Shown: piece after piece, positions 1 to 64,000 of the stretch
Layout: every line of letters begins with the position of its first letter
Position numbering within the stretch: position 1 is the first letter of the stretch
NCBI GenBank assembly: GCA_017427265.1
Contig: JAFRTG010000007.1
Span: 1-64,000 of the forward strand
Reading direction: 5' to 3'
Length of the DNA stretch: 64,000 nt
Source of the DNA: Oscillospiraceae bacterium
Lineage (GTDB): Bacteria; Bacillota; Clostridia; Oscillospirales; Ruminococcaceae
The notes under the pieces: generated by a model
Database searches by the model: none
Told to the model about the DNA's origin: nothing
What the model saw: only the letters and a program-made list of their open reading frames with translations
Made by a program: the position numbers and the translations under genes

Positions 1-1154
1 ATATAGCGGTTCGAAAGGGTCGCTGCGGCGATCAGGGCCTGATCCTGGATCTTCACGCCGTGGAAGACTTCATAACGCTGTTTCAGGCCACGCAGGATCG
101 CAATGGTATCCTCCAACGAGGGTTCGGGGATCATGACCGGCTGGAAACGGCGCTCCAGCGCGGCATCCTTTTCGATATACTGGCGGTACTCGTTCAGCGT
201 CGTAGCGCCGATGCAGTGCAGCTCGCCGCGGGCAAGCATCGGCTTCAGCAGATTGCCCGCATCCATTGCGCCGTCGGTTTTGCCTGCACCGACGATCGTA
301 TGCAGCTCGTCGATAAAGAGCAGAATCTTGCCCTCCGATTTCTTGACCTCCTGCAGAACGGCTTTCAGACGTTCCTCGAACTCGCCGCGGTATTTCGCAC
401 CCGCGACCAGCGCACCGAGATCCAGCGAGAAAATCGTGCGGTCGCGCAGGCTGTCCGGCACATCTCCGCGCGCGATTCTCTGCGCAAGACCTTCTGCAAT
501 CGCGGTTTTACCAACACCCGGCTCACCGATCAGCACCGGATTGTTCTTTGTTTTCCGGGACAGAATCCGGACGACGTTCCGGATCTCCGCATCTCTGCCG
601 ATAACCGGATCCAGCTGATGCTTCTTGGCACGCTCGGTCAGATCCTGACCGTATTTTTTCAGCACATCGTAGGTTGCTTCCGGCGTCTCATTCGTAATGC
701 GCGTATTGCCGCGGATTTCCTTGAGCACCGCAAGCACCTTCGGCTCTGTGATGCCGAAGCGGCTGAACAGCTGCTTGACGGTATATTCACCGGTGCGCAG
801 CATCGCAAGGAACACATGCTCAACAGAAATATACTCATCCTGCATCTGCTTGGCAATTTCCTCGGCCTTGCTGTAAAGCTGTTCTGTCTCCGCGGAGACA
901 TAGACCATGCCCGGCTGACGGCCGGAGCCGGTCACATGCGGCAGTGCAGCGACTGCTTTCTCCGCCGCAGCTGCAAATGCATTCGGGTCAGAACCCACTC
1001 GCTGCACCAGCTGCGGAATCAGCCCGTCAGACTGCTGCAGCAGCGCCGTCAGAATGTGAATCGGCTCAACCGCATTGTTCTGATAGCTTGTGCTCAGCGA
1101 CTGCGCATTTTGCATCGCTTCGAGCGTTTTCTGTGTCATCTTATTTGCATTCAT
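1..1154 (-). CDS. clpB: ClpB disaggregase (3' part beyond window)
   Basis: ATP-dependent Hsp100 chaperone that pulls proteins out of aggregates with DnaK in the cytoplasm. The first 384 residues are visible: an N-terminal Clp repeat domain beginning [18 protein letters not shown], then the first AAA+ module with Walker [10 protein letters not shown] near residue 200, Walker B LLFIDELH, and the conserved [10 protein letters not shown] segment. The frame is open to the left edge, so the middle domain and second ATPase lie outside. The start has an AGGAGGTA-type ribosome site 7-12 bases upstream and lies 16 bp after the DUF6483 gene, so it appears to be third in an operon. I saw no CIRCE-type inverted repeat nearby. 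Confidence 0.96.
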
Positions 1155-1170
1155 AAGGATACCTCCTTTG

Positions 1171-1563
1171 TTATAATCCAATTTCGTCCGGCATGAATAA
1201 TTCTGCCAGATGTCCGGCACCGAACAGTGCTGCAAGCCGTCTGACGCCGTCCGCAATCATGTCGCGGGAATAGCCGTTCGCTTCCAGGAAATCATCGTCC
1301 TTCTGTGCAACATACTGATAAAACGCATAGCCTTTCAGCAGATTCGCAGCGGTTTTCGTCTCCATACTTTCATACAGCTTCATTTCTGCTTGCGAAATCT
1401 CTCCGCTGTCAACCAAGCGAAACAGCAAATCGGGTTCGCCGCCGGCTTTTTCCTGATATGCAATCAGTTCATCAACTGAATTGATCTCCAGTCCGAAAAC
1501 AGCCTTCATGATAACTGCAATCGTCTCTTTGATCTGACGCAGCAAATAATCCTGTTCAAACAT
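1171..1563 (-). CDS. DUF6483 family protein
   Basis: A 130-residue protein of unknown function. The N-terminus [18 protein letters not shown] matches my recollection of the DUF6483 family of Firmicutes, which begins with an MFEQDY(I/L)xRxIK segment. The rest is predicted helical and acidic, with no catalytic motif that I recognise. I chose the internal ATG at 1563 because a GGAG ribosome site precedes it; longer readings run into the upstream gene. It lies between a ribbon-helix-helix gene (17 bp gap) and clpB (16 bp gap), suggesting cotranscription and perhaps a role in protein quality control, which is inference only. Confidence 0.75.
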
Positions 1564-1579
1564 GAGCCGTTTTCTCCTT

Positions 1580-2200
1580 CTATGTCCGAAAATATGCCTC
1601 CACGGCGTGCGCGGCTGCATCATGATCGGGCAGCGCGGCAAAATAGGCTTTCAGTGCAGCATCGACCCGCTTAATATAGTGCCCGATCGCATTGCCGATC
1701 TCCTGCGCCGAAGCTTCCGCACCCGCATGAATCCGGAATCTTCTGTCCCAGCAGCCGTTCTCAAATCTGCAATCCTCCGCGGAGCAAAGCCCGTGTTTGC
1801 ATTCCAGATCGGACCAGAGCCCGAAAAATGCACCCGCTTCTGCAAGCAGCGACTGATTCTGAGTCCGGAAGGAAGCGTGCATCACGCCGATTGCGTGCTC
1901 TGTTTCACGGTAAAGCTCCACGCGGTAGCGGATCGTCGGTTTGTAGCGGTACCGCAGCGGACTGCGAATGGTCAGCATACCGTCGGTCGCCTGCTCCTGC
2001 AGCTGAAAAAGCCCTGTCATCTGCTCGGAGAGCGTCCGCAGGATCTCAGCCATCCTGCGCTCCGGCGTCACATAGCCGACGGCTTCAGCAAGCAGCTGAT
2101 TGATGAGATTCGACCGGCTCGTTCCGCGGGCATAGGCCATCCGGTCAACCGCATCGACGACATCCTCAGAAAGCACCAGACTGTAAACCGCCTTCTTCAT
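1580..2200 (-). CDS. Ribbon-helix-helix domain protein
   Basis: A 206-residue protein whose first 50 residues (MKKAVYSLVLSEDVVDAVDR, then RGTSRSNLINQLLAEAVG) look like a CopG/Arc-type ribbon-helix-helix DNA-binding fold. The remaining 150 residues are helical and carry four cysteines around residues 135-150; I do not recognise that part. The start at 2200 follows an AGAGGTG ribosome site, and a strong promoter lies just upstream at 2235-2262. As first gene of the RHH-DUF6483-clpB operon it could be an autoregulator, but no operator was identified. Confidence 0.7.
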   Translation of the reverse strand: MKKAVYSLVLSEDVVDAVDRMAYARGTSRSNLINQLLAEAVGYVTPERRMAEILRTLSEQMTGLFQLQEQATDGMLTIRSPLRYRYKPTIRYRVELYRETEHAIGVMHASFRTQNQSLLAEAGAFFGLWSDLECKHGLCSAEDCRFENGCWDRRFRIHAGAEASAQEIGNAIGHYIKRVDAALKAYFAALPDHDAAAHAVEAYFRT

Positions 2201-2234
2201 ATGCAAACACCTCTTTTCGTTTCCTTCTAATAAC

Positions 2235-2262
2235 ATTATACTCGTATTATTGAACTTGTCAA
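2235..2262 (-). promoter_or_regulatory. Sigma-A promoter of RHH-DUF6483-clpB operon
   Basis: On the minus strand TTGACA (2262-2257) and TATAAT (2240-2235) are separated by 16 bp, about 35 bp upstream of the RHH start codon. Both hexamers are perfect consensus. Confidence 0.85.
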
Positions 2263-2301
2263 GCTAGTTATATAATCTTTCACACAACTTTCACAAAAGG
2301 A

Positions 2302-2330
2302 TTGACGTTCACGCCCTTTTGTGCTATACT
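2302..2330 (+). promoter_or_regulatory. Sigma-A promoter of alanyl-tRNA editing gene
   Basis: TTGACG (2302-2307) and TATACT (2325-2330) are separated by 17 bp, 66 bp upstream of the start at 2396. It is divergent from the promoter at 2235-2262. Confidence 0.8.
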
Positions 2331-2395
2331 ATATAATGAAATACAATGCGGAGCGCACTGTGCGCTGTGCAAAGATATGAAAGGGGCATTTCATC

Positions 2396-3571
2396 ATGCA
2401 GACAGAGAAATTATATGATAAAGACGCATATCTGCGCCGATTTACTGCAACAGTGCTCTCCTGTGAGCCGCTGCCGGACGCCAAAAAAAGAAAGGACGGC
2501 GCCGCATACGGCGTCATCCTCAACAGAACCGCATTCTTTCCGGAAGGGGGCGGACAAACCGCCGATACCGGTAATCTCGGCAATGCAGTCGTCAGCGATG
2601 TGCAGGAAATCAACGGCGAGATTGTCCATATGATCGACGTCCCGCTGCCGGTCGGCGAAGAAATGACAGCAGAGCTCAACTGGGAGGAACGCTTCCGCAA
2701 AATGCAGAATCATACCGGCGAGCACCTGATCTCCGGTATCGTGCACAGCCAGTTCGGCTTTGACAATGTCGGCTTCCATCTCGGCATGGACGGCGTGACC
2801 GTCGATTTCAGCGGTGTCCTGCAGGAATCCGAGCTGGAATTCGTCGAGTACATTGCAAACCGCGTCGTCGGCCTGAATGTTCCGGTCACGGTCTCTTATC
2901 CGACGCCGGAGGAATGCAAGGCAATGGAATACCGCTCCAAGCTCGACCTCACGGAAAATGTCCGCATCGTGACGATCGAAGGCTGGGATGTCTGCGCGTG
3001 CTGCGCGCCGCATGTCTCCGCGACCGGCGCTGTCGGCGGCATCAAGATCCTCTCCTGCGAGAACTGGAAGGGCGGCGTCCGCATCCGGATGCTCTGCGGA
3101 CTTGATGCCCGTGACGACTATCAGAAGCGTCTGATGAATACTGTCCGGATTTCCAATCTGCTCTCCTGCAAGCAGCTCGAAGCAGCAGAGGCTGTCGAGC
3201 GCCTGATGAAGCAGTCGCAGGCAGAGCGCGAAGAAACCGCAAAGCTGCGCCGCGCACTGCTGGACAGCAAAATCGCAGCTCTCACGGAAACAGACGGCAA
3301 TCTTGTGATCTTTGACGATCTGCTCGACAACAACAGTCTGCGCAATCTGGTCAATTCCGGCGTTCCGCTCTGCGGCGGTGTCTGTGCGGCATTCCAGGGC
3401 AATGATTCGGACGGCTACCGCTATATCATCGGCAGCAAATCAGGCGGTCTGCGCGCATGGGCGAAAGAATTCAATGCAGCACTCAGCGGCCGCGGCGGCG
3501 GCTCCGAGGAGATGATTCAGGGAACTGTGACAGCCTCTGCTGCTGCGATTCGAGCCTATCTCGAAAAGTAA
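2396..3571 (+). CDS. AlaX-type alanyl-tRNA editing protein
   Basis: Free-standing trans-editing hydrolase expected to deacylate mischarged Ser-tRNA(Ala) or Gly-tRNA(Ala). At 391 residues it corresponds to the long AlaX form. The N-terminal part carries the PEGGGQTADTG glycine motif near residue 50. The zinc editing site is visible as HTGEH near residue 104 and CCAPH near residue 202. A coiled-coil stretch (residues 240-285) is followed by a C-terminal DHHA1-like domain with the GRGGGSEEMIQG motif. It has no aminoacylation core, so it is not an AlaRS. The start has a GAAAGGGG ribosome site. It is transcribed alone from the promoter at 2302-2330. Confidence 0.88.
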   Translation: MQTEKLYDKDAYLRRFTATVLSCEPLPDAKKRKDGAAYGVILNRTAFFPEGGGQTADTGNLGNAVVSDVQEINGEIVHMIDVPLPVGEEMTAELNWEERFRKMQNHTGEHLISGIVHSQFGFDNVGFHLGMDGVTVDFSGVLQESELEFVEYIANRVVGLNVPVTVSYPTPEECKAMEYRSKLDLTENVRIVTIEGWDVCACCAPHVSATGAVGGIKILSCENWKGGVRIRMLCGLDARDDYQKRLMNTVRISNLLSCKQLEAAEAVERLMKQSQAEREETAKLRRALLDSKIAALTETDGNLVIFDDLLDNNSLRNLVNSGVPLCGGVCAAFQGNDSDGYRYIIGSKSGGLRAWAKEFNAALSGRGGGSEEMIQGTVTASAAAIRAYLEK

Positions 3572-3573
3572 AC

Positions 3574-3731
3574 AAAAAAACCGGCTCCGCTGTTGGGCGC
3601 AGCAGAGCCGAATTCTTGAAGGTTGTAACAATGGTTCTCAAACATGCACGATTGATTGAAACACATTTTCCACGCACAGATCAGCAATTCCTTTGCAGCG
3701 CCTGACTCACTGTGCCGGTTTTGCTTCTCTT
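3574..3731 (-). ncRNA. Candidate small RNA with own promoter and terminator
   Basis: On the minus strand a promoter (3766-3738) is followed by about 157 nt without a convincing ORF and then an intrinsic terminator. The terminator is a GC-rich stem, CCGGCTC.CGCTG pairing across 3581-3610, followed on the minus strand by seven T (3580-3574). Inside the transcript a nested hairpin is visible: GCACAG pairs with CTGTGC, and GCAA with TTGC inside it. Size and architecture recall 6S RNA, but I could not match its consensus, and the SRP RNA tetraloop/GGAAGCAGC signature is absent. I leave the family open. Confidence 0.55.
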
Positions 3732-3737
3732 GAGCAC

Positions 3738-3766
3738 AGTATACCTGATACCGCCGCAAAAATCAA
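3738..3766 (-). promoter_or_regulatory. Promoter of the small-RNA candidate
   Basis: Minus-strand TTGATT (3766-3761) and TATACT (3743-3738) with 17 bp spacing. No leftward protein-coding gene follows before the terminator at 3574-3610. Confidence 0.65.
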
Positions 3767-3880
3767 TAGCTTTCTGCAATCTGTCAACAGATTGCCCCTG
3801 AATTGAAAACAATTCGTCATATATTTGAAACTTTTGGAAGCGACGGTAACAAAATTATGATAAAGCGGGAGGAATCCCCT

Positions 3881-4813
3881 ATGATTCACATTTATAAAAC
3901 TGTAGACGGAAAAATCCGTCAGATGGAACAGGCAGAACCGGGCTGCTGGGTCTCCTGCTATGAACCCACGCCGGACGAAATCCGGAGTCTGACAGAAGAT
4001 TTCGGTCTGGATACCGGCTTTGTACGTTCCTGTCTCGACGAAGAGGAATCGTCCCGTATCGAACGCGAAGGCAATCAGACGCTCATCATCGTCGATACCG
4101 CAGTTGCGGAAAAGCTCGAAAAAAGCGAAACCTATCAGTTTTATACCGTCCCGCTTGGCATCATCAACACATCCGACTACATTTTCACGATCTCACTGCG
4201 GCGCAATCAGGTGCTCGCTGCAATGGCCGACGGCAAAATCTCAAATATTCAGACTCTGTTCCGCACACGGTTTATCCTGCAGGTGCTGATGCAGATTTCT
4301 GCCGGATTTGTGTTCTATCTGAAACAAATCGACAAAATCTCCTACAAGATGGAGCAGGAGCTCAGCGGCGCCATGAAAAATCAGGAAATCGTGCAGTTGA
4401 TGGGTCTGGAAAAATCTCTCGTTTACTTCACCACTTCGCTGAAGGCCAATCTTGTGACGATCGAAAAAATTCAGCGCGGCAGAGCACTGAAACTCTATCC
4501 GGAGGACGAGGATCTCATGGACGATGTCGGCATTGAGTTCCGGCAGGCTGTTGAGATGGCGACGATTTACAGCGGCGTTATTTCCGCCATGATGGATGCA
4601 TTCTCGTATGTCATCGCCAACAACCAGAACTCCGTCATGTGGCGCTTGACGATCATCACGGTTATTATCGAGATTCCGAATATTATCTTCGCGTTTTACG
4701 GCATCAATACCGATACGCTGCCCTTCAAAAGCAGCTGGGTCTACGCAGTTCTGATTACGCTTGTGCTGACCTCGATTGTCGCATATGTCCTGCTGCGAAA
4801 ACGAAAATTCTGA
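3881..4813 (+). CDS. CorA-family divalent cation channel, GIN variant
   Basis: Inner-membrane pentameric channel of the CorA/MIT family, about 310 residues. A large soluble alpha/beta domain is followed by a long helix and two C-terminal membrane segments (about residues 250-272 and 285-305), with a basic tail RKRKF. The signature at the end of TM1, normally YGMN, reads YGIN here (codons at 4698-4709). GMN is the hallmark of Mg2+-selective CorA; GxN variants occur in the wider family, including ZntB-like transporters, so the ion is uncertain. The ATG at 3881 has a GGGAGGA ribosome site; the upstream extension in frame does not. It is a single gene ending in a bidirectional terminator. Confidence 0.85.
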   Translation: MIHIYKTVDGKIRQMEQAEPGCWVSCYEPTPDEIRSLTEDFGLDTGFVRSCLDEEESSRIEREGNQTLIIVDTAVAEKLEKSETYQFYTVPLGIINTSDYIFTISLRRNQVLAAMADGKISNIQTLFRTRFILQVLMQISAGFVFYLKQIDKISYKMEQELSGAMKNQEIVQLMGLEKSLVYFTTSLKANLVTIEKIQRGRALKLYPEDEDLMDDVGIEFRQAVEMATIYSGVISAMMDAFSYVIANNQNSVMWRLTIITVIIEIPNIIFAFYGINTDTLPFKSSWVYAVLITLVLTSIVAYVLLRKRKF

Positions 4814-4816
4814 CAA

Positions 4817-4857
4817 AAAGGCCTGAGAACCTTCTGTGTTCTCAGGCCTTTGTTTTT
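4817..4857. terminator. Bidirectional intrinsic terminator
   Basis: AAAGGCCTGAGAAC pairs with GTTCTCAGGCCTTT around a 7-nt loop, flanked by A-rich and T-rich runs. It separates the convergent CorA-family and CmpB-family genes. Confidence 0.85.
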
Positions 4858-5401
4858 ATGACTGCTTATAGCTGAACAAAACCAGAACAAAATCAACTGC
4901 AATGACTGCTACAATTAGCATTGCCGCGCCGAACCAGACCCATGCATTTCCTTTTCGCACATATTTCCGGAGAATCGGCAGAATGCCCTTTGCAAACAGT
5001 ACCGCAAGCAGACCGAAAATCAGACTGCTGACCAGCGAAATACGATTCTGAACCGAAAGCGGCCAGCCCTCATAAGTCCAGTAAATGCGGTGAAATGCCC
5101 ACTCCAGCAAATACGAACAGGCGTATTCAAATGCACTTGCTATCAGCACGCTCAGCGCAAAAAACAGTGCACTGCTTCTGACCTTCCGCAGCAGCAGATA
5201 CAGGCCCCACGCACCGAAGCCGTAGATCGGGCAGAGCGTCAGATGCAGCATACCGCGGTTCACAACCATATGATAAAGCACCCAGACGCAAATCTCCTCA
5301 TAGATCCAGCCGCCGAACGATGCAATCACAAAACCGAAAATCAGCATCGCAAATGCCCTGCGCTTGCCGAGCGGTGCCGGATTTATTTCCGCTGTCTCCA
5401 T
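4856..5401 (-). CDS. CmpB-family (ABC-transporter type IV) membrane protein
   Basis: A 181-residue membrane protein of the 'putative ABC-transporter type IV' (CmpB) family, recognised by the FGGWIYEEICVWVLYH and CPIYGFGAWGLYLLL segments. About five hydrophobic segments are visible (residues near 18-38, 55-75, 80-100, 118-138, 148-172). The molecular function of the family is unknown to me. A GAGGTG ribosome site precedes the ATG at 5401. An alternative ATG at 5416 overlaps the upstream stop as ATGA; I prefer 5401. It is probably cotranscribed with the PARG gene. Confidence 0.75.
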   Translation of the reverse strand: METAEINPAPLGKRRAFAMLIFGFVIASFGGWIYEEICVWVLYHMVVNRGMLHLTLCPIYGFGAWGLYLLLRKVRSSALFFALSVLIASAFEYACSYLLEWAFHRIYWTYEGWPLSVQNRISLVSSLIFGLLAVLFAKGILPILRKYVRKGNAWVWFGAAMLIVAVIAVDFVLVLFSYKQS

Positions 5402-5412
5402 GTCAGCACACC

Positions 5413-6216
5413 TCATTCTGTAAAAGTCCGGCGGAATACTGTGATATTCCTGCCAGTCTCGCTGCCGTATACGGCAAAACAGACCTCATCAAAACAGAAG
5501 CCGACCTGCTCCTCTTCAAGTGCAGTCTTAAAGTACCCCGAAACCTTTTCCGGATTGTTTCCGAAGGCACCGCAGCCCCATGCTCCGAGCACCAGCTGCC
5601 GGTATCCGCTGACCGCTGCAAGCCGCAGCAAAATGCGAATACGCCGCAGGAAGGTTTCCTCAATCTTCCTGGCGGACGCAAAAAGCGCAGCACCGCGGCG
5701 GTTCGGTGCCGGAACCGTCACCACACCGACATCAAACGGCTGCGGCAGAAACGCACAGTCACCGTCACGGAAAACCGCAACATCCTCCGAAAGCAGCATG
5801 TAGTCAGATTCCACGCTGCTGATATGCGTATTATTATAGCGGTACATCTCCCCTGCTGCGTCAGAGGTCAGCGACGCATAAAGCGTGCTGCAACGGCAAA
5901 GTGCTTCCTCCTGCGCCGATGCACCGAGCAGAAATCCGCCGCCGGGACAGTGCGCATTCGCAAAATTCATGACGAGCGGTTTTGTATACCGTGCGGCAGC
6001 CCCGAAGGAGCCTTCATTCGTCACCAGAATCCGGCACATACTGCTCCTGCGGTAAGGGGCAAGATCGGTCTGCAGCAGCTTTTCGCCCTCTGCCGGAGAG
6101 ATGACCCGAACCGCAGTATAGTCCCGGTCAGGCAGCTGAACAGTCGTACCGTCGAACGAATAGGCCTTCTCCTTTGTAATCCGGATGGTTTCCTTTCCGA
6201 TTGCAATCGCATTCAT
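5413..6216 (-). CDS. TIGR02452 / bacterial-type poly(ADP-ribose) glycohydrolase
   Basis: A 267-residue protein of the TIGR02452 family, whose core is the macrodomain-like catalytic domain of bacterial PARG. The diagnostic GGG-X7-QEE signature is present as PGGGFLLGASAQEEALCR near residues 91-108, including the catalytic glutamate pair. A second conserved segment, VLGAWGCGAFGN, lies near residue 210. The family cleaves poly(ADP-ribose) in characterised examples; the substrate here is not shown by sequence. No ADP-ribosyltransferase is adjacent. The start follows a weak GGAGGAATC ribosome site, downstream of a terminator hairpin at 6239-6268. Confidence 0.82.
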   Translation of the reverse strand: MNAIAIGKETIRITKEKAYSFDGTTVQLPDRDYTAVRVISPAEGEKLLQTDLAPYRRSSMCRILVTNEGSFGAAARYTKPLVMNFANAHCPGGGFLLGASAQEEALCRCSTLYASLTSDAAGEMYRYNNTHISSVESDYMLLSEDVAVFRDGDCAFLPQPFDVGVVTVPAPNRRGAALFASARKIEETFLRRIRILLRLAAVSGYRQLVLGAWGCGAFGNNPEKVSGYFKTALEEEQVGFCFDEVCFAVYGSETGRNITVFRRTFTE

Positions 6217-6238
6217 ACTGATTCCTCCGCTTGTACAA

Positions 6239-6268
6239 AAGGAAGCCTCGCAGCGGGGGCTTCCTTTC
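6239..6268 (-). terminator. Intrinsic terminator after SGNH/MBOAT operon
   Basis: On the minus strand GGAAGCC.. pairs with ..GGCTTCC and is followed by TTTTGT. It lies between the 82-aa membrane protein and the PARG gene, so read-through may set PARG expression. Confidence 0.75.
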
Positions 6269-6278
6269 AGTTTCCGTT

Positions 6279-6527
6279 TTATTTCTGCTTTTCACGAACA
6301 GCCTTTTCCGCACGCGCAAAGAGCGGCCGGAGTACCAGATAAGACACAAAGCTGGTCACAATATAATCCAGTATAAGAATCAGCACACGCAGCAGAAATG
6401 CATGTACCAGCTTCCGCAAAAGCAAGTAGGAGCCGAAAAACAGTACGATAAAGCAAAGAAACTGCAAAACGGATGACACCTTTGCAATATTGTCCTGCTG
6501 CGGCAGCTGCGGCAGTTTGAAATTCAT
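6279..6527 (-). CDS. Small membrane protein (82 aa), unknown
   Basis: I do not recognise this family. The protein has two hydrophobic segments (residues 17-37 and 42-68) and a basic tail ending RAEKAVREKQK, so it is probably an integral membrane protein with cytoplasmic ends. The ATG at 6527 has a clear AAAGGAG ribosome site 8 bp upstream and lies 15 bp after the SGNH hydrolase stop codon, so it appears to be the third gene of the MBOAT-SGNH operon. It may be an accessory subunit, but that rests on position alone. Confidence 0.65.
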   Translation of the reverse strand: MNFKLPQLPQQDNIAKVSSVLQFLCFIVLFFGSYLLLRKLVHAFLLRVLILILDYIVTSFVSYLVLRPLFARAEKAVREKQK

Positions 6528-6542
6528 ATACGGACTCCTTTC

Positions 6543-7523
6543 TTATTTGAGCGGATGCTCCAGCAAATACTGTCTCCAGGTATCATAATGCTTGGCATAC
6601 GGATGCGTTCCGTCGCTCGTGTACTCTGCAGCAAGACAGCCGTTTTCATCGTCAAACAGCGGATTCACATCCTGATAGAAGATGGTTTTCTGGTCGGCCA
6701 TCGCTGCAAGTGCGCTGTTGAAATTATTGATAACAGAATTGTTGACAATCGCATCGTTTGCCGAACGGCTGTAAGCAACATGCAAATTGGCCTGCAGACA
6801 GATCAAAGCACCGGGCTGAGCCTGCTGAATCCGCTGCAGCAAATCACGGTAATGCTGCATGGTACTGTTGAAATCATTGCCGAGCTCGTTGATGCCGAGG
6901 ATAATATACACCTTGCCGTATGTACGTGCGGTCAGCACCTGCTGGAAGCTCTGCCCTTTTGTTTCGGGCGCTTCGCTCGTAACCGTGTCGATTTTATACG
7001 CAGCAAGGCCGACCGTTGCAAAATATGTTGCACCGTCTATCGGCGCATAGAGCGCCATGCCTAGACCGCGCGAATCACCGATGAACAGCGCATCGCTGAA
7101 ATCGGCAGCGGATGCCGCAGACGCTTCTGTTACGGCTGCGGCTGTTGTCTGCGTGGTCAATGCGGTTGACGAGACCGCAGCAGCAGAGGAAAGCGCCGCA
7201 GAAGATACGGTTGTAACCGGAATCAGCATTGCTGTTGTATCAGCGGTTGTCAGCGCTGCTGCCGGCTCCTGCTCAATCGGAACAAGCGGCTGCACGGACG
7301 TTTGTGTCATCTCCGCCTGCATAAACACAGTCGTTGCAGCATAATCCGGAATCGTTTCGCTCAGTGCAGTCTCCTGCGGAACCTCCGCAGCAGAAGAGGC
7401 AGAATCCGGCTGAACCGGCGCTGCCTTTCCGGATTTCCAGACAAATGCCTTGCCGGTAATCAGGAACAGAACCGTAAATACTACGGCAAGGATCGAGCGC
7501 TGCGATTGTGTCAGTTGATTCAT
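6543..7523 (-). CDS. Membrane-anchored SGNH/GDSL hydrolase
   Basis: A 326-residue protein with an N-terminal membrane anchor (residues 9-27), a 110-residue Ser/Thr/Ala-rich low-complexity linker, and a C-terminal SGNH domain outside the membrane. Block I is seen as FIGDSRGLG with the nucleophilic serine near residue 150, block III as LGINELG, and block V as SDGTHPYAKHY with the catalytic Asp-His pair. With the MBOAT gene immediately upstream (18 bp) it resembles two-component O-acylation systems, where MBOAT exports the acyl group and the SGNH protein transfers or removes it. The acceptor polymer is unknown. An AAGGAGGCG ribosome site supports the start. Confidence 0.82.
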   Translation of the reverse strand: MNQLTQSQRSILAVVFTVLFLITGKAFVWKSGKAAPVQPDSASSAAEVPQETALSETIPDYAATTVFMQAEMTQTSVQPLVPIEQEPAAALTTADTTAMLIPVTTVSSAALSSAAAVSSTALTTQTTAAAVTEASAASAADFSDALFIGDSRGLGMALYAPIDGATYFATVGLAAYKIDTVTSEAPETKGQSFQQVLTARTYGKVYIILGINELGNDFNSTMQHYRDLLQRIQQAQPGALICLQANLHVAYSRSANDAIVNNSVINNFNSALAAMADQKTIFYQDVNPLFDDENGCLAAEYTSDGTHPYAKHYDTWRQYLLEHPLK

Positions 7524-7541
7524 CTTGCAGTCGCCTCCTTC

Positions 7542-9095
7542 TCAGAACCGGAAATACAGGAACGGATCGTTCATGCCGCGGTAAATGCAGTATATGGACA
7601 GACCGAAAACCAGAAGCAGCTCCGGCGCCCAGAAAACCTGTCCGAAATACGGCTTGTTCTTCTTCGGCAGACGGATATAGAAGTACTCGCGCAGAATGAC
7701 CGGAATCAGGAACAGAATCATCAGCCATTTGTGCCCGACAAAAACCATAATGAGAATCAGAATCGCTTCGAGCATCCAGAAGAACTGTCCGAGCTGCGTC
7801 TTATGCCGGTTCTGCATGGCTTTATAAATATTCTCCGGCAGTGCAGTACAGAACAGCAGGCCGATCAGCAGCCATTTGCCGTAGGTCTGGAAATACCGCA
7901 CATAGTCGTCTGCAAGAATCGCCTGCCCGCCGAGACCGATCAGCTTCGTGAAGTAAATGCCGATCTGTTTCATATCCGAAACCGCAAACACAAGCCACGA
8001 CATCGGAATCCAGAACAGCATGTACAGATGTCCGAGAAAACGGTGCTGATTCAGGAAGCTGCCGTACCATGTTTTCTCAGCGGAAAGCAGGCCGAAGAGC
8101 AGCAGACCCCAGAAAATAAAGTTCCAGTCAGCGCCGTGCCAGAAGCCGGTCAGCGTCCAGACAATCAGCATATTGATATACATCCGCTTTTTGCCCTTCC
8201 GGTTGCCGCCCAGCGGAATATAGACGTATTCCTTGAACCATGTGCCGAGCGTCATATGCCAGCGGCGCCAGAACTCGGTCATGGTGACAGAAAGATACGG
8301 ATGATTGAAGTTCTGCGGAAAATGGAAACCAAACATTTTGCCCATGCCGATTGCCATCTGTGAATAGCCCGAAAAGTCAAAATACAGCTGCATACTGTAT
8401 GCAAAAATCCCAAGCCATGCGGCTTTTCCGGAGATGGAATCATAGCCGACCGCCTGCAGATCGCTCCACAGACCGCCGAGCCGGTTTGCAAGCAGAACCT
8501 TTTTTCCGAGACCGATCAGAAAAATCTGAATACCCTCGATAACCTCTTCGCGTTTGGAGGTGCGGTTGTGCAGCTCCTTCTGCACATCAGAAAACCGGAC
8601 GATCGGGCCCGCAATCAGCTGCGGGAACAGCAGAATATATGTACTGAGATCAATCAGGTTGTATTCCACCTTGACGTCACCGCGGTAGACATCCAGCAGA
8701 TAGGACGCAATCTGGAATGTGAAAAAGCTGATGCCAAGCGGCAGCACCAGATTCGTCAGCGGCAAATTCACGCCGGGCAGATAATTGAGATTCCGCAGAA
8801 AGAAATCCGCATACTTGAATATAAACAGATTGCCGAAGTCCCATATGAGACCGACCGCAAGATACAGCTTTTGAAACCGGTCCTTCCGGCCGATAAACAT
8901 GCCTGCCGTCCAGTTGATGACGACGGAAAGCAAAATCAGGTACAGATAAGCCGGTGTCTCAATCGCGCCGTAGGCATAAAACACAATGCTGAAAAAGAGC
9001 AGCACAAGATTCTTCGTGCTCTTTCGCGCAAGCAGATAAACGATCAGACAAAACGGCAGAAACCAGAATAAAAATGCAAAGCTGCTGAATACCAT
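7542..9095 (-). CDS. MBOAT (AlgI/DltB-like) O-acyltransferase
   Basis: A 517-residue polytopic membrane protein of the MBOAT family. The AlgI-type core is visible: YFDFSGYSQMAIGMGKMFG, then WRRWHMTLGTWFKEYVYIPL near residue 280, and the catalytic histidine in LTGFWHGADWNFIFWG near residue 318. Around ten membrane segments are distributed along the chain. It is expected to move acetyl (or another acyl) groups across the membrane to an extracellular polymer, in partnership with the SGNH protein encoded 18 bp downstream. Whether the acceptor is peptidoglycan, capsule or an exopolysaccharide is not visible. The start has a GGAGACCG ribosome site. Confidence 0.9.
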   Translation of the reverse strand: MVFSSFAFLFWFLPFCLIVYLLARKSTKNLVLLFFSIVFYAYGAIETPAYLYLILLSVVINWTAGMFIGRKDRFQKLYLAVGLIWDFGNLFIFKYADFFLRNLNYLPGVNLPLTNLVLPLGISFFTFQIASYLLDVYRGDVKVEYNLIDLSTYILLFPQLIAGPIVRFSDVQKELHNRTSKREEVIEGIQIFLIGLGKKVLLANRLGGLWSDLQAVGYDSISGKAAWLGIFAYSMQLYFDFSGYSQMAIGMGKMFGFHFPQNFNHPYLSVTMTEFWRRWHMTLGTWFKEYVYIPLGGNRKGKKRMYINMLIVWTLTGFWHGADWNFIFWGLLLFGLLSAEKTWYGSFLNQHRFLGHLYMLFWIPMSWLVFAVSDMKQIGIYFTKLIGLGGQAILADDYVRYFQTYGKWLLIGLLFCTALPENIYKAMQNRHKTQLGQFFWMLEAILILIMVFVGHKWLMILFLIPVILREYFYIRLPKKNKPYFGQVFWAPELLLVFGLSIYCIYRGMNDPFLYFRF

Positions 9096-9126
9096 GAGCG
9101 GTCTCCTGTTCTGTGGAAATTGATGC

Positions 9127-10242
9127 TCAATCGCTGAAATCGCGGTCGATGTTAATGAAGAACTGATAATCCGGGAAGCGGCGCGTCAGCTCGCTGCGGA
9201 TTTCGTCCGTGATCTGCTCAGGCGGATCGGTGTCGTAATCGAGCATGATATCAAATGAAACGGCACGGACTGCTTCCTCTGCGTAAAAACCGTGCATCTG
9301 TAATATTTCCGGATACTGACTGACGATATGCCGCACGGTTTCCCGGATCTGCTGTGCGGTTTCGGTGTGCGTATTGGTCGCGTAGATTCCGACGGTCAGC
9401 AGAACACCGAATTCCTGATAGATCTGCGGAACAATCGAGCGGGACAGCGCGTCAATCTCCCGCGCGCTCATATTGTCGTCCACCTCAACGTGAACTGTTC
9501 CGAAATACTTGTCCGGCCCGTAATTGTGCAGAATCAGGTCATATGCGCCGTGCACGTTCGGGTTTTCGCAGATGCGCTCCCGGATCTGCGCAGTCAGCTC
9601 GTCGTCTGCGCGGATCCCGATGATATGATTCACGGTTTCCATAATAATATCAGCGCCGGCCTTCAGGATAAACAGCGAGATGACAATGCCGAGCAGACCT
9701 TCGAGATTCCAGCCGAGCGACATACTGAATGCGGCTGAAATCAGCGTTGCAAGTCCGATCACGGCATCAAACAGTGCATCGACACCGGATGCGCTCAGAG
9801 AAGCAGAGCTGAGCGCCGCACCCTTTTTGCGGTAATAGCTGCCGAGCAGAATTTTCAACGCAACACCGCCGGCAAGCACAATCAGAGACAGCGCCGTATA
9901 GTGCGGCTTTTCCGGGTGAATCAGTTTGACGACAGATTCCTTCAGCGATGTGATGCCTGCGAGCAGAACAATCACCGCAATCAGCGAAGCCGTGACATAT
10001 TCAATCCGGCCGTGACCGTAAGGATGCTTGCGGTCAGCCGCCTTGCCTGCCATTTTTGTGCCGATAATCGTAATCAGCGAGGACAGCGCATCACTCAGAT
10101 TGTTGACAGCGTCCAGTACCACGGCAATCGAATGCGCCGCGAGTCCGACTGCGCCTTTTAATAGAACGAGAAGCAAATTTGCGCCGATCCCGCGGTAACT
10201 GACTCTGACGATTTCCTCGGTACGGCTTAATTCATGCCGCAT
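9127..10242 (-). CDS. Cation diffusion facilitator (CDF) transporter
   Basis: A 371-residue CDF-family metal/proton antiporter. Six N-terminal membrane segments are present, with the metal-site pairs in AVVLDAVNNLSDALSSL (TM2) and SGVDALFDAVIG (TM5). The DRKHPYGHGRIEYV segment between TM2 and TM3 is typical of the family. A cytoplasmic domain follows, and about 80 extra C-terminal residues suggest a second ferredoxin-like regulatory domain. Likely metals are Mn, Fe, Zn or Co; sequence alone does not decide. I use the ATG at 10242, which has a GGAGGAAACC ribosome site, rather than the longer reading. Confidence 0.88.
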   Translation of the reverse strand: MRHELSRTEEIVRVSYRGIGANLLLVLLKGAVGLAAHSIAVVLDAVNNLSDALSSLITIIGTKMAGKAADRKHPYGHGRIEYVTASLIAVIVLLAGITSLKESVVKLIHPEKPHYTALSLIVLAGGVALKILLGSYYRKKGAALSSASLSASGVDALFDAVIGLATLISAAFSMSLGWNLEGLLGIVISLFILKAGADIIMETVNHIIGIRADDELTAQIRERICENPNVHGAYDLILHNYGPDKYFGTVHVEVDDNMSAREIDALSRSIVPQIYQEFGVLLTVGIYATNTHTETAQQIRETVRHIVSQYPEILQMHGFYAEEAVRAVSFDIMLDYDTDPPEQITDEIRSELTRRFPDYQFFINIDRDFSD

Positions 10243-10306
10243 GGTTTCCTCCGTTATTCTGGCCGGAATCGTCCGGCAGGTAGCATCACATAACAAACCA
10301 GATTAT

Positions 10307-10335
10307 ATTATATCACATACAGGCTGAAAAGTCAA
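10307..10335 (-). promoter_or_regulatory. Promoter of CDF transporter gene
   Basis: Minus-strand TTGACT (10335-10330) and TATAAT (10312-10307) with 17 bp spacing. A short GC stem with T run (10337-10360) lies just upstream and may insulate it. Confidence 0.75.
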
Positions 10336-10434
10336 GAAAAACCCGGAGAAAGCGGGTTTTCCGCACAGCCGGACGACAGGGAATGCAAACAGATTGTGCA
10401 AAATGACGAAAATCCGAAAATCACGTAAAAATGC

Positions 10435-10464
10435 TTGACTTTTTTCAGGGTATTGCGGTATAAT
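10435..10464 (+). promoter_or_regulatory. Promoter of thrS leader
   Basis: TTGACT (10435-10440) and TATAAT (10459-10464) with 18 bp spacing, directly upstream of the T-box leader. Confidence 0.82.
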
Positions 10465-10470
10465 TGAATC

Positions 10471-10710
10471 AATCAGAGGCTTTCACATCAGAAAGCAGAG
10501 GACATGTCGCAAAAGAGCGCCCATCTGACAGAGAGGATGTCAATTTGCTGAAAGGCATCCGATGATCTCTTTTCCGGTACCACCGCTGCTGTGAAGGCGT
10601 ATGGGAATGAGGAAACGCTCGGGTGGAACCGTGCGCGTTTGTATCCGGAAATCAAGGAACAAACCCGTACCCCGAACAGGTCAAGCTGTTCGGAGTGCGG
10701 GATTTTTTAT
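10471..10710 (+). promoter_or_regulatory. T-box leader (Thr specifier) with terminator
   Basis: Transcription-attenuating T-box that senses uncharged tRNA(Thr). Stem I can be drawn with AAAAGAG pairing CTCTTTT and AGCAG pairing CTGCT. In the internal loop between these helices the triplet ACC (10579-10581), followed by A, is a threonine specifier codon. The T-box sequence GGGTGGAACCGTGCG is at 10621-10635. The terminator is a 16-bp stem (10664-10702) with a T run to 10709, and the T-box bulge can compete with its 5' arm. The leader sits immediately before thrS. Confidence 0.92.
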
Positions 10711-10746
10711 CGCAGTCCGAACCCATCGAAACGGAGGAATGCAGAA

Positions 10747-12681
10747 ATGAAAATCACATTTGCAAACGGCAGCTTTGAAGGTGCTGCCCCTGTCACAGTC
10801 TACGACGCTGCGAAGGAAGCAGGCGTCATCGAACGCGAGCACATTGCCGCGCTCGTCAACGGCACACCGGCCGACCTGACCGCTGAGCTCACCACTGACG
10901 CTGATGTGCAGCTCCTGACCTTTGAGGACAAGGAAGGACGCCATGTGTTCAATCACACCGCAGCCCATATCCTTGCACAGGCTGTCAAGCGCCTGTTCCC
11001 GGACGTCAAGCTGACGATCGGTCCCGCCATTGACCGCGGCTTCTACTACGATTTTGATACCGAAAAGCCCTTCAATGCCGATACGCTGACGGCACTCGAA
11101 GGCGAAATGAAAAAGATCGTCAAGGAAAATCTGCGCATTGAGCGCTTCACCCTGCCGAAGGATGAGGCCATCAAGCTGATGCAGGAGCGCGGTGAGACCT
11201 ATAAGGTTGAGCTGATCGAGGATCTGCCGGAGGGCGAAACCATCAGCTTCTACAAGCAGGGCGAATACACCGACCTCTGTACCGGCCCGCATCTGTTCGC
11301 AACCGGTCTTGTCAAGGCGTTCAAGCTGACTTCCTGCACCGGTGCTTACTGGCGCGGCGATCAGAACAACAGACAGCTCACCCGTATCTACGGCGTAGCC
11401 TTCCCGAAAAAGGAACAGCTCAAAGAGCACCTCGATATGCTTGAGGAGGCCAAAAAGCGCGATCACAACAAGATCGGCCGTGAGCTTGAATACTTCACCA
11501 CTGTTGATTACATCGGTCAGGGTCTCCCGATTCTGCTGCCGAAGGGCGCAAGAGTCATTCAGCTCCTCCAGCGCTGGGTTGAGGACTATGAACAGTCCAA
11601 GGGCTGCCAGCTTACCAAGACACCGCTCTTTGCAAAGCGGGATCTCTACAAGATTTCCGGTCACTGGGATCACTATCTTGACGGCATGTTTGTCATGGGC
11701 GACCCCCATGATGAGGAAAAGGAATGCTTTGCACTCCGCCCGATGACCTGCCCGTTCCAGTATCAGGTCTTCCTGAACAAGCAGCGCTCCTACAGAGAGC
11801 TGCCGATGCGTCTGACCGAAACCTCTACCCTGTTCCGCAACGAGGACAGCGGCGAGATGCACGGCCTCATCCGTGTCCGTCAGTTCACAATCTCAGAGGG
11901 CCACTTCATTCTTCGCCCGGATCAGCTCGAAGAAGAATTCAAGTTCTGCCTTGAGATGGCAAAGTATATGCTTAATACCGTCGGTCTGCTGGAGGACTGC
12001 ACCTTCCGCTTCTCCCAGTGGGATCCGGCCAACCCGAAGAACAAGTACGAGGGCACCGCAGAGCAGTGGGAGCTCGCACAGGCTACGATGGAAAAAATCC
12101 TCAACGACCTCGGCGTTGAATACGAGATCGGCATTGACGAGGCTGCCTTCTACGGCCCGAAGCTGGATGTCCAGTATAAGAACGTGTTCGGCAAGGAAGA
12201 TACCATCGTCACCATCCAGATCGACATGCTGCTCGCACAGCGCTTCGGCATGTACTATATCGACAAGGACGGTCAGAAGAAGCTGCCGTATATCATTCAC
12301 AGAACATCCCTCGGATGCTTCGAGCGCACGCTCGCCTATATGCTTGAGAAGTTTGCAGGCGTTCTGCCGCTCTGGCTTGCACCGGAGCAGGTTCGTCTGC
12401 TGCCGATCGGCGAAGAGCATGTTGCCTATGCACAGGCCTTTGCCGACAAGCTGACGCAGGCCGGCATGCGCGTGACGGTCGATGCCGAGGACAGAAACAT
12501 CGGCACCAAGATCAAGAACGCCCGCTTCGACCGCATTCCGTATATGCTCATCATCGGCGACAACGAGGTCAAGGACAACGGCGTGACTGTCCGCTCCCGC
12601 AAGGAAGGCGAGCTCGGCTGCCTGAAGCTCGACGATGTATTCAGCAAGCTCATCACAGAGGTTGCAACCAAAGCAAAATAA
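10747..12681 (+). CDS. thrS: Threonyl-tRNA synthetase
   Basis: A 644-residue class II aminoacyl-tRNA synthetase that charges tRNA(Thr) in the cytoplasm. Domains in order are an N-terminal TGS domain (1-65), an SAD editing domain with HTAAH near residue 75 and CTGPH near 182, a catalytic core with motif 2 (FRNEDSGEMHGLIRVRQF) and motif 3 (GCFERTLAYM), and a C-terminal anticodon-binding domain. The cysteine in MTCPFQ is the expected zinc ligand. The ATG at 10747 has a GGAGGAATGC ribosome site; the longer open frame upstream is leader RNA. Expression is controlled by the T-box at 10471-10710. Confidence 0.98.
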   Translation: MKITFANGSFEGAAPVTVYDAAKEAGVIEREHIAALVNGTPADLTAELTTDADVQLLTFEDKEGRHVFNHTAAHILAQAVKRLFPDVKLTIGPAIDRGFYYDFDTEKPFNADTLTALEGEMKKIVKENLRIERFTLPKDEAIKLMQERGETYKVELIEDLPEGETISFYKQGEYTDLCTGPHLFATGLVKAFKLTSCTGAYWRGDQNNRQLTRIYGVAFPKKEQLKEHLDMLEEAKKRDHNKIGRELEYFTTVDYIGQGLPILLPKGARVIQLLQRWVEDYEQSKGCQLTKTPLFAKRDLYKISGHWDHYLDGMFVMGDPHDEEKECFALRPMTCPFQYQVFLNKQRSYRELPMRLTETSTLFRNEDSGEMHGLIRVRQFTISEGHFILRPDQLEEEFKFCLEMAKYMLNTVGLLEDCTFRFSQWDPANPKNKYEGTAEQWELAQATMEKILNDLGVEYEIGIDEAAFYGPKLDVQYKNVFGKEDTIVTIQIDMLLAQRFGMYYIDKDGQKKLPYIIHRTSLGCFERTLAYMLEKFAGVLPLWLAPEQVRLLPIGEEHVAYAQAFADKLTQAGMRVTVDAEDRNIGTKIKNARFDRIPYMLIIGDNEVKDNGVTVRSRKEGELGCLKLDDVFSKLITEVATKAK

Positions 12682-12691
12682 TCAGAAGCAT

Positions 12692-12740
12692 AATCATTCC
12701 GGATCCGGTTCACGATACCGCATCCGGAATGATTTCTTTG
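12692..12740 (+). terminator. Intrinsic terminator of thrS
   Basis: AATCATTCCGGAT..CGG pairs with CCG..ATCCGGAATGATT, followed by TCTTTG. The long stem sits 10 bp after the stop. Confidence 0.8.
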
Positions 12741-12778
12741 TGCATTAAAATTTATGCCGCAGATACATGCATTTGCGG

Positions 12779-12807
12779 TTGACTTTTCGGCATACATGTG
12801 CTATAAT
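12779..12807 (+). promoter_or_regulatory. Promoter of mgtE leader
   Basis: TTGACT (12779-12784) and TATAAT (12802-12807) with 17 bp spacing. Transcription should start about 12814, just before the closing helix of the leader. Confidence 0.85.
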
Positions 12808-12814
12808 ATTTTTG

Positions 12815-13016
12815 TTGCAAATTCAGGTTAACTGTGAGGTGAGGAACGTGGCAAACGGTGACAGTTGCGGCTCAAACGGGCGATTACCGCAGATACGGCG
12901 GTTTCAGCGCGCAGAAAGAACGCATCGGCAGCCGGGCTGCCGCGTTTGCTGTGCCTGAATTATGACCGTATTGCATGACGGTGCCCTGTTTGTACCCGTA
13001 CAGACAGGATTTTTTA
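12815..13016 (+). promoter_or_regulatory. Structured attenuator leader of mgtE, class unassigned
   Basis: A riboswitch-like 5' leader. A perfect 8-bp closing helix (AATTCAGG at 12820-12827 with CCTGAATT at 12954-12961) encloses about 126 nt. Three hairpins can be drawn inside: AACTGT with ACAGTT, GCGG with CCGC, and a 7-bp CGGCAGC/GCTGCCG stem. An intrinsic terminator follows: CCTGTTTGTAC pairs with GTACAGACAGG (12984-13010), then T6. Position upstream of mgtE suggests sensing of Mg2+ or another ion. I could not find the M-box core GTTAGGTGAGGCTCC or its 3' partner GCTAAAGCTC, so I do not call it an M-box. Confidence 0.6.
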
Positions 13017-13117
13017 TGCCCATTTGACCGTTGCTGAGTATCGTGAGATCGCAGCAGATTTCATGAAAAGGAAACGGGGTGACTCCAATGGGGACAGAAA
13101 TGCTGCAGGAGGCAGCG

Positions 13118-14527
13118 ATGAACGCGGAAACCGCGGTTGCGCTGAAGCCTGACTATAAAAACGAAATCATCGGTATCATCCGGAGCGCAGCCTCTCCAAA
13201 GGCGATCCGTACACAGCTGGATGATTATCACGGAAACGACATTGCAGAGGTTGTCGGACAGCTGAACCAGCAGGAACGAACAAAGCTTTACCGTGTCTGC
13301 GGTATCCAGATGCTCGCTGAAATATTTGAGCATCTCGAAGAAGAGGACGCTGGCAAATATCTGCGGGAAATGGATTTACAAAAAGCGGCATCCGTCATTT
13401 CCGAGCTGGAGACCGATACCGCAGCAAATGTCCTGCGGGAAATCGAAAAAGAGCGGCGCGCACTGCTGATTGACATGCTGCCGCAGGATATCCGCAAGGA
13501 AATCCGCCTGATTGCGTCCTTTGACGAGGACGAGATCGGCAGCAAAATGACGACCAACTGCATCATTATCCGTGAAAATCTGACCGTCAAGCAGGCCATG
13601 AACGAGCTTGTGCGGCAGGCAGAGGAAAATGACAATATCTCCACGCTGTTTGTCGTGGACGAAACCGGCACCTATTACGGCGCCATTGACTTAAAGGAGC
13701 TGATTACGGCACGCAACAGCGTCCCGCTGGAACGGCTGATTTCAACGTCCTTCCCGTATGTGTATGCACACGAGACGATTGACGACTGTATCGAAAAGCT
13801 GAAGGATTATTCCGAGGATTCGATTCCCGTACTCGACAACAGCAATCAGATGCTCGGCGTTATCACCGCGGCCAGCATCATTGAGGTCGTGGATGACGAA
13901 ATGGGCGAAGACTATGCAAAATTCGCAGGTCTGACCGCAGAAGAGGATCTGCAGGAGCCGCTCGGCCGCAGCATGAAAAAGCGTCTGCCGTGGCTGCTGA
14001 TTCTGCTCTGTCTGGGTATGCTGGTCTCCGGCGTTGTCGGTATTTTTGAAAAGGTCATCTCGCAGCTGACGCTGATTATGGCATTCCAGTCGCTGATTCT
14101 TGACATGGCCGGTAATGTCGGCACGCAGTCACTGGCTGTCACGATCCGTGTTCTGATGGACGAAACGCTGACATTCGGCCAGAAAATGAAGCTCGTCGGC
14201 AAAGAAATGCGCGTCGGTCTGTGCAACGGTATGCTGCTCGGAATGATGTCCTTTGTCATGGTCGGCGGATATATCATGCTGTTCAAGCATAAAACTGCAG
14301 TGTTCGCGTTTGCCGTATCCGGCTGCATCGGTACCTCGCTGATGCTCGCCATGCTGATTTCCAGCGCCGTCGGCACACTGATTCCGCTGTTTTTCAAGAA
14401 AATCAAGGTTGACCCGGCCGTCGCATCCGGTCCGCTGATTACAACGGTCAACGACCTTGTTGCTGTCGTGACCTATTACGGCATGAGCTGGATCCTGCTG
14501 CTCAATGTCCTGCATCTGCATGAATAA
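13118..14527 (+). CDS. mgtE: MgtE-type magnesium channel
   Basis: A 469-residue Mg2+ channel. It has the superhelical N domain (1-115), a CBS pair (about 120-240; MTTNCIIIRENLTVKQAM opens it), a plug helix, and five C-terminal membrane segments. The pore signatures GNVGTQSLAV and TVNDLVAVVTYYG are present, the latter with the Mg-binding aspartate. Start choice: the frame is open from a GTG at 13079 and an ATG at 13088, but the ATG at 13118 has a perfect AGGAGG 5 bp upstream and gives the usual length. It is preceded by the structured leader at 12815-13016 and followed by a strong terminator. Confidence 0.93.
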   Translation: MNAETAVALKPDYKNEIIGIIRSAASPKAIRTQLDDYHGNDIAEVVGQLNQQERTKLYRVCGIQMLAEIFEHLEEEDAGKYLREMDLQKAASVISELETDTAANVLREIEKERRALLIDMLPQDIRKEIRLIASFDEDEIGSKMTTNCIIIRENLTVKQAMNELVRQAEENDNISTLFVVDETGTYYGAIDLKELITARNSVPLERLISTSFPYVYAHETIDDCIEKLKDYSEDSIPVLDNSNQMLGVITAASIIEVVDDEMGEDYAKFAGLTAEEDLQEPLGRSMKKRLPWLLILLCLGMLVSGVVGIFEKVISQLTLIMAFQSLILDMAGNVGTQSLAVTIRVLMDETLTFGQKMKLVGKEMRVGLCNGMLLGMMSFVMVGGYIMLFKHKTAVFAFAVSGCIGTSLMLAMLISSAVGTLIPLFFKKIKVDPAVASGPLITTVNDLVAVVTYYGMSWILLLNVLHLHE

Positions 14528-14530
14528 CAA

Positions 14531-14568
14531 AACCCGGAAACAGCTTCTGCGCTGCTTCCGGTTTTTTT
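14531..14568. terminator. Terminator between mgtE and pflA
   Basis: CCGGAAaCAGC pairs with GCTGcTTCCGG, followed by T7 on the plus strand. On the minus strand it overlaps the pflA stop codon, so it can serve both convergent genes. Confidence 0.85.
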
Positions 14569-15319
14569 ATTTTGTATTGGATTCTTCGCGCAGCCGTCTG
14601 CGGATTCCGGCCATAATCGCCTGATGTGCCGCCGCTGCGGTTTCCTGTGAAACAGGTGCCGTATCGCCGAGGGGATACGGTATGCCGAGTGCTTCGTATT
14701 TTTGTTTTCCGAACGTATGATACGGCAGAACGTCAAGACCTTTGAGCGTTTTCAGTCCGCCGATGAAATAGCCGAGTGCCTCCTGCTCATCCGGCATATC
14801 CGTCCAGCCCGGCACGATCACATGCCGAATCCACAGCGGAACACCGCACGCACTGATTTTCTCAGCAAATGCAAGAATATTTGTATTCGGGCAGCCGGTC
14901 AGCCTGCGATGCTGTTCCGCATCAATATGCTTGATATCCAGCATAACAAGATCGGTCACGGCAAGCAGTGCTTCGGTCTCCTCCGGCGCATCCGGCCGAT
15001 AGCAAATGCCGGACGTATCCAGACATGTGTGAATGCCGCGTGCTTTCGCCTCGCGGAACAGTTCCGTCAGAAACGGCAGCTGAAGCATCGGTTCGCCGCC
15101 CGTTGCGGTAATGCCGCCGTTTTGATAGAACGCACGGTTATGCTCATACATCGCAAGCAGTGATTCAACGGTTTCCGGGTGTCCACCGCTGACCTGCCAT
15201 GTATCCGGATTGTGACAGTACAGACAGCGCATCGGACAGCCCTGAAAGAAGATTACAAAGCGCACGCCGGGGCCGTCTACAGTTCCGAACGATTCTGTCG
15301 AATGGATGTGTCCCTGCAT
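14567..15319 (-). CDS. pflA: Pyruvate formate-lyase activating enzyme
   Basis: A 250-residue radical-SAM enzyme that installs the glycyl radical on pyruvate formate-lyase. The CX3CX2C cluster motif is seen as CPMRCLYC near residue 29, preceded by ESFGTVDGPGVRFVIF. TGGEPMLQ and the MLDIKH segment are further family landmarks. The ATG at 15319 has a GGAGG ribosome site; an upstream GTG reading adds six residues without one. It is the last gene of the pfl operon, separated from the glycyl-radical domain gene by a very stable hairpin (15342-15367). Its substrate glycine lies on a separate polypeptide here. Confidence 0.95.
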   Translation of the reverse strand: MQGHIHSTESFGTVDGPGVRFVIFFQGCPMRCLYCHNPDTWQVSGGHPETVESLLAMYEHNRAFYQNGGITATGGEPMLQLPFLTELFREAKARGIHTCLDTSGICYRPDAPEETEALLAVTDLVMLDIKHIDAEQHRRLTGCPNTNILAFAEKISACGVPLWIRHVIVPGWTDMPDEQEALGYFIGGLKTLKGLDVLPYHTFGKQKYEALGIPYPLGDTAPVSQETAAAAHQAIMAGIRRRLREESNTK

Positions 15320-15341
15320 CTGATCGCCTCCTGACACAGCA

Positions 15342-15367
15342 GCCCGCTGAAAGCAGTTTCAGCGGGC
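15342..15367 (-). promoter_or_regulatory. Intercistronic hairpin before pflA
   Basis: GCCCGCTGAAA (15342-15352) pairs perfectly with TTTCAGCGGGC (15357-15367) around a 4-nt loop. On the pfl coding strand no T run follows, so it resembles an mRNA-stability or processing hairpin that could keep pflA expression below that of the lyase subunits. On the other strand a T-rich run follows. Confidence 0.6.
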
Positions 15368-15376
15368 CTTTGTTTT

Positions 15377-15616
15377 TCAGATCTTATCGTGGAACGTGCG
15401 GGAAATGATATCATCCTGCTGTTCCTTTGTCAGCTTAATAAAATTAACGGCATAGCCGGAAACACGCACGGTCAGCTGCGGATACTTCTCCGGATGAGCC
15501 TGCGCATCCAGAAGCGTTTCTCTCGTAAAGACGTTGACATTCAGATGATGTCCGCCCTTTTCCACATAACCGTCCAGTAACTCAACAAGATTATCAATCT
15601 GCTGTTCGCTTGCCAT
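15377..15616 (-). CDS. Detached glycyl-radical domain of pyruvate formate-lyase
   Basis: A 79-residue protein equivalent to the C-terminal domain of PflB and to the stress protein GrcA (YfiD). It contains [19 protein letters not shown] and the glycyl-radical loop RVSGYAVNF near residue 51; the glycine there should carry the stable radical. It ends [18 protein letters not shown], the usual PFL C-terminus. The PflB body in this operon stops just before this domain, so this protein appears to supply the radical in trans as a subunit rather than as a spare part. It has a good GGAGGG ribosome site and follows the 72-aa ORF by 20 bp. Confidence 0.9.
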
Positions 15617-15636
15617 AGGAATCCCTCCGTTCTGTA

Positions 15637-15855
15637 TCAGTCCTCCGCGGAAATCATGTCATCTTCCGCGCTGTCGTCAAAGTCGAAATTCGGAACGGCA
15701 CATGCACCCGGTTTGCTGCATTCCGTGCTGTTGACAGTCTGCACACGGGTCTCATCGCCGATTTCCAGGTTGATATGCTGACTGCCGGATGCAATCAGGC
15801 TGTCAATCAGATCAGCAAGTTCATCCGGATCAGGGCCGTGCTCATTTCTCTTCAC
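15637..15855 (-). CDS. 72-aa companion ORF in split pfl operon
   Basis: No family recognised. It starts at a GTG (15855) 6 bp after a perfect AGGAGG and overlaps the end of pflB by 14 bp, which suggests translational coupling. Residues 11-37 ([20 protein letters not shown] onward) align by eye with the N-terminal part of the glycyl-radical domain gene downstream ([20 protein letters not shown]): D-x-L-x-x-L-(I/L)-D and G-x-x-H-(I/L)-N recur. It has no RVSGYA loop. The C-terminal half has two cysteines (CSKPGAC) and an acidic tail. It may be a diverged partner that occupies or chaperones the radical-domain site; this is inference. Confidence 0.7.
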
Positions 15856-17923
15856 GCTCCGCCTCCTGCCGCAGTGCATCCAGATCAAGGTCACCGGAAA
15901 AGACCTTCGTTTCCTTGCCGAGTGCGTCCGGAATGATCGAGAAGGTATTGGAAATACCGTCCTGCGCATGACGGAACGGCAGCTTGGATACGGACGAAAG
16001 CGATGCGACCGCGCCGTGCGTATCTCTGCCGTGCATCGGGTTTGCACCCGGAGCAAGCGGAACACCGTGCTTCCGGCCATCCGGGGTGTTGCCGGTCTTT
16101 TTGCCGTACACAACATTGGATGTGATCGTCAGAATGCTCATGGTCGGAACACCGCCGCGATAGGTGTGATGCTTGCGGATCTTGTCCATAAAGGTCTTGA
16201 CGATATCGACAGCAATGCGGTCTACGCGGTCGTCGTCATTGCCGTATTTCGGGAAGTCTCCCTCCACCTCGTAATCCGTCACAATGCCGTTTTCGTCGCG
16301 GATGCACTTTACCTTCGCATACTTAATCGCGCTGAGCGAATCCGCCACGACCGAAAGTCCTGCGATGCCGGTCGCAAAATAACGCTTGACATCACGGTCG
16401 TGCAGCGCCATCTGCAGCTTTTCATAGCTGTATTTATCGTGCATATAATGGATGACATTCAGCGTGTTGACATAGAGTCCCGCCAGCCATTCCATCATCT
16501 GGTCATACTTGTCCATCACGTCGTCATAGTCGAGATAATCTCCGGCGACCGGACGGTATTTCGGTCCGACCTGCACCTTCATCACCTCATCGACGCCGCC
16601 GTTGATTGCATACAGCAGGCATTTCGCCAGATTGGCACGCGCACCGAAGAACTGCATCTCCTTGCCGACGCGCATCGACGAAACACAGCACGCAATCGCA
16701 TAGTCATCGCCGTGCGTGACGCGCATCAGATCGTCGTTTTCATACTGAATCGACGAAGATTTAATCGACATTTTTGCGCAGAAACGCTTGAAATTCTGCG
16801 GCAGTCTTTTAGACCAGAGCACGGTCATATTCGGCTCCGGCGCCGTGCCGAGATTGTTCAGCGTATTCAGATAGCGGAACGAATTCTTCGTAACCATGTG
16901 CTGACCTTCAACAGACACACCGCCGATGGACTCCGTTACCCATGTCGGGTCGCCGGAAAAAAGCGCATTGTATTCCGGTGTGCGCGCAAACTTGACCAGA
17001 CGCAGCTTCATAATAAAATGGTCGATCAGCTCCTGCGCCTGCTCCTCGGTCAGAATGCCGCGGTCAAGGTCGCGCTGAATATAGATATCAAGGAAGGTGG
17101 ACGTTCTGCCGAGGCTCATTGCGGCGCCGTTCTGCTCCTTGACAGCTGCCAGATAGCCAAAATACAGCCACTGAACAGCTTCCTGCGCATTCTGAGCCGG
17201 GCGGGAAATGTCAAAGCCGTAAATCCTGCCGAGTTCGATCAGCTCGCCGAGTGCACGAATCTGCTCGGAAAGCTCCTCGCGCAGCTGAATATTCTCAGAG
17301 GTCATGCGGACAAAATGCGTGGCCTTCTGATGCTCCTTGTCCTCAATCAGACGGTCAACGCCGTAAAGCGCGATTCTGCGGTAATCGCCGATGATGCGGC
17401 CTCTGCCGTAAGCATCAGGCAGACCGGTCAGAATCGCAGATTTTCTCGCAAGGCGCATCTCCGGCGTATAGGCATCGAACACGCCCTGATTATGCGTCTT
17501 GCGGTATTTTGTAAAGATTTCAACAATTTTAGGATCAACCTCATAGCCATACTCTCTGCAGGCCTGCTGCGCCATGCGGATTCCGCCGAACGGCTGCAGT
17601 GCACGCTTGAACGGCTTGTCCGTCTGGAATCCGACGATTTTTTCAAGATCCTTTTGCAGATAGCCGGGGCCGTGCGAGGTAATCGTGGATACGATCTTTG
17701 TATCCATATCCAGCACACCGCCGGCCTCTCGCTCCTGCCGGGAGAGCTCCATAACCTGCTCCCAGAGTTTTGTTGTCGCTTCCGTCGGTCCGCTCAGGAA
17801 GCTCTCATCTCCGTCATAGGGCGTATAATTTTTGTGAATGAAGTCCCGGACATTGATCGAATCACTCCATCTGCCGGCATGGAAGCCATCCCATTCCGGT
17901 GCGAATTCCTTTAACACAGTCAC
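15842..17923 (-). CDS. pflB: Pyruvate formate-lyase body, lacking glycyl-radical domain
   Basis: A 693-residue formate C-acetyltransferase body converting pyruvate plus CoA to acetyl-CoA plus formate. The active-site cysteine pair is in [20 protein letters not shown] near residue 400. The chain follows PflB through [20 protein letters not shown] and [15 protein letters not shown], then ends in an acidic tail. The roughly 65 residues that normally follow, with the radical glycine, are on a separate gene (15377-15616). E. coli PflB is about 760 residues, and the two pieces here sum to 772, so nothing is lost. There is no frameshift: the body has its own stop and the next ORFs have good ribosome sites. 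The start is GTG at 17923 with AAAGGATGAT. Confidence 0.95.
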
Positions 17924-18043
17924 ATCATCCTTTCAGCGGCAGGTACCGAACCGCGCAATTCCGCGCATCCGGCACAGTCAGACGGTTCCGGAACAGCATC
18001 TTCCGGTAAACCATCCTTCTTCCCCGGAAGCGCTTTACAGTTT

Positions 18044-18072
18044 ATTATAACACAATCACCGCGAAAATGCAA
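18044..18072 (-). promoter_or_regulatory. Promoter of split pfl operon
   Basis: Minus-strand TTGCAT (18072-18067) and TATAAT (18049-18044) with 17 bp spacing. The roughly 120-nt untranslated leader to 17924 contains GGTTCCGGAAC- and CTTCCCCGGAAG-like short palindromes, but no recognised regulator site. Confidence 0.75.
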
Positions 18073-18150
18073 TACAAAGCACAATCGCCATTCTGACAGA
18101 ATTTTCGTTGTCAGTATACAAATTCCAAGTGAAAACAGCCGGATGGGTAC

Positions 18151-18185
18151 AAAAAGGCTTCCGACATATGCCGGAAGCCTTTTTC
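18151..18185. terminator. Intrinsic terminator after spoVS
   Basis: AAAAAGGCTTCCGxx pairs with xxCGGAAGCCTTTTT around ACATATG. It is symmetric, so active on either strand, and sits downstream of spoVS. Confidence 0.88.
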
Positions 18186-18230
18186 CTTTCCCCGTATCCC
18201 CAGACACCGCAGAACGCCACAGTTTCGTTC

Positions 18231-18491
18231 TCAGCGCGGTTCACAGATCAGTTTCATAGCGGTGCGCTCTTCGCCGTCGATCTCGATGCTGGCAAAGGCC
18301 GGAACGCAGACCAGATCAATACCGATCGGTGCAAGATAGCCTCTTGCGATTGCAATCGACTTGATTGCCTGATTGGCAGCGCCTGCTCCGACAGCCTGCA
18401 CCTCAACGACACGCTGTTCCCGAATGACACCGGCAATCGCGCCGGCCACAGAATTCGGAGTGGAATGAGATGATACTTTCAATACTTCCAT
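18231..18491 (-). CDS. spoVS: Stage V sporulation protein S
   Basis: An 86-residue Alba-like nucleic-acid-binding protein. The sequence MEVLKVSSHSTPNSVAGAIA, then QAVGAGAANQAIKSIAIAR, is near-identical to the SpoVS family. The family acts in sporulation in Bacillus but is also kept in non-sporulating Firmicutes, so it does not prove sporulation here. The ATG at 18491 follows a perfect AGGAGG. It lies downstream of ymdB, as in B. subtilis, but has its own promoter inside the intergenic region. Confidence 0.95.
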   Translation of the reverse strand: MEVLKVSSHSTPNSVAGAIAGVIREQRVVEVQAVGAGAANQAIKSIAIARGYLAPIGIDLVCVPAFASIEIDGEERTAMKLICEPR

Positions 18492-18587
18492 CAGTAACCT
18501 CCTAGTGCTCTCAAAAAACAGATTTTTTGTTTCTATTATAGAACAGGAAATCTTATGCGTACTGTGCTGCATAGTTTCACTGTCTAT

Positions 18588-18616
18588 AGTATAATACATT
18601 TCACGAAAAAAGTCAA
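18588..18616 (-). promoter_or_regulatory. Promoter of spoVS
   Basis: Minus-strand TTGACT (18616-18611) and TATACT (18593-18588) with 17 bp spacing, about 97 bp upstream of the spoVS start and just after the ymdB stop codon. Confidence 0.75.
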
Positions 18617-18627
18617 GGTGTTCACAA

Positions 18628-19401
18628 TTAGTTTGTAGAATCACTCATAAACACACGCTCGATTTTGGTACAAATGCCGATTTTGCTATCAATTTCCAGG
18701 CAAACTGCATTCAAAATACAGGGGCCGGGTGCTTCCGCAAACTGCACGGGTCGGTGAAAGCGCTGCTTTTCAATCGCAAGCTCCGGCAAAACACCGAGCA
18801 CAGACCTTGCACCGCCGACCATTCCGACATCCGTCAGGTATCCGGTGCGTCCGTCGAGAATCTCGGCGTCGGCTGTCTGAACATGCGTGTGGGTTCCGAT
18901 GACAGCCGAAACACGCCCGGAAAGATACCAGCCCATGGCGCGCTTCTCCGAGGTTGCCTCCGCGTGAAAATCAAGCAGGATATTTTTTGTATCGAGCCCG
19001 GCAAGCAGGCCGTCGATTACCGTAAAAGGATTATCAAGCGCATCCATGAAAGCCGTACCCATCAGATTGATGACCGCAACCGAATACGAACCGAAATCGA
19101 GAACACAGACACCGCTGCCCGGCGCACCTTCCGGATAATTGGCCGGCCGCAGAATCCGTTCATTGTCATAGAGCTCATCGCATTTGCGGCGAAAACAGTG
19201 ATTGCCCGTCGTGATGACATCCGCGCCGCCGGAAAACAGCATATCCGCGGAATACGGCGTAATACCGTTGCCCTGCGCAGAATTTTCACCGTTCACGACA
19301 ATCAGGTCGGCACCGTACTGCCGTTTGAGCTTCGGTGCATTCCGGCAGAAGCATTCGCAGCCGGCCTCGCCGACAACGTCACCGAACATCAGTAACTTCA
19401 T
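18628..19401 (-). CDS. ymdB: YmdB-family metallophosphoesterase (TIGR00282)
   Basis: A 257-residue calcineurin-like phosphoesterase. Metal-site motifs are visible in order: FGDVVGEAG (residue 7), VNGENSAQGNG (36), TTGNHCF (65), DFHAEATSEK (145) and GTHTHVQTAD (170). In B. subtilis YmdB has 2',3'-cyclic nucleotide phosphodiesterase activity and affects biofilm and late adaptive gene expression. The neighbouring spoVS is the conserved partner. The start has a GGAGGAATTGC ribosome site and lies 15 bp after the preceding hypothetical gene. Confidence 0.93.
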   Translation of the reverse strand: MKLLMFGDVVGEAGCECFCRNAPKLKRQYGADLIVVNGENSAQGNGITPYSADMLFSGGADVITTGNHCFRRKCDELYDNERILRPANYPEGAPGSGVCVLDFGSYSVAVINLMGTAFMDALDNPFTVIDGLLAGLDTKNILLDFHAEATSEKRAMGWYLSGRVSAVIGTHTHVQTADAEILDGRTGYLTDVGMVGGARSVLGVLPELAIEKQRFHRPVQFAEAPGPCILNAVCLEIDSKIGICTKIERVFMSDSTN

Positions 19402-19416
19402 GCAATTCCTCCGCTG

Positions 19417-19839
19417 TCAGTCTTCTTCCACGATCACAAGCTGACCGCCATGCGGCTGCTCATTCTGAACCGGAACCGTTACCGTTTCTGTTGAAGGAAC
19501 AGACTGCTCAGAATCAATCTGCACTTCCTCGACGACCACGCCGTCCTCAAGAATCATTGTCTGCGGCTGAACAATCTGTGTTTCTTCGGCAGGTCCTGTC
19601 ACGATGCTGCCGTTTTCATCGGTCACGACCGGTTCTGTCTCTGTCTGCTGCTTGGCCTGCAGCACATCCCAGATATCCGTTTCCGGCAGCGGTTCGGTTT
19701 CCTCCTGCGGCTGATAAACCGCCGGAAGCGATTCTGTACCTTCCTCTGTATCCCGGTTTTTGGCCGCGGAAATAATCGCAATCAAACCAAATACTGCAAA
19801 AACTGCTGCGGCAATCGCTAAAATTTCTTTCTTTTCCAT
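19417..19839 (-). CDS. Single-pass membrane protein with acidic extracytoplasmic tail
   Basis: A 140-residue protein I do not recognise. Residues 5-26 form one hydrophobic segment followed by KNRD, giving a predicted anchor with the rest outside the membrane. The remaining 110 residues are low-complexity, rich in E, T, Q, P and V, with no cysteine. The end (GGQLVIVEED) is strongly acidic. It is placed 15 bp after the recombinase gene and 15 bp before ymdB, so it is probably cotranscribed with both. It may be a surface or division-related linker protein, but no function can be assigned. Confidence 0.6.
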   Translation of the reverse strand: MEKKEILAIAAAVFAVFGLIAIISAAKNRDTEEGTESLPAVYQPQEETEPLPETDIWDVLQAKQQTETEPVVTDENGSIVTGPAEETQIVQPQTMILEDGVVVEEVQIDSEQSVPSTETVTVPVQNEQPHGGQLVIVEED

Positions 19840-19854
19840 AATGATTCCCCATTC

Positions 19855-20844
19855 TTACTTCTTGGAAGTATGCCGGCGTTCCCCCGCCAGCGGATTGCTG
19901 TCGATCGCATCCTGCCGCTGACGGCTGGACAGATGCGTATAGATCTCCGTTGTTGAAACAGACTGATGGCCAAGAATATCCTTGAGCGTCAGCATATCTG
20001 CATTTCCGTGCTGATACATCAGCGTCGCAGCCGTGTGACGCAGCTTATGCGTGGAAAGCCCTTTTCCGGAAAGTCCGGCAGCAGCAAGTGTCTGCTCAAC
20101 GATCTGCTGAACCCTGCGGCGGCTGATTCTGCGGTGATTTCTGCTCAGGAACAGCGCATTCGGCTCCTCCGGAGGATTTTCGCGCGCATCCAGATAATCC
20201 TGAATCGCAGAAAGACATGCATCATTGAGATAGACAATGCGTTCCTTGCTGCCTTTTCCGAATACGCGGATCTGCCGGTTAAAAAAATCGACATCCCCGA
20301 CATTCATACCGACCAGCTCCGCAAGACGAAAACCGCAGTTCAGAAACAGTGTCACGATGCAGTAATCGCGCAGCGTGTCATGCGAAGGGGATTCCTCGGC
20401 GCTCTGCAGCATCCGCTGGCTCTCCTCCAGTGTCAGAAAACGCGGGAGCGTCTTTTTGACGGCCGGAAGCTCCAGATTCTGACAGGGATCGGCGCGCAGC
20501 AGCCCTTTGGTCTTGGTCAGATATTTGAACAGGCTGCGGACAGCACTCAGCCGCCGCGCCACGGAACGCGGCGTATTTCCGCGGTCATCCCGCAGGTACC
20601 GGATATAATCGTACAGCACGGCAACCGTCACGCGCTCCAGCTCGGAAACAGTGATCTCCGAGAGCTCCACATCAGCAGCATCTGCTGCTGGCCGTTTCTG
20701 ATCCATACAGTGGAGCCAGCGCAGAAACAGCGCATTATCGGCATAATATTCCGAAACAGTCCGCTTTGCTTTTCCGCGGATGACATCCAGATAGGTCAGA
20801 TAATCGCTGAAAAAAAGCGGAAGCTGACTGCGGTCGATTTCCAT
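19855..20844 (-). CDS. Tyrosine recombinase of XerC/XerD type
   Basis: A 329-residue site-specific recombinase. The N-terminal SAM-like core-binding domain (1-115) precedes the catalytic domain with the full R-K-H-R-H-Y set: arginine in GFRLAELVG, lysine in GKGSKER, HKLRHTAAT, GHQSV and the nucleophile in EIYTHLS. Length and absence of phage genes nearby favour a housekeeping Xer enzyme for chromosome dimer resolution over a phage integrase. The ATG at 20844 has an AAAGGGGG ribosome site 8 bp away; upstream in-frame sequence runs through the promoter. Confidence 0.88.
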   Translation of the reverse strand: MEIDRSQLPLFFSDYLTYLDVIRGKAKRTVSEYYADNALFLRWLHCMDQKRPAADAADVELSEITVSELERVTVAVLYDYIRYLRDDRGNTPRSVARRLSAVRSLFKYLTKTKGLLRADPCQNLELPAVKKTLPRFLTLEESQRMLQSAEESPSHDTLRDYCIVTLFLNCGFRLAELVGMNVGDVDFFNRQIRVFGKGSKERIVYLNDACLSAIQDYLDARENPPEEPNALFLSRNHRRISRRRVQQIVEQTLAAAGLSGKGLSTHKLRHTAATLMYQHGNADMLTLKDILGHQSVSTTEIYTHLSSRQRQDAIDSNPLAGERRHTSKK

Positions 20845-20881
20845 TCGGCACGCCCCCTTTCCGGATCCTTCTTTTTCTTTT

Positions 20882-20910
20882 ATTATACCCGATTCCGTAT
20901 TTTTTTTCAA
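20882..20910 (-). promoter_or_regulatory. Promoter of xer-ymdB operon
   Basis: Minus-strand TTGAAA (20910-20905) and TATAAT (20887-20882) with 17 bp spacing. Confidence 0.75.
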
Positions 20911-20957
20911 GTCCTGCAGCAAACATTTTTCCGGGCTTCGGGATTGCCTGCCGCTGC

Positions 20958-20986
20958 TTGACAGAATCACGTATTTATGTTATAAT
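20958..20986 (+). promoter_or_regulatory. Promoter of Fur-family gene
   Basis: TTGACA (20958-20963) and TATAAT (20981-20986) with 17 bp spacing, both consensus. It is divergent from the xer promoter. Confidence 0.88.
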
Positions 20987-21024
20987 CAAATGGAAATATA
21001 CAGTCTGCAGCGAGGTGAAACATC

Positions 21025-21546
21025 ATGCAGCGAAAAAACAGTTATCAGACAAAACAGAAGGCACTGATTCTGGAATATCTTGAAACCCATCCGGAACGTC
21101 ATATTACGGCGGCTGAACTGCTGCACGCGCTGACCGAGAACGGCACGCCGATGGGTGCAGCAACAATCTACAGGCAGCTTGAAAAGCTCGAACAGGACGG
21201 CCTTGTCCGGCGGTATTCGCTTGACGACCGCGGAAGCGCCTGCTGGCAGTATGCCGGGGAAGAGGCCAAAGCCGGTACATGTCATTCGCATTTTCATTTG
21301 AAATGCACGGTCTGCGGCAGACTGTTTCATCTTGACTGCAGCCATCTGCATGAAATCGCGCATCACGTCGCTGCCGATCACGGCTTTCAGATTGACCCCT
21401 CGCGCACGGTTTTTTACGGCCTGTGCAGACAATGCGATTCGGGCGCATCCGGCAGCATGGCAGACGATCTGCACGATTCCGGATGCTGCTGCCATTCGCA
21501 TGAATCCTGCACGGAAACCTCAGAGCACCCCGATTGCGATCACTGA
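21025..21546 (+). CDS. Fur-family metalloregulator with Cys/His-rich tail
   Basis: A 173-residue Fur superfamily repressor. The winged-helix part (residues 10-75) contains the recognition segment [19 protein letters not shown]. The dimerisation domain has [20 protein letters not shown] and a second CxxC (CRQC) forming the structural zinc site. After CRQC an unusual tail adds about 35 residues ending CCCHSHESC and HPDCDH, rich in metal ligands. Zinc or peroxide sensing cannot be distinguished from sequence. The start has a GAGGTG ribosome site. The next gene, queF, begins 18 bp downstream. Confidence 0.87.
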
Positions 21547-21563
21547 AAAAAGGAGTTTTTCAA

Positions 21564-22058
21564 ATGAAAGAACGCAATAAGGAAACGGAAGGCATCACAC
21601 TGCTCGGACAGCAGAAAACCAAATACCCCTCTGACTACGATCCTTCCGTACTGGAAACCTTCGAGAACAAGCATCCGGACAGAGATTACTTCGTAAAATT
21701 CAACTGTCCGGAGTTCACGAGTCTCTGTCCGATCACCGGTCAGCCGGATTTCGCTACGATCTATATTTCTTATGTTCCGCGCATCAAAATGGTCGAAAGC
21801 AAATCCCTGAAGCTCTATCTGTTCAGCTTCCGCAATCACGGTGATTTCCACGAGGACTGCGTCAATATCATCATGAACGACCTGATTCAGCTGATGGAGC
21901 CCGCTTATATCGAGGTCTGGGGAAAATTTCTGCCGCGCGGCGGCATCTCAATCGACCCCTACTGCAATTACGGGATGCCTGGAACCAAGTGGGAGCAGGT
22001 TGCATGGGACCGGCTGACACATCACGATCTCTATCCGGAACCGGTCAACAACCGCTGA
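21564..22058 (+). CDS. queF: NADPH-dependent 7-cyano-7-deazaguanine reductase
   Basis: A 164-residue unimodular QueF that reduces preQ0 to preQ1 in queuosine synthesis. The catalytic cysteine is in [12 protein letters not shown] (residue 55 region), and the family motif [20 protein letters not shown] is present, followed by the C-terminal [14 protein letters not shown] chose the ATG at 21564, which follows an AAAAGGAG ribosome site. No other queuosine gene is in the window. It lies between a Fur-family and a WYL regulator and is probably cotranscribed with both. Confidence 0.95.
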
Positions 22059-22066
22059 GGGTTCCC

Positions 22067-23047
22067 ATGGAACACGAACGCATTCTGCATATCCTGGAAT
22101 ATCTGACGCGCTTCACTAATTCCGGACGGACTGCAACCATTCAGGATATCCGCGCCTATCTTGCAGAGCACTACAGCCTGCAGAGCGTTTCTGCACTGAC
22201 GATCCGCCGCGACCTTGACCGTCTCATCACAGCCGGCTACGATATCCGGATTACGCACGGCGCCCACAATACCGCACAGTACAGTCTGCACACACGCAGC
22301 TTTTCATTCAACGAGATTCGATTCATTGTTGATTCCGTTTCCATCAATAAATTCATCTCGGAGCGAAAAAAACGTCAGATGCTCCGCAAATTTGAATCCT
22401 TCTGCTCGGAAGAGGAGCTGCGCAGACTCGACAGCCGCATCGTGCTGAACGGCCCCGGCACGCCCTCGACCGATCTGCTGGATAATCTGGAAAAGGTCCA
22501 TGACCTGATCTCACAGAAGCGAAAAATCAACTTTGAATACGGCAAATTCGATGTTTCCGGGCAAATGAAGTTCTACCAGAAAAGCAGGGAAATGATTCCC
22601 TGCCGCGTTGTATATTCACGCGAACGCTTTTACCTCAAATGCGTCGATGAGCAGACCGGCGCGGAACGGACTTACCGCATTGACCGGATGCGGCATATCA
22701 CGCCGGGCGGAAAAATCAGCCGCAGACCGCAGCTTTCAAGACCGGACGGCGCCGTGCTCGGCATGTTTCCGCCGGAACAGTATGTCACTGTAACGCTTCG
22801 CGTTATCGGCGTGCTGCTTGACGATATGCTGGAGCATCTTGAGAAATATGCAAGTGTCCGGAAGGATCCGGATCCTGCATGGGTACAGATTCAGGCGCGC
22901 ATCGGTATCAGCCCGGATTTCTATCGCTGGGCAATGGAATACGGTGCTAATCTTGAAGTGCTGGCGCCTGAAAACATCCGGGAAGAGATGGCAGAAAAGC
23001 TGCGTCAGGCTCTTCAGCTTTATGCGCAATCATCCGACCAAAAATAA
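22067..23047 (+). CDS. WYL-domain transcriptional regulator
   Basis: A 326-residue regulator with an N-terminal winged helix-turn-helix (residues 1-75; VSALTIRRDLDRLITAGYDI is the recognition region) and a WYL ligand-binding domain in the middle. The WYL triplet reads F-Y-L here (SRERFYLKC near residue 195), followed by YRIDRM. A C-terminal WCX-like extension contains the VLAPENIREEMAEKL segment. Family members sense nucleic acids or nucleotides and often act as repressors. The start at 22067 has a TGAGGG ribosome site and lies 8 bp after queF, so translation is probably coupled. Confidence 0.85.
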   Translation: MEHERILHILEYLTRFTNSGRTATIQDIRAYLAEHYSLQSVSALTIRRDLDRLITAGYDIRITHGAHNTAQYSLHTRSFSFNEIRFIVDSVSINKFISERKKRQMLRKFESFCSEEELRRLDSRIVLNGPGTPSTDLLDNLEKVHDLISQKRKINFEYGKFDVSGQMKFYQKSREMIPCRVVYSRERFYLKCVDEQTGAERTYRIDRMRHITPGGKISRRPQLSRPDGAVLGMFPPEQYVTVTLRVIGVLLDDMLEHLEKYASVRKDPDPAWVQIQARIGISPDFYRWAMEYGANLEVLAPENIREEMAEKLRQALQLYAQSSDQK

Positions 23048-23087
23048 GCTCCGCCGCATGAACGGCGACATCTGCATAGAAGAATTC

Positions 23088-23131
23088 CGCCATAGTATTC
23101 CGATCGGAAGTCAGAATACTATGGCGTTTTC
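23088..23131 (+). terminator. Terminator after WYL regulator
   Basis: A perfect 13-bp inverted repeat (CGCCATAGTATTC at 23088-23100 and GAATACTATGGCG at 23114-23126) with a 13-nt loop containing CGATCG, followed by TTTT. Only 3 bp separate it from the next -35 box. Confidence 0.8.
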
Positions 23132-23133
23132 TA

Positions 23134-23163
23134 TTGACAGCGCAGCGGTATTTGTGCTATAAT
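23134..23163 (+). promoter_or_regulatory. Promoter of GNAT gene
   Basis: TTGACA (23134-23139) and TATAAT (23158-23163) with 18 bp spacing. Confidence 0.8.
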
Positions 23164-23202
23164 TGTTCCTGTCATGAATTATAATTCAGGGAGTTATTAT
23201 CA

Positions 23203-23658
23203 ATGAACATTGAATACCGGAAAGCGGACAAAGAAGATGCGGAATTACTGATAGATATTTATAATTCCGCGTTTTACCGTGATTTTTTGAAATACGGTGA
23301 ATGTCCTGCATATGGACAGACAAAAGAAATGATGGAAAAATCCATTATCAATTACCCCAAGTTCATTATTTTATTTAACGGTGAACCGGTCGGCTGTGTT
23401 TCGTGCAAACAGATTGAAGCAGGTGTATATGCAGTTGGCTGCTTATGTATTATTCCGGCGTATCAAGGGAAAGGAATCGGAACACAGGCAATCAAATTTA
23501 TTACATCGTACTATAAGGACTGGGACAAATTTACGCTCATCACACCCGTTGACAAAACAGAAAATGTTAAATTCTATACAGAAAAATGCGGGTTTGATAT
23601 CGTGTCCACTGAAATGGACGGAAATGTGAAAGTCGCAAGATTTGTTTTAGAGAGATAG
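23203..23658 (+). CDS. GNAT-family N-acetyltransferase
   Basis: A 151-residue acetyltransferase. The acetyl-CoA site is recognisable as CIIPAYQGKGIGTQAIKFI (motif A with QGKGIG) near residue 90, followed by the NVKFYTEKCGFDIV segment typical of motif B. The acceptor substrate is unknown. The gene is visibly richer in A and T than its neighbours and stands alone between its own promoter and a hairpin, which could mean more recent acquisition. The ribosome site is a weak AGGGAG. Confidence 0.85.
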   Translation: MNIEYRKADKEDAELLIDIYNSAFYRDFLKYGECPAYGQTKEMMEKSIINYPKFIILFNGEPVGCVSCKQIEAGVYAVGCLCIIPAYQGKGIGTQAIKFITSYYKDWDKFTLITPVDKTENVKFYTEKCGFDIVSTEMDGNVKVARFVLER

Positions 23659-23693
23659 ATTAAAGTTTATCTCTGAAATCTGATAAACGCAAT

Positions 23694-23723
23694 GCCCCGA
23701 AGCGCCTTAACATGCTTCGGGGC
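23694..23723. terminator. Terminator-like hairpin between GNAT gene and dapB
   Basis: GCCCCGAAGC pairs with GCTTCGGGGC around a 10-nt loop. Neither strand has a proper T run, so it may act only partly, but it sits between two convergent genes. Confidence 0.5.
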
Positions 23724-23752
23724 AAAACTTATGTATGGAAATCCGCCATTCA

Positions 23753-24520
23753 TCAGGATTCAGCAAGCAGGTCTGTCATATTGTAGAGACCCGGCTTCTT
23801 GCCAATCAGGAACACAGCTGCATTGACAGAGCCCTCTGCGAAAACACGCTTGGAATATGCCGAATGCGTCAGGGAGATGCACTCGTCCGGGCCTGCAAAC
23901 AGTACCTCGTGTTCGCCGACAATCGTGCCGCCGCGGACAGAATGCATACCGATTTCCGTCATTTCACGCTTTTTCCGGACGCTGTGGCGGTCATAGACAA
24001 GATGCTTCGGCGGGTCTGTTTCCTCGCAGATCGCGTTTGCAAGCATCAGAGCCGTTCCGGACGGCGCGTCAATCTTCTGATTGTGGTGCTTTTCGATGAT
24101 CTCAATGTCAAAGCGGTTACCGAGCACCGCAGCAGCCTTTTTCGCAAGCGCCATCAGAAGCTGAATACCGAGCGACATATTGCCGGACGCAAACAGCGCG
24201 ACATTCGCAGATGCCTGCTGAATCTTTGCCTGCTGTGCCTCAGAATAACCGGTGGTTGCAAGCAGAACCGGCGTACCGGTTGCCTGTGCATATTCCAGCA
24301 GTGCATCCAGAGAATCCGGGTGGCTGTAATCAATGATGACATCAGGCTTTTCAGGCATTTCCGCCGGGGTCTTATAAACCGGCACCGAAATGCCGTCCGC
24401 GCTGCAAATATCAATACCGCAAAGCACTTCACAGTCGGAGCGTTCCGCTACGGACGCAAGAACATTCCGGCCCATTTTTCCGCCGATACCGCTGATCGCA
24501 ATTTTTACCATATTTTTCAT
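23753..24520 (-). CDS. dapB: 4-hydroxy-tetrahydrodipicolinate reductase
   Basis: A 255-residue NAD(P)H-dependent reductase of the diaminopimelate/lysine pathway. The nucleotide-binding GIGGKMGR lies at residues 11-18, and the catalytic site appears as EKHHNQKIDAPSGTA near residue 143. Two start codons three residues apart (24520 and 24511) share an AAGGAAAGGA ribosome region, so the exact start is uncertain. It is the last gene of the riboswitch-controlled asd-dapA-dapB operon, 66 bp after dapA. Confidence 0.96.
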   Translation of the reverse strand: MKNMVKIAISGIGGKMGRNVLASVAERSDCEVLCGIDICSADGISVPVYKTPAEMPEKPDVIIDYSHPDSLDALLEYAQATGTPVLLATTGYSEAQQAKIQQASANVALFASGNMSLGIQLLMALAKKAAAVLGNRFDIEIIEKHHNQKIDAPSGTALMLANAICEETDPPKHLVYDRHSVRKKREMTEIGMHSVRGGTIVGEHEVLFAGPDECISLTHSAYSKRVFAEGSVNAAVFLIGKKPGLYNMTDLLAES

Positions 24521-24586
24521 TCCTTTCCTTCATACTGCAATGCCGCCCGGATGCGCTCCGGACGGCATCATTTTTCAGTTTTGCAC

Positions 24587-25474
24587 TCAGATGAGACCCT
24601 GCTTCTTCATTTCTTCAACAAGCACAGCCTTGTTATTGTCAGCCATCTCATAGAGCGGCAGACGACATGATCCGGCAGCATAGCCCATCTGGTTGACGGC
24701 TTCCTTCACGGGAATCGGGTTCGTCTCGATGAACAGCGCGTGAATCAGCTTGAGATACTTCAACTGCAGTGCGGCAGCGGTCTTGAAGTCACCGGCCAGA
24801 GCAGCAGCGGTCATATCGTGGGTTTCCTTCGGTGCAACATTCGAGAGCACAGAAATCACGCCCTTTGCACCGAGACTCATCATCGGCACGATCTGATCAT
24901 CATTGCCGCTGTAAACGGTCAGCTGATCGCCGCAGCGCTCAATCAGATTTGCGGTGTAAGTAATATTGCCGACAGCGTCCTTCATTGCAACGATGTTGCT
25001 GATCTCTGCCAGCTTTGCAGCCGTCTCGACATCAATGCCGAGTCCGGTTCTGGACGGCACATTGTAGAGGATAATCGGCAGCTTTGTGCTTTCGGCAATC
25101 GTCTTGTAGTGCACATACAGACCGCGCTGCGAGGTCTTGTTATAGTAAGGCGTCACGAGCAGCAGTGCATCGGCACCGGCCTTTTCGGCTTCCTGCGAGA
25201 GCATCACGGCAGTCGCGGTCGCATTGCTTCCGGTACCGGCAATGACCGGAACGCGGTGATTGGTATGCTCAACCGCAAAGCGGATCACGTCAATATGCTC
25301 CTGCTCGCTGAGCGTCGAGCTCTCACCGGTCGTACCGGCAATGACGAGCGCGTCCGTGCCGTTTTCGATCTGGAAGTCGATCAGTCTTGCAAATTCTTCA
25401 TAATTGACAGAACCGTCCGCAGAGAACGGTGTCACAAGTGCAACAGCAGCACCGGTAAAAATAACAGGCTTCAT
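24587..25474 (-). CDS. dapA: 4-hydroxy-tetrahydrodipicolinate synthase
   Basis: A 295-residue class I aldolase condensing pyruvate with aspartate semialdehyde. The GTTGES phosphate-like motif (residue 45), the Tyr in YNVPSRTG (residue 135) and the Schiff-base lysine in VAMKDAVGN (residue 160) are all present. I use the ATG at 25474, which has AAAGGA 7 bp upstream; an ATG three codons earlier overlaps that ribosome site. It is preceded in the operon by two unknown genes and followed by dapB. Confidence 0.97.
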   Translation of the reverse strand: MKPVIFTGAAVALVTPFSADGSVNYEEFARLIDFQIENGTDALVIAGTTGESSTLSEQEHIDVIRFAVEHTNHRVPVIAGTGSNATATAVMLSQEAEKAGADALLLVTPYYNKTSQRGLYVHYKTIAESTKLPIILYNVPSRTGLGIDVETAAKLAEISNIVAMKDAVGNITYTANLIERCGDQLTVYSGNDDQIVPMMSLGAKGVISVLSNVAPKETHDMTAAALAGDFKTAAALQLKYLKLIHALFIETNPIPVKEAVNQMGYAAGSCRLPLYEMADNNKAVLVEEMKKQGLI

Positions 25475-25517
25475 TGGTTTCATCCTTTCTGTATGAAATT
25501 AGATTCGGGGAAGCATA

Positions 25518-25943
25518 TCAGAGCTGCACACCGGAATATTCCGGGAACTGCGCAGCAAGCCATTGCCGGAGCAAATCTGTCTGCTCGGCTGTGAGACCGG
25601 ATACGGCTTCATCGCCGTGTTCGTCGGTACAGGCACAGAGCAGCAGGTCGCCGTAAATCGGACAGCCCGTGTGATAAAAGCATGTTCCGATGAAATTAAC
25701 CGGCAAAGAACGCTCACCGCCGCGTGCATCAATCAGATAGCACAGCACAAATGCATCCTGCAGTGCTTCCGGCATCACCGGAACGCGGTAACGCTCCGTG
25801 ACATCGGTCTGCAGCAGCGATGCAGGCAGCTCCGGCGGCAGGATACCCTCCGGCACCGGAACAGTCTCGGCGGCACCCGATACCGGAATCCGCAGCAAAA
25901 ATTTCTGAGCATTCACGCAGGACTCACTCCCCCGCTTTATCAT
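25518..25943 (-). CDS. Unknown protein in lysine operon (141 aa)
   Basis: I do not recognise this family. The protein is soluble with no signal peptide. It has four cysteines in the second half (TCFYHTGC and LLLCACTDEH), and the N-terminal third is rich in proline and hydrophobic residues. It starts 8 bp after the preceding ORF with an AAGGG ribosome site at normal spacing, and lies 43 bp before dapA, so it should be under lysine riboswitch control. A regulatory or structural role in lysine/cell-wall metabolism is suggested only by position. Confidence 0.6.
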   Translation of the reverse strand: MIKRGSESCVNAQKFLLRIPVSGAAETVPVPEGILPPELPASLLQTDVTERYRVPVMPEALQDAFVLCYLIDARGGERSLPVNFIGTCFYHTGCPIYGDLLLCACTDEHGDEAVSGLTAEQTDLLRQWLAAQFPEYSGVQL

Positions 25944-25951
25944 ATGATCCC

Positions 25952-26554
25952 TTACAGGATTTTGAGAAAATTGCGGATCAGCACAGCAGCGTTGACCATC
26001 TCTCCGACTGTGGCGAGATGATCCGGCACGCCGAAACGGAATACAGGCAGCTTTCCGTCAGGATCCAGCTCGCGGATTGCTTCGACTGTATTATCAAAGG
26101 ATGCCTCGCTGATGGGCAGAAAAATACGTTCCGTATCCTCTGTTTCGGCCATGACGAGCGTCACAGTGACGGCACGTTTCGAGCCGGTCACCGCAATGTA
26201 GCGCGGTTCTGACGAAAGCAGAAACGCGCGGTATTCCATCAGCGTTTCTCTTGCGCCGCAGGCAATCAGCAGCTCACTGAGCGCATGGGCTTCAAGATCG
26301 GTCGCGTCATCATGCAGCACAAGCATATAATCCCGCGGCTTAAAGCCGTAGGTCTGCTCCTTCAGGAAATCACGGAGCGGCGCGCGCTGGTGATTATAAT
26401 CCTGAAAATAAGCCGGAACAAACGGAATCAGAGGCGGTTCCTGCGGTGTGTACGGAACAAAACTGACCGGGCCGTGAATCCGGTTGTCGCCGTAAATATC
26501 CAGCACGGCCGTTTCAATGGTATCGTTCATCGGGCACACAAATACATGCCGCAT
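25952..26554 (-). CDS. Unknown protein in lysine operon (200 aa)
   Basis: A soluble 200-residue protein without a recognised motif or signal peptide. The first half contains a proline- and aromatic-rich stretch (VPYTPQEPPLIPFVPAYFQD) and the second half alternates strand-like segments such as RYIAVTGSKRAVTVTLVMAE. It starts with a GGAGGGAGG-type ribosome site 28 bp after asd and is closely followed by the 141-aa unknown gene. Both lie in the middle of a lysine-biosynthesis operon, so a connection with aspartate-family metabolism is likely but undefined. Confidence 0.65.
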   Translation of the reverse strand: MRHVFVCPMNDTIETAVLDIYGDNRIHGPVSFVPYTPQEPPLIPFVPAYFQDYNHQRAPLRDFLKEQTYGFKPRDYMLVLHDDATDLEAHALSELLIACGARETLMEYRAFLLSSEPRYIAVTGSKRAVTVTLVMAETEDTERIFLPISEASFDNTVEAIRELDPDGKLPVFRFGVPDHLATVGEMVNAAVLIRNFLKIL

Positions 26555-26582
26555 CCGGAACGCCTCCCTCCGTCAATGATAA

Positions 26583-27665
26583 TCAGTCAAAGTAACCCTT
26601 TGCAGCAAGCAGCTCTGCGAGCTCAACCGCACCGCCGGCCGCGCCGCGGAGCGTATTGTGGGACAGGCAGACAAACTTGTAATCAAACAGCGTATCCTCG
26701 CGCAGTCTGCCGACGGAAATCGCCATGCCGCCCTCCATATTTCTGTCGAGCTTTGCCTGCGGACGGTCCGGCTCCTCGAAGTAGTTGAGGAACTGCTTCG
26801 GAGCGTGCGGCAGACCGAGCTCCTGCGGAACACCCTTGTACTCTGCCCATGCAGCCTTAATCTCGGCCTCCGTGGGCTTGTTCTCAAACTTGACAAAGAC
26901 AGCAGCCGTGTGACCGTCGGAAACCGGCACACGCAGGCACTGCGTTGTAATCAGCGGGCTGCTTGCCTTAACGATCTCGCCGTTCTCGATCGTACCCCAG
27001 ATCTTCAGCGGTTCCTGCTCGGACTTCTCCTCCTCGCCGCCGATATACGGGATGAGGTTGTCGATCATCTCCGGCCAGCGCTCAAAGGTCTTGCCGGCAC
27101 CGGAAATTGCCTGATACGTGCAGGCGAGAACCGTCTTGATGCCGAACTTGCGCAGCGGGTGCAGTGCCGGAACATAGCTCTGGATCGAGCAGTTCGACTT
27201 GACTGCGATAAAGCCGCGCTTGGTGCCGAGTCTTGCCTTCTGGGAAGCAATGATATCGAGATGCTCCGGGTTCAGCTCCGGAATAATCATCGGGACATCC
27301 GGCGTGAAGCGGTGTGCGGAGTTGTTGGAAACGATCGGGCACTCTGCCTTGGCATAGGCCTCCTCAAGTGCGCGCAGCGCATCCTTCTTCATATCAACGG
27401 CACAGAAGCAGAAATCGACCTGAGAAGCGATCTTCTCAATGTCCTCGCCTGCGTCATAGATGACGAGGTCTGCAAACTGCTCCGGCATCGGCTGATCCTT
27501 GAATGCCCATCTTGCGCCGACTGCCTCACGGTAGGTCTTTCCGGCAGAGCGGGAAGACGCTGCCATCACGGTCACCTTAAACCACGGATGATCCGCAAGC
27601 AGCAGAGCAAAACGCTGACCGACCATGCCGGTTGCGCCGATGATACCAACGCGAAATTCTTTCAT
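26583..27665 (-). CDS. asd: Aspartate-semialdehyde dehydrogenase
   Basis: A 360-residue enzyme reducing aspartyl phosphate to aspartate semialdehyde, the branch substrate for lysine, threonine and methionine. GIIGATGMVGQRF is the NADP site at residue 8. The catalytic cysteine lies in VKSNCSIQSYVPAL near residue 150, the form found in the archaeal/fungal-type branch of the family rather than the E. coli type. The GGMAISVGRLRED segment is conserved near the C-terminus. I chose the ATG at 27665 with its TGGAGGA ribosome site; the longer open frame upstream is riboswitch RNA. Confidence 0.96.
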   Translation of the reverse strand: MKEFRVGIIGATGMVGQRFALLLADHPWFKVTVMAASSRSAGKTYREAVGARWAFKDQPMPEQFADLVIYDAGEDIEKIASQVDFCFCAVDMKKDALRALEEAYAKAECPIVSNNSAHRFTPDVPMIIPELNPEHLDIIASQKARLGTKRGFIAVKSNCSIQSYVPALHPLRKFGIKTVLACTYQAISGAGKTFERWPEMIDNLIPYIGGEEEKSEQEPLKIWGTIENGEIVKASSPLITTQCLRVPVSDGHTAAVFVKFENKPTEAEIKAAWAEYKGVPQELGLPHAPKQFLNYFEEPDRPQAKLDRNMEGGMAISVGRLREDTLFDYKFVCLSHNTLRGAAGGAVELAELLAAKGYFD

Positions 27666-27731
27666 AAAAAAGTCCTCCATTCGTTTGATTCGGCCCCCGG
27701 ACTTCCGCCCGGAGGGGCAATTCTGAGGCAG

Positions 27732-28005
27732 AAAAAAATCCGCCAGCTGATGATGGCGGACATTGAGCAGATGAACGGATCCGGTTACGCCTGATATCCG
27801 GCGTAAAATCACGAAAACCCGGTCAGCACTCCACAATGCAGAACGCAATGTGACAGTCACGCACCTGTTCGGTACGCGCCCAGCAACCCCGATGCCGTAT
27901 CGGCGCAACTTCGGCGGATCTGCCTTTCTCACCGGAATCTGGTTTTCACCGCGGGTCGGCACCCTCAATCCGGCGGTACTCATCATCACCGCTCCTCTGT
28001 CCGTG
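27732..28005 (-). promoter_or_regulatory. Lysine riboswitch (L-box) with terminator
   Basis: Lysine-sensing leader of the asd operon. On the minus strand it shows the conserved blocks ACAGAGGAGCGG, GCCGAAG, GCTGGG, GACTGTCAC and GTGGAGTGCTG in the right order over about 190 nt (28005-27815). An expression platform ends in an intrinsic terminator: TCCGCCA pairs with TGGCGGA (27760-27740) and is followed by T7 (27738-27732). Lysine binding would stop transcription before asd. Confidence 0.93.
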
Positions 28006-28010
28006 CTCTT

Positions 28011-28039
28011 ATTCTAACATATCAGCGCGGATTTGTCAA
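28011..28039 (-). promoter_or_regulatory. Promoter of lysine operon
   Basis: Minus-strand TTGACA (28039-28034) and TAGAAT (28016-28011) with 17 bp spacing, directly upstream of the riboswitch. Confidence 0.85.
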
Positions 28040-28081
28040 CCCCCTTTTTGAAATCGCTGTATTTCTGTGCAGGACATATGT

Positions 28082-28186
28082 ATTCTATCGAAGAACAATC
28101 AGGAGCTTTTAGGCAAGATATACAGATTACTTGACAATTCTGTTCTGATATGATAGAATAGAATTGTCGGAAACAGGCATTCTATC
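28082..28186 (+). promoter_or_regulatory. Promoter with repeated ATTCTATC/GATAGAAT boxes
   Basis: TTGACA (28131-28136) and TAGAAT (28154-28159) with 17 bp spacing drive the FTR-like/thioredoxin pair. The octamer ATTCTATC occurs at 28082-28089 and 28179-28186, and its complement GATAGAAT at 28152-28159 overlaps the -10 box. The last two form an inverted repeat spanning the start site, which looks like an operator; no cognate regulator was identified. Confidence 0.65.
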
Positions 28187-28208
28187 CTATAAAGGAGCGT
28201 GAAAATCC

Positions 28209-28406
28209 ATGAAAATCCGTTTCAATGAAGATGAAGCCGTCGTTGCGAAGATCCGCGAGGGGCTCCTCAAAAAAGAGGGCTACTGCCCCTGCCGACTGCA
28301 GCGTACCGAAGAAAACCGATGTATGTGCCTGGAATTCCGTGAGCAGATTGCGGATCCGGAATTTGAAGGCTACTGTCACTGCCGACTGTATTACAAGGAA
28401 AAATAA
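28209..28406 (+). CDS. Miniature ferredoxin-thioredoxin-reductase catalytic-chain-like protein
   Basis: A 65-residue soluble protein with exactly six cysteines in three CxC motifs: YCPC (26-28), RCMC (38-40) and GYCHCRLYYK (56-58). The CPC/CxC/CHC order matches the catalytic beta chain of ferredoxin-thioredoxin reductase, where these residues hold a 4Fe-4S cluster and the adjacent redox disulfide. The plant-type chain is about 110 residues, so this is a stripped-down form, and no variable alpha chain is seen. It lies 18 bp before a thioredoxin gene, which supports an electron-transfer role from ferredoxin to thioredoxin. Confidence 0.78.
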   Translation: MKIRFNEDEAVVAKIREGLLKKEGYCPCRLQRTEENRCMCLEFREQIADPEFEGYCHCRLYYKEK

Positions 28407-28424
28407 CCTGGAAGGAGTTTTATC

Positions 28425-28739
28425 ATGGCTGTTGTGCATATTGAAAACGTCAAAGATTTTGATCCGGAGGTGCTTCAGGCATCCGGACGTGTTCTTGTGG
28501 ATTTCTGGGCTTCGTGGTGCGCTCCCTGCATGAGAATGGCACCGGTTCTGGATGAGATTGATGCGGATTATCCAGAACTGAAGGTTGTCAAGGTCAATGT
28601 TGAGGCCGCACAGGAGCCTGCCGTCCGGTTCGGAATTGATTCCATCCCGGCATTTCTGCTGTTCGAGAACGGAAAGGTCATCAAAAAAGCAATCGGCGCA
28701 ATGCCGAAAGATGACCTTGCAAAACAGCTCGGACTCTGA
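28425..28739 (+). CDS. trxA: Thioredoxin
   Basis: A 104-residue thioredoxin with the redox motif WCAPC at residues 31-35 (VDFWASWCAPC) and the cis-proline in SIPAFLLFENG near residue 73. An AAGGAG ribosome site precedes the ATG at 28425. It is cotranscribed with the FTR-like gene, so it may be reduced by ferredoxin rather than by an NADPH-linked reductase. No NADPH thioredoxin reductase gene lies in this window. Confidence 0.95.
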   Translation: MAVVHIENVKDFDPEVLQASGRVLVDFWASWCAPCMRMAPVLDEIDADYPELKVVKVNVEAAQEPAVRFGIDSIPAFLLFENGKVIKKAIGAMPKDDLAKQLGL

Positions 28740-28753
28740 TATTCTGATCTGAA

Positions 28754-28789
28754 CCGGATACAAGCCGCAGCGCCTGTATCCGGCTTTTT
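28754..28789 (+). terminator. Terminator after trxA
   Basis: CCGGATACA pairs with TGTATCCGG around a 12-nt loop, followed by CTTTTTG. Confidence 0.85.
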
Positions 28790-28818
28790 GCATACACGAA
28801 CCGGCAGGAGACAATCAC

Positions 28819-29313
28819 ATGATTCATTATTATTACGGAAACGGCAAAGGCAAGACCTCCGCAGCAGCGGGCGCTTGCATCCGCGCACTCGGCAGCGGTA
28901 TGAAATGTGCCTTTGTGCAGTTTCATAAAAACGGTACAAGCAGTGAAATCACGGTACTGCGGCAACTGCAGACCGATGTTTTCACCTGCACCGGAAGCAT
29001 CCGCTTTTTCCGGGACATGACAGCGCAGGAGATCACGGCTGTCACAAAGATGCACAATGAAAATCTGCAGCGGGTGCTGCAGAAAACCTATGATCTGATT
29101 GTACTGGACGAGCTCGGCGATGCGCTGCTCCGTGAAACCGTTGATGCAGCGGCTATCCTTGCGCTGCTCAAAGCGCCGCCCTGTGAGCTGATTATCACCG
29201 GTCACAAGCCCGATCCGCTTCTGACGGAATACGCAGACTACATCACCGAATTCCGCTGCATCGCACATCCTTACCGCAGCGGGTGCTCCGCCCGGCGCGG
29301 CATTGAATACTGA
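28819..29313 (+). CDS. cobO: Corrinoid adenosyltransferase (CobA/CobO type)
   Basis: A 164-residue ATP:cob(I)alamin or cobyrinic-acid adenosyltransferase. The Walker A-like P-loop YGNGKGKTSAAAGACIRALG begins at residue 6, and LIVLDELGDAL near residue 98 is the family's second signature. It is slightly shorter than E. coli BtuR. No other cobalamin gene is nearby, so it could serve salvage. The start has a CAGGAGA ribosome site. It lies 30 bp after the thioredoxin terminator and may have read-through transcription or a weak promoter of its own. Confidence 0.88.
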   Translation: MIHYYYGNGKGKTSAAAGACIRALGSGMKCAFVQFHKNGTSSEITVLRQLQTDVFTCTGSIRFFRDMTAQEITAVTKMHNENLQRVLQKTYDLIVLDELGDALLRETVDAAAILALLKAPPCELIITGHKPDPLLTEYADYITEFRCIAHPYRSGCSARRGIEY

Positions 29314-29322
29314 GCATGATGA

Positions 29323-29362
29323 AGCCGCCTGACTGTAAATGAATACAGTCAGGCGGCTTTTG
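29323..29362. terminator. Bidirectional terminator after cobO
   Basis: AGCCGCCTGACTGTA pairs with TACAGTCAGGCGGCT around a 6-nt loop, followed by TTTTG. It lies between convergent cobO and the HD-GYP gene. Confidence 0.88.
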
Positions 29363-29370
29363 CATCGGAT

Positions 29371-31530
29371 TTACCGGAAGCATCCCGCTTCATTGGTTTG
29401 AAGGCTGAAATTCTTTTCCACGCGCCGCACTTCCTGTTCTGCACTGACAAATGCATCCACAATCAGCGGATCAAAATGCTTGCCGGAGCCGTCTTTGATG
29501 ATTTTCATCGCATCTTCAAAGGACATCGGCTCTTTATAGCTGCGCTTGGAAACAAGTGCATCAAAGACATCCGCAACCGCCATCACGCGGGCGGAAAGCG
29601 GAATTTTTTCGCCGGAAAGGCCTGTCGGATAACCGCTGCCGTCCCATTTTTCATGATGATATGCAGCCAGATTCCTCGCTTCATTCAGATAGCCGGAATT
29701 CGGCACGAGTGCGATTGCCTGCTTGATGATATCCTTTCCGGCCGTCGTATGAGTTTTCATGACAGAAAATTCATCATCATCCAGCCTGCCGGCCTTGTTC
29801 AGAATCGAATCCGGCACCTGAATCTTGCCGATATCATGCAGCGGCGCCGAATTTACCACATCAGAGATAAACGAATCCGAAAGCATATCCGAATAATAAC
29901 CCATTTTGCGCATCTCATGCAGAATGATTTCCGTATATGCGGCTGTTTTGCGGACATGTGCGCCGGTATTTTTATCGCGGCTCTCCACAATATCTGCGAG
30001 CACCATAATCAGCGCCTTCTGCATTCTGGAAATCTGATCGGTTTTCTCCTGTACATCTGCAACATACCGCATACTGTCATCGGAGGTTTTGGTGATTGCG
30101 TGGTAAAGGTTTTCAACCTCATCACCGGTATGAATCTGCAGCTCGCGGATCCGCTCAATGCTGCTTTCCCGCGCAGTCTCCGAATCGTATGCAAATGCAT
30201 CCGCACTGATCGCAATGGAGTTGACAGGCAGAATGATGTGATATTCAACAAGCCAGCGTACCAGCACGAAGATCAGAATAAAGAATCCGAGAAAGAGCGA
30301 CAGAATCTCAACCAAAAATCTCCGTTCGATCATTCCGATCTGTTTCATGGAAACGTCTGCGGCCGCATAGCAGCAGCAGTCTCCGTTCGCGTCATAGACC
30401 GGCTCGTAATCGGTCAGCAGCCAGCCGTAAACACCCTTGGTAATAATCGGTTCAATCGGTCTGCCCGCCAGCAGATCGGGAATTGCATGTTGAAACGGTT
30501 TCTCGAACGGCACAACCGTTCCCGGCGGAGAACCCGGCATATCTTCCGTATCCAGATCAAAGATCACATGGCAGCCGTCCGGCATGATTTTGTAGACATA
30601 CAGGTATTCGATATCCGCCGTGCAGTCACGGATCTGCGTCAGCAGCCGCTTGGTTTCCGCATAGCCCTCTGCCGCTTCACCCTGCTTCATGTAAACGTCA
30701 ATCATCTCAGGATCAATCACACCGGCAGCAATCCGCGCGGCGCCCTCTGCGACCGTCGTATGATCTTTTATCAGCGCATTCCGGTAAAGCCGGACACTGA
30801 TGCCCGTCGCAACCGATGCAACCGCAATCAGGGAAGCGCTCACCACAAGCAGAATTTTCGTCCGCAGGGAGATGACGCGGGACTGCGTATGCTTCGCGGC
30901 CTCGGTTGCCTCGCTGGAAAGCGGCGTCTGCATCCATCCGTTGAACGAAAAGCGTTTCCGGACACGCTCCGGCAGAAGATAGATAAACGGCAGCACCAGC
31001 ATGACCGTCAGTGTTTTGTCTGCCAGATCCCAGATCAGCGACGAGGTCAGGTGCGCAGAGTTTTCGCTGAAAAAGCCGGTTTTCATCAGGATTGTGCTGA
31101 GCGCCTCGCTGTCAAAGGAAAAGCCTTCCAGCACCAGCGGAATGAGCGTACCGAGTCCGCCGCCGATCAGCGTGAAAACCAGAATGGCTCTGGCGATGAG
31201 CCGCGGCTTTCTGAAATATCCGCGTTTGGCCATAAACGAAGCAGCCAGCGCGATCAGGACATTCATGACACCGTAGTAAAGCGCACTGGAATCATTGATG
31301 GATTTCAGAAGATTTGTGAAAAAGCCGACTGCCACACCGGGAAGATATCCGCCCAGCACCGCAATGGAGACTGTTCCGACCGTGTCCAGGTAGAGCGGCC
31401 ATTTGCCCCAGGACGCCAGATCACCAAGAAAAAGATTCGTCAGAATTCCGATCAGGCAGAGCATAATCGCGGTCAGATTCCTGTTGATCTGGATCGCGTC
31501 TTTATTTTGGGGATTCGTTTTCGTTTTCAT
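29371..31530 (-). CDS. Membrane-bound HD-GYP phosphodiesterase
   Basis: A 719-residue sensor enzyme. The N-terminal 190 residues hold about six membrane segments resembling an ECF-type S-component/MASE-like sensor region. A further TM helix (about 225-245) and an extracytoplasmic domain (about 250-400) follow, then another TM, a HAMP-like linker, and a C-terminal HD-GYP domain. HDIGKIQVPD and HHEKWDGSGYPTGLSG are both intact, so it should hydrolyse cyclic di-GMP. A CCCYAA run in the sensor region is unusual. The start at 31530 has a GGAAGGTAGGTG ribosome site; the longer in-frame start has none. No GGDEF partner lies in the window. Confidence 0.88.
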   Translation of the reverse strand: MKTKTNPQNKDAIQINRNLTAIMLCLIGILTNLFLGDLASWGKWPLYLDTVGTVSIAVLGGYLPGVAVGFFTNLLKSINDSSALYYGVMNVLIALAASFMAKRGYFRKPRLIARAILVFTLIGGGLGTLIPLVLEGFSFDSEALSTILMKTGFFSENSAHLTSSLIWDLADKTLTVMLVLPFIYLLPERVRKRFSFNGWMQTPLSSEATEAAKHTQSRVISLRTKILLVVSASLIAVASVATGISVRLYRNALIKDHTTVAEGAARIAAGVIDPEMIDVYMKQGEAAEGYAETKRLLTQIRDCTADIEYLYVYKIMPDGCHVIFDLDTEDMPGSPPGTVVPFEKPFQHAIPDLLAGRPIEPIITKGVYGWLLTDYEPVYDANGDCCCYAAADVSMKQIGMIERRFLVEILSLFLGFFILIFVLVRWLVEYHIILPVNSIAISADAFAYDSETARESSIERIRELQIHTGDEVENLYHAITKTSDDSMRYVADVQEKTDQISRMQKALIMVLADIVESRDKNTGAHVRKTAAYTEIILHEMRKMGYYSDMLSDSFISDVVNSAPLHDIGKIQVPDSILNKAGRLDDDEFSVMKTHTTAGKDIIKQAIALVPNSGYLNEARNLAAYHHEKWDGSGYPTGLSGEKIPLSARVMAVADVFDALVSKRSYKEPMSFEDAMKIIKDGSGKHFDPLIVDAFVSAEQEVRRVEKNFSLQTNEAGCFR

Positions 31531-31578
31531 CTTGCACCTACCTTCCGACAGCGCGGATTCATTCTCAAGCACGCTTAT

Positions 31579-31607
31579 ATTATAACACATTTTCCAATTT
31601 ATTTCAA
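31579..31607 (-). promoter_or_regulatory. Promoter of HD-GYP gene
   Basis: Minus-strand TTGAAA (31607-31602) and TATAAT (31584-31579) with 17 bp spacing. Confidence 0.8.
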
Positions 31608-31681
31608 TAATATTTCAGATGTTTCCGAAATTATTTTGTTATTTTTCACATTAACGCAATGAAGCAGGCGCCACGAAGCGC

Positions 31682-31710
31682 TTGATTTTCCGCTTAATAT
31701 ATGGTATACT
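31682..31710 (+). promoter_or_regulatory. Promoter of hflX operon
   Basis: TTGATT (31682-31687) and TATACT (31705-31710) with 17 bp spacing, 75 bp before hflX. Confidence 0.8.
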
Positions 31711-31785
31711 ATATAATAAATCCGCAGCGGTCTGAAGCCGGCGATTTCTGCCCCGCTGCGGCAAATACAGTAAAGGCGGTTCTAT

Positions 31786-33036
31786 ATGTACGATAACAAA
31801 CAGGAAGAAACCCGGCCGGCTGTCATACTGGTCGGGCTTGATACAGGTGATTATGACGCGGAAATCTCTATGGCAGAGCTTGCCGCACTTGCGGATACCG
31901 CCGGCTGCGAGGTGCGCCGCACTGTCATTCAGTCCCGCGGAACACCGGAAGCCGCAACCTGTATCGGCTCCGGCAAGCTGGAAGAAGTCTCGCAGCTCGC
32001 AGAAGCGCTCGAAGCCGAAATGCTCATTTTCGATACCGAGCTGACCGGCATCCAGCTGCGCAATCTGACCGATGCGACCGGCTGCAAAATCATTGACCGC
32101 ACCATGCTGATCCTCGATATCTTTGCAGGACGCGCCAGAACAGCAGAAGGTAAAGTACAGGTCGCGCTTGCACAGTACCGTTACCGCCTCAGCAGACTGA
32201 CCGGAAGCGGTACGGCGCTTTCGAGACTCGGCGGCGGCATCGGCACAAGAGGTCCCGGTGAAACCAAGCTCGAAACCGACCGCCGGCATATCCGGCACCG
32301 GATTGCCGCGCTCGAAAACGATCTGCGCAAAATGGAAAAGCACCGCCGCTTTCTCGGCAGCAGACGCAAAAAGGACGGCGTATTGACCGTTGCCATCGTC
32401 GGTTATACGAACGCAGGCAAATCCACGCTGTTCAATCTGCTGACGGAAGCCGGCGTTCTGACTGAGAATAAATTGTTTGCCACGCTGGATGTCACGGCAC
32501 GCGCGCTGGAGCTTCCTGACGGCAGAAGCGTTCTGCTCTCTGATACCGTCGGTCTGATTCGCAGACTGCCGCACCATCTCGTCGAGGCATTCCGCTCCAC
32601 GCTTGAGGAAACTGCACAGGCAGATCTGATTCTGCATGTACTTGATGCATCAGAACCCGATCTCCGCGAGCGGACAGAGGTTACGCAGAATCTGCTCAAC
32701 GATCTCGGCTGCGCAGATATTCCGCAGATTCATGTGCTCAACAAGGCAGATCTGTTTAACGGCGATATGCACAACGAAGCAGACCATGTCTGGATCAGTG
32801 CCAAGAACGGCACCGGCATACCGGAGCTGCTGCAGACAATCTGCGCAAAACTTCCGCAGACCGCCCGCCGGATGCAGCTCTGCATTCCGTATTCCGACAG
32901 CGGCTTTCTGCAGCTGCTCCGTACCGAAGGAAAGCTGTTCTCCGAGGAATTCACGGCGGACGGCACGCTGGTCGATATTACCGTCGATGTGCGCCGTCAG
33001 AAGCAGGCCGAACAGTATCAGGTGAAATCAGAATGA
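31786..33036 (+). CDS. hflX: GTPase HflX
   Basis: A 416-residue ribosome-associated GTPase that splits stalled or hibernating ribosomes in characterised species. The N-terminal HflX domain contains the glycine-rich SRLGGGIGTRGPGETKLETD. The G domain has G1 GYTNAGKST near residue 207, G3 DTVGLI, and G4 LNKADL. A short C-terminal domain follows. It has an AAAGGCGG ribosome site. The stop overlaps the start of the glycerate kinase gene by 4 bp, so the two are translationally coupled. Confidence 0.95.
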   Translation: MYDNKQEETRPAVILVGLDTGDYDAEISMAELAALADTAGCEVRRTVIQSRGTPEAATCIGSGKLEEVSQLAEALEAEMLIFDTELTGIQLRNLTDATGCKIIDRTMLILDIFAGRARTAEGKVQVALAQYRYRLSRLTGSGTALSRLGGGIGTRGPGETKLETDRRHIRHRIAALENDLRKMEKHRRFLGSRRKKDGVLTVAIVGYTNAGKSTLFNLLTEAGVLTENKLFATLDVTARALELPDGRSVLLSDTVGLIRRLPHHLVEAFRSTLEETAQADLILHVLDASEPDLRERTEVTQNLLNDLGCADIPQIHVLNKADLFNGDMHNEADHVWISAKNGTGIPELLQTICAKLPQTARRMQLCIPYSDSGFLQLLRTEGKLFSEEFTADGTLVDITVDVRRQKQAEQYQVKSE

Positions 33037-34181
33037 AAATCGTCATTGCAATCGACTCCTTCAAGGGGAGCCTTTCCTCAACAGAGGCGGGCAGTGCTGC
33101 AGCAAAGGGCATCCGACGGGTACTGCCGGACGCAGAAATCGCCGTATATCCTGTTGCGGACGGCGGCGAAGGTACCGCCGAAGCACTAACAACCGGTCTG
33201 CACGGCACTCTGCGACATGCGGTCGTACCTGACCCGCTCGGCCGTCCGGTCACGGCGGCATACGGAATTCTGCCTGACCGCACCGCCGTCATCGAAATGG
33301 CAGCGGCATCCGGTCTGCCGCTGCTCTCCCCTGCCGAGCGCAATCCGATGCACACCACAACCGAAGGTTTCGGAATGCTCGTGCGCGATGCAGCCGCACA
33401 GGGCTGCAGACGCTTTCTGCTCGGTCTCGGCGGCAGTGCGACCAATGACGGCGGCATCGGATTTTTGCAGGCGCTAGGATTTTCTTTAACCGGCGCAGAC
33501 GGTCTGCCCGTACCGCCCGGCGCAGCAGGACTTGCAATGCTCCAGCACATATCGCCGGAAAGCACGCTGCGGGAACTGTCTGGATGCAGCTTTCATATCG
33601 CATGTGATGTGAACAATCCGCTCTGCGGCGAAACCGGGTGCAGTGCTGTCTTTGCGCCGCAGAAAGGCGCAGATGCTGCCATGGTCACAGAAATGGAACA
33701 GTCCATGCGGCACTATACAGAGCTGGTCAAATCTATATTTCCGGATGCAGACCCCGATGCACCGGGCGCAGGTGCAGCAGGCGGTCTCGGATTTGCAATC
33801 CGCACGTTTCTGCACGGCAGCTGTGAATCCGGCGCCGCGCTTGTCATGCGCATGACAGGTCTGGAGCAGGCAATTTCCGGAGCCGATCTTGTCATCACCG
33901 GAGAGGGCTGCATCGACGCGCAGACTGCAATGGGCAAGGCTCCTGCTGTCATTGCGCAGACTGCCAAACGCAGTGGGATTCCTGTGATCGCTTTCTGCGG
34001 AATCGCCGGAACCGGCGCAAGCGAATGCACCGCCTGCGGCATTGACGCATTCTTCCCGGTTCTGCGCCGTATCACCTCCCCCGAAAACGCCATGCATCCG
34101 GAAACTGCCGCACAGAATCTTGCCGATACCGCAGAGCAGGTCTTTCGCCTGACCGAAGCACTGACACGCCGCAATCTGTAA
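33033..34181 (+). CDS. Glycerate kinase (GlxK/GarK family)
   Basis: A 382-residue class II glycerate kinase, transferring phosphate from ATP to D-glycerate. The family landmarks IDSFKGSLSS (residue 7), VADGGEGTAEAL (42), GLGGSATNDGGIGFLQALG (130) and ITGEGCIDAQTAMGK (290) are all intact. It overlaps hflX by 4 bp (ATGA) and is followed 15 bp later by a GyrI-like gene. No other glycerate pathway gene is nearby, so its physiological use here is not visible. Confidence 0.93.
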   Translation: MKIVIAIDSFKGSLSSTEAGSAAAKGIRRVLPDAEIAVYPVADGGEGTAEALTTGLHGTLRHAVVPDPLGRPVTAAYGILPDRTAVIEMAAASGLPLLSPAERNPMHTTTEGFGMLVRDAAAQGCRRFLLGLGGSATNDGGIGFLQALGFSLTGADGLPVPPGAAGLAMLQHISPESTLRELSGCSFHIACDVNNPLCGETGCSAVFAPQKGADAAMVTEMEQSMRHYTELVKSIFPDADPDAPGAGAAGGLGFAIRTFLHGSCESGAALVMRMTGLEQAISGADLVITGEGCIDAQTAMGKAPAVIAQTAKRSGIPVIAFCGIAGTGASECTACGIDAFFPVLRRITSPENAMHPETAAQNLADTAEQVFRLTEALTRRNL

Positions 34182-34196
34182 GGAGAGGTAAAAACA

Positions 34197-34823
34197 ATGC
34201 CGTTTGACTTCAAAAAAGAATACAAGGAATTCTATCTGCCGCCGAAAAAGCCGACCCTCGTGACCGTGCCGCCGATGAATTACATTGCAGTACGCGGCGA
34301 GGGCGACCCGAACGAGGCGGACGGCGCTTATAAGCAGGCCATCGCGCTGCTTTACGGCATTGCGTTTACAATCAAAATGAGCAAAACGGGCAGCCGTCAG
34401 ATCGAAGGCTATTTTGATTATATCGTGCCGCCGCTTGAGGGCTTCTGGTATCAGGACGGCATGGACGGGATCAACTATGCGCACAAGGAGGCCTTCAGAT
34501 GGATTTCGCTGATCCGTCTGCCGGATTTTGTCACAAACGCAGACTTTGAATGGGCAGTCGCGGAAGCAGCACGCAAAAAGAAAGCAGACTTCTCCAAGGC
34601 AGAATTCCTGACCTATGACGAGGGGCTGTGCGTGCAGTGTATGCACATCGGCTCTTACGATGACGAGCCGGCGACGGTTGCACTGATGGACGAATTCATC
34701 CGGGCGAAGGGGTATCAGAACGATATCACCGAAAACCGCTTCCATCACGAAATCTATCTTTCCGATGCAAGACGGGTCGCGCCGGAAAAGCTGAAAACCG
34801 TCATCCGGCATCCGATCCGATAA
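34197..34823 (+). CDS. GyrI-like small-molecule-binding domain protein
   Basis: A 208-residue protein of the GyrI-like family, recognised by the opening PPKKPTLVTVPPMNYIAVRG segment and YGIAFTIKMSK, then the IEGYFDYIVPPLEGFWYQ stretch. Family members are stand-alone SHS2-type domains that bind small hydrophobic molecules; some hydrolyse reactive compounds. No DNA-binding domain is attached. It has an AGGAGAGG ribosome site and is the last gene of the hflX operon. Confidence 0.85.
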   Translation: MPFDFKKEYKEFYLPPKKPTLVTVPPMNYIAVRGEGDPNEADGAYKQAIALLYGIAFTIKMSKTGSRQIEGYFDYIVPPLEGFWYQDGMDGINYAHKEAFRWISLIRLPDFVTNADFEWAVAEAARKKKADFSKAEFLTYDEGLCVQCMHIGSYDDEPATVALMDEFIRAKGYQNDITENRFHHEIYLSDARRVAPEKLKTVIRHPIR

Positions 34824-34831
34824 TGAAACAG

Positions 34832-34856
34832 AACCTGCAAAAAATTGCGGTTTTGT
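34832..34856 (+). terminator. Weak terminator after GyrI-like gene
   Basis: AACCtGCAA pairs with TTGC-GGTT around four A, followed by TTG and then a T-rich stretch. The stem is short and contains a bulge. Confidence 0.5.
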
Positions 34857-34876
34857 ACTTTTTTCACGCACGCCCA

Positions 34877-34905
34877 TTGCATTTTCTTTCATAATATGGT
34901 ATAAT
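34877..34905 (+). promoter_or_regulatory. Promoter of pta
   Basis: TTGCAT (34877-34882) and TATAAT (34900-34905) with 17 bp spacing. A small hairpin (GTGC.CCGT with ACGG.GCAC, about 34917-34937) lies in the leader. Confidence 0.82.
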
Positions 34906-34968
34906 GACAGCATGAGTGCGCCGTGATTACGGTGCACGGAATCCTATCAAGTAAAACGGAGGCATATT

Positions 34969-35985
34969 ATGGGCATGTTTGACAAGCTGCTCGCCAACCT
35001 GAAGGCAAGCAAAAAAACAATCGTATTCACGGAAGGCACGGATGCAAGAATCCTCTCCGCGGCAGACAGACTCCTGAAGGAAGACCTCATGGGCGTCATC
35101 CTCTGCGGCAAGGCAGATGAGGTTGCAGGTGCTGCAAAGCAGGGCGGCTTCGATGTTGCAAAGGCAACGGTTCTCGATCCGCTGACCTATCCGGAAATGG
35201 ATGCACTGGTCGCACAGATGGTCGAGCTCCGCAAGGGCAAAATGACCGAGGATGAGTGCCGCACCGCACTGCAGAAGTCCAATTACTTCGGCACGATGCT
35301 CGTCAAGGCCGGCAAGGCTGACGCTCTGCTCGGCGGCGCAACCTACTCCACTGCGGATACCGTCAGACCGGCACTGCAGATCATCAAAACCAAGAAGGGC
35401 TCCAATCTGGTCAGCTCCTCGTTCATCCTCTTCCGCGAGAAGAACGGCGCTGAGGAAAAGATCGCAATGGGCGACTGCGCAATCAACATCGGCTACTCCG
35501 ATAAGACCGACAAGGAAGGCAATGTCATCCTGACGGCCGCACAGCAGCTCGCTGAGGTCGCAGTTGAGACGGCAAGAACCGCTGCGTTCTTCGGCATTGA
35601 TCCGAAGGTCGCCGTGCTGAGCTTCTCCACCTACGGTTCCGGCAAGGGCGCAACCGTTCAGCTGAGCCACGATGCAGTCATTGAAGCCAGAAAGATTGAT
35701 CCGGAACTGACAATCGACGGTGAATTCCAGTTTGACGCTGCTGTTTCCGCTGAGGTCGCAAAGACCAAGTGCCCGGATTCCAAGGTCGCAGGTCAGGCAA
35801 ACACCTTCATCTTCCCGCTGATCGAAGCCGGCAACATCGGCTACAAGATTGCACAGCGTCTCGGCGGATTTGAAGCCTACGGCCCGATCCTGCAGGGACT
35901 CAATGCGCCGATCAATGATCTCTCCCGCGGCTGCAATGCTGACGAAGTTTATAAAATGGCGATTATCACGGCCGGCATGGCGTGA
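34969..35985 (+). CDS. pta: Phosphate acetyltransferase
   Basis: A 338-residue short-form Pta that converts acetyl-CoA to acetyl phosphate on the way to acetate and ATP. Landmarks are IVFTEGTDARILSAADRL at the N-terminus, LLGGATYSTADTVRPALQII, the VAVLSFSTYGSGKGA segment, and the C-terminal INDLSRGCNADEVYKMAIIT. It has a GGAGGC ribosome site and its own promoter and terminator. The usual partner ackA is not adjacent here. It uses the acetyl-CoA that the pyruvate formate-lyase elsewhere in the window would make. Confidence 0.97.
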   Translation: MGMFDKLLANLKASKKTIVFTEGTDARILSAADRLLKEDLMGVILCGKADEVAGAAKQGGFDVAKATVLDPLTYPEMDALVAQMVELRKGKMTEDECRTALQKSNYFGTMLVKAGKADALLGGATYSTADTVRPALQIIKTKKGSNLVSSSFILFREKNGAEEKIAMGDCAINIGYSDKTDKEGNVILTAAQQLAEVAVETARTAAFFGIDPKVAVLSFSTYGSGKGATVQLSHDAVIEARKIDPELTIDGEFQFDAAVSAEVAKTKCPDSKVAGQANTFIFPLIEAGNIGYKIAQRLGGFEAYGPILQGLNAPINDLSRGCNADEVYKMAIITAGMA

Positions 35986-35999
35986 TCCGTTATCATTAC

Positions 36000-36034
36000 A
36001 GCCCGTACTGCTTCCGGTACGGGCTGTTGCTTTA
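36000..36034 (+). terminator. Terminator after pta
   Basis: AGCCCGTAC pairs with GTACGGGCT around a 7-nt loop, followed by GTTGCTTT. Confidence 0.8.
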
Positions 36035-36166
36035 CCGCAATAAAACAACAAATCAAAGATGGGCAGCATTCTACACATCTACCGTCTTTCCTGCAGATAT
36101 GCTATGAATCAAAACCGGAACAGTCTGTCATCATCTTCAGAAACCATTCAAAGGAGGGTTCCCTCA

Positions 36167-39100
36167 ATGACAACAGCGCACAAAATCACATCCTGTCTGA
36201 CCGCAGCAGCATTGCTGAGTTCCGGCGCATTCAATGCGCTGCCGCGGAGTCTCTGTCTCTCTGCCGGTGAGATTCACACAGCAGCTGACCTCGCCGAAAT
36301 GACAGCCTCTGTCCGGAGCATCAGCAGCACGGCCTTCGAGGAGCTGCGGTACAATCCGAATGAACAGCAGTTTTACCGCGACGGAATTCCGGTCGGCAGC
36401 ACCTGCGGAAAATACAGCGCGGTTGACGGCAAGATCGTCATAGCAGAGGATGCCGGCAATGCTGTCCCGGCAGTTGCTCCGGAAATGCTTTCGGCAGAAC
36501 AGGCCTCTGACCTGAACGGCTGTGAAATCACGGTTGAGAACGGTGAAACCGTCATCCGCTCGCCGTTCCAGACCGCCCGCCTGATCGTCAAGTCAAACCG
36601 GAAAATTGACCCGCTCGGCGGAACCGTCAAGGCCAAAGGCTATCACGGACTGACCGTGCTGCAGTACAGCTCGGAATCTGATGCCTATGCAGCCTATCAG
36701 CAGTATCTGCAGGACGGCGGCGTGATTTATGCCGCACCCGACCGCATCCGCGTTGTGGGTGATGATGTTTTCGTTGAGGAAGCACCTGCGTCTGTTGCTG
36801 AGCCTTCCGCCCTTTCACTGAACAATATTCCGGAGGATCAGAAATCGTGGGGCTATCATGCCATCGGTGCAGACAATTATCTGCAGTGGCTGAAATCAGT
36901 CCGCGAAGAGCTGCCGACTGTGACGGTTGCCGTTGTTGACACCGGCATCTACGCGGAGCACAGCTGGTTCAAGGACCGGATTCACCCGAAGCCTGCTGAC
37001 TTTACGGAAACCGGTATTGCGTCCTGCACGGATGTTTTCGGACACGGCACGCACTGCGCGGGCATCGTCTGCCAGTCCACACCGGAGAATGTCCGAATCC
37101 TTCCGATCAAGGTGCTCAATGATTCCGGCTACGGAACCGATCTCGGCGTTTACTGCGGCATGATGTACGCAATGGAAAACGGTGCGGACGTCATCAGCAT
37201 GAGCCTTGGCGGTGAGGGCGATTCCCCTATGCTGGAGGAGGCTGTGCGCGCTGCCGAGCAGAAGCAGATCCCGATTATTGCCGCTGCCGGCAATGATGCA
37301 AACGATACGCTGTATCACGGCCCCGGAAATATCCCTGCCGTTGTGACCGTTTCAGCACTGCAGCAATTCGGTACCGGCATGTGGGAGGATCAGGGCAGTG
37401 TGATCCCGGCTCTGTCGCAGAATCAGCTCACATCTGCAGACTATTCAAACTACGGAGATATTGTAGATTTTGCTGCACCCGGCTCCAATATTGCCAGTGC
37501 GTCCATCAGCGGCCCCGACGACGTTGTGTCGATGTCCGGCACCAGTATGGCCACACCGTTTGTTGCAGCCGCTTATGCGAATATCCTTTCCTATCAGCCT
37601 GACATGGAACCGCATAAAATCTATCAGCTGCTGAAGGATCATTCCCTCAAAACCAGCGGCACATCCAGCATGAACGACGAACCCGGTGCAATCTCGCTGC
37701 ACTTCTCTGAAGATGAGAAAAAATGCTACGGAAACGGCATGATCTGTCTGACGAACCTGTTCACCGAAGGCTCACTCTGCAGCCCGACGATTCAGGTCAG
37801 CGTCAAGCCGGATGACACACATATCAGCCGGTCTGACATGCCGGTCACCGTAACCATCATCAAAGAATCCGAAGCGGATATTTACTATACGCTTGACGGC
37901 ACAGAACCCTCTGCTGAAAACGGAATGCTCTATGAGGAGCCGTTCACGGTCAGCAAGAGCTGTATTGTCAAAGCGTTTGCCAGCGACGGCAAAGGGCTTT
38001 TCAGCAAAACAAGCATTGCAAGCATCTGCATTGACGGCAAAGAGACCGATCAGCCCTATGCGGTCGAGGACGGCGTTCTGGTTTCATATAACGGCGTCAT
38101 GACAGAGCTGGATCTCGAAAAGGATTTCCCGGACGGCACCCTGACCGCAATCGGCGACGGCGTGTTCAGCGACAGATATATCACCAAGGTTACACTGCCG
38201 GATTCCGTGAAGTCCCTCGGCAACTATGCATTTTACAACTGCTGCATTTCGGAGCTGACCGCACACGGCGTCACGGAGCTTGGGTGTTTTGCGCTTTCTG
38301 CCACCAATATTTACAATGCAGATCTCGGAACAGTATCCAAGTTCGGCACCGGTGCTTTCATGAATTCTGAGACGATGACGCTCATGCCGCGTTTTTCAAA
38401 GGACATCACCGTAATTCCGGATTTTGCCTTCTGCGGCTGCAAGGCAATGTATCTTGTCAACTTTGACTGGGAAAACATAACGGAAATCGGTACAGCAGCA
38501 TTTGCGCTTTCCGGACTGAACGAAGAAATCAATCTTCCGAAAATCCGGAAGATCGGTGATTCTGCATTCCAGTGCACCAAAATCAGCCTGTTTTCACTGC
38601 CGGATACTGTAACTGTCATGCCGGATCACTGCCTGGCCAGAACAGGCTGTCAGCTCATCGCCCACGGACTGACAGAAGCTGAAGACTGTGCAATGCCGGA
38701 ACTGCGCTATGATTATATAGGATCCGATACGGACGCAATCAGTTATCTCGGCTACGACCCGACAAAAATCACAAAAGTCGGTGAGCAATTTATGGGATAC
38801 GGCGAGGTTCCGTTCCAGATCAGTTTTGATAATCTGGAATCCGCCAACGATTTTTCGTTTTACGGTACAGGCGGCTGCACGCTCACCTTCCCGAAATACA
38901 GGGACAGTCTGAAAGCTTTCGTATTCACGGAAGCTCTGATCAATCTTCCGGTCATGGAAGAGATACAGCTCATTGATATATATGCGGAGAAGCTGCGTTT
39001 CAGTTCTGCACTGAAATCTGTCATCAAGTCTGACAGGCCGGAAGATGAACCGTTTATCGAAGGCAGATTTTCAGAACTCAAGTACCTGATTCTGCCAGAG

Positions 39101-41491
39101 AACAGTCCGATGATTCCCTATGCTGAGGAGTACGGCGCAAAATATTACATTGACGATGAGATCAGCGGTCTGGAAGAAACATATACGATTCCGAAGGACA
39201 GCTCTGCTGGTGAACCTGTCACGATCTCGGCAGAATATGTCTATGACGAAGGCTGCTTCCTGAAGTGGTATCTGCAGTTCGGAGACACCGAAACGTCGTT
39301 CTTTGCCGACAAGGCTGACGATTATTCAGAAACGCCGACCTTTGATCTTACGTCAGAAACCGTCTCGTCCCAAATTCTGAACCGTGAAGTCACCGGCATT
39401 CGCGTCGAGCTCTGGCGCGATGACACGGTGCTCGACAGCAAGACTGCGAAAATCGTCTTTTCCGACGACCCGAACCCTTCAGACAATCAGAACGACCAGA
39501 CAAATGACGAATACAATCCTTATAATACTGACTACAAATTCAAAAAGCCGGACCACGACACAATGTATATCGTTCCCGGGAAAAAATATCTCGTTCATGA
39601 ATATGAACCGGAAGGCAGCATGTATCTTGAACATGACAGTCTTGTCTCAATCCATACTGCAAACAGAGGCGTCCGGGTGCAGGCATTGCTCATTAACCGG
39701 GCATTCTCAGAGCGCGCAACCATCAGTGATACATCCCCCGGAATCGTTACGGCCGGAAAAAATGAATTTATGCTGATACATACCGAAAACCACACACCGT
39801 TCCTGAGAGACATCGTATTCTGGGTTGAAGTTGAGGCCGTTTCCATCGAGAAAGCGCAGGTACAGGCTGTTCATGCCCAGTATACCGGAAAAGCAGTCAA
39901 GCCGCAGTTCAGCGTTAAGCTGGGCGATGAAACGCTCACGGAAGGCACAGACTATACGCTGGACATTCCGGAGGGCGCAGACATCATTGAACCGGGCAGA
40001 TACCTGATTACGATCAAAGGCACCGGAAAATACTTCGGAGAATGCAAGGGCGTATTCATCGTATTCCCGAATGACGAATCCCCGGATACGCTGAAAGAAG
40101 GCACTGCAACAGTTGACATGCAGGATGCTCCGAACGGCAGAGTGTTCCGCTGGACGCCCGATCAGAGTGATTACTGCATTGAAAAGCTCTCTGCGCAGCC
40201 CGGCACGGTCACAATCAGCAAAGAGGACGGCACACAGCTCCTCTGCGTGGAAGGTGTTGAATACCGGTACAGCATGTTCACGGCAGAGCCAGGAACAACC
40301 TATCTGGTCAGCGTCCGGAACAATTACACGGAGGATTCGGCACCTGCCTCGTTCCGCATCGAATCCGGCAAACGCCTGCTGGACGACTGTACTGTCGAAA
40401 TGGATCAGCTGACGCTTTTCGGGGAAAAGCCGGTCTATACGCTGAAGGATCAGGACACTGTACTGAAGGAAGGCACCGATTATGAGGTGATCTTCCGCAG
40501 CAACGAAAAGCACCTCGGAAAAAATATGATCATTTTCCGCGGAAAAGGCAAGTATGCAGGCGAAAACAGCAAAGAATTTTACTTCTATCCGGCCGATCCG
40601 GATGACGATGACGCAATGCCTGACCCGATCGGCCCGGAAATCTCTGACAGCACCCCTATCATGTGTTACCGCATTCCGGATATGTTCGTCGGAACAGAAT
40701 ACCCGATTGAAGTATCGAACCGGATGCCCGGTTACCTGGAACGGTACACACTGACAGTTCCGGAATCCGGCATCTACGAGCTTATCCCGCCGGATCCGGT
40801 ATGCATGAATGCGACACTTTTCGTTTATATCGACGATCAGAAACCGTTTATCCCTGAAGAAACGACACTCACACTGGAAAAAGGGCAGGTTTGCAGATTT
40901 CTCTTTGTCCACGACTTCCTGCCGCAGTCTGAGATAATCGGTTCCTTCATGACTCTGGTCTTTTCCGTCAGGAAACAGGTTGAATCAGTCGAAAAATGCA
41001 TCGGCAATGTGAATTACCGCCTCATCGGCGAAAACGCGACCGTTCTTTCACTGGCGGATTCTGCCTACGGCGCATTTATCCCCGAAACAGTCACCGATCC
41101 GGATACCGGAAAGGAATACAAGGTCACAGATGTTGACGGCATCAGCTTTGCACCGTTTGCCGATGACTGCACCTTCCTCATGAAACCCGACAATACGCTT
41201 GTGAGCTTCTGCAAGGAACACGGATACAGCTATGCACTGCTGAATCTGTATGGTAGTTTCAAAGGCGATGCAGACGGTGACGGGTCCATTACACACAATG
41301 ATGTCATTGTTCTGCAGCGCTACCTCACAGAATGCAGCGGCATGGAAGCACTGTCAGAGTATATTGCAGAGACCTGTGATCTGAACGAGGACAGTATTCT
41401 GGATCTCACCGATCTCTTCCTGCTTATGAAATTGTGTCCGTTCATCACACACTATGAACATCTTGACGAATCGGAATATGAAGCCCCGTAA
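36167..41491 (+). CDS. Secreted S8 subtilase with LRR region and dockerin
   Basis: A 1774-residue exported protein. A signal peptide (1-30, TSCLTAAALLSSGAFNALP) precedes a propeptide and an S8 catalytic domain with Asp258 (VVDTGIYAEH), His293 (GHGTHCAG) and Ser460 (SGTSMATP). A chitobiase-C/FN3-like module follows (YYTLDGTEPSAENG), then BspA-type leucine-rich repeats (about 640-970), several beta-rich modules with GKYxGE(C/N) segments, and a type I dockerin near 1697-1760. The dockerin calcium loops are DADGDGSITHND and DLNEDSILDLTD. The ATG at 36167 has an AGGAGGG ribosome site and gives the signal peptide; the upstream frame does not. It is expected to dock onto cellulosome scaffoldin and cleave proteins outside the cell. 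Confidence 0.92.
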   Translation: MTTAHKITSCLTAAALLSSGAFNALPRSLCLSAGEIHTAADLAEMTASVRSISSTAFEELRYNPNEQQFYRDGIPVGSTCGKYSAVDGKIVIAEDAGNAVPAVAPEMLSAEQASDLNGCEITVENGETVIRSPFQTARLIVKSNRKIDPLGGTVKAKGYHGLTVLQYSSESDAYAAYQQYLQDGGVIYAAPDRIRVVGDDVFVEEAPASVAEPSALSLNNIPEDQKSWGYHAIGADNYLQWLKSVREELPTVTVAVVDTGIYAEHSWFKDRIHPKPADFTETGIASCTDVFGHGTHCAGIVCQSTPENVRILPIKVLNDSGYGTDLGVYCGMMYAMENGADVISMSLGGEGDSPMLEEAVRAAEQKQIPIIAAAGNDANDTLYHGPGNIPAVVTVSALQQFGTGMWEDQGSVIPALSQNQLTSADYSNYGDIVDFAAPGSNIASASISGPDDVVSMSGTSMATPFVAAAYANILSYQPDMEPHKIYQLLKDHSLKTSGTSSMNDEPGAISLHFSEDEKKCYGNGMICLTNLFTEGSLCSPTIQVSVKPDDTHISRSDMPVTVTIIKESEADIYYTLDGTEPSAENGMLYEEPFTVSKSCIVKAFASDGKGLFSKTSIASICIDGKETDQPYAVEDGVLVSYNGVMTELDLEKDFPDGTLTAIGDGVFSDRYITKVTLPDSVKSLGNYAFYNCCISELTAHGVTELGCFALSATNIYNADLGTVSKFGTGAFMNSETMTLMPRFSKDITVIPDFAFCGCKAMYLVNFDWENITEIGTAAFALSGLNEEINLPKIRKIGDSAFQCTKISLFSLPDTVTVMPDHCLARTGCQLIAHGLTEAEDCAMPELRYDYIGSDTDAISYLGYDPTKITKVGEQFMGYGEVPFQISFDNLESANDFSFYGTGGCTLTFPKYRDSLKAFVFTEALINLPVMEEIQLIDIYAEKLRFSSALKSVIKSDRPEDEPFIEGRFSELKYLILPENSPMIPYAEEYGAKYYIDDEISGLEETYTIPKDSSAGEPVTISAEYVYDEGCFLKWYLQFGDTETSFFADKADDYSETPTFDLTSETVSSQILNREVTGIRVELWRDDTVLDSKTAKIVFSDDPNPSDNQNDQTNDEYNPYNTDYKFKKPDHDTMYIVPGKKYLVHEYEPEGSMYLEHDSLVSIHTANRGVRVQALLINRAFSERATISDTSPGIVTAGKNEFMLIHTENHTPFLRDIVFWVEVEAVSIEKAQVQAVHAQYTGKAVKPQFSVKLGDETLTEGTDYTLDIPEGADIIEPGRYLITIKGTGKYFGECKGVFIVFPNDESPDTLKEGTATVDMQDAPNGRVFRWTPDQSDYCIEKLSAQPGTVTISKEDGTQLLCVEGVEYRYSMFTAEPGTTYLVSVRNNYTEDSAPASFRIESGKRLLDDCTVEMDQLTLFGEKPVYTLKDQDTVLKEGTDYEVIFRSNEKHLGKNMIIFRGKGKYAGENSKEFYFYPADPDDDDAMPDPIGPEISDSTPIMCYRIPDMFVGTEYPIEVSNRMPGYLERYTLTVPESGIYELIPPDPVCMNATLFVYIDDQKPFIPEETTLTLEKGQVCRFLFVHDFLPQSEIIGSFMTLVFSVRKQVESVEKCIGNVNYRLIGENATVLSLADSAYGAFIPETVTDPDTGKEYKVTDVDGISFAPFADDCTFLMKPDNTLVSFCKEHGYSYALLNLYGSFKGDADGDGSITHNDVIVLQRYLTECSGMEALSEYIAETCDLNEDSILDLTDLFLLMKLCPFITHYEHLDESEYEAP

Positions 41492-41567
41492 CAAAAAAAT
41501 GAATTTCTGTTTGCATTTCCATCATAATATGATACTGTATAAAGCAGCGCGGTAAGGAGGATATACC

Positions 41568-41864
41568 ATGTACGGACTGAAAGTCAGAATACGGCGCGTG
41601 ACACAGAATGACAGCTACCCCGAAAGAGTCGAATGCTTCATGACAGATTTCGAGGGACAAACGCATTTCTTTGAGGATAAGCTGCCCGTTTTTTCGGCAG
41701 ATCCCGATCCGATGATTCCCGGCGACGGCGTCATCCGCTGCACGGTCGTGCGCGAAATGCCGCTGTTTGTCGAGGTTGATACATCACTGCCGGACGGCGT
41801 GGAATCCACAATGGGAAAAACCGTTTTCTGTGTTTCGTATGACGATCTGACAGAGGACGCATAA
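41568..41864 (+). CDS. Unknown small protein (98 aa)
   Basis: I do not recognise this family. The protein is soluble, acidic and beta-rich, with two cysteines (ECFM, IRCTVV), and reads like a small OB- or barrel-type fold; that is only an impression. It has a strong AAGGAGGAT ribosome site at 41555-41563 and a probable promoter (TTGCAT at 41511-41516 with a weak TACTGT near 41533). It ends at a strong terminator, so it looks like a genuine single-gene unit. Confidence 0.65.
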   Translation: MYGLKVRIRRVTQNDSYPERVECFMTDFEGQTHFFEDKLPVFSADPDPMIPGDGVIRCTVVREMPLFVEVDTSLPDGVESTMGKTVFCVSYDDLTEDA

Positions 41865-41869
41865 AAACA

Positions 41870-41908
41870 ACCCGGAATCCTGATGAAACACAGGATTCCG
41901 GGTTTTTC
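41870..41908. terminator. Bidirectional terminator
   Basis: ACCCGGAATCCTG pairs with CAGGATTCCGGGT around an 8-nt loop, with A4 before and T5 after. It separates the 98-aa gene from the convergent phosphoribosyltransferase-like gene. Confidence 0.9.
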
Positions 41909-41932
41909 CTTCAATCAGTCAGAAATACTGCC

Positions 41933-42562
41933 TCACAGCTTGGAATAGCCGAAGCTGTTGATGAGCGCATCCACCTTGATGCCCTTTTTGCAGAGCGGGC
42001 ATTCATCGGAAGGATAATTGTCGTAATGCGGCAGATCCTTATCTGTAAACAGTGCCTTGATTTCAATGCCGTTTACCTCGTCAATTGCAGAGAAGATTGC
42101 ACCGATGGCAACCATCTCGCCGCTGTAATACTGCAGGCAGTCAACAGCACGGTTGATGCTGACACCCGTCGAGGCGGAGCTCACCAGAATCAGCACGCGC
42201 TTGCCCCAGATCTTCTTCTGCGTATTGTCACGGAAAATCATCTGGTTGACGGCATTCAGCTCCGGCGTGATGACGTTGATATCCTTGCCAAGATTGATGC
42301 CGTTGCTGCTCAGATAATCTGCAAGGAACGCGCCGAGAATCTCCGTTCCCTCCAGACAGATGATTGTATCAATATACACATTGTTCAGCTCTGCACCGAG
42401 ATCCCGGGCCGCAGCATGTGCCATTTTGCAGCTGGTTTTCATGGATGTCATGTCGAGATAATAGTTTACGTGAGAGTGGTTTGTCGCGTAATGGCCGGGG
42501 ATAATTCCGATCGAGACATGACTGTTCTTCTTCGATGTGATGGTTTGCATTCTGTCTTCCAT
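41933..42562 (-). CDS. Phosphoribosyltransferase-like protein
   Basis: A 209-residue protein with a type I PRTase-like core. RVLILVSSASTGVSINRAVD near residue 125 corresponds to the PRPP-binding loop, although the usual acidic DD pair before it is replaced by SS. Resemblance to orotate phosphoribosyltransferase-like proteins of clostridia suggests nucleotide salvage, but the changed loop leaves catalysis uncertain. A C-terminal CPLCKKGIKV could be half of a zinc site. An AGGAGG lies 12 bp before the ATG at 42562; an ATG at 42550 is a possible alternative. Confidence 0.7.
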   Translation of the reverse strand: MEDRMQTITSKKNSHVSIGIIPGHYATNHSHVNYYLDMTSMKTSCKMAHAAARDLGAELNNVYIDTIICLEGTEILGAFLADYLSSNGINLGKDINVITPELNAVNQMIFRDNTQKKIWGKRVLILVSSASTGVSINRAVDCLQYYSGEMVAIGAIFSAIDEVNGIEIKALFTDKDLPHYDNYPSDECPLCKKGIKVDALINSFGYSKL

Positions 42563-42615
42563 AAAATATAAAAACCTCCTGACGGCAGGGACGCCCCGCC
42601 AAAAATGATGATATT

Positions 42616-42644
42616 ATTATAACATAAACGCAGAAAATTTGCAA
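42616..42644 (-). promoter_or_regulatory. Promoter of PRTase-like gene
   Basis: Minus-strand TTGCAA (42644-42639) and TATAAT (42621-42616) with 17 bp spacing. Confidence 0.8.
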
Positions 42645-42702
42645 GAGAATACAAAAATTTTTCTTTTCGGCAACAATTTTCGTGGCAGATTGGCTTTTAT
42701 AC

Positions 42703-42731
42703 TTGATTTTTTTGCGGAAATATGGTATAAT
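42703..42731 (+). promoter_or_regulatory. Promoter of GlsB/YeaQ gene
   Basis: TTGATT (42703-42708) and TATAAT (42726-42731) with 17 bp spacing. Confidence 0.8.
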
Positions 42732-42787
42732 GCTGCTGACAGAATAAAACGGTTCTGTCCGGTAAACGACAAAAGGAGGTAAATACC

Positions 42788-43042
42788 ATGATCCGGTTTA
42801 TCATCAGCATTATCATCGGCGCTCTGATTGGCTCATTTTCTGCTTCCCTGATGGGAAAAGATAAACAGAGCTTTCTGAAAAACGCACTTCTCGGTATCGC
42901 CGGCAGCTTTGTCGGCAGTCTGATCGGCGCGATCCTGCATTTGCCCGCAAAAGGTCTGATCGGCTGGCTTGTCTCCATTATACTGGCTGTTGCCGGCTCT
43001 TGCATTGTCATTCTCGTCGTCGATAAGATCAAGAAGAAATAA
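42788..43042 (+). CDS. GlsB/YeaQ/YmgE-family small membrane protein
   Basis: An 84-residue integral membrane protein of the transglycosylase-associated (GlsB/YeaQ/YmgE) family. It has three hydrophobic segments (3-20, 32-52, 56-78) with the family's GALIGSFSASLMGK turn and GIAGSFVGSLIG repeat. The basic end KIKKK is cytoplasmic by the positive-inside rule. Members are often stress-induced; their biochemical role is unknown. It has an AAAGGAGG ribosome site, its own promoter and a terminator. Confidence 0.85.
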   Translation: MIRFIISIIIGALIGSFSASLMGKDKQSFLKNALLGIAGSFVGSLIGAILHLPAKGLIGWLVSIILAVAGSCIVILVVDKIKKK

Positions 43043-43060
43043 ACCTGTTCTTTACAGAAA

Positions 43061-43093
43061 GCGCCGCCTGCAAAACAGGCGGCGTTTTCTTTG
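43061..43093. terminator. Terminator between GlsB and MIF genes
   Basis: CGCCGCCTG pairs with CAGGCGGCG around a 5-nt loop, followed by TTTTCTTTG on the plus strand and preceded by GAAAG. Confidence 0.85.
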
Positions 43094-43098
43094 TCTTG

Positions 43099-43440
43099 TC
43101 AGAAATTGGAACCGTTCCAGCCCCATTGATTTGTCATCATATAGCTGACATAAATCCGGTCAGCCGAAATGCCGAGTGCTTCGTTCAGGATTGCAGTCAG
43201 TGCTCCGGTCAGTGCATCGGTTGCATCCGGAGACGGCGAACCGAACAGGCTGACGGAAACCATCGCGGCAGGTTCCTGCGTTCCGCGGAAATACAGCTGA
43301 TATCCGTCCTCAAGCCCGACCATCAGCCAGCCCTCGGTCTTGCCGGGAATCGTCATGATTGCCTCGCCGAACTGCGATTTGATTGCTTCGGCCTGTTCTG
43401 CTGTGAGCTTTGCATTTGTTTTGACATTGATAAACGGCAT
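43099..43440 (-). CDS. Macrophage migration inhibitory factor (MIF)-family protein
   Basis: A 113-residue member of the MIF/tautomerase superfamily. The catalytic N-terminal proline follows the initiator methionine (MPFINVKTNAKL), and the lysine near residue 32, ALGISADRIYVSYM and the NQWGWNGSNF end follow the MIF pattern. It would be a trimeric keto-enol tautomerase. There is no signal peptide. The ATG at 43440 has a GGAGG ribosome site and lies 17 bp after the GH9 cellulase stop, so the two may be cotranscribed, an unexpected pairing. Confidence 0.85.
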   Translation of the reverse strand: MPFINVKTNAKLTAEQAEAIKSQFGEAIMTIPGKTEGWLMVGLEDGYQLYFRGTQEPAAMVSVSLFGSPSPDATDALTGALTAILNEALGISADRIYVSYMMTNQWGWNGSNF

Positions 43441-43457
43441 AATAAATCCTCCATACA

Positions 43458-45797
43458 TTATGATTTCTGCGCCAGAATCAGCTGCTTCAGAACAGAAGCG
43501 TCGCGGACATCCAGCGTTTTATCCCCGTTAAAATCGAACAGCTCTGCCGATTCCGCATTTTCGATCGGCTTTGCATTCGTCAGATGCTTCATCAGCCGGG
43601 TCAGCTGTGCAGCCGTATAGACCTTTTCCGGTTTTGTGCCGTCAGGCTCCGTTCCGCCGACCAGCTTGCCGTCAGCATAGACACAGATATTCGGGCAGCG
43701 CTCTGCAACCTCGACGCCGCTGACCAGATTGTCATATTCCTCACCGAGCTCCTTCATGCCCTTCAGGCTCCAGTCGTTGCTCGGATCCCAGTTGTCGCCG
43801 TAGAACATGCCGAAGATCAGCTGCACCTTCTTGTTGGAATTTGCGATCGCATAATCCGGCCACGAGACCTCCACGTAATAGGTAGTCCCCTTATACAGCT
43901 TCGGCTCTGAGATCACCGCTTTTTTGCCGCTGACCTCCGTCTGCACCTGATCGTATGGACACTGCAGCACAAAATTACCCGGAATAGCCGTGTTTTTCTC
44001 CATCTCGCTGATGTCGAAATAATACCGGACAGAAAGATCGGTATGCGGCTCAAGACAGTCGGTATTGACAAAGAATGTCAGCTTTGTCGTGCCGGCACCG
44101 GTGTTTTCCGGCGCATCCATATAGTAACCGGAAACCCAGAAGTCATTGCCGGAGAACAGATCGCCCTCGTTTTCCTTTTCCGGCGGCGGGAAGTCCGGCG
44201 TCGGCTGCATGGTCTCGTCACCGTATTTCAGATACAGGCCGGCAGCCGCACCGACAAATGCTGCATTGTAGTCAATCGTCACCTCGTTATCCACCCAGTC
44301 ATTCGTGGTGTCGCTGTGCTCGTCGTTCTTGCGCGGGCCGCCGACCAGCGCACCCCACAGCACATGCTTATGCTCGGCAGTGTCCTCCGCCATTGTCAGA
44401 CCGGATGCCGCACGGTGATGCGGGAATTTAGCGGATTTCTCGTTATAGCCGACCACGTAGCAGCGGTCAATCGGGTTATCACCAAGCAGATATTCCATCT
44501 GACCGAGCGCCCATTCCGAAAAATGATAGTCAGGCTTTTCCGGATCAAAGACATCCTTGCCCTTTTGATATTTGTCATAGACCAGCGCACAGAACTGTGC
44601 TGCCGCATTATACCGCGCCGAACCCCAAGGATCGACGAAATAAAAGCCTGCCGGTGTTTTCTTTGTACCGGATTCATAGCCGTTGAGTGCCTTGGCTTCC
44701 ATTTCCCAGAAATCCAGCACCTCATACTTTCCGCGGCCAATCGCTACGCGCGTTTCCTCACAGATCTCCGGATATTCATCCTGAATGCGCCCGAAGATGA
44801 TCGAAACGCCGTTCCACATGTCATTCCAGCAGAGCACATAGCCGGGCGGCGCATAGTAATCGTCATATTGCAGACACTGATCAAGATACCAGTGATCCTT
44901 TGTAATCAGATAAAGCCAGCCGCCGGCAAAGCAGAAGTCATCCTCCCACTTTTTGGATTCGTAGAAGCTCGCAGGCCCGTCAGCGCCCTTCAGAACAGCC
45001 TTGTCATTTGAAGCGGCAAAGGCATACAGCGCCTTTGCATAATCCAGACATTTGTCCGCGTAATCGGAATCTGACTCCTTAAAGTTGCAGTAATTGATCG
45101 CAAGGCAAGCCGCCGCCTCGGATACAACATCCGGCGCGGGCTTTTCTGCCGTAACAAAGAATGCAGGTCTGTGCATGGCGTCGATTTCCGGCGCCTGCCA
45201 GTATCTGTGATCCTCTGCACCGTCGCCGACCTGATGGCAGAAAGTAATCACATCGCCTTTGTCGTCGCGGAAGGTGCACTTCATAAAGTAATCGCAAAAG
45301 TGCCGCAAAATCGTCTCTGTATGCGCAGCCTCACCGATTTTCTCGTAGGCTTCCCGAAACTCGTAGTAGCCCCACGAGACCAGCGAGCCGGCATAGGTTT
45401 CCGGCACACCGAACTTCACATGGTCGCCGGCATCGTGAAAGCCGCCTGAAACGTCGATGAAACCGTCACCGTCCGGATCCAGTATATCCTTGTATTTCGT
45501 CAGATAAGATGCCGGCAGATTCGTTCCTGTCAGGCCGCTGAGCTCCTGCATCGGAACGTGTGCATCATAAATATGGCAGTTGCCGCGCCACGGCAGCAGA
45601 CTCTGTTCCGTCACATCGGTGCCGCACATGTTCGCATCGTAAAAATAAAGCGAATACTGCAGCAGCTTGGCGAAATTTGTTTCGGGCTCCTCATAATCCG
45701 CCACATGCGGCGTCGTGGCAGCAGTCGCATGAAGCGGCAACGCGCCTGCGGCAATCACCGCACTGAGCAGCAGCGCTGTCAGCCTTTTTGCGTTCAT
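43458..45797 (-). CDS. GH9 cellulase with CBM3 and dockerin
   Basis: A 779-residue secreted endoglucanase. The signal peptide (1-27, ending ATAAT) is followed by a GH9 catalytic domain with FHDAGDHVKFG (Asp121, Asp124), PHHRAASG and the catalytic-glutamate region DNEVTIDYNAAFVGA. A family 3 CBM of the type fused to GH9 enzymes (about 555-700) shows YYVEVSWPDYAI and WDPSNDWSLKGM. A linker leads to a C-terminal dockerin (about 720-775) whose second calcium loop, FDFNGDKTLDVRD, is clear and whose first is weak. Such GH9-CBM3 enzymes are typically processive endoglucanases of cellulosomes. Own promoter at 45887-45915. Confidence 0.94.
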   Translation of the reverse strand: MNAKRLTALLLSAVIAAGALPLHATAATTPHVADYEEPETNFAKLLQYSLYFYDANMCGTDVTEQSLLPWRGNCHIYDAHVPMQELSGLTGTNLPASYLTKYKDILDPDGDGFIDVSGGFHDAGDHVKFGVPETYAGSLVSWGYYEFREAYEKIGEAAHTETILRHFCDYFMKCTFRDDKGDVITFCHQVGDGAEDHRYWQAPEIDAMHRPAFFVTAEKPAPDVVSEAAACLAINYCNFKESDSDYADKCLDYAKALYAFAASNDKAVLKGADGPASFYESKKWEDDFCFAGGWLYLITKDHWYLDQCLQYDDYYAPPGYVLCWNDMWNGVSIIFGRIQDEYPEICEETRVAIGRGKYEVLDFWEMEAKALNGYESGTKKTPAGFYFVDPWGSARYNAAAQFCALVYDKYQKGKDVFDPEKPDYHFSEWALGQMEYLLGDNPIDRCYVVGYNEKSAKFPHHRAASGLTMAEDTAEHKHVLWGALVGGPRKNDEHSDTTNDWVDNEVTIDYNAAFVGAAAGLYLKYGDETMQPTPDFPPPEKENEGDLFSGNDFWVSGYYMDAPENTGAGTTKLTFFVNTDCLEPHTDLSVRYYFDISEMEKNTAIPGNFVLQCPYDQVQTEVSGKKAVISEPKLYKGTTYYVEVSWPDYAIANSNKKVQLIFGMFYGDNWDPSNDWSLKGMKELGEEYDNLVSGVEVAERCPNICVYADGKLVGGTEPDGTKPEKVYTAAQLTRLMKHLTNAKPIENAESAELFDFNGDKTLDVRDASVLKQLILAQKS

Positions 45798-45886
45798 GGT
45801 AATCCTCCCCCTCGGTTATAATCCGGGAATATGCAGTACTTTTCCGGTACTGCTTTTCTCTTGCAGCATACAATGCCGCTGTTTCT

Positions 45887-45915
45887 ATTTTAACGCATAT
45901 GCCGAGCCTTGTCAA
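45887..45915 (-). promoter_or_regulatory. Promoter of GH9 cellulase gene
   Basis: Minus-strand TTGACA (45915-45910) and TAAAAT (45892-45887) with 17 bp spacing. A short inverted repeat (AGTACTTTTCCGGTACT, about 45836-45852) lies in the leader. Confidence 0.82.
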
Positions 45916-45934
45916 TAGATTTTTTGCGTATTTG

Positions 45935-45963
45935 CAAAAAAATGCGCCCCGTGCAGGGGCGCA
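45935..45963 (-). terminator. Terminator of the arabinose operon
   Basis: On the minus strand TGCGCCCC pairs with GGGGCGCA around a short loop and is followed by T7. It lies 75 bp after araA and directly before the cellulase promoter. The interval 45964-46038 contains no other feature that I can see. Confidence 0.88.
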
Positions 45964-46038
45964 CAGGGCGAATAAAAGACAATGGAAGTGTGATATAGAG
46001 AGGTCAAAGCAAAAGTAAGAGGATAAAGGCAAAATACA

Positions 46039-47472
46039 TCAGCTGCGGTAAATGATATCACCGAGCATCAGATCGCGTTCCAGCGAAACGGTCGTTGTCG
46101 CAGCATTGATTGTCACCAGCTCAATGCCCATGATCCGCGCAAAATCACGGATTGTCTCATCGGTCAGGTCATAGGACAGAACCGTATGATGCGCACCGCC
46201 TGCGAGAATCCAGCACTCCAGACCTTCCAGGAAGGACGGCGCCGGACGCCACATCGTTCTGGCTACAGGCAGATTCGGCATGGTCTGGAACGGCTTTTCG
46301 CATTTGATATCCTGCACAATCAGGCGCAGTCTGCCGCCGGCGTCAATCATGGAAACAACCTTTGCCTCGCCGGCGCGTCCCTCAAATACGATTCGTGCAG
46401 GGTCGTCCTTGCCGCCGATGCCGAGCGGATGTACCTCAATGCGCGGACGCTCCGCTGCAATCGACGGATCCACCTCAAGCATATGCGCGCCGAGAATCAG
46501 CTCATGCGAATAATCGTAGGTATAGTCCTCCATAAAGGATGCCTGTCCGTCCGGATACATCGCCTTGATGATGGCATCCAGTCCGGCTGTTTTCCAGTCG
46601 CCCTCGGCGCCGAAGCCGTAGCCCTTGGCCATCAGGTGCTGTGTAGCAAGTCCCGGAAGCTGCCGCATTCCGTAGAGATCCTCAAAAGTATTCGAGAACG
46701 CCTTTGCGCCCTCGCGCACCAAAATCTTTTCGATTGCGATTTCCTCGCGTGCCTGATAGCGGATTGCGTCTGTGTCAGCTTCCTGATAATCATAGAGCGC
46801 CTTGTATTCCTGCATCAGCGCATCAATCTCCGCCTCCGTGACGCGGTCCATCTCTGCAACCAGATCACCGACAGCCCATGTATTGACCTGCCAGCCAAGC
46901 TGCATCTGCACGCCGACCTTGTCACCCTCGGTGACAGCAACCTGACGCATATTGTCACCGAAGCGCACAATCTTCAGGTCTCTGCTGAACAGCGCACCGA
47001 CTGCGGCACGCTGCCAGTCAGCGATTTTCTTCTGCACGGCCGGGTCACGCCAGTAGCCCGCGACAACTGCCCGCGGCAGACGCATCCGCGCACCGATAAA
47101 GCCGTGCTCTCGGTCACCGTGCGCCGACTGGTGCAGGTTCATATAATCCATGTCGATCGCTTCATTCGGAATCGACTCGTTGAACTGCGTATGGAAATGC
47201 AGCCACGGCTTCTGCAGCAGATTCAGGCCGTTGATCCACATTTTCGACGGCGAGAATGTGTGGCAGAATGTGATAATACCGGCGCATTCGTCGTCATAAT
47301 TCGCCTCACGGATGACGCGGACGATCTCATCATTGGATTTGGCGGTCAGTTTGTATTCTACCGGAAACGGCAGCTGCAGTCCGGCAGCGATTTCTTTGGA
47401 ATCTGCCTCAACCTGACGGAGCGTTTCTTCTCCGTACATCATCTGTGAACCGGTGATAAACCAGAATTTCAT
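46039..47472 (-). CDS. araA: L-arabinose isomerase
   Basis: A 477-residue isomerase converting L-arabinose to L-ribulose in the cytoplasm. It opens with FWFITGSQMMYGEETLRQV, the family hallmark, and keeps TFSPSKMWINGL, the metal-binding glutamates in AEGDWKT and FMEDYTYD, and HPLGIGGKDDPARI. It is the last gene of the arabinose operon, 18 bp after the FGGY kinase. The ribosome site is an AAGGAAGG-type sequence. AraD, needed for the next step, is not in the window. Confidence 0.97.
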   Translation of the reverse strand: MKFWFITGSQMMYGEETLRQVEADSKEIAAGLQLPFPVEYKLTAKSNDEIVRVIREANYDDECAGIITFCHTFSPSKMWINGLNLLQKPWLHFHTQFNESIPNEAIDMDYMNLHQSAHGDREHGFIGARMRLPRAVVAGYWRDPAVQKKIADWQRAAVGALFSRDLKIVRFGDNMRQVAVTEGDKVGVQMQLGWQVNTWAVGDLVAEMDRVTEAEIDALMQEYKALYDYQEADTDAIRYQAREEIAIEKILVREGAKAFSNTFEDLYGMRQLPGLATQHLMAKGYGFGAEGDWKTAGLDAIIKAMYPDGQASFMEDYTYDYSHELILGAHMLEVDPSIAAERPRIEVHPLGIGGKDDPARIVFEGRAGEAKVVSMIDAGGRLRLIVQDIKCEKPFQTMPNLPVARTMWRPAPSFLEGLECWILAGGAHHTVLSYDLTDETIRDFARIMGIELVTINAATTTVSLERDLMLGDIIYRS

Positions 47473-47490
47473 TGTTGCATACCTTCCTTC

Positions 47491-49080
47491 TCAGAGTTGA
47501 CCGACAGCCGCCCGTTCTGCGGCAAGTCCTGCGGTATAATGCTTCATATACGTCCGGATTCCGTCTGTATCAGACTGCTGCGGCGAGACAGTTCTGCCCG
47601 CCATTCCCGCAAATACATGTCTGTTCAGATAATCCGACAGTGTCTCCGACCGGTCATCGCGGACTGCAAAGGCTGCAAGCAATGCAATCCCCCATGCGCC
47701 GCCTTCTCCGGCCGACTGCATCAGCGTAACATCCGCACCGAGCACCGAAGCAAGCATCGGCTGCGTCACAAGCGGATTCTTGAACAGACCGCCGTGCGCA
47801 TAAATCTGCTCAAGCTGCACCTGCTCTTCTCCGGTCAGAATATCCATGCCGATCTTCAGCGTCGCCATGCACGAGAGCACCAGACTCCGCAACAGATTCG
47901 GCGCGGTGAATGCTGCGGACGGTTCCCGCATCATCAGCGGTCTGCCCGCCGTCACACCGGTGATTTCTTCACCGGCATAGTAATTATAAGATACAATGCC
48001 GCCACAGTCCGGCTCTCCGGCCGCTGCCAGCGCATAGACCAGATCATAAAGCGCACCGGCCGGCATCTCCTTTCCGGCAGCCTTCAGCACCTCGCCGAAC
48101 ATCCGCACCCATGCATCAAAATCAGAGGAGCAGTTGTTGCAGTGCACCATCGCAACCGGATCGCCGTTCGGCGTTGTGACAATGTCAATCTCCCGGTGCA
48201 CGGCTTTGAGACTGCGCTCCAGTACGATCATGGAGAAGATCGACGTACCTGCGGACACATTGCCTGTTCTGGGCGTAATGCTGTTCGTCGCGGTCATACC
48301 GGTCTGCGCGTCGCCCTCCGGCGGACAGAACGGCACACCGGGCTGAAATTCTCCGGACGGATCCAGCAGAAGCGCGCCCTCAGGCGTCAGCGTTCCGGCC
48401 TGTTCTCCGACGGGAACAATCTCCGGCAGAACCGCTGTCAGCTCCTGCTGAAATGCCGTATCGGCGGTCATTTTGCCGAATATGCCGCACATCTGCGCGT
48501 CATAGCTTCCGGTATGCGGGTCGATCGGGAACATGCCCGACGCATCTCCGATGCCGAGCACCTTTTTTCCGGTCAGCAGGAAGTGCACATAACCTGCAAG
48601 CGTTGTCAGAAAGCGGATCTCCCCGACATGCGGCTCACCGTTCAGGATTGCCTGATAAAGATGTGCAATGCTCCACCGCTGCGGAATATTGAACGAGAAT
48701 GCCTCTGTCAGGCGCTCCGCGGCCTGCTCCGTCATGGTGTTGCGCCATGTCCGGAACGGCACAAGCAGATTCCCCTGCGCGTCAAATGGCAGATAACCGT
48801 GCATCATGGCCGAAATTCCGATGCTGCCTGCGGTTGTCAGCGGAACGTCGTATTGCTGTTTCACATTTTCTCTGAGGTCGGCAAAGCACGCCTGAAGTCC
48901 TGTGCGGACATCGTCAAGCGAATATGTCCAGACCCCGTTTTCAAGCCGGCTGCACCAGTCATGAACCCCCGCCGCCAGCGGTTGGCTGTCCGGCCCGATC
49001 AGCACGGCCTTGATTCGCGTCGAGCCGAATTCAATGCCGATGCTCGTATTCCCCGTGGTAATCATTTTCTCTTTTTCCAT
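47491..49080 (-). CDS. FGGY carbohydrate kinase, probable ribulokinase
   Basis: A 529-residue FGGY-family sugar kinase with the two-domain ASKHA fold. Phosphate 1 motif GIEFGSTRIKAVLIG lies near residue 14, GISAMMHGYLPFD contains the catalytic region, and the C-terminal AHGGLFKNPLVTQPML and SAGEGGAWGIALLA match the FGGY signature. It is placed between the sugar importer and araA, so L-ribulose is the likely substrate, although the sequence resembles the xylulokinase-like branch and specificity is inferred from context. The start has a GAGGTAACAGC ribosome site and lies 4 bp after the permease gene. Confidence 0.85.
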   Translation of the reverse strand: MEKEKMITTGNTSIGIEFGSTRIKAVLIGPDSQPLAAGVHDWCSRLENGVWTYSLDDVRTGLQACFADLRENVKQQYDVPLTTAGSIGISAMMHGYLPFDAQGNLLVPFRTWRNTMTEQAAERLTEAFSFNIPQRWSIAHLYQAILNGEPHVGEIRFLTTLAGYVHFLLTGKKVLGIGDASGMFPIDPHTGSYDAQMCGIFGKMTADTAFQQELTAVLPEIVPVGEQAGTLTPEGALLLDPSGEFQPGVPFCPPEGDAQTGMTATNSITPRTGNVSAGTSIFSMIVLERSLKAVHREIDIVTTPNGDPVAMVHCNNCSSDFDAWVRMFGEVLKAAGKEMPAGALYDLVYALAAAGEPDCGGIVSYNYYAGEEITGVTAGRPLMMREPSAAFTAPNLLRSLVLSCMATLKIGMDILTGEEQVQLEQIYAHGGLFKNPLVTQPMLASVLGADVTLMQSAGEGGAWGIALLAAFAVRDDRSETLSDYLNRHVFAGMAGRTVSPQQSDTDGIRTYMKHYTAGLAAERAAVGQL

Positions 49081-49084
49081 GCTG

Positions 49085-50161
49085 TTACCTCGTATTTTCC
49101 GCTGCTGCCGTCAGATTTGCTTTTTTCCGGCGGGAAATGATGACACTCTGGACGACAAGGAATACGCAGAGCATTGCTGCAACCGTAATGCCCGTCCACC
49201 ATGCCTGATCCAGACCGACCGACGAGACAATCTGCTGAATCAGCGCAAGCGATACAACACCGAAGAAGGTTCCGATGATGTTGCCGACGCCGCCGGTCAG
49301 CATCGTTCCGCCGATGATCGAGGATGCAATCGCATTCATTTCCGCGCCCGATGCATGAGACGGTGCGCAGGAGCCGACATGCATAAAGTAAACAAAGCCG
49401 CCGATTCCTGCAAGCAGTCCGCAGAACAGATGCGACAGAAATACCGTGCGCCGCACATTAACACCGAGCATCAGTGCGCTCTGCCGGTTACCGCCGACTG
49501 CGTAGAAGCTGCGGCCGGTTTTCGTCCATTTCAAAACCAGAAACAGGACGGCCGCTGCCAGTAAAGCAACAATCACACCGATTTCAATATATGCGCTGAT
49601 ATAGTTTCCGTGCTTATTATAGGAACCGAGAAACGGAACCGTAATGCGCGTGCCCTTCAGTGCAACAAATCCCGGATGCGCCACATTGAACGGGTCGGTG
49701 TTGATAATCGTTGTCATGCCGCGTGCAAAGAACATGCCCGCCAGCGTCACAATAAACGGCTGAATTTCCAGATAGGCTACAAGATAGCCCTGCACCAGTC
49801 CGAACGCCAGTCCGATTCCGACTGCGAGCAGAATTGCCATCGGCACATTGCCGCCCTGTTTGTCCAGATAGACTGCACAGGCCGTGCAGACCAGCGCCGT
49901 CACGCCGCCGACAGAGATATCAATGCCGCCGGTAATCATCACAAGGCTCATGCCGCAGGACAGGATAATCAGTGCTGCATTTTCGTTCAGAATGTTGAGC
50001 AGCATCTGCGGCTTCAGGAAGCCCTTTTTCAGCACAATGACCGCAAACAGATACATCACGACAAATACGATAATGGTAATCATCGTCAGCAGATTCGTAT
50101 CTGTCATATTTCTGAGCCGCAGCTGCGGTTTTCCGCGGCCTTGCAAAGCAGTATTCGACAT
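49085..50161 (-). CDS. Sugar ABC transporter permease, YjfF-like
   Basis: A 358-residue inner-membrane permease of the ribose/galactofuranose branch (BPD_transp_2). Eight to ten membrane segments are present, with the SCGMSLVMITGGIDISVGG loop and MNAIASSIIGGTMLTGGVG near the C-terminus. With a second permease gene upstream it forms the heterodimeric pore seen in the E. coli YtfT-YjfF system. An AGGGAGG ribosome site precedes the start. It is fourth in the importer operon. Confidence 0.9.
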   Translation of the reverse strand: MSNTALQGRGKPQLRLRNMTDTNLLTMITIIVFVVMYLFAVIVLKKGFLKPQMLLNILNENAALIILSCGMSLVMITGGIDISVGGVTALVCTACAVYLDKQGGNVPMAILLAVGIGLAFGLVQGYLVAYLEIQPFIVTLAGMFFARGMTTIINTDPFNVAHPGFVALKGTRITVPFLGSYNKHGNYISAYIEIGVIVALLAAAVLFLVLKWTKTGRSFYAVGGNRQSALMLGVNVRRTVFLSHLFCGLLAGIGGFVYFMHVGSCAPSHASGAEMNAIASSIIGGTMLTGGVGNIIGTFFGVVSLALIQQIVSSVGLDQAWWTGITVAAMLCVFLVVQSVIISRRKKANLTAAAENTR

Positions 50162-50185
50162 GCTTTCAACCTCCCTCTGCCGAGC

Positions 50186-51286
50186 TCATGCCGACTGTCC
50201 GGCTGAGGACGCGGGGCTGTGCAGCTTCTTCACGAGGGAAGACAGCTTTTCCCGCACAGCCGGTGCACTCAGAATCACCAGCAGGATAACGACGACAGCC
50301 TTATAGGCGGAAAGTGATTCCGGCTTGACATGGAACTTATACAGCGTCGTCGTCAGATACTGCAGGACATATGCGCCGAGGACAGATGCACTCATGCTGA
50401 ATTTTCCGCCGCTGAGCGCATTGCCGCCAAGTGCAACCGCAAGGATTGCATCCATCTCTATGTCCTTTGCAATCACAGAATAATTCAGCGTCGAAACACG
50501 GCTGACCTTGATAAAACCGGAAACTGCAACGCACAGTCCAAGCAGTACATAGGTCGCAAATTTGATGAGCTCCGGGTTCAGGCCGTTCAGTCTGGAGGTC
50601 TTTTCGTTGATGCCGACCGACTGGACATACAGGCCGAGATTCGTAAATTTCAGAATCGCCCATGTGATGACAAAGCAGATTACTGCGATAAAAAACGGAG
50701 TCGGAATCGGAACGCCCGGCAGGTAACCGCCGTAATAAGAAAAGCGATCGTCCGAAATAATCGGCAGCTTGTTGTTGTTGATCCATGCCGCAATCGAACG
50801 GCCGGCCGTAAACAGGATCAGCGTTGCGACCATCGGCTGAATGCGGAAAAATGCAACCAGTGAACCGTTGAACGCGCCAAAAATCATGGATACAGCACAC
50901 GCAGCTAAAAATGCAACAAAGATCGGTGCCTGCAACTCGCCGGAATAGGCGCCCGGCGGGCCGCAAAGAATGCGCAGAATCACGCTGCCGCTGATTGCAA
51001 TCGCAGCACCGACGCTGATATCCTGTCCGCCGGATGCGGCCGTGACAAGCGTCATTCCGATTGCAAGAATCGCAAGCTCCGAGCCGGAATCAAGAATCGT
51101 AATCAGATTTCCGGTCAGCACCGGATTGCCGGCGTTGGTCATGCCGAGCTTGATCCGGAAAAAGGATGGGTCGGCAATCAGATTAAACAGCGTCAGCAGC
51201 AAAATCGCCGCCAGCGGAATCACAATCTGGTGCCGGAGCAGTCCGGAAAGGAATGAACCGCTCTTAACAGTTGTCTTTGCCGTCAT
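50186..51286 (-). CDS. Sugar ABC transporter permease, YtfT-like
   Basis: A 366-residue permease paralogous to the downstream one. It carries GMTLVTAASGGQDISVGAA, RIQPMVATLILFTAGRS and the IEMDAILAVALGGNALSGG EAA-like loop. It overlaps the ATP-binding gene by 4 bp (ATGA), so translation is coupled; a GGAGGTG ribosome site lies inside the upstream gene. The pair probably transports a furanose-form pentose or arabinose, judged from the YtfQ-like binding protein and araA. Confidence 0.9.
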   Translation of the reverse strand: MTAKTTVKSGSFLSGLLRHQIVIPLAAILLLTLFNLIADPSFFRIKLGMTNAGNPVLTGNLITILDSGSELAILAIGMTLVTAASGGQDISVGAAIAISGSVILRILCGPPGAYSGELQAPIFVAFLAACAVSMIFGAFNGSLVAFFRIQPMVATLILFTAGRSIAAWINNNKLPIISDDRFSYYGGYLPGVPIPTPFFIAVICFVITWAILKFTNLGLYVQSVGINEKTSRLNGLNPELIKFATYVLLGLCVAVSGFIKVSRVSTLNYSVIAKDIEMDAILAVALGGNALSGGKFSMSASVLGAYVLQYLTTTLYKFHVKPESLSAYKAVVVILLVILSAPAVREKLSSLVKKLHSPASSAGQSA

Positions 51287-52794
51287 TCCTTTTCACCTCC
51301 TGCAATGGTATTCATAATCGTATTCTGTGTCAGCTGATCGCCTGTCAGCTCCCCGACAACCCTGCGGTCACGCATGACGATCAGTCTGGAGCAGGTGCGG
51401 AGCATCTCGTCGGTCTCCGAGGAAATGAATGTCACACTCATGCCCTCGGAAGCGAGCTTCAGCACCAGCTTCTGGATTTCGATTTTTGTTCCGACATCAA
51501 TGCCTCGGGTCGGCTCATCAAGAATCAGATACTTCGGATGCGTCAGCAGCCAGCGGCCGAGAATGACCTTCTGCTGGTTGCCGCCCGAAAGCGATTTGAT
51601 CGGTGTATTCACCGATGCGGTTTTGATGTCAAGCAGCTTGATATATTCATCTGCAAATTTGGTCGCCTGCGCCTTGGAAAAAGGCTTGAAGAAGCCCGTC
51701 TTGACCTGCAGCGCAAGAATAATATTGTCCCGGACGGACAGATCGCCGATAATGCCGTCGCGCTTTCTGTCCTCAGCCAGATAACCGAGACCGCAGCGCA
51801 TCGCTTCAATCGGTTTTGTAATCTTCACAGGCTTGCCGTCAACCCTGACCTCACCGCCTGTGACCTTATCGGCACCGAAAATCGCACGAACCGACTCGCT
51901 CCGGCCGGAACCGAGCAGACCCGTAAAGCCGTTGACCTCACCGCAGCGGATATAAAAATCGAACGGCTGAATGCCCTCGGTACTGCAAAGTCCCTTTGCT
52001 TCATAGACCGGCGTAAAACTTTCCTCGCTGTAAACAGGAATGTTGTTCTTGATATCCGCCATATCGTCAAGCTCTTTGCCGAGCATCTTGGAGACAAGCT
52101 GCACGCGCGGCAGATTTTCGATCTCATATTCGCCGACCAGCTTGCCGTCCCGCAGAACGGTGATCCGATCGCAGACCTCATAGACCTGATCGAGGAAGTG
52201 CGTGACAAAAATAATGCCGACGCCGCGCTCCCGCAGATCACGCATCAGATGAAACAGCTTCTCAACCTCGGATTCATCAAGGGAAGATGTCGGTTCGTCG
52301 AGAATCAGTACACGGCAGTCCATATCAACTGCACGCGCAATCGCAACCATCTGCTGCACGGCAATCGAACAGCTTGCAAGCTGCTGCGTCGGTTTGACGC
52401 GAATGCCGAGCGAATCAAGCAGCGTTCCGGCCTTGCGGTTCATTTCCCGCCAGCTGACCAGTCTGCCTTCGCCGCGGCCGAGAAAGATATTCTCTGCAAC
52501 CGAAAGATTCGGGCAAAGTGAGATTTCCTGATACACGGTACTGATGCCGGCCTGCTGTGCCTGCTGCGGCGAATGAATCTGAACAGGACCTTTGTCCTTG
52601 ATCTGAATCTCGCCTGCATCCATCGGATACACACCGGTCAGCACCTTAATCAGCGTGGATTTTCCTGCGCCGTTTTCACCCATCAGCGCATGAATCTCTC
52701 CCGCACGGAGCGTGAAATCGACGTTCTGCAGTGCCTTGACACCGGGAAAGGATTTATAGATTCCGCGCATTTCCAGCACAGATGCTTCGCGCAT
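51283..52794 (-). CDS. Sugar ABC transporter ATP-binding protein, YtfR-like
   Basis: A 503-residue double-ABC protein. The first half has Walker A GENGAGKSTLIKVL and Walker B VLILDEPTSSLD. The second half has the degenerate P-loop GLLGSGRSESVRAIFG but an intact signature LSGGNQQKVILGRWL and LILDEPTRGIDVGT, the usual asymmetry of the RbsA/AraG/YtfR family. The ATG at 52794 has an AAGGTG ribosome site 7 bp upstream; longer readings at 52809 and 52839 lack one. A strong hairpin separates it from the binding-protein gene. Confidence 0.92.
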   Translation of the reverse strand: MREASVLEMRGIYKSFPGVKALQNVDFTLRAGEIHALMGENGAGKSTLIKVLTGVYPMDAGEIQIKDKGPVQIHSPQQAQQAGISTVYQEISLCPNLSVAENIFLGRGEGRLVSWREMNRKAGTLLDSLGIRVKPTQQLASCSIAVQQMVAIARAVDMDCRVLILDEPTSSLDESEVEKLFHLMRDLRERGVGIIFVTHFLDQVYEVCDRITVLRDGKLVGEYEIENLPRVQLVSKMLGKELDDMADIKNNIPVYSEESFTPVYEAKGLCSTEGIQPFDFYIRCGEVNGFTGLLGSGRSESVRAIFGADKVTGGEVRVDGKPVKITKPIEAMRCGLGYLAEDRKRDGIIGDLSVRDNIILALQVKTGFFKPFSKAQATKFADEYIKLLDIKTASVNTPIKSLSGGNQQKVILGRWLLTHPKYLILDEPTRGIDVGTKIEIQKLVLKLASEGMSVTFISSETDEMLRTCSRLIVMRDRRVVGELTGDQLTQNTIMNTIAGGEKE

Positions 52795-52822
52795 ATCATT
52801 CACCTTCATTTCATTGTAGAAA

Positions 52823-52867
52823 AAGGGCGCCGGAGACATACAAATCTATATGCCGCCAAGCGCCCTT
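52823..52867 (-). terminator. Intercistronic terminator-like hairpin
   Basis: AAGGGCGC and GCGCCCTT pair across about 29 nt on the minus strand, followed by TTTTTC. It lies between the binding-protein and ATPase genes, so partial termination would keep the soluble receptor in excess. Confidence 0.65.
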
Positions 52868-52917
52868 CCTCAGTTAACAGTTCCCCCTATGTGACGTTGA
52901 TCTACTCTTTTTTTTCT

Positions 52918-53958
52918 TTAGATTCCGTAATTATCCACGTCATCCTGTGTGATGGTGGCAGCGTCAAAACCCTTTTCATCCATAATGATCGTCTTCTGAT
53001 CCAGTGTCTCACCGTTTTCGAGCTTGGTGATGATCTCCTGGATATAGGAAGACTGGAACGGATTGCACTGACCGTCATAGTTCCATCTCTGTTCGAGCAG
53101 CTCCTTGAGTGCCCACTGGTTGCAGTCAAAGCCCATGATGATGACGTCCTGACCGACGCCGTGCGAAATGTTAGCCTTGTCCAGAGCAGCAACCGCGCCC
53201 TTTGCCATGTCATCATTCTCAGCATAAATGACATTGAAGGACTGGTTGGAATCAATCACAGACTGCACGATCTGCTGTGCCTTTTCAGCACTCCACTCAG
53301 CGGTCTGCTCATTGACGATTGTCCAGCCGAGCTCGTCTGCGGCAGTATTGAGCGCCTTGGAACGGCCCTTCTGTGCAGCAGAGCCCATGACGCCCTGAAG
53401 GTGAATAATCTCATATTTGTCGAGATTCTGACCCTTCAGCCACTCAACAGCCGTTTCGCCTTCCTTGTCCATATCAGAAACAATCGAGGCTTCATAAAGC
53501 GACTCGTCCGCATCAATCGTGCGGTCAAACAGAATGACCTTTACGCCTGCTGCCTTTGCATCCTGCAGAACAGAATCCCAGCCGGCTGTATCTGCAGCAG
53601 AAAGCAGAAGATAGTCAACTTCGTCCTGGATGAACTTCTGCGCAAAGCCGATCTGCTCATCGTTCTTTAGGCTGTACTTAAACTCCGCATCATAGCCGTT
53701 TTCTTTCGTAAACGTCTTGGTGAGGTCGTTGACATTGGCCGTGCGGTAGCCGGATTCGTTCGGATCATTGTTGATAACACCGATTTTGATGAGTCCGTCT
53801 CCTTCCTTCGGCTCTACAGCCTCAGAGGAAGCAGGCTCATTGTTTGCCGGCTCAGATGCTGCCGGTTGACTGTTTACGCCCGCGTTCGAGCATCCTGCCA
53901 TGAATGCGCTGCAAAGAGCCGCTGCTGCCATCGCCGCAATAATTCTTCTTGCTTTCAT
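52918..53958 (-). CDS. Sugar-binding lipoprotein, YtfQ-like
   Basis: A 346-residue substrate-binding protein of the periplasmic-binding-protein-like I family. The lipoprotein signal peptide ends in FMAGCSN (acylated cysteine near residue 23), followed by a Ser/Glu/Asn-rich tether of about 30 residues. ESGYRTANVNDLTK, SAADTAGWDSVLQDAKAAGVKVILFDRTID and the MGFDCNQWALKE segment resemble E. coli YtfQ, which binds furanose sugars. The ATG at 53958 has an AAAGGAG ribosome site 8 bp upstream; the GTG at 53967 is less well placed. It is first in the operon, behind AraR-like operators. Confidence 0.9.
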   Translation of the reverse strand: MKARRIIAAMAAAALCSAFMAGCSNAGVNSQPAASEPANNEPASSEAVEPKEGDGLIKIGVINNDPNESGYRTANVNDLTKTFTKENGYDAEFKYSLKNDEQIGFAQKFIQDEVDYLLLSAADTAGWDSVLQDAKAAGVKVILFDRTIDADESLYEASIVSDMDKEGETAVEWLKGQNLDKYEIIHLQGVMGSAAQKGRSKALNTAADELGWTIVNEQTAEWSAEKAQQIVQSVIDSNQSFNVIYAENDDMAKGAVAALDKANISHGVGQDVIIMGFDCNQWALKELLEQRWNYDGQCNPFQSSYIQEIITKLENGETLDQKTIIMDEKGFDAATITQDDVDNYGI

Positions 53959-54007
53959 ACATTTCACTCCTTTTAGTCTTCAATAACGGTTTCGCCACCC
54001 CGTTAAC

Positions 54008-54046
54008 TTGTAATTACATTATAAGCAATATGTGCGTACATTTCTA
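54008..54046 (-). promoter_or_regulatory. Importer operon promoter with AraR-like operators
   Basis: Minus-strand -10 TATAAT (54023-54018) and a weak -35 TAGAAA (54046-54041) with 17 bp spacing. The spacer contains ATGTACGCACAT (54041-54030), and the palindrome TGTAATTACA (54009-54018) touches the -10 box. Both resemble the B. subtilis AraR operator core TTGTACGTACAA. This is how arabinose would induce the operon. Confidence 0.7.
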
Positions 54047-54071
54047 CCAATAAAATTATCGGAAGTGTGGA

Positions 54072-54794
54072 TTATTTTACGATATTGTCTATTCCATCCG
54101 GACAAATATTTGTGCTCGTCTGGAACTGCCGCGGTGTCATGCCGGTATTTTTCTTAAAAATCTGACTGAAATACCGGTAATCCCGGAACCCGACCTCAAA
54201 TGCGATTTCGCAAATCAGCTTGGATGTGCCGCAGAGCAGCTCCTTCGCCTTTCGGACACGCACTTCTGTCAGATATTCCGTGAAATTCTGCTTCATCTCC
54301 CGCTTGAACAGTGCACTCAGATAGGTCGGGCTGAGGCCGACATGCTCTGCAGTGGATTTCAGCGAAATGCCGTCATTTGTATAATTGATATCAATATATT
54401 CCTTTGCTTTCCGGATCAGATCATTGCCGTTTTCAGCTGCCGCCTCGATCCGCCAGCGGATACACTGCTCCACCATGTCATGCATAAAGGCAGTTGTACT
54501 GTCTATTGTCTGCAAACGGACGGATATTTCGTCGATCGTCCCGAATCTTGCATCGAATTTCTCAGCAGAGACGCCGAAATCAACCGCAGCATTGCGCGCC
54601 GCGATATATACATCCATCCCGACATAAAGCCGAAGCATCAGCGAACGCAGCTGACGGAAATGCACCTCATCCAGATAACGATCCAGTTCCTGCCGGCAGT
54701 TGTCGAGCCTTCCGTATCGCAGAAGGCCGACGATCTGTGCAGTATCAAGCTGCCGGACATCACTTTTTTCGCGTACAATTTCTGCTGTCTTCAT
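54072..54794 (-). CDS. AraC-family transcriptional regulator
   Basis: A 240-residue regulator. The N-terminal 130 residues are helical and not of the cupin type; the C-terminal 100 residues form the double helix-turn-helix, with LKSTAEHVGLSPTYLSALFK and the second HTH region ICEIAFEVGFRDYRYFSQIFKK (split around residues 205-226). It ends in the TGMTPRQFQ signature. The N-terminus resembles the C-terminal part of response-regulator AraC proteins but lacks a receiver domain. It is cotranscribed 26 bp downstream of araR, so arabinose use seems to be under two regulators. ATG at 54794 with AGGCGGTG. Confidence 0.85.
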   Translation of the reverse strand: MKTAEIVREKSDVRQLDTAQIVGLLRYGRLDNCRQELDRYLDEVHFRQLRSLMLRLYVGMDVYIAARNAAVDFGVSAEKFDARFGTIDEISVRLQTIDSTTAFMHDMVEQCIRWRIEAAAENGNDLIRKAKEYIDINYTNDGISLKSTAEHVGLSPTYLSALFKREMKQNFTEYLTEVRVRKAKELLCGTSKLICEIAFEVGFRDYRYFSQIFKKNTGMTPRQFQTSTNICPDGIDNIVK

Positions 54795-54829
54795 CGTGCT
54801 CACCGCCTGTTCTCTTCCTGAACCGCCGG

Positions 54830-55915
54830 TCAGCGTTTATCATAGGACTTGACAGAATCGCGGACAATCAGCTCCGGCCGGAAAATCACATCGTCGCCGG
54901 AGTTCTCGGGATCGTTGATCTGCTCGATCAGCTTGCGCGCAACACGTTCACCGAGCACCTTGTGCGGATGATGCACTGTAGTCAGCGGCACATCGCAGAG
55001 CGTCGAGAACTTGGAATCGTCAATGCCGACGACAGAAACATCGTCCGGAACCTTGATGTCGTTCTCGCGGCAAAAACGCAGAAGATTGACAGCAAGCTCA
55101 TCGTTGTAGCAGACAACAGCCGTGGAATTGACAAGCATATCCAGCAGCTTTGTCCGGGCATATTTGAAGATATAATTCTTTTCCGCAGTTGCAAACCACA
55201 GAACATCTTTTTCCGCAGTCCGGATGTTGTGCGCAATACAGCTTTTCATAAAACCGCCGTAGCGCTTGTGTCCCTGAATGTCGTCCAGTGCAAAAATGCC
55301 GGAAATGCGCTGATGTCCGCAGTCAAACAAATAGTCTGTAACAACTTCGCCGGCTGCCTCGTCATCCATGGCGACCAGCGGAAAATCCGCCCACGGATAT
55401 TTTGCATTGAAAAACACAAGCGGTATATGCTGTTCCTTGATTTCGCGGTAAAGCGCAGTATTCGGGTTCGGCAGCGCGCTCTTGGACGGTTCCACAATCA
55501 GTCCCTGCACGCCGTTGGAAATCATAGTCCGGAGCGCCTGCGCCTCTTCATAGACCTGATTGTGCGTTGTGGAAAGCTGCATCACAATGCCGGCATCATT
55601 GAGCACACGTTCAATGCCGGTCACGATCTGCGGGAAGATGTAATCGCTGAAATAGGTCGAGATCACACCGACACGGCGCGGCTGTTCCGGCTGTTTTGCC
55701 GATACACTCTTGACATAAGTACCGCTGCCGCGCACACGCGAGATGACATTTTCATTCTCCAGACATTTCAGTGCCTGACGCACGGTTTGTCTGCTGACGC
55801 CGTGAATCGAGCACAGTTCCTTTTCGGAGAGAAATCTGTCATTCGGCTGCAGATGCTCCTTCAGGATATAATTTTTGCCCCATTCAACAATCGCAAGGTA
55901 TTTGTATTCTTCCAT
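54830..55915 (-). CDS. araR: AraR-type arabinose repressor (GntR HTH plus LacI-like sensor)
   Basis: A 361-residue chimeric repressor. The N-terminal winged helix-turn-helix (1-70) is of the GntR type, with FLSEKELCSIHGVSRQTVRQ. The C-terminal 290 residues form a LacI/GalR-type sugar-binding domain (VGVISTYFSDYIFPQIVTGI; DDVSVVGIDDSKFSTL; LTTVHHP). This is the AraR layout, whose effector is L-arabinose. A GGGGGA ribosome site precedes the start. Its promoter -35 box overlaps an AraR-like operator, suggesting autorepression, and similar palindromes lie at the importer promoter. Confidence 0.92.
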   Translation of the reverse strand: MEEYKYLAIVEWGKNYILKEHLQPNDRFLSEKELCSIHGVSRQTVRQALKCLENENVISRVRGSGTYVKSVSAKQPEQPRRVGVISTYFSDYIFPQIVTGIERVLNDAGIVMQLSTTHNQVYEEAQALRTMISNGVQGLIVEPSKSALPNPNTALYREIKEQHIPLVFFNAKYPWADFPLVAMDDEAAGEVVTDYLFDCGHQRISGIFALDDIQGHKRYGGFMKSCIAHNIRTAEKDVLWFATAEKNYIFKYARTKLLDMLVNSTAVVCYNDELAVNLLRFCRENDIKVPDDVSVVGIDDSKFSTLCDVPLTTVHHPHKVLGERVARKLIEQINDPENSGDDVIFRPELIVRDSVKSYDKR

Positions 55916-55960
55916 ATAAATCCCCCTTATTCGGTTACAGTCTTATGATTCGGACTGCTA

Positions 55961-56037
55961 ACATGTATTTATTATAGCATAATTTTTTGCCGTTGTAAAT
56001 ACATCTTATAATACAAATTTGAATTTGTACATACATC
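55961..56037 (-). promoter_or_regulatory. araR promoter with AraR-like operators
   Basis: Minus-strand -35 TTTACA (55999-55994) and -10 TATAAT (55976-55971) with 17 bp spacing. TTGTAAATACATC (55993-56005) covers the -35, and ATTTGTACATACATC (56023-56037) lies 18-30 bp upstream; ACATGTATTT (55961-55970) lies just downstream of the -10. All share a TGTAxxTACA-like core. Confidence 0.72.
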
Positions 56038-56141
56038 CAAAACAAGATGCACTTTTTTGTGCAGTTTCACGATATTCACAGAGATTTTTCCGGCTTGCTC
56101 CGCAAGATCCTTCACGAAATAATAAAATATTACGAAAACCA

Positions 56142-56170
56142 TTGACTTTTTTGCTATATCATGATAAAAT
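56142..56170 (+). promoter_or_regulatory. Promoter of small membrane protein gene
   Basis: TTGACT (56142-56147) and TAAAAT (56165-56170) with 17 bp spacing. Confidence 0.75.
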
Positions 56171-56254
56171 ATGATTAGAAACGGAACATATCCCTGCAAC
56201 TTCTGTACACGGATCATATGTCTGCCGAATCAACACCCGAAAGGATGGATTTGT

Positions 56255-56530
56255 ATGAAAATTGCATTAAACCGCTCGTCTTGGCGATTCTGGCTGCTGT
56301 ATTTCTTCCTGCATTTCAGTCTGCTTTTGATTGTCCTGCTTTTCTTCAAATGGCTCTGGAGCACGATGAACAGCAAGCCGGTCGCAATAGATCTCGGCGA
56401 AGTATTCTTTGAATCTGTCTGCTATTCCGCATTGCTTTCGATCGGTAAATTCATCAGCTACCGCATCGGAAAAAAGCGGTATGAGAAAAACCCGGTTGAC
56501 CGCCGGCGCAATAATCTCTTCCGTGAATAA
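56255..56530 (+). CDS. Small membrane protein (91 aa), unknown
   Basis: I do not recognise this family. There is one strong hydrophobic segment (residues 14-36, LLYFFLHFSLLLIVLLFF) and a weaker one (55-70), with a basic C-terminus rich in Arg and Asn. The ATG at 56255 has an AAAGGATGG ribosome region and fits the promoter at 56142-56170; the longer open frame begins inside the promoter. A strong terminator follows, so it is a single-gene unit. Confidence 0.6.
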   Translation: MKIALNRSSWRFWLLYFFLHFSLLLIVLLFFKWLWSTMNSKPVAIDLGEVFFESVCYSALLSIGKFISYRIGKKRYEKNPVDRRRNNLFRE

Positions 56531-56560
56531 CAGCAAATCTGCATGTTGTATGATAAGCAA

Positions 56561-56602
56561 AGCCGCGTCACTTCCTTCATCGAAGTGACGCGGCTGTTTT
56601 TA
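56561..56602. terminator. Bidirectional terminator
   Basis: AGCCGCGTCACTTC pairs with GAAGTGACGCGGCT around a 7-nt loop, followed by GTTTTT. It separates convergent genes. Confidence 0.9.
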
Positions 56603-56604
56603 TG

Positions 56605-57081
56605 CTATTGGTTTTCTGCGCTGCGGATTCTGCGCGTACAGACGACTGACCAGATCACGATGAGCGCGCCGACAGCGGATACGCCGCCGCCAAACAGCTT
56701 GAACACAAACAGCACATCCTGATCCGGATTCAGCTTGCGCTCCGACACGGCGAGATCAGACAGCGGATCGTAATAGACCTTGACTTCCTGCCCGGTCACC
56801 GGAATGTTTTCCTGCTCGCTGAATACCGCGGTTCTGCTGTTTCCCGCCTCATCCTTGAAGGAAACAACCGGACTGAAATAGTTACGGTGATGTTCATCAT
56901 CATAACGTGTCCGATAGGTCGTGACAACACCAACCGCAACACCGCGGCAGCGTTCTGCCAGCTTTTTTGCGTCTCTTTGTTCAGATATACCGAACAGTAC
57001 AAACAAAAGCCCGACGATAATAAATGAGATTCCGAAACCGCGCAGACTTTTTGCCTTGCCGATTGTATCAATTTTCACCAT
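56605..57081 (-). CDS. DUF3592-type membrane protein
   Basis: A 158-residue protein with two membrane helices (about 15-33 and 127-147) enclosing a beta-rich domain. The enclosed part, with FSPVVSFKDEAGNSRTAVFS and GQEVKVYYDPLSDLAV, is characteristic of DUF3592, whose function is unknown. I prefer the ATG at 57081 over the GTG at 57090; the ribosome site is weak for both. It lies 30 bp after the XRE-cupin-synthetase stop and may be cotranscribed, ending at the terminator 56561-56602. Confidence 0.75.
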   Translation of the reverse strand: MVKIDTIGKAKSLRGFGISFIIVGLLFVLFGISEQRDAKKLAERCRGVAVGVVTTYRTRYDDEHHRNYFSPVVSFKDEAGNSRTAVFSEQENIPVTGQEVKVYYDPLSDLAVSERKLNPDQDVLFVFKLFGGGVSAVGALIVIWSVVCTRRIRSAENQ

Positions 57082-57111
57082 AACAAGCACCGATTTTACG
57101 GAAAAAGGTTG

Positions 57112-59448
57112 TTATTTCGCATACTTCGCCTTATCCATCTCACGGATTGCAGCACGGCGGATCTTGCCGCTGCCGACGGTCTTAGGCAGCTCCGGTACAA
57201 ATTCCACGACACGCGGATACTTGTACGGTGCGGTGCCGCGCTTCACATACTCCTGAATCTCCTTGACCAGCTCCGGCGTTCCGACAGTGCCGCTTGTCAG
57301 GACAATCGTCGCCTTGACGACCTGACCGCGGATCGGATCCGGCACACCGGTAACGGCACACTCAAGCACATAGGGCAGCTCCATCAGCACACTCTCGATC
57401 TCGAACGGTCCGATGCGGTAGCCGGAGGACTTGATGACATCGTCCACACGGCCGACATACCAGAAATAGCCGTCCTCATCGACCCACGCGGTATCACCGG
57501 TATGATAATAGCCGTCGCGCCATGTTTCGGCGGTTGTTTCTTCATCGCCGTAGTAGCACAGCGCCAGACCCGGAACACCCTCAGCCTTGAGCTTGATGCA
57601 GATTTCTCCGGTCTCACCGACTGCGGCAGGCGTGCCGTCCGGCAGAAGCACCTGCACATCATACTGCGGATTCGGCTTGCCCATCGAGCCGGGCTTCGGT
57701 TCCATGCCAACGACATTGGCGATGGAAAGCGTGGTTTCGGTCTGGCCGAAGCCTTCCATCAGCTTGATGCCGGTCGCCCGCTGGAACTGATAGAACACCT
57801 CCGGATTCAGCGCCTCACCTGCGATACAGGCATACTTCAGCGAGGAAAGATCGTATCTTGCAAGATCTTCCTTGATGAAGAAGCGGTACATGGTCGGCGG
57901 TGCACAGAAGCTCGTGACATGATACTTCTTGAACATCGGCAGGATATCGTCCGCATGGAAGCGGTCGAAGTCATACACAAAGACGGCTGCCTCGCACATC
58001 CACTGGCCGTAGAGCTTGCCCCACAGCGCCTTGCCCCAGCCAGTATCGGAGATGGTGAAGTGCAGGCCGTTCGGATCGGCATTCTGCCAGTAGCGTGCCG
58101 TGACATAGTGGCCGAGCGGATACTGATAGCTGTGCAGCACGAGCTTCGGGTTGCCGGAGGTACCGGAGCTGAAGAAAATCAGCATCGGATCAGTGCCGCA
58201 GGGTGTTTCGGCGGTGCGCTCAAAGTGCGTGCTGTAGGCCGGAAGCTCCTCGTTGAAATCGTGCCAGCCCTCGCGCTTGCCGTTGACCATCACCTTGGTT
58301 TTGAGCGACGGAGATGCTGCACATGCAAGATCGACCTCATTTGCGACGTCGCCGTCTGCGGTACAGACAATCGCAGAGACCTCAGCGGAATTGAAGCGGT
58401 ATTCAAAATCGTGCTTTTTCAGCATATTGGATGCCGGGATGACCAGCGCACCGATGCGGTGCAGGGCAATGATCGAGAACCAGAACTGATAATGCCGCTT
58501 CAGAACCAGCATCACGCGGTCGCCCTTTTTGATGCCGAGAGACTTGAAATAATTGGCCGTCTGGCAGGAATAGCGCTTGATATCCTTGAAGGTGAATCTG
58601 CGCTCGGCATGATTGACATCGACATAGATCATTGCCGTTTTATCCGGACATTTTTCAGCCATCGCATCGACGATATCATATGCAAAATTGAACTGATCCT
58701 GATTTTCAAAATGAACAGCACTCAGGATGCCGTCCTCATTTGTTTCGCAGGTCACAAACTTCTCCGCAACCGGATGCAGCAGGCCGGCCTTATCAACATT
58801 GGTCAGATGGTGCTCCGCCACATGCTCATGATACTCCGAAAGGCCGCTTGTACCGTGCGGCGCCATGACAAATGCATAGATCTCGCAGTCCTCGCCGCCC
58901 AGCGCAATCTCATCGTGCGGCATGGAGCTGTCATAGTAGATGCAGTCGCCCTCGTGCAGAATCTCGGTATGTGAGCCGACAATCATGCGGACAGTGCCCT
59001 TCAGAACAATATCCATCTCCTGACCGGCATGGCTTGCGAGGTGCAGCGGCTTGGAAAGCGCCTCCTCCGAATACGGAATGACAACATGGAAAGGCTCGAC
59101 GGTCTTGTTCTTGAATTTTGCAGCGAGGCGGTTATACACAAAGCCCTCTCTGCGGACGATCGGCACGCCCTCGCCCTTTCTGGTGACCGTATAGCCGCTG
59201 AGCTCCGGGCTGGTGCCTTCCATCAGATCCGAAATCTCAACACGGAAAATATTTGCACATTTATAAATGAATGTAAAACTAAAATCCTTCTCTCCCGCTT
59301 CAAACAGCTTATAATCCTCAACAGAATAGCCCGTATTGGCTGCCATTTCCTCGACGGTAAAACCGAGATCTTCGCGCAGACGCATAATTCGCTCCGCGAC
59401 CTCCCTGATTCTGGTTTCGGCGTTCATTTGCTTGTTCTGCTCGTCCAT
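57112..59448 (-). CDS. XRE-cupin-acyl-CoA synthetase fusion
   Basis: A 778-residue three-part protein. Residues 10-75 form an XRE-type helix-turn-helix (MRLREDLGFTVEEMAANTGY), residues 120-190 a cupin (GQEMDIVLKGTVRMIVG; YYDSSMPHDEIALGG), and residues 225-778 an AMP-forming acyl-CoA synthetase. The A3 loop FFSSGTSGNPKLVLHSY, TISDTGWGKALWGKLYGQW, the A7-A8 region TGDTAWVDEDGYFWYVGR and the A10 lysine in GSGKIRR are intact. The sequence resembles medium-chain/branched-chain (ACSM/Macs-like) enzymes more than acetyl-CoA synthetase. It is preceded by a T-box leader, so expression seems tied to a tRNA charging level. ATG at 59448 with AAAGGAG. Confidence 0.9.
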   Translation of the reverse strand: MDEQNKQMNAETRIREVAERIMRLREDLGFTVEEMAANTGYSVEDYKLFEAGEKDFSFTFIYKCANIFRVEISDLMEGTSPELSGYTVTRKGEGVPIVRREGFVYNRLAAKFKNKTVEPFHVVIPYSEEALSKPLHLASHAGQEMDIVLKGTVRMIVGSHTEILHEGDCIYYDSSMPHDEIALGGEDCEIYAFVMAPHGTSGLSEYHEHVAEHHLTNVDKAGLLHPVAEKFVTCETNEDGILSAVHFENQDQFNFAYDIVDAMAEKCPDKTAMIYVDVNHAERRFTFKDIKRYSCQTANYFKSLGIKKGDRVMLVLKRHYQFWFSIIALHRIGALVIPASNMLKKHDFEYRFNSAEVSAIVCTADGDVANEVDLACAASPSLKTKVMVNGKREGWHDFNEELPAYSTHFERTAETPCGTDPMLIFFSSGTSGNPKLVLHSYQYPLGHYVTARYWQNADPNGLHFTISDTGWGKALWGKLYGQWMCEAAVFVYDFDRFHADDILPMFKKYHVTSFCAPPTMYRFFIKEDLARYDLSSLKYACIAGEALNPEVFYQFQRATGIKLMEGFGQTETTLSIANVVGMEPKPGSMGKPNPQYDVQVLLPDGTPAAVGETGEICIKLKAEGVPGLALCYYGDEETTAETWRDGYYHTGDTAWVDEDGYFWYVGRVDDVIKSSGYRIGPFEIESVLMELPYVLECAVTGVPDPIRGQVVKATIVLTSGTVGTPELVKEIQEYVKRGTAPYKYPRVVEFVPELPKTVGSGKIRRAAIREMDKAKYAK

Positions 59449-59478
59449 CACGATCTCTCCTTTACAAAATAATAAATA

Positions 59479-59750
59479 AAAAAGCCCGTCTCAAAGAATG
59501 AACTTTGAGACGAGCATCTTACCAAGATTACCCGCGGTACCACTCAAATTGTGCCGCTATTGCGTAACACCACTTTCAGGCTCCGACAAGCCCTATTCCT
59601 TGACGCAGACTCACGGGAACGCTTACTCAGCCTTTTCAGCATTCCGGCTCAGAAGGGATACACAGCACTGCATGACACCGGCTCACACCGCCCGCCGGCT
59701 CTCTGAAGACATTGGCAATCCCATGCTTGGCTTCCTCATTGCCTTTACAG
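59479..59750 (-). promoter_or_regulatory. T-box leader upstream of acyl-CoA synthetase
   Basis: On the minus strand the T-box sequence GAGTGGTACCGCGGGT lies at 59545-59530. The distal stem I loop CCGGCGGGCGGTGTGAGCCGG closely resembles that of B. subtilis glyQS. A terminator with a 12-13-bp stem (GCTCGTCTCAAAG with TTTGAGACGGGC, 59515-59485) and T6 completes the attenuator. The specifier lies in GTGTATCCCTTCTGAGC; by length alignment to glyQS it would be ATC (Ile), but TCC or TAT cannot be excluded because the loop E motif is not canonical. Confidence 0.88.
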
Positions 59751-59755
59751 ACTGT

Positions 59756-59784
59756 ATTGTAACACAAAAACGGTTATTTGTCAA
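59756..59784 (-). promoter_or_regulatory. Promoter of T-box-controlled synthetase
   Basis: Minus-strand TTGACA (59784-59779) and TACAAT (59761-59756) with 17 bp spacing. The -35 box lies inside the last codons of nth. Confidence 0.82.
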
Positions 59785-60445
59785 CCCTTTTTTCAGATTT
59801 TTTCGGATTTTTAGTAAATCCGGGATCGACACAAAAGGATTCCAGAGGACAACCGTGACATTTCGGGTTCCGTGCCGTACAGGTATCGCGGCCGAACAGC
59901 ACAATCTGATGGCAGAACCGGCCGGAGCGTTCCGGCGGAAGCACCTTCCGCAGATCTGCTTCGACCTGCTCCGGCGCATGACGCTTCGTCAGTCCGAGCC
60001 GCCCGCAGATACGGATACAGTGCGTATCCGTCACGACAGAAGGCTGTCCGTACACATCCCCAAGCAGCAAATTCGCCGTTTTCCGGCCGATTCCCGGCAG
60101 CGTCAGCAGGTCATCCATGTTATCCGGCACAACGCCGCCGAAATCATCGCGGACGCGCTGACACATCTCCTTGATGCTTTTCGCCTTTGCCTTATAAAAT
60201 CCGCAGGGATGCACGGCCTTCTCCAGCTCAGCCAGATCGGCATCCGCAAAGGATTCCAGCGTCGGATACTGTTTGAACAGCGTTTTCGTCACAATGTTGA
60301 CGCGCGCATCCGTACACTGCGCGGAAAGCCGCGTCGCAATCATCAGCTCATAGGGCTTTTCAAATTGGAGTGAACAGACCGCGTCCGGATAGACCGTATC
60401 CAGAATATCGCAGATCTGCACAGCTTTTTCCTGCAGCTTCGTCAT
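59774..60445 (-). CDS. nth: Endonuclease III
   Basis: A 223-residue DNA glycosylase/AP lyase that removes oxidised pyrimidines. The helix-hairpin-helix LLTLPGIGRKTANLLLGD holds the catalytic lysine, and the aspartate follows in VVTDTHCIRI. The 4Fe-4S cluster ligands have the exact spacing C-x6-C-x2-C-x5-C (CTARNPKCHGCPLESFC). The ATG at 60445 overlaps the stop of the DUF4177-like gene as ATGA. The end of the gene contains the -35 box of the next transcription unit. Confidence 0.96.
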   Translation of the reverse strand: MTKLQEKAVQICDILDTVYPDAVCSLQFEKPYELMIATRLSAQCTDARVNIVTKTLFKQYPTLESFADADLAELEKAVHPCGFYKAKAKSIKEMCQRVRDDFGGVVPDNMDDLLTLPGIGRKTANLLLGDVYGQPSVVTDTHCIRICGRLGLTKRHAPEQVEADLRKVLPPERSGRFCHQIVLFGRDTCTARNPKCHGCPLESFCVDPGFTKNPKKSEKRVDK

Positions 60446-60630
60446 GATTTTCCGCTCTCCCGGCAAAACGTAATGACCATCACGCTGCCGCGGATATCCT
60501 TTGCGGCGTCAATCGAAACGGCTGCGACCTCCCAGCCTTCCTCAGCAGCAGAATTCATCACACCTTCCGCGTAGGTGTAGTCATTTTTGATGTATTTGTG
60601 TTCAATCTCAACGATTTTATAAGTTTTCAT
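60442..60630 (-). CDS. DUF4177-like small protein (62 aa)
   Basis: A 62-residue soluble protein beginning MKTYKIVEIEHKYI and containing NSAAEEGWEVAAVSID, the pattern of DUF4177-type proteins (Y-K-(V/I)-V-E then L/A-x-x-G-W-E-V). The function is unknown. The start at 60630 has an AAAGGATCC ribosome site; a longer reading adds ten residues without one. It is coupled to nth by a 4-bp overlap. Confidence 0.65.
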   Translation of the reverse strand: MKTYKIVEIEHKYIKNDYTYAEGVMNSAAEEGWEVAAVSIDAAKDIRGSVMVITFCRESGKS

Positions 60631-60653
60631 AACCGGGATCCTTTCTGTTATAC

Positions 60654-60682
60654 TTGACATTGCCCGCCATTCGTGCTATCAT
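60654..60682 (+). promoter_or_regulatory. Promoter of DUF4416 gene
   Basis: TTGACA (60654-60659) and TATCAT (60677-60682) with 17 bp spacing. Confidence 0.72.
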
Positions 60683-60711
60683 AAAAGCATCAAACGGAAA
60701 GGAGCATTTCC

Positions 60712-61263
60712 ATGGGAACCACCGCCGGATTTGAACCGGAAAAACTGATCTGTGCCGTGCTTTATACAGACGAAGCAACGGCAAATGACGCAATCACAAA
60801 GCTGAAAGCCGCATACGGCGAAACCGATCTGGAATCGGAGCGCTATTGCTTTTCGGAGATCTCACCTTATTATGACAGCGAAATGGGCGGCACTGTTTTC
60901 CGCAGGCTGCTCTCATTCCGGGACTGCCGGAATCCGGCAGAGCTCGCTGCGATCAAAACCTTTACCAATCAGCTTGAGCAGGCAGCTGCCGCAGACGGTC
61001 AGCGCAGGGTCAATCTCGATCCGGGCTTTGTCAGCTGCGGACGACTTTCGCTTGCGACGACCAAGAACGCCGGACACCGCATTCCCCTCTCTGACGGCAT
61101 TTACGCCGAGCTGACGCTGTTCTATGCGCGTCATGCGTGGAATCCGTTTCCGTGGACATACATGGACTTCAAGCTGCCGCAGGTACACGCATTTCTCACG
61201 CAGGCACGAAAGATTTATATGGAGCAGCGGAAGAACTGGCTTTCCAGCGACTGCCGCAGCTGA
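60712..61263 (+). CDS. DUF4416 family protein
   Basis: A 183-residue soluble protein of DUF4416. Characteristic segments are LICAVLYTDE near the start, SEISPYYDSEMGGTVFRRLLSF, and RRVNLDPGFVSCGRLSLATTKNAGHRI split over residues 97-123. It ends with PWTYMDFKLPQVHAFLTQARKIY. The function is unknown, although the family is widespread in anaerobes. The last 49 bp overlap the 3' end of the convergent asparaginase gene. It has an AAAGGAG ribosome site. Confidence 0.85.
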   Translation: MGTTAGFEPEKLICAVLYTDEATANDAITKLKAAYGETDLESERYCFSEISPYYDSEMGGTVFRRLLSFRDCRNPAELAAIKTFTNQLEQAAAADGQRRVNLDPGFVSCGRLSLATTKNAGHRIPLSDGIYAELTLFYARHAWNPFPWTYMDFKLPQVHAFLTQARKIYMEQRKNWLSSDCRS

Positions 61264-62240
61264 CGAACGCGGCTCGTCAATGCCTCGCCCTCGTAACCGA
61301 GCATCCGGCTGACCCAGACCGCGCCGTAGGCAAACGGTACCGTGAAGCCTTCCAGTGGGATTGCCCCCTCGGAAACCAGATCGGCACTGGAACCGTAGCT
61401 CTGGCCGGTCATCCGGCAGGGCGCCAAATAAACCGGAATCTCCGCTTTTTTACAGCGGTAAAGCAGACAGGAAACCGAATACGGCGAATAGCGAACCGAA
61501 TTGGCCGTCTCGGAATGATACGTGCCATGTACGATGGCGGAAACGCCTTCGAGCGGAATCCGGTCATAGCGCAGACCGTTATGCGGCCGGATCAGCATCA
61601 CGTCCGGCATCCGCAGCGCCTTTACAGCAAGCGCCCGCATATCTGTGCGGGTGTGTTTTTTTATCCCTTTCTGCGCTTCCAGCACAACGGACATGCGCTT
61701 CATCGGGATACTGAAAAAGTCGATGCTGTCATGCAGACATGCCTGCAGGTCAAAGCCGCGGTGCAGATACATCTCGCCGTCGCTGTTCCGGTACACAACC
61801 CAGACGCCCGCTTCCAGATGCTTGCAGATGAGTTTGACGGCCGCTTCAAAATTCGCGTGGCCGTTTGTCATGGAGTCAGACAGCGGCGCAATCGCGGAGA
61901 CCAGAATCACCGGAACGCCGATGCCGCAGAGAGCCGCCGAAAGCATCGCAGCAGTCTGTTCCAGCGTATCCGTTCCGTGCGCAATAATGATGCCGTCCAC
62001 ACGCGACAGATTGGTTGTCGCAACCGCACGCAGGAGTGTACACCAGTCCTCCGGTGTCAGATCCTCGCTCAGACAGTTCAGCGGAATCTGCGTCTCAAAT
62101 TCAACAGAAGAAAACGGATTCGCCAGCCGGTAATGCTGTTCAAGAACCGAAAGAGCCGTATTCGCATCACTGCGCCGCGAACCGTCCGCAGACGTCCGGC
62201 AGCAGATTGTTCCGCCGGTCAGAATCAGTGCAATCCGCAT
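61215..62240 (-). CDS. Asparaginase (type I)
   Basis: A 341-residue asparaginase hydrolysing L-asparagine to aspartate and ammonia. The two catalytic threonine motifs are present as LILTGGTICCR at residue 6 and IIAHGTDTLEQTAAML near residue 86. No signal peptide is present, consistent with a cytoplasmic enzyme. The ATG at 62240 has an AGAGGA ribosome site; a TTG reading two codons earlier is less likely. It overlaps the convergent DUF4416 gene by 49 bp and starts 13 bp after the phosphoesterase gene. Confidence 0.9.
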   Translation of the reverse strand: MRIALILTGGTICCRTSADGSRRSDANTALSVLEQHYRLANPFSSVEFETQIPLNCLSEDLTPEDWCTLLRAVATTNLSRVDGIIIAHGTDTLEQTAAMLSAALCGIGVPVILVSAIAPLSDSMTNGHANFEAAVKLICKHLEAGVWVVYRNSDGEMYLHRGFDLQACLHDSIDFFSIPMKRMSVVLEAQKGIKKHTRTDMRALAVKALRMPDVMLIRPHNGLRYDRIPLEGVSAIVHGTYHSETANSVRYSPYSVSCLLYRCKKAEIPVYLAPCRMTGQSYGSSADLVSEGAIPLEGFTVPFAYGAVWVSRMLGYEGEALTSRVRQLRQSLESQFFRCSI

Positions 62241-62253
62241 AAGCAATATCCTC

Positions 62254-63126
62254 TCATTTCACAACACGGAATGTAATGCTGACGACCTCAGGATGATTGA
62301 ACAGCCGCAGCGGAAAAGCACTGTTGCCGAGTCCGCGGCTGATATACATCGTCGTATCCCCGCTGCGGAAACAGCCCTGCGTATACTTCGGGAAAAAGCC
62401 CTGATCGGGCGAAAGCAAGCCCTTGTGCAGAAACGGAATCCGGAACTGACCGCCGTGCGCATGGCCTGAGAGCACAAGATCAACGCCTGCCGGTGCATAG
62501 CTGTCCTCCAGGAACTGCGGTTCATGCGCAAGCAGCAGCTGAAATTCATTGTCCGATTCATCCGCAAGCGTTTTGAGGATGTTGGCCTGCAGAGAGTTGT
62601 CATCCATGCCGATCAGTGCAAAGGTCTGACCGTTCGGCGCAGCAATCTCTGCTGTTTCATTGTTGAGCACCGTGATGCCATACTCCGCAATTTGTTCCAA
62701 AAACGGTTCCAGCTGATCCTTGGAGAGATAATGTTCATGATTGCCCGTAACATAGTAACACGGTGCAATTTCCGAGATTTGCTTCATACTGTGCAGCGCC
62801 GCGTCAATATTCGTGTGATTGCTTGCGTCAACCATATCGCCGGTCATGACGATGATGTCCGGGTGCTGATCGCGGATTGCGCGGAGCAGCGGTGCATTGT
62901 CCTTCGGGAACTCTTTGTTGTGCAGATCGCTCAACTGAACGACCCGGAATCCGTCAAATGCATATGCAAGCTGATCGCTTTCATAAGTGTACTCTGTCAC
63001 CTCAAGCCGGTTGTTTGCACCGTAGGCCATTGCAATAAACAACAAAACCAGCAGCAGTCGGATGCCGATTCCGCGCAGGATCCTCCTGCGCTTCTCCAGA
63101 ATTTTCGGGTCTTTCTTTTCCTTCAT
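62254..63126 (-). CDS. Membrane-anchored metallophosphoesterase (YaeI-like)
   Basis: A 290-residue calcineurin-like phosphoesterase with an N-terminal basic segment and one membrane anchor (residues 20-38). Metal-site motifs appear in order: QLSDLHNKEF (65), VMTGDMVDASN (93), YVTGNHEHYL (126), LAHEPQF (200) and LSGHAHGGQFRIPF (220). Relatives act on UDP-sugar lipids or other phosphoesters; the substrate here is unknown. It has an AGGAGG ribosome site and is probably cotranscribed with the asparaginase gene. Confidence 0.9.
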   Translation of the reverse strand: MKEKKDPKILEKRRRILRGIGIRLLLVLLFIAMAYGANNRLEVTEYTYESDQLAYAFDGFRVVQLSDLHNKEFPKDNAPLLRAIRDQHPDIIVMTGDMVDASNHTNIDAALHSMKQISEIAPCYYVTGNHEHYLSKDQLEPFLEQIAEYGITVLNNETAEIAAPNGQTFALIGMDDNSLQANILKTLADESDNEFQLLLAHEPQFLEDSYAPAGVDLVLSGHAHGGQFRIPFLHKGLLSPDQGFFPKYTQGCFRSGDTTMYISRGLGNSAFPLRLFNHPEVVSITFRVVK

Positions 63127-63200
63127 TCAGTTTCATCCTCCTGCAACTGCTGTTTTTATCGTCGAAAATACGTGTAAATCTGCATAATCTGTAAACGCCA

Positions 63201-63232
63201 ACGCGGATACGGTCAAATGACCGTATCCGTGT
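63201..63232. terminator. Hairpin between dockerin and phosphoesterase genes
   Basis: ACGCGGATACGGTCA pairs with TGACCGTATCCGTGT around a 2-nt loop region. T runs are poor on both strands, so termination efficiency is uncertain. It lies about 50 bp after the dockerin gene stop. Confidence 0.5.
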
Positions 63233-63284
63233 TGTAGGTATCATTGAAATCTGTTTCTGAAGCAACTGCCTTCAGATGCGTACA

Positions 63285-64000
63285 TCAGAGCTGATTGATC
63301 AGACGTGCAATATACTTCAGAATTCTATCGGCGTCACCGTCATCCAGATTACCGGAACCGTTGACATCGCCGTTCAGCTTGCCCTGATCCTTGACGTTCG
63401 CGGTGCTGTCACCGGAAACGAAGCGCAGGATCATAACGCAGTCACCGACATCGACCAGACCGTCGAGGTTTGCGTCGCCGCGCATCGTGACTTTCGGCTC
63501 CGGCTTTGTCGTCGTGGTCGTCGTGGTTGTGGTCGTCGTCGTGCTCGTAGAAGTGGTCGAGGTGCTGGTAGAAGTGGTCGTTGTCGAAGTAGAGGTAGAA
63601 GTTGTGGTTGTCTTGGAGGTGGTTGTAACCGGATTCACATTTGAACCGCCGCTCAGAACTGCACTCTCCATCGTAGCAGTTTCCGGCCACCAGACCTGGA
63701 AGCTGATCTCATTGACACCGGCCGGAATCTCAAACTCAACCGTGATGATGCCGTTCTGCGGTGTTGCAGACCATCTCTTCTCGCCGTCGCTGTTATAGAA
63801 GATACCGCCGTTTGTCTCGGTATCGTTCGAGTTTGTCTTCATAGTGACGGTCAGCTTTTCAGCGCCGGCAACATTGATCTTGTATTCCTTAGCGCTGATC
63901 TTTGTCACATCGGCATCGCGTGTACCGCTGGGGTTGGGACCGGGGTTCGTCTTGGTTGTGGTAATACCGGGCTGCGGATCGACATACGGAGTGGTTGTTG
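63285..64000 (-). CDS. Dockerin protein with Thr-rich linkers (5' part beyond window)
   Basis: The C-terminal 238 residues of an extracellular protein. The frame is open to the right edge; an internal GTG at 63908 is not the real start. In order it shows a Thr/Pro linker, a 90-residue beta-rich module that could bind carbohydrate (ITVEFEIPAGVNEISFQVWW), a linker of about 40 Thr/Ser residues, and a type I dockerin. The two calcium repeats are DANLDGLVDVGDCVMI and DVNGSGNLDDGDADRI. The missing N-terminus probably holds the catalytic or binding module that gives the protein its function. Confidence 0.9.
   Translation of the reverse strand, partial: TTTPYVDPQPGITTTKTNPGPNPSGTRDADVTKISAKEYKINVAGAEKLTVTMKTNSNDTETNGGIFYNSDGEKRWSATPQNGIITVEFEIPAGVNEISFQVWWPETATMESAVLSGGSNVNPVTTTSKTTTTSTSTSTTTTSTSTSTTSTSTTTTTTTTTTTTKPEPKVTMRGDANLDGLVDVGDCVMILRFVSGDSTANVKDQGKLNGDVNGSGNLDDGDADRILKYIARLINQL
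63508..63633 (-). repeat. Low-complexity Thr/Ser linker repeat
   Basis: About 126 bp of degenerate ACN/TCN codons on the minus strand, read as (GTNGTN) runs on the plus strand. It encodes a Thr/Ser linker and may vary in length by slippage. Confidence 0.8.

Follow-up and report, generated by a model that had tools for sequence, protein, structure and literature searches.

The locus analysed here raises the question of why a T-box leader should stand ahead of an acyl-CoA synthetase (ACS) gene and not of an aminoacyl-tRNA synthetase gene, and which amino acid it would sense. The window, i.e. the whole stretch of 64,000 nucleotides that was analysed, carries both leader and gene on its reverse strand (Table 1). 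That cellulolytic bacteria of the rumen require branched-chain volatile fatty acids is long established. In the rumen, 2-methylbutyrate is a precursor of isoleucine and isobutyrate is a precursor of valine (PMC7356843), and in the parts of the literature that were searched the genes that activate the branched acids and the control of these genes are not named. The explanation we favour, to which we give a probability of about 0.84 as a whole, is that the leader acts at transcription as a T-box riboswitch sensing the charging state of tRNA-Ile, which would switch on an ACS capturing 2-methylbutyrate for isoleucine via VorBAC and IlvE; we infer the substrate, the direction of flux and the response to tRNA from sequence. 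When isoleucine is short, uncharged tRNA-Ile would base-pair at both the AUC specifier and UGGU, allowing the antiterminator to form and the ACS to be made. An enzyme of the type of Macs, the ACS of Methanosarcina acetivorans, would then convert 2-methylbutyrate released by other rumen microbes to 2-methylbutyryl-CoA, which VorBAC with ferredoxin would reductively carboxylate to 3-methyl-2-oxopentanoate, and IlvE would transaminate the latter to isoleucine.

An earlier note on this DNA had reported a T-box and a terminator in the leader, and both are borne out, the T-box over the full length of its model and the terminator with a stem of 13 pairs (Table 1). The terminator shares bases with the 3′ part of the antiterminator, and the ACS frame starts about 30 bases past the terminator stem. 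Like the RF00230 T-boxes of Firmicutes amino-acid operons, the leader has a full Stem I with AGAGA and GGUG motifs, and like those of amino-acid biosynthesis operons it has an antiterminator with UGGU and a terminator. It would also resemble the known biosynthesis T-boxes in governing a step toward the amino acid named by the specifier, but would differ from known RF00230 targets in that the gene governed is an acyl-CoA synthetase in a putative acid-salvage route. The 3′ end of tRNA-Ile is ACCA, with which the UGGU of the core could pair; two sequence patterns run on the window's genome found no tRNA-Ile, so that this match depends on the ACCA ending as general background.

Table 1. Features of the T-box leader and the synthetase gene, in window coordinates.
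Feature	Position	Strand	Basis and remarks
Promoter-like TTGACA-17-TACAAT	59756..59784	-	consensus scan only
T-box leader	59503..59748	-	RF00230, 99.8 bits against a gathering threshold of 93, model 1-219 (full length)
Specifier AUC (Ile)	59657..59659	-	next come C and CUUCU, a strand of the basal helix
T-box core UGGUACC	59536..59542	-	within the antiterminator
Intrinsic terminator, 13 pairs and T run	59484..59515	-	consensus scan only
XRE-cupin-ACS, 779 aa from GTG	57112..59451	-	frame and profile scans
HTH (XRE-like), residues 20-80	59212..59394	-	weak, 22.4 and 21.1 bits
Cupin domain, residues 137-193	58873..59043	-	Cupin_2 over cut-off
AMP-binding domain, residues 264-620	57592..58662	-	over cut-off
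AMP-binding_C domain, residues 684-758	57178..57402	-	over cut-off
Codon of Gly473 (Macs Gly255)	58033..58035	-	alignment to Macs

The specifier was read in a register calibrated on leaders of the same genome, which has six T-boxes in all. Two of these precede XRE-cupin-ACS genes, namely that of the window and a 92%-identical copy on contig C25, and the other four precede valS, a TrpB-like gene, trpE and aspS as identified by profile scans (trpE at 517.3 bits against a cut-off of 517.7). In the leaders of valS and of the trp genes, GAA (or AAA) immediately precedes the codon, and a single base separates the codon from the basal helix: with the helix set off by a slash, GAA GUC G/CGUUC for valS, and GAA UGG C/CCGC and AAA UGG C/CCGC for trp. 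On the window leader the same register gives UGU AUC C/CUUCU, and since it yields AUC in the C25 copy as well, both are read as Ile. The possible ATC specifier of the earlier note is thereby upheld. It may be noted that the AGUA...GAA loop-E/S-turn is a motif of the T-box specifier loop, and that GAA directly 5′ of the codon was found in none of the 80 readable ACS leaders (60 relatives and the best 80 of 594 named-genome matches), in contrast to usual T-boxes and, within the window's genome, to those of valS and the TrpB-like gene, which do carry it. We take GAA to be common but not obligatory in T-boxes, and the ACS leaders stay classed as T-boxes despite its absence because the whole-model score exceeds the cut-off. 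In one group of ACS leaders, GGUC and GACC could pair straight above the codon, in place of GAA.

Homologues of the ACS were taken from 60 relatives and from named genomes (the best 80 of 594 confirmed). Of the 115 homologue rows of this set, 93 have the T-box core upstream, corresponding to 85 distinct leaders, and UGGU is present in all 85. No T-box motif was seen upstream in the other 22 rows; 5 of these have fewer than 700 upstream bases and 4 group in one branch of the tree. A codon-blind pattern reads AUC in 79 of the 80 readable leaders of the set. The lone exception (L122) gives UUC from its first hairpin and AUC in the second, which brings the count to 80 of 80 with a reader that favours AUC, GUA or GUC where several matches exist. 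The 5 unread leaders among the 85 comprise 3 cut by contig ends, 1 with a deletion and one (L041) that is off-pattern but AUC by eye. The bases flanking AUC on both sides vary among leaders. Covariation across homologous leaders, proposed as a check in the earlier note, was found in an alignment of six helices made from 34 diverse leaders of 38 prepared. Of its pair cells 92.9% are paired, double changes occur in 16 of the 28 pairs, and none of 500 shuffles scored as high on any of five covariation measures. The specifier-side helix is nearly invariant (4 of 5 pairs invariant, the fifth pairing in 6 of 34) and therefore gives no covariation evidence. As the core recurs upstream in so many homologue rows and the 34 leaders covary, the T-box is beyond chance.

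As to what the leader controls, the next same-strand frame downstream (56605-57090) could be assigned to neither a Pfam nor an NCBIfam family at E 0.001, in line with the earlier suggestion that it leads only to the synthetase; the leader is thus predicted to serve one gene, in which an XRE-cupin part is fused to an AMP-forming ACS. The HTH matches are below their cut-offs (HTH_3 at 22.4 against 23, the second at 21.1 against 30.2). An ATG at 59448 directly follows the GTG and is better placed behind GGAG, making it the likelier start codon. The nearest solved chain is 3ETC, i.e. Macs (673 bits, the runner-up scoring 368), and the window ACS shares with it Gly255, Lys256, Trp259 and Gly351. 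The position of the tryptophan of acetyl-CoA synthetase (Acs) is Gly569 in the window ACS, and the alternate tryptophan, Macs Trp259, is Trp477. Unlike the window ACS the aligned Macs chain has no XRE-cupin part, and we know of no T-box for Macs. In the portion of PMC10455477 consulted, Macs is described as preferring 2-methylbutyrate, with Gly in place of the Acs tryptophan and Trp259 filling its place; acyl-AMP is formed with propionate, and the thioester step is completed with 2-methylbutyrate.

The best NCBIfam match of the window ACS is MbcS (NF047394), whose model of 525 positions spans only the synthetase part of the protein; at 448.7 bits against a cut-off of 850 the score is so far below that we do not file the enzyme as MbcS and only regard it as working like MbcS. 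The MbcS of Staphylococcus aureus selects 2-methylbutyrate and isobutyrate and serves branched fatty acid synthesis, as given in the part of PMC10026030 consulted. The window ACS is probably a Macs-type 2-methylbutyryl-CoA synthetase. NCBIfam also returns acetate-CoA ligases, ranked below MbcS, which would suit an acetyl-CoA synthetase that recruited an isoleucine T-box by chance. This we hold to be extremely improbable, as AUC is kept in all 80 readable leaders across divergent enzymes (60 relatives and the best 80 of 594 named), and a valine paralogue, described below, carries a matched specifier. Also, acetate as the only substrate is unlikely because Gly stands where Acs has its tryptophan and because no solved structure is closer than that of Macs.

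The genes that would act after a 2-methylbutyryl-CoA synthetase are found beside the ACS in relatives. In one genome (G050, locus L136) a single strand carries, in this order, a T-box with AUC, the XRE-cupin-ACS, and genes for a CbiA-type ATPase, VorB, a TPP subunit, a POR gamma subunit and IlvE; VorB (NF005507) scores 536 bits where the cut-off is 399, and IlvE also exceeds its cut-off (TIGR01123). A search across the order found 120 of 297 genomes to match the ACS at E 1e-200. We chose 42 loci, namely L135, L136 and the 40 that scored best against the second ACS of L135. By similarity hits, 34 of them have VorB downstream in the same orientation and 25 have IlvE there; since the loci were picked by similarity to a valine-type enzyme, these frequencies do not represent the order as a whole. 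The earlier note had looked for a ferredoxin-dependent 2-oxoacid oxidoreductase under the same T-box class. This stands in so far as VorBAC follows the T-box and ACS in relatives, often with IlvE, but not in the sense of a separate T-box, for none was found within 420 bases at any of 38 VorB places or 25 IlvE places, and in the window's genome the oxidoreductase is on a separate contig. The clusters share VorB, the TPP and gamma subunits and IlvE with the VorBAC/IorAB reductive carboxylation of rumen bacteria, and would differ from it in that tRNA-sensing leaders are in control.

VOR reactions are reversible in principle, and the same genes could then serve isoleucine catabolism or energy, with the pathway running from isoleucine to the acid. 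A T-box, however, turns genes on at amino-acid shortage, which is the wrong sense for breakdown. Also, the ACS belongs to an AMP-forming family and Lys763 is kept in 25 of 25 aligned rows, from which formation of the CoA ester is favoured. Catabolism thus has next to no likelihood in our estimate.

The reading of the T-box as serving isoleucine synthesis from a scavenged acid gains from a paralogue with another specifier. Many of the 42 chosen loci have two ACS genes in tandem, mostly with one T-box each. Among the 67 ACS genes at these loci, 27 read AUC, 26 GUA and 1 GUC, and 13 are without a reading; 11 of the latter lack a T-box motif within 260 bases (some being at contig ends) and 2 are unread, one of which is GUA by eye. 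A looser reader gave 27 AUC, 26 GUA, 1 GUC, 1 UCC and 12 unread for the same genes. In a tree of 93 enzymes made by a quick method, with SH-aLRT as the only support measure, the valine-labelled enzymes fall in one branch with support 100. Its 32 rows comprise 28 labelled Val (including the second gene of locus L162, which is unread in the count of 67), 4 unlabelled and no Ile, and the remaining 61 rows comprise 50 Ile and 11 unlabelled. Only one column is fixed to different residues on the two sides: Macs position 255 is Gly throughout the Ile side (61 of 61), as in Macs itself, and Ala throughout the Val side (32 of 32). Eight more columns differ at the 75% level, most of them outside the pocket motifs. 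Position 255 lies between Trp254 and Lys256, four residues ahead of Trp259, and the corresponding Gly473 of the window ACS is predicted, by alignment next to Macs Lys256 and Trp259, to be beside the acyl pocket. The extra methyl of Ala would fit an acid one carbon shorter, i.e. isobutyrate.

These clusters and the paralogue also bear on whether the ACS may instead make the branched acyl-CoAs that prime membrane fatty acid synthesis, the role of MbcS in S. aureus, with isoleucine shortage acting only as a signal of primer scarcity. MbcS being the best NCBIfam match speaks for it, and use in fatty acids could be hinted at by a MaoC/FAS1-dehydratase-like gene (two members scanned) that in 4 named loci is no farther than 5 kb from the ACS, frequently on the other strand. 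The ACS of relatives is, however, clustered with VorBAC and IlvE, and a valine-specifier paralogue with the same neighbours suits amino acids better, so we consider the supply of membrane primers unlikely.

The pathway genes of the window's own genome point again to 2-methylbutyrate as the source of isoleucine. In this assembly, with a listed completeness of 99.3%, ilvC gave a best match of 22.9 bits against a cut-off of 226 and ilvD gave no match, while both families were detected in 14 of 14 control genomes. VorB is present at 548 bits against 399 with VorA and VorC adjoining (contig C36), IorA-IorB-PaaK-like genes were found by similarity to loci L134, L136 and L142 (contigs C33 and C30), and ilvE is on contig C15; the pathway genes are therefore dispersed. 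With ilvC and ilvD absent and VorBAC and ilvE present, the genome is equipped to make isoleucine from 2-methylbutyrate without the two classical steps. Together with the isoleucine specifier, this supports the proposal of the earlier note that the T-box would link amino-acid shortage to acid scavenging.

On comparing the 297 genomes, ilvC (at E 1e-30 or better) was found in 26 of the 94 with the fused ACS and in 149 of the 203 without it (Fisher p 1e-13, genomes being counted individually regardless of relatedness); the 94 have full-length or contig-cut fused matches, split genes being left out. Thus ilvC is absent from 68 of the 94, with exceptions on both sides, namely the 26 that retain it and 54 of the 203 that have neither fused ACS nor ilvC. 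It is found in 2 of 25 genomes with the tandem ACS pair and over cut-off in 8 of 30 genomes of the window's genus. An isoleucine specifier would fit equally if the ACS activated propionate, with propionyl-CoA carboxylated to 2-oxobutyrate and carried on by the ordinary isoleucine route, and Macs does form acyl-AMP with propionate (PMC10455477, in part). Yet that route needs ilvC and ilvD, both missing in the window's genome and the former in most fused-ACS genomes, and it is with 2-methylbutyrate that Macs finishes the thioester step; the use of propionate is very unlikely.

T-boxes were also found ahead of other ligases at loci reached through ACS or T-box hits, which are accordingly not a sample. 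PaaK-like genes have one ahead in 4 of 8 places, all four reading GAA UUC (Phe); two PaaK-like genes that were scanned score 523 and 532 bits, below the PaaK cut-off of 646. LeuA-like genes have one in 6 of 9 (CUC or CUG, Leu), and one FadD-like ligase is under a T-box with CUC, the codons of both kinds being read by eye. This suggests that acid-salvage ligases in general may track the amino acid they make. We therefore think it quite probable that Clostridia of the gut and rumen have an undescribed tRNA-sensing regulon making amino acids from scavenged acids, with at least three CoA-ligase families, in which the specifier names the product and the substrate can be read from it, and in which both the specifier (AUC to GUA) and one pocket-side residue (Gly to Ala) changed in a single ACS duplication. 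The XRE-cupin-ACS would serve isoleucine and valine, the FadD-like ligase, mostly behind a LeuA-like gene, leucine, and the PaaK-like ligase phenylalanine; the specifiers for Ile, Val, Leu and Phe would label 2-methylbutyrate, isobutyrate, isovalerate and phenylacetate as the respective substrates. By the titles, abstract openings and passages of the literature searched, no T-box is described ahead of genes for acyl-CoA synthetases, PaaK or VOR, and by word search the terms acyl-CoA, ferredoxin and phenylacetate are absent from the main texts of two T-box surveys (PMC2494555 and PMC3766115). The T-box would supply candidate genes for the activation of branched acids, predict the substrate of each from the specifier and name one residue. 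Acid salvage would join tRNA synthetases, classical biosynthesis and transport among the targets of T-boxes, which would aid the annotation of many gut-genome genes labelled 'acyl-CoA synthetases'.

In the named close homologues few neighbours recur near the ACS, the clusters being made from our own frame calls. An ACT/metallo-beta-lactamase gene (one member, from locus L133, scanned) is near the ACS in 9 named loci, and a gene of unknown kind likewise recurs in 9 named loci.

The T-box directly upstream of PaaK-like CoA ligase genes was read as GAA UUC (Phe) in four of four relatives' loci (L142, L133, L113 and L098). PaaK was the top match for the two such genes put through a family scan (L142 and L133), each with a score below the PaaK cut-off. 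A Leu specifier, CUC or CUG, was read in the T-boxes over LeuA-like genes at six loci (see table); 3′ of several of these genes lies a TIM-barrel and AMP-binding fusion gene, the domains of which were scanned in one case (L135). At locus L134 (G046:C5), genes for TrpB-like, symporter-like and PaaK-like proteins, IorA, IorB and an ACT protein share one strand, with IorA scoring above the TIGR03336 cut-off, and the search of relatives placed an Rfam T-box upstream of the series. These genes could serve to make Trp from indole acids.

The N-terminal third of the acyl-CoA synthetase (ACS) in the window appears from its sequence to be a regulator-type HTH-cupin fused to the enzyme, and the fusion is conserved among aligned homologues. 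The L081 ACS is just 62% identical to the window's ACS, yet its leader almost matches those of close Ruminococcus and its closest relatives in the tree are without a T-box; this leader may have been exchanged. A paralogue (~44-52% identical) is split into an XRE-cupin gene and a separate ACS (L138, L137, L147 and L149), and no T-box was seen there by pattern. CbiA-VorBAC genes stand 5′ of it in the last three. The G058 VorB is broken into two frames, its neighbouring genes being intact.

The gene directly 3′ of the T-box-controlled ACS often encodes both an ACT and a metallo-beta-lactamase domain, and in some loci a MaoC-like gene is likewise close. The lysine riboswitch in the window has an aspartate-semialdehyde dehydrogenase gene downstream, which is an ordinary pairing.

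Features located in the window and in loci of relatives
Feature	Location	Strand	Remark
T-box, PaaK-like gene	L142 2560	+	GAA UUC (Phe)
T-box, PaaK-like gene	L133 7506	-	GAA UUC (Phe)
T-box, PaaK-like gene	L113		GAA UUC (Phe)
T-box, PaaK-like gene	L098		GAA UUC (Phe)
T-box, LeuA-like gene	L136 10368	+	CUC or CUG (Leu)
T-box, LeuA-like gene	L142 4775	+	CUC or CUG (Leu)
T-box, LeuA-like genes	L162, L165, L167, L181		CUC or CUG (Leu)
Rfam T-box	C5:68847-69095		upstream of L134 series
HTH-cupin-ACS	window 57112-59451	-	
Split XRE-cupin and ACS	L138, G000:C15 3483-5782		
Broken VorB	L135 12103-13154		G058
ACT, metallo-beta-lactamase gene	L133 3226-4662	-	near T-box-controlled ACS
ACT, metallo-beta-lactamase gene	L103 6325-7770		one of 9 named loci with such a gene
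Lysine riboswitch	window 27816-28007	-	95.7 bits
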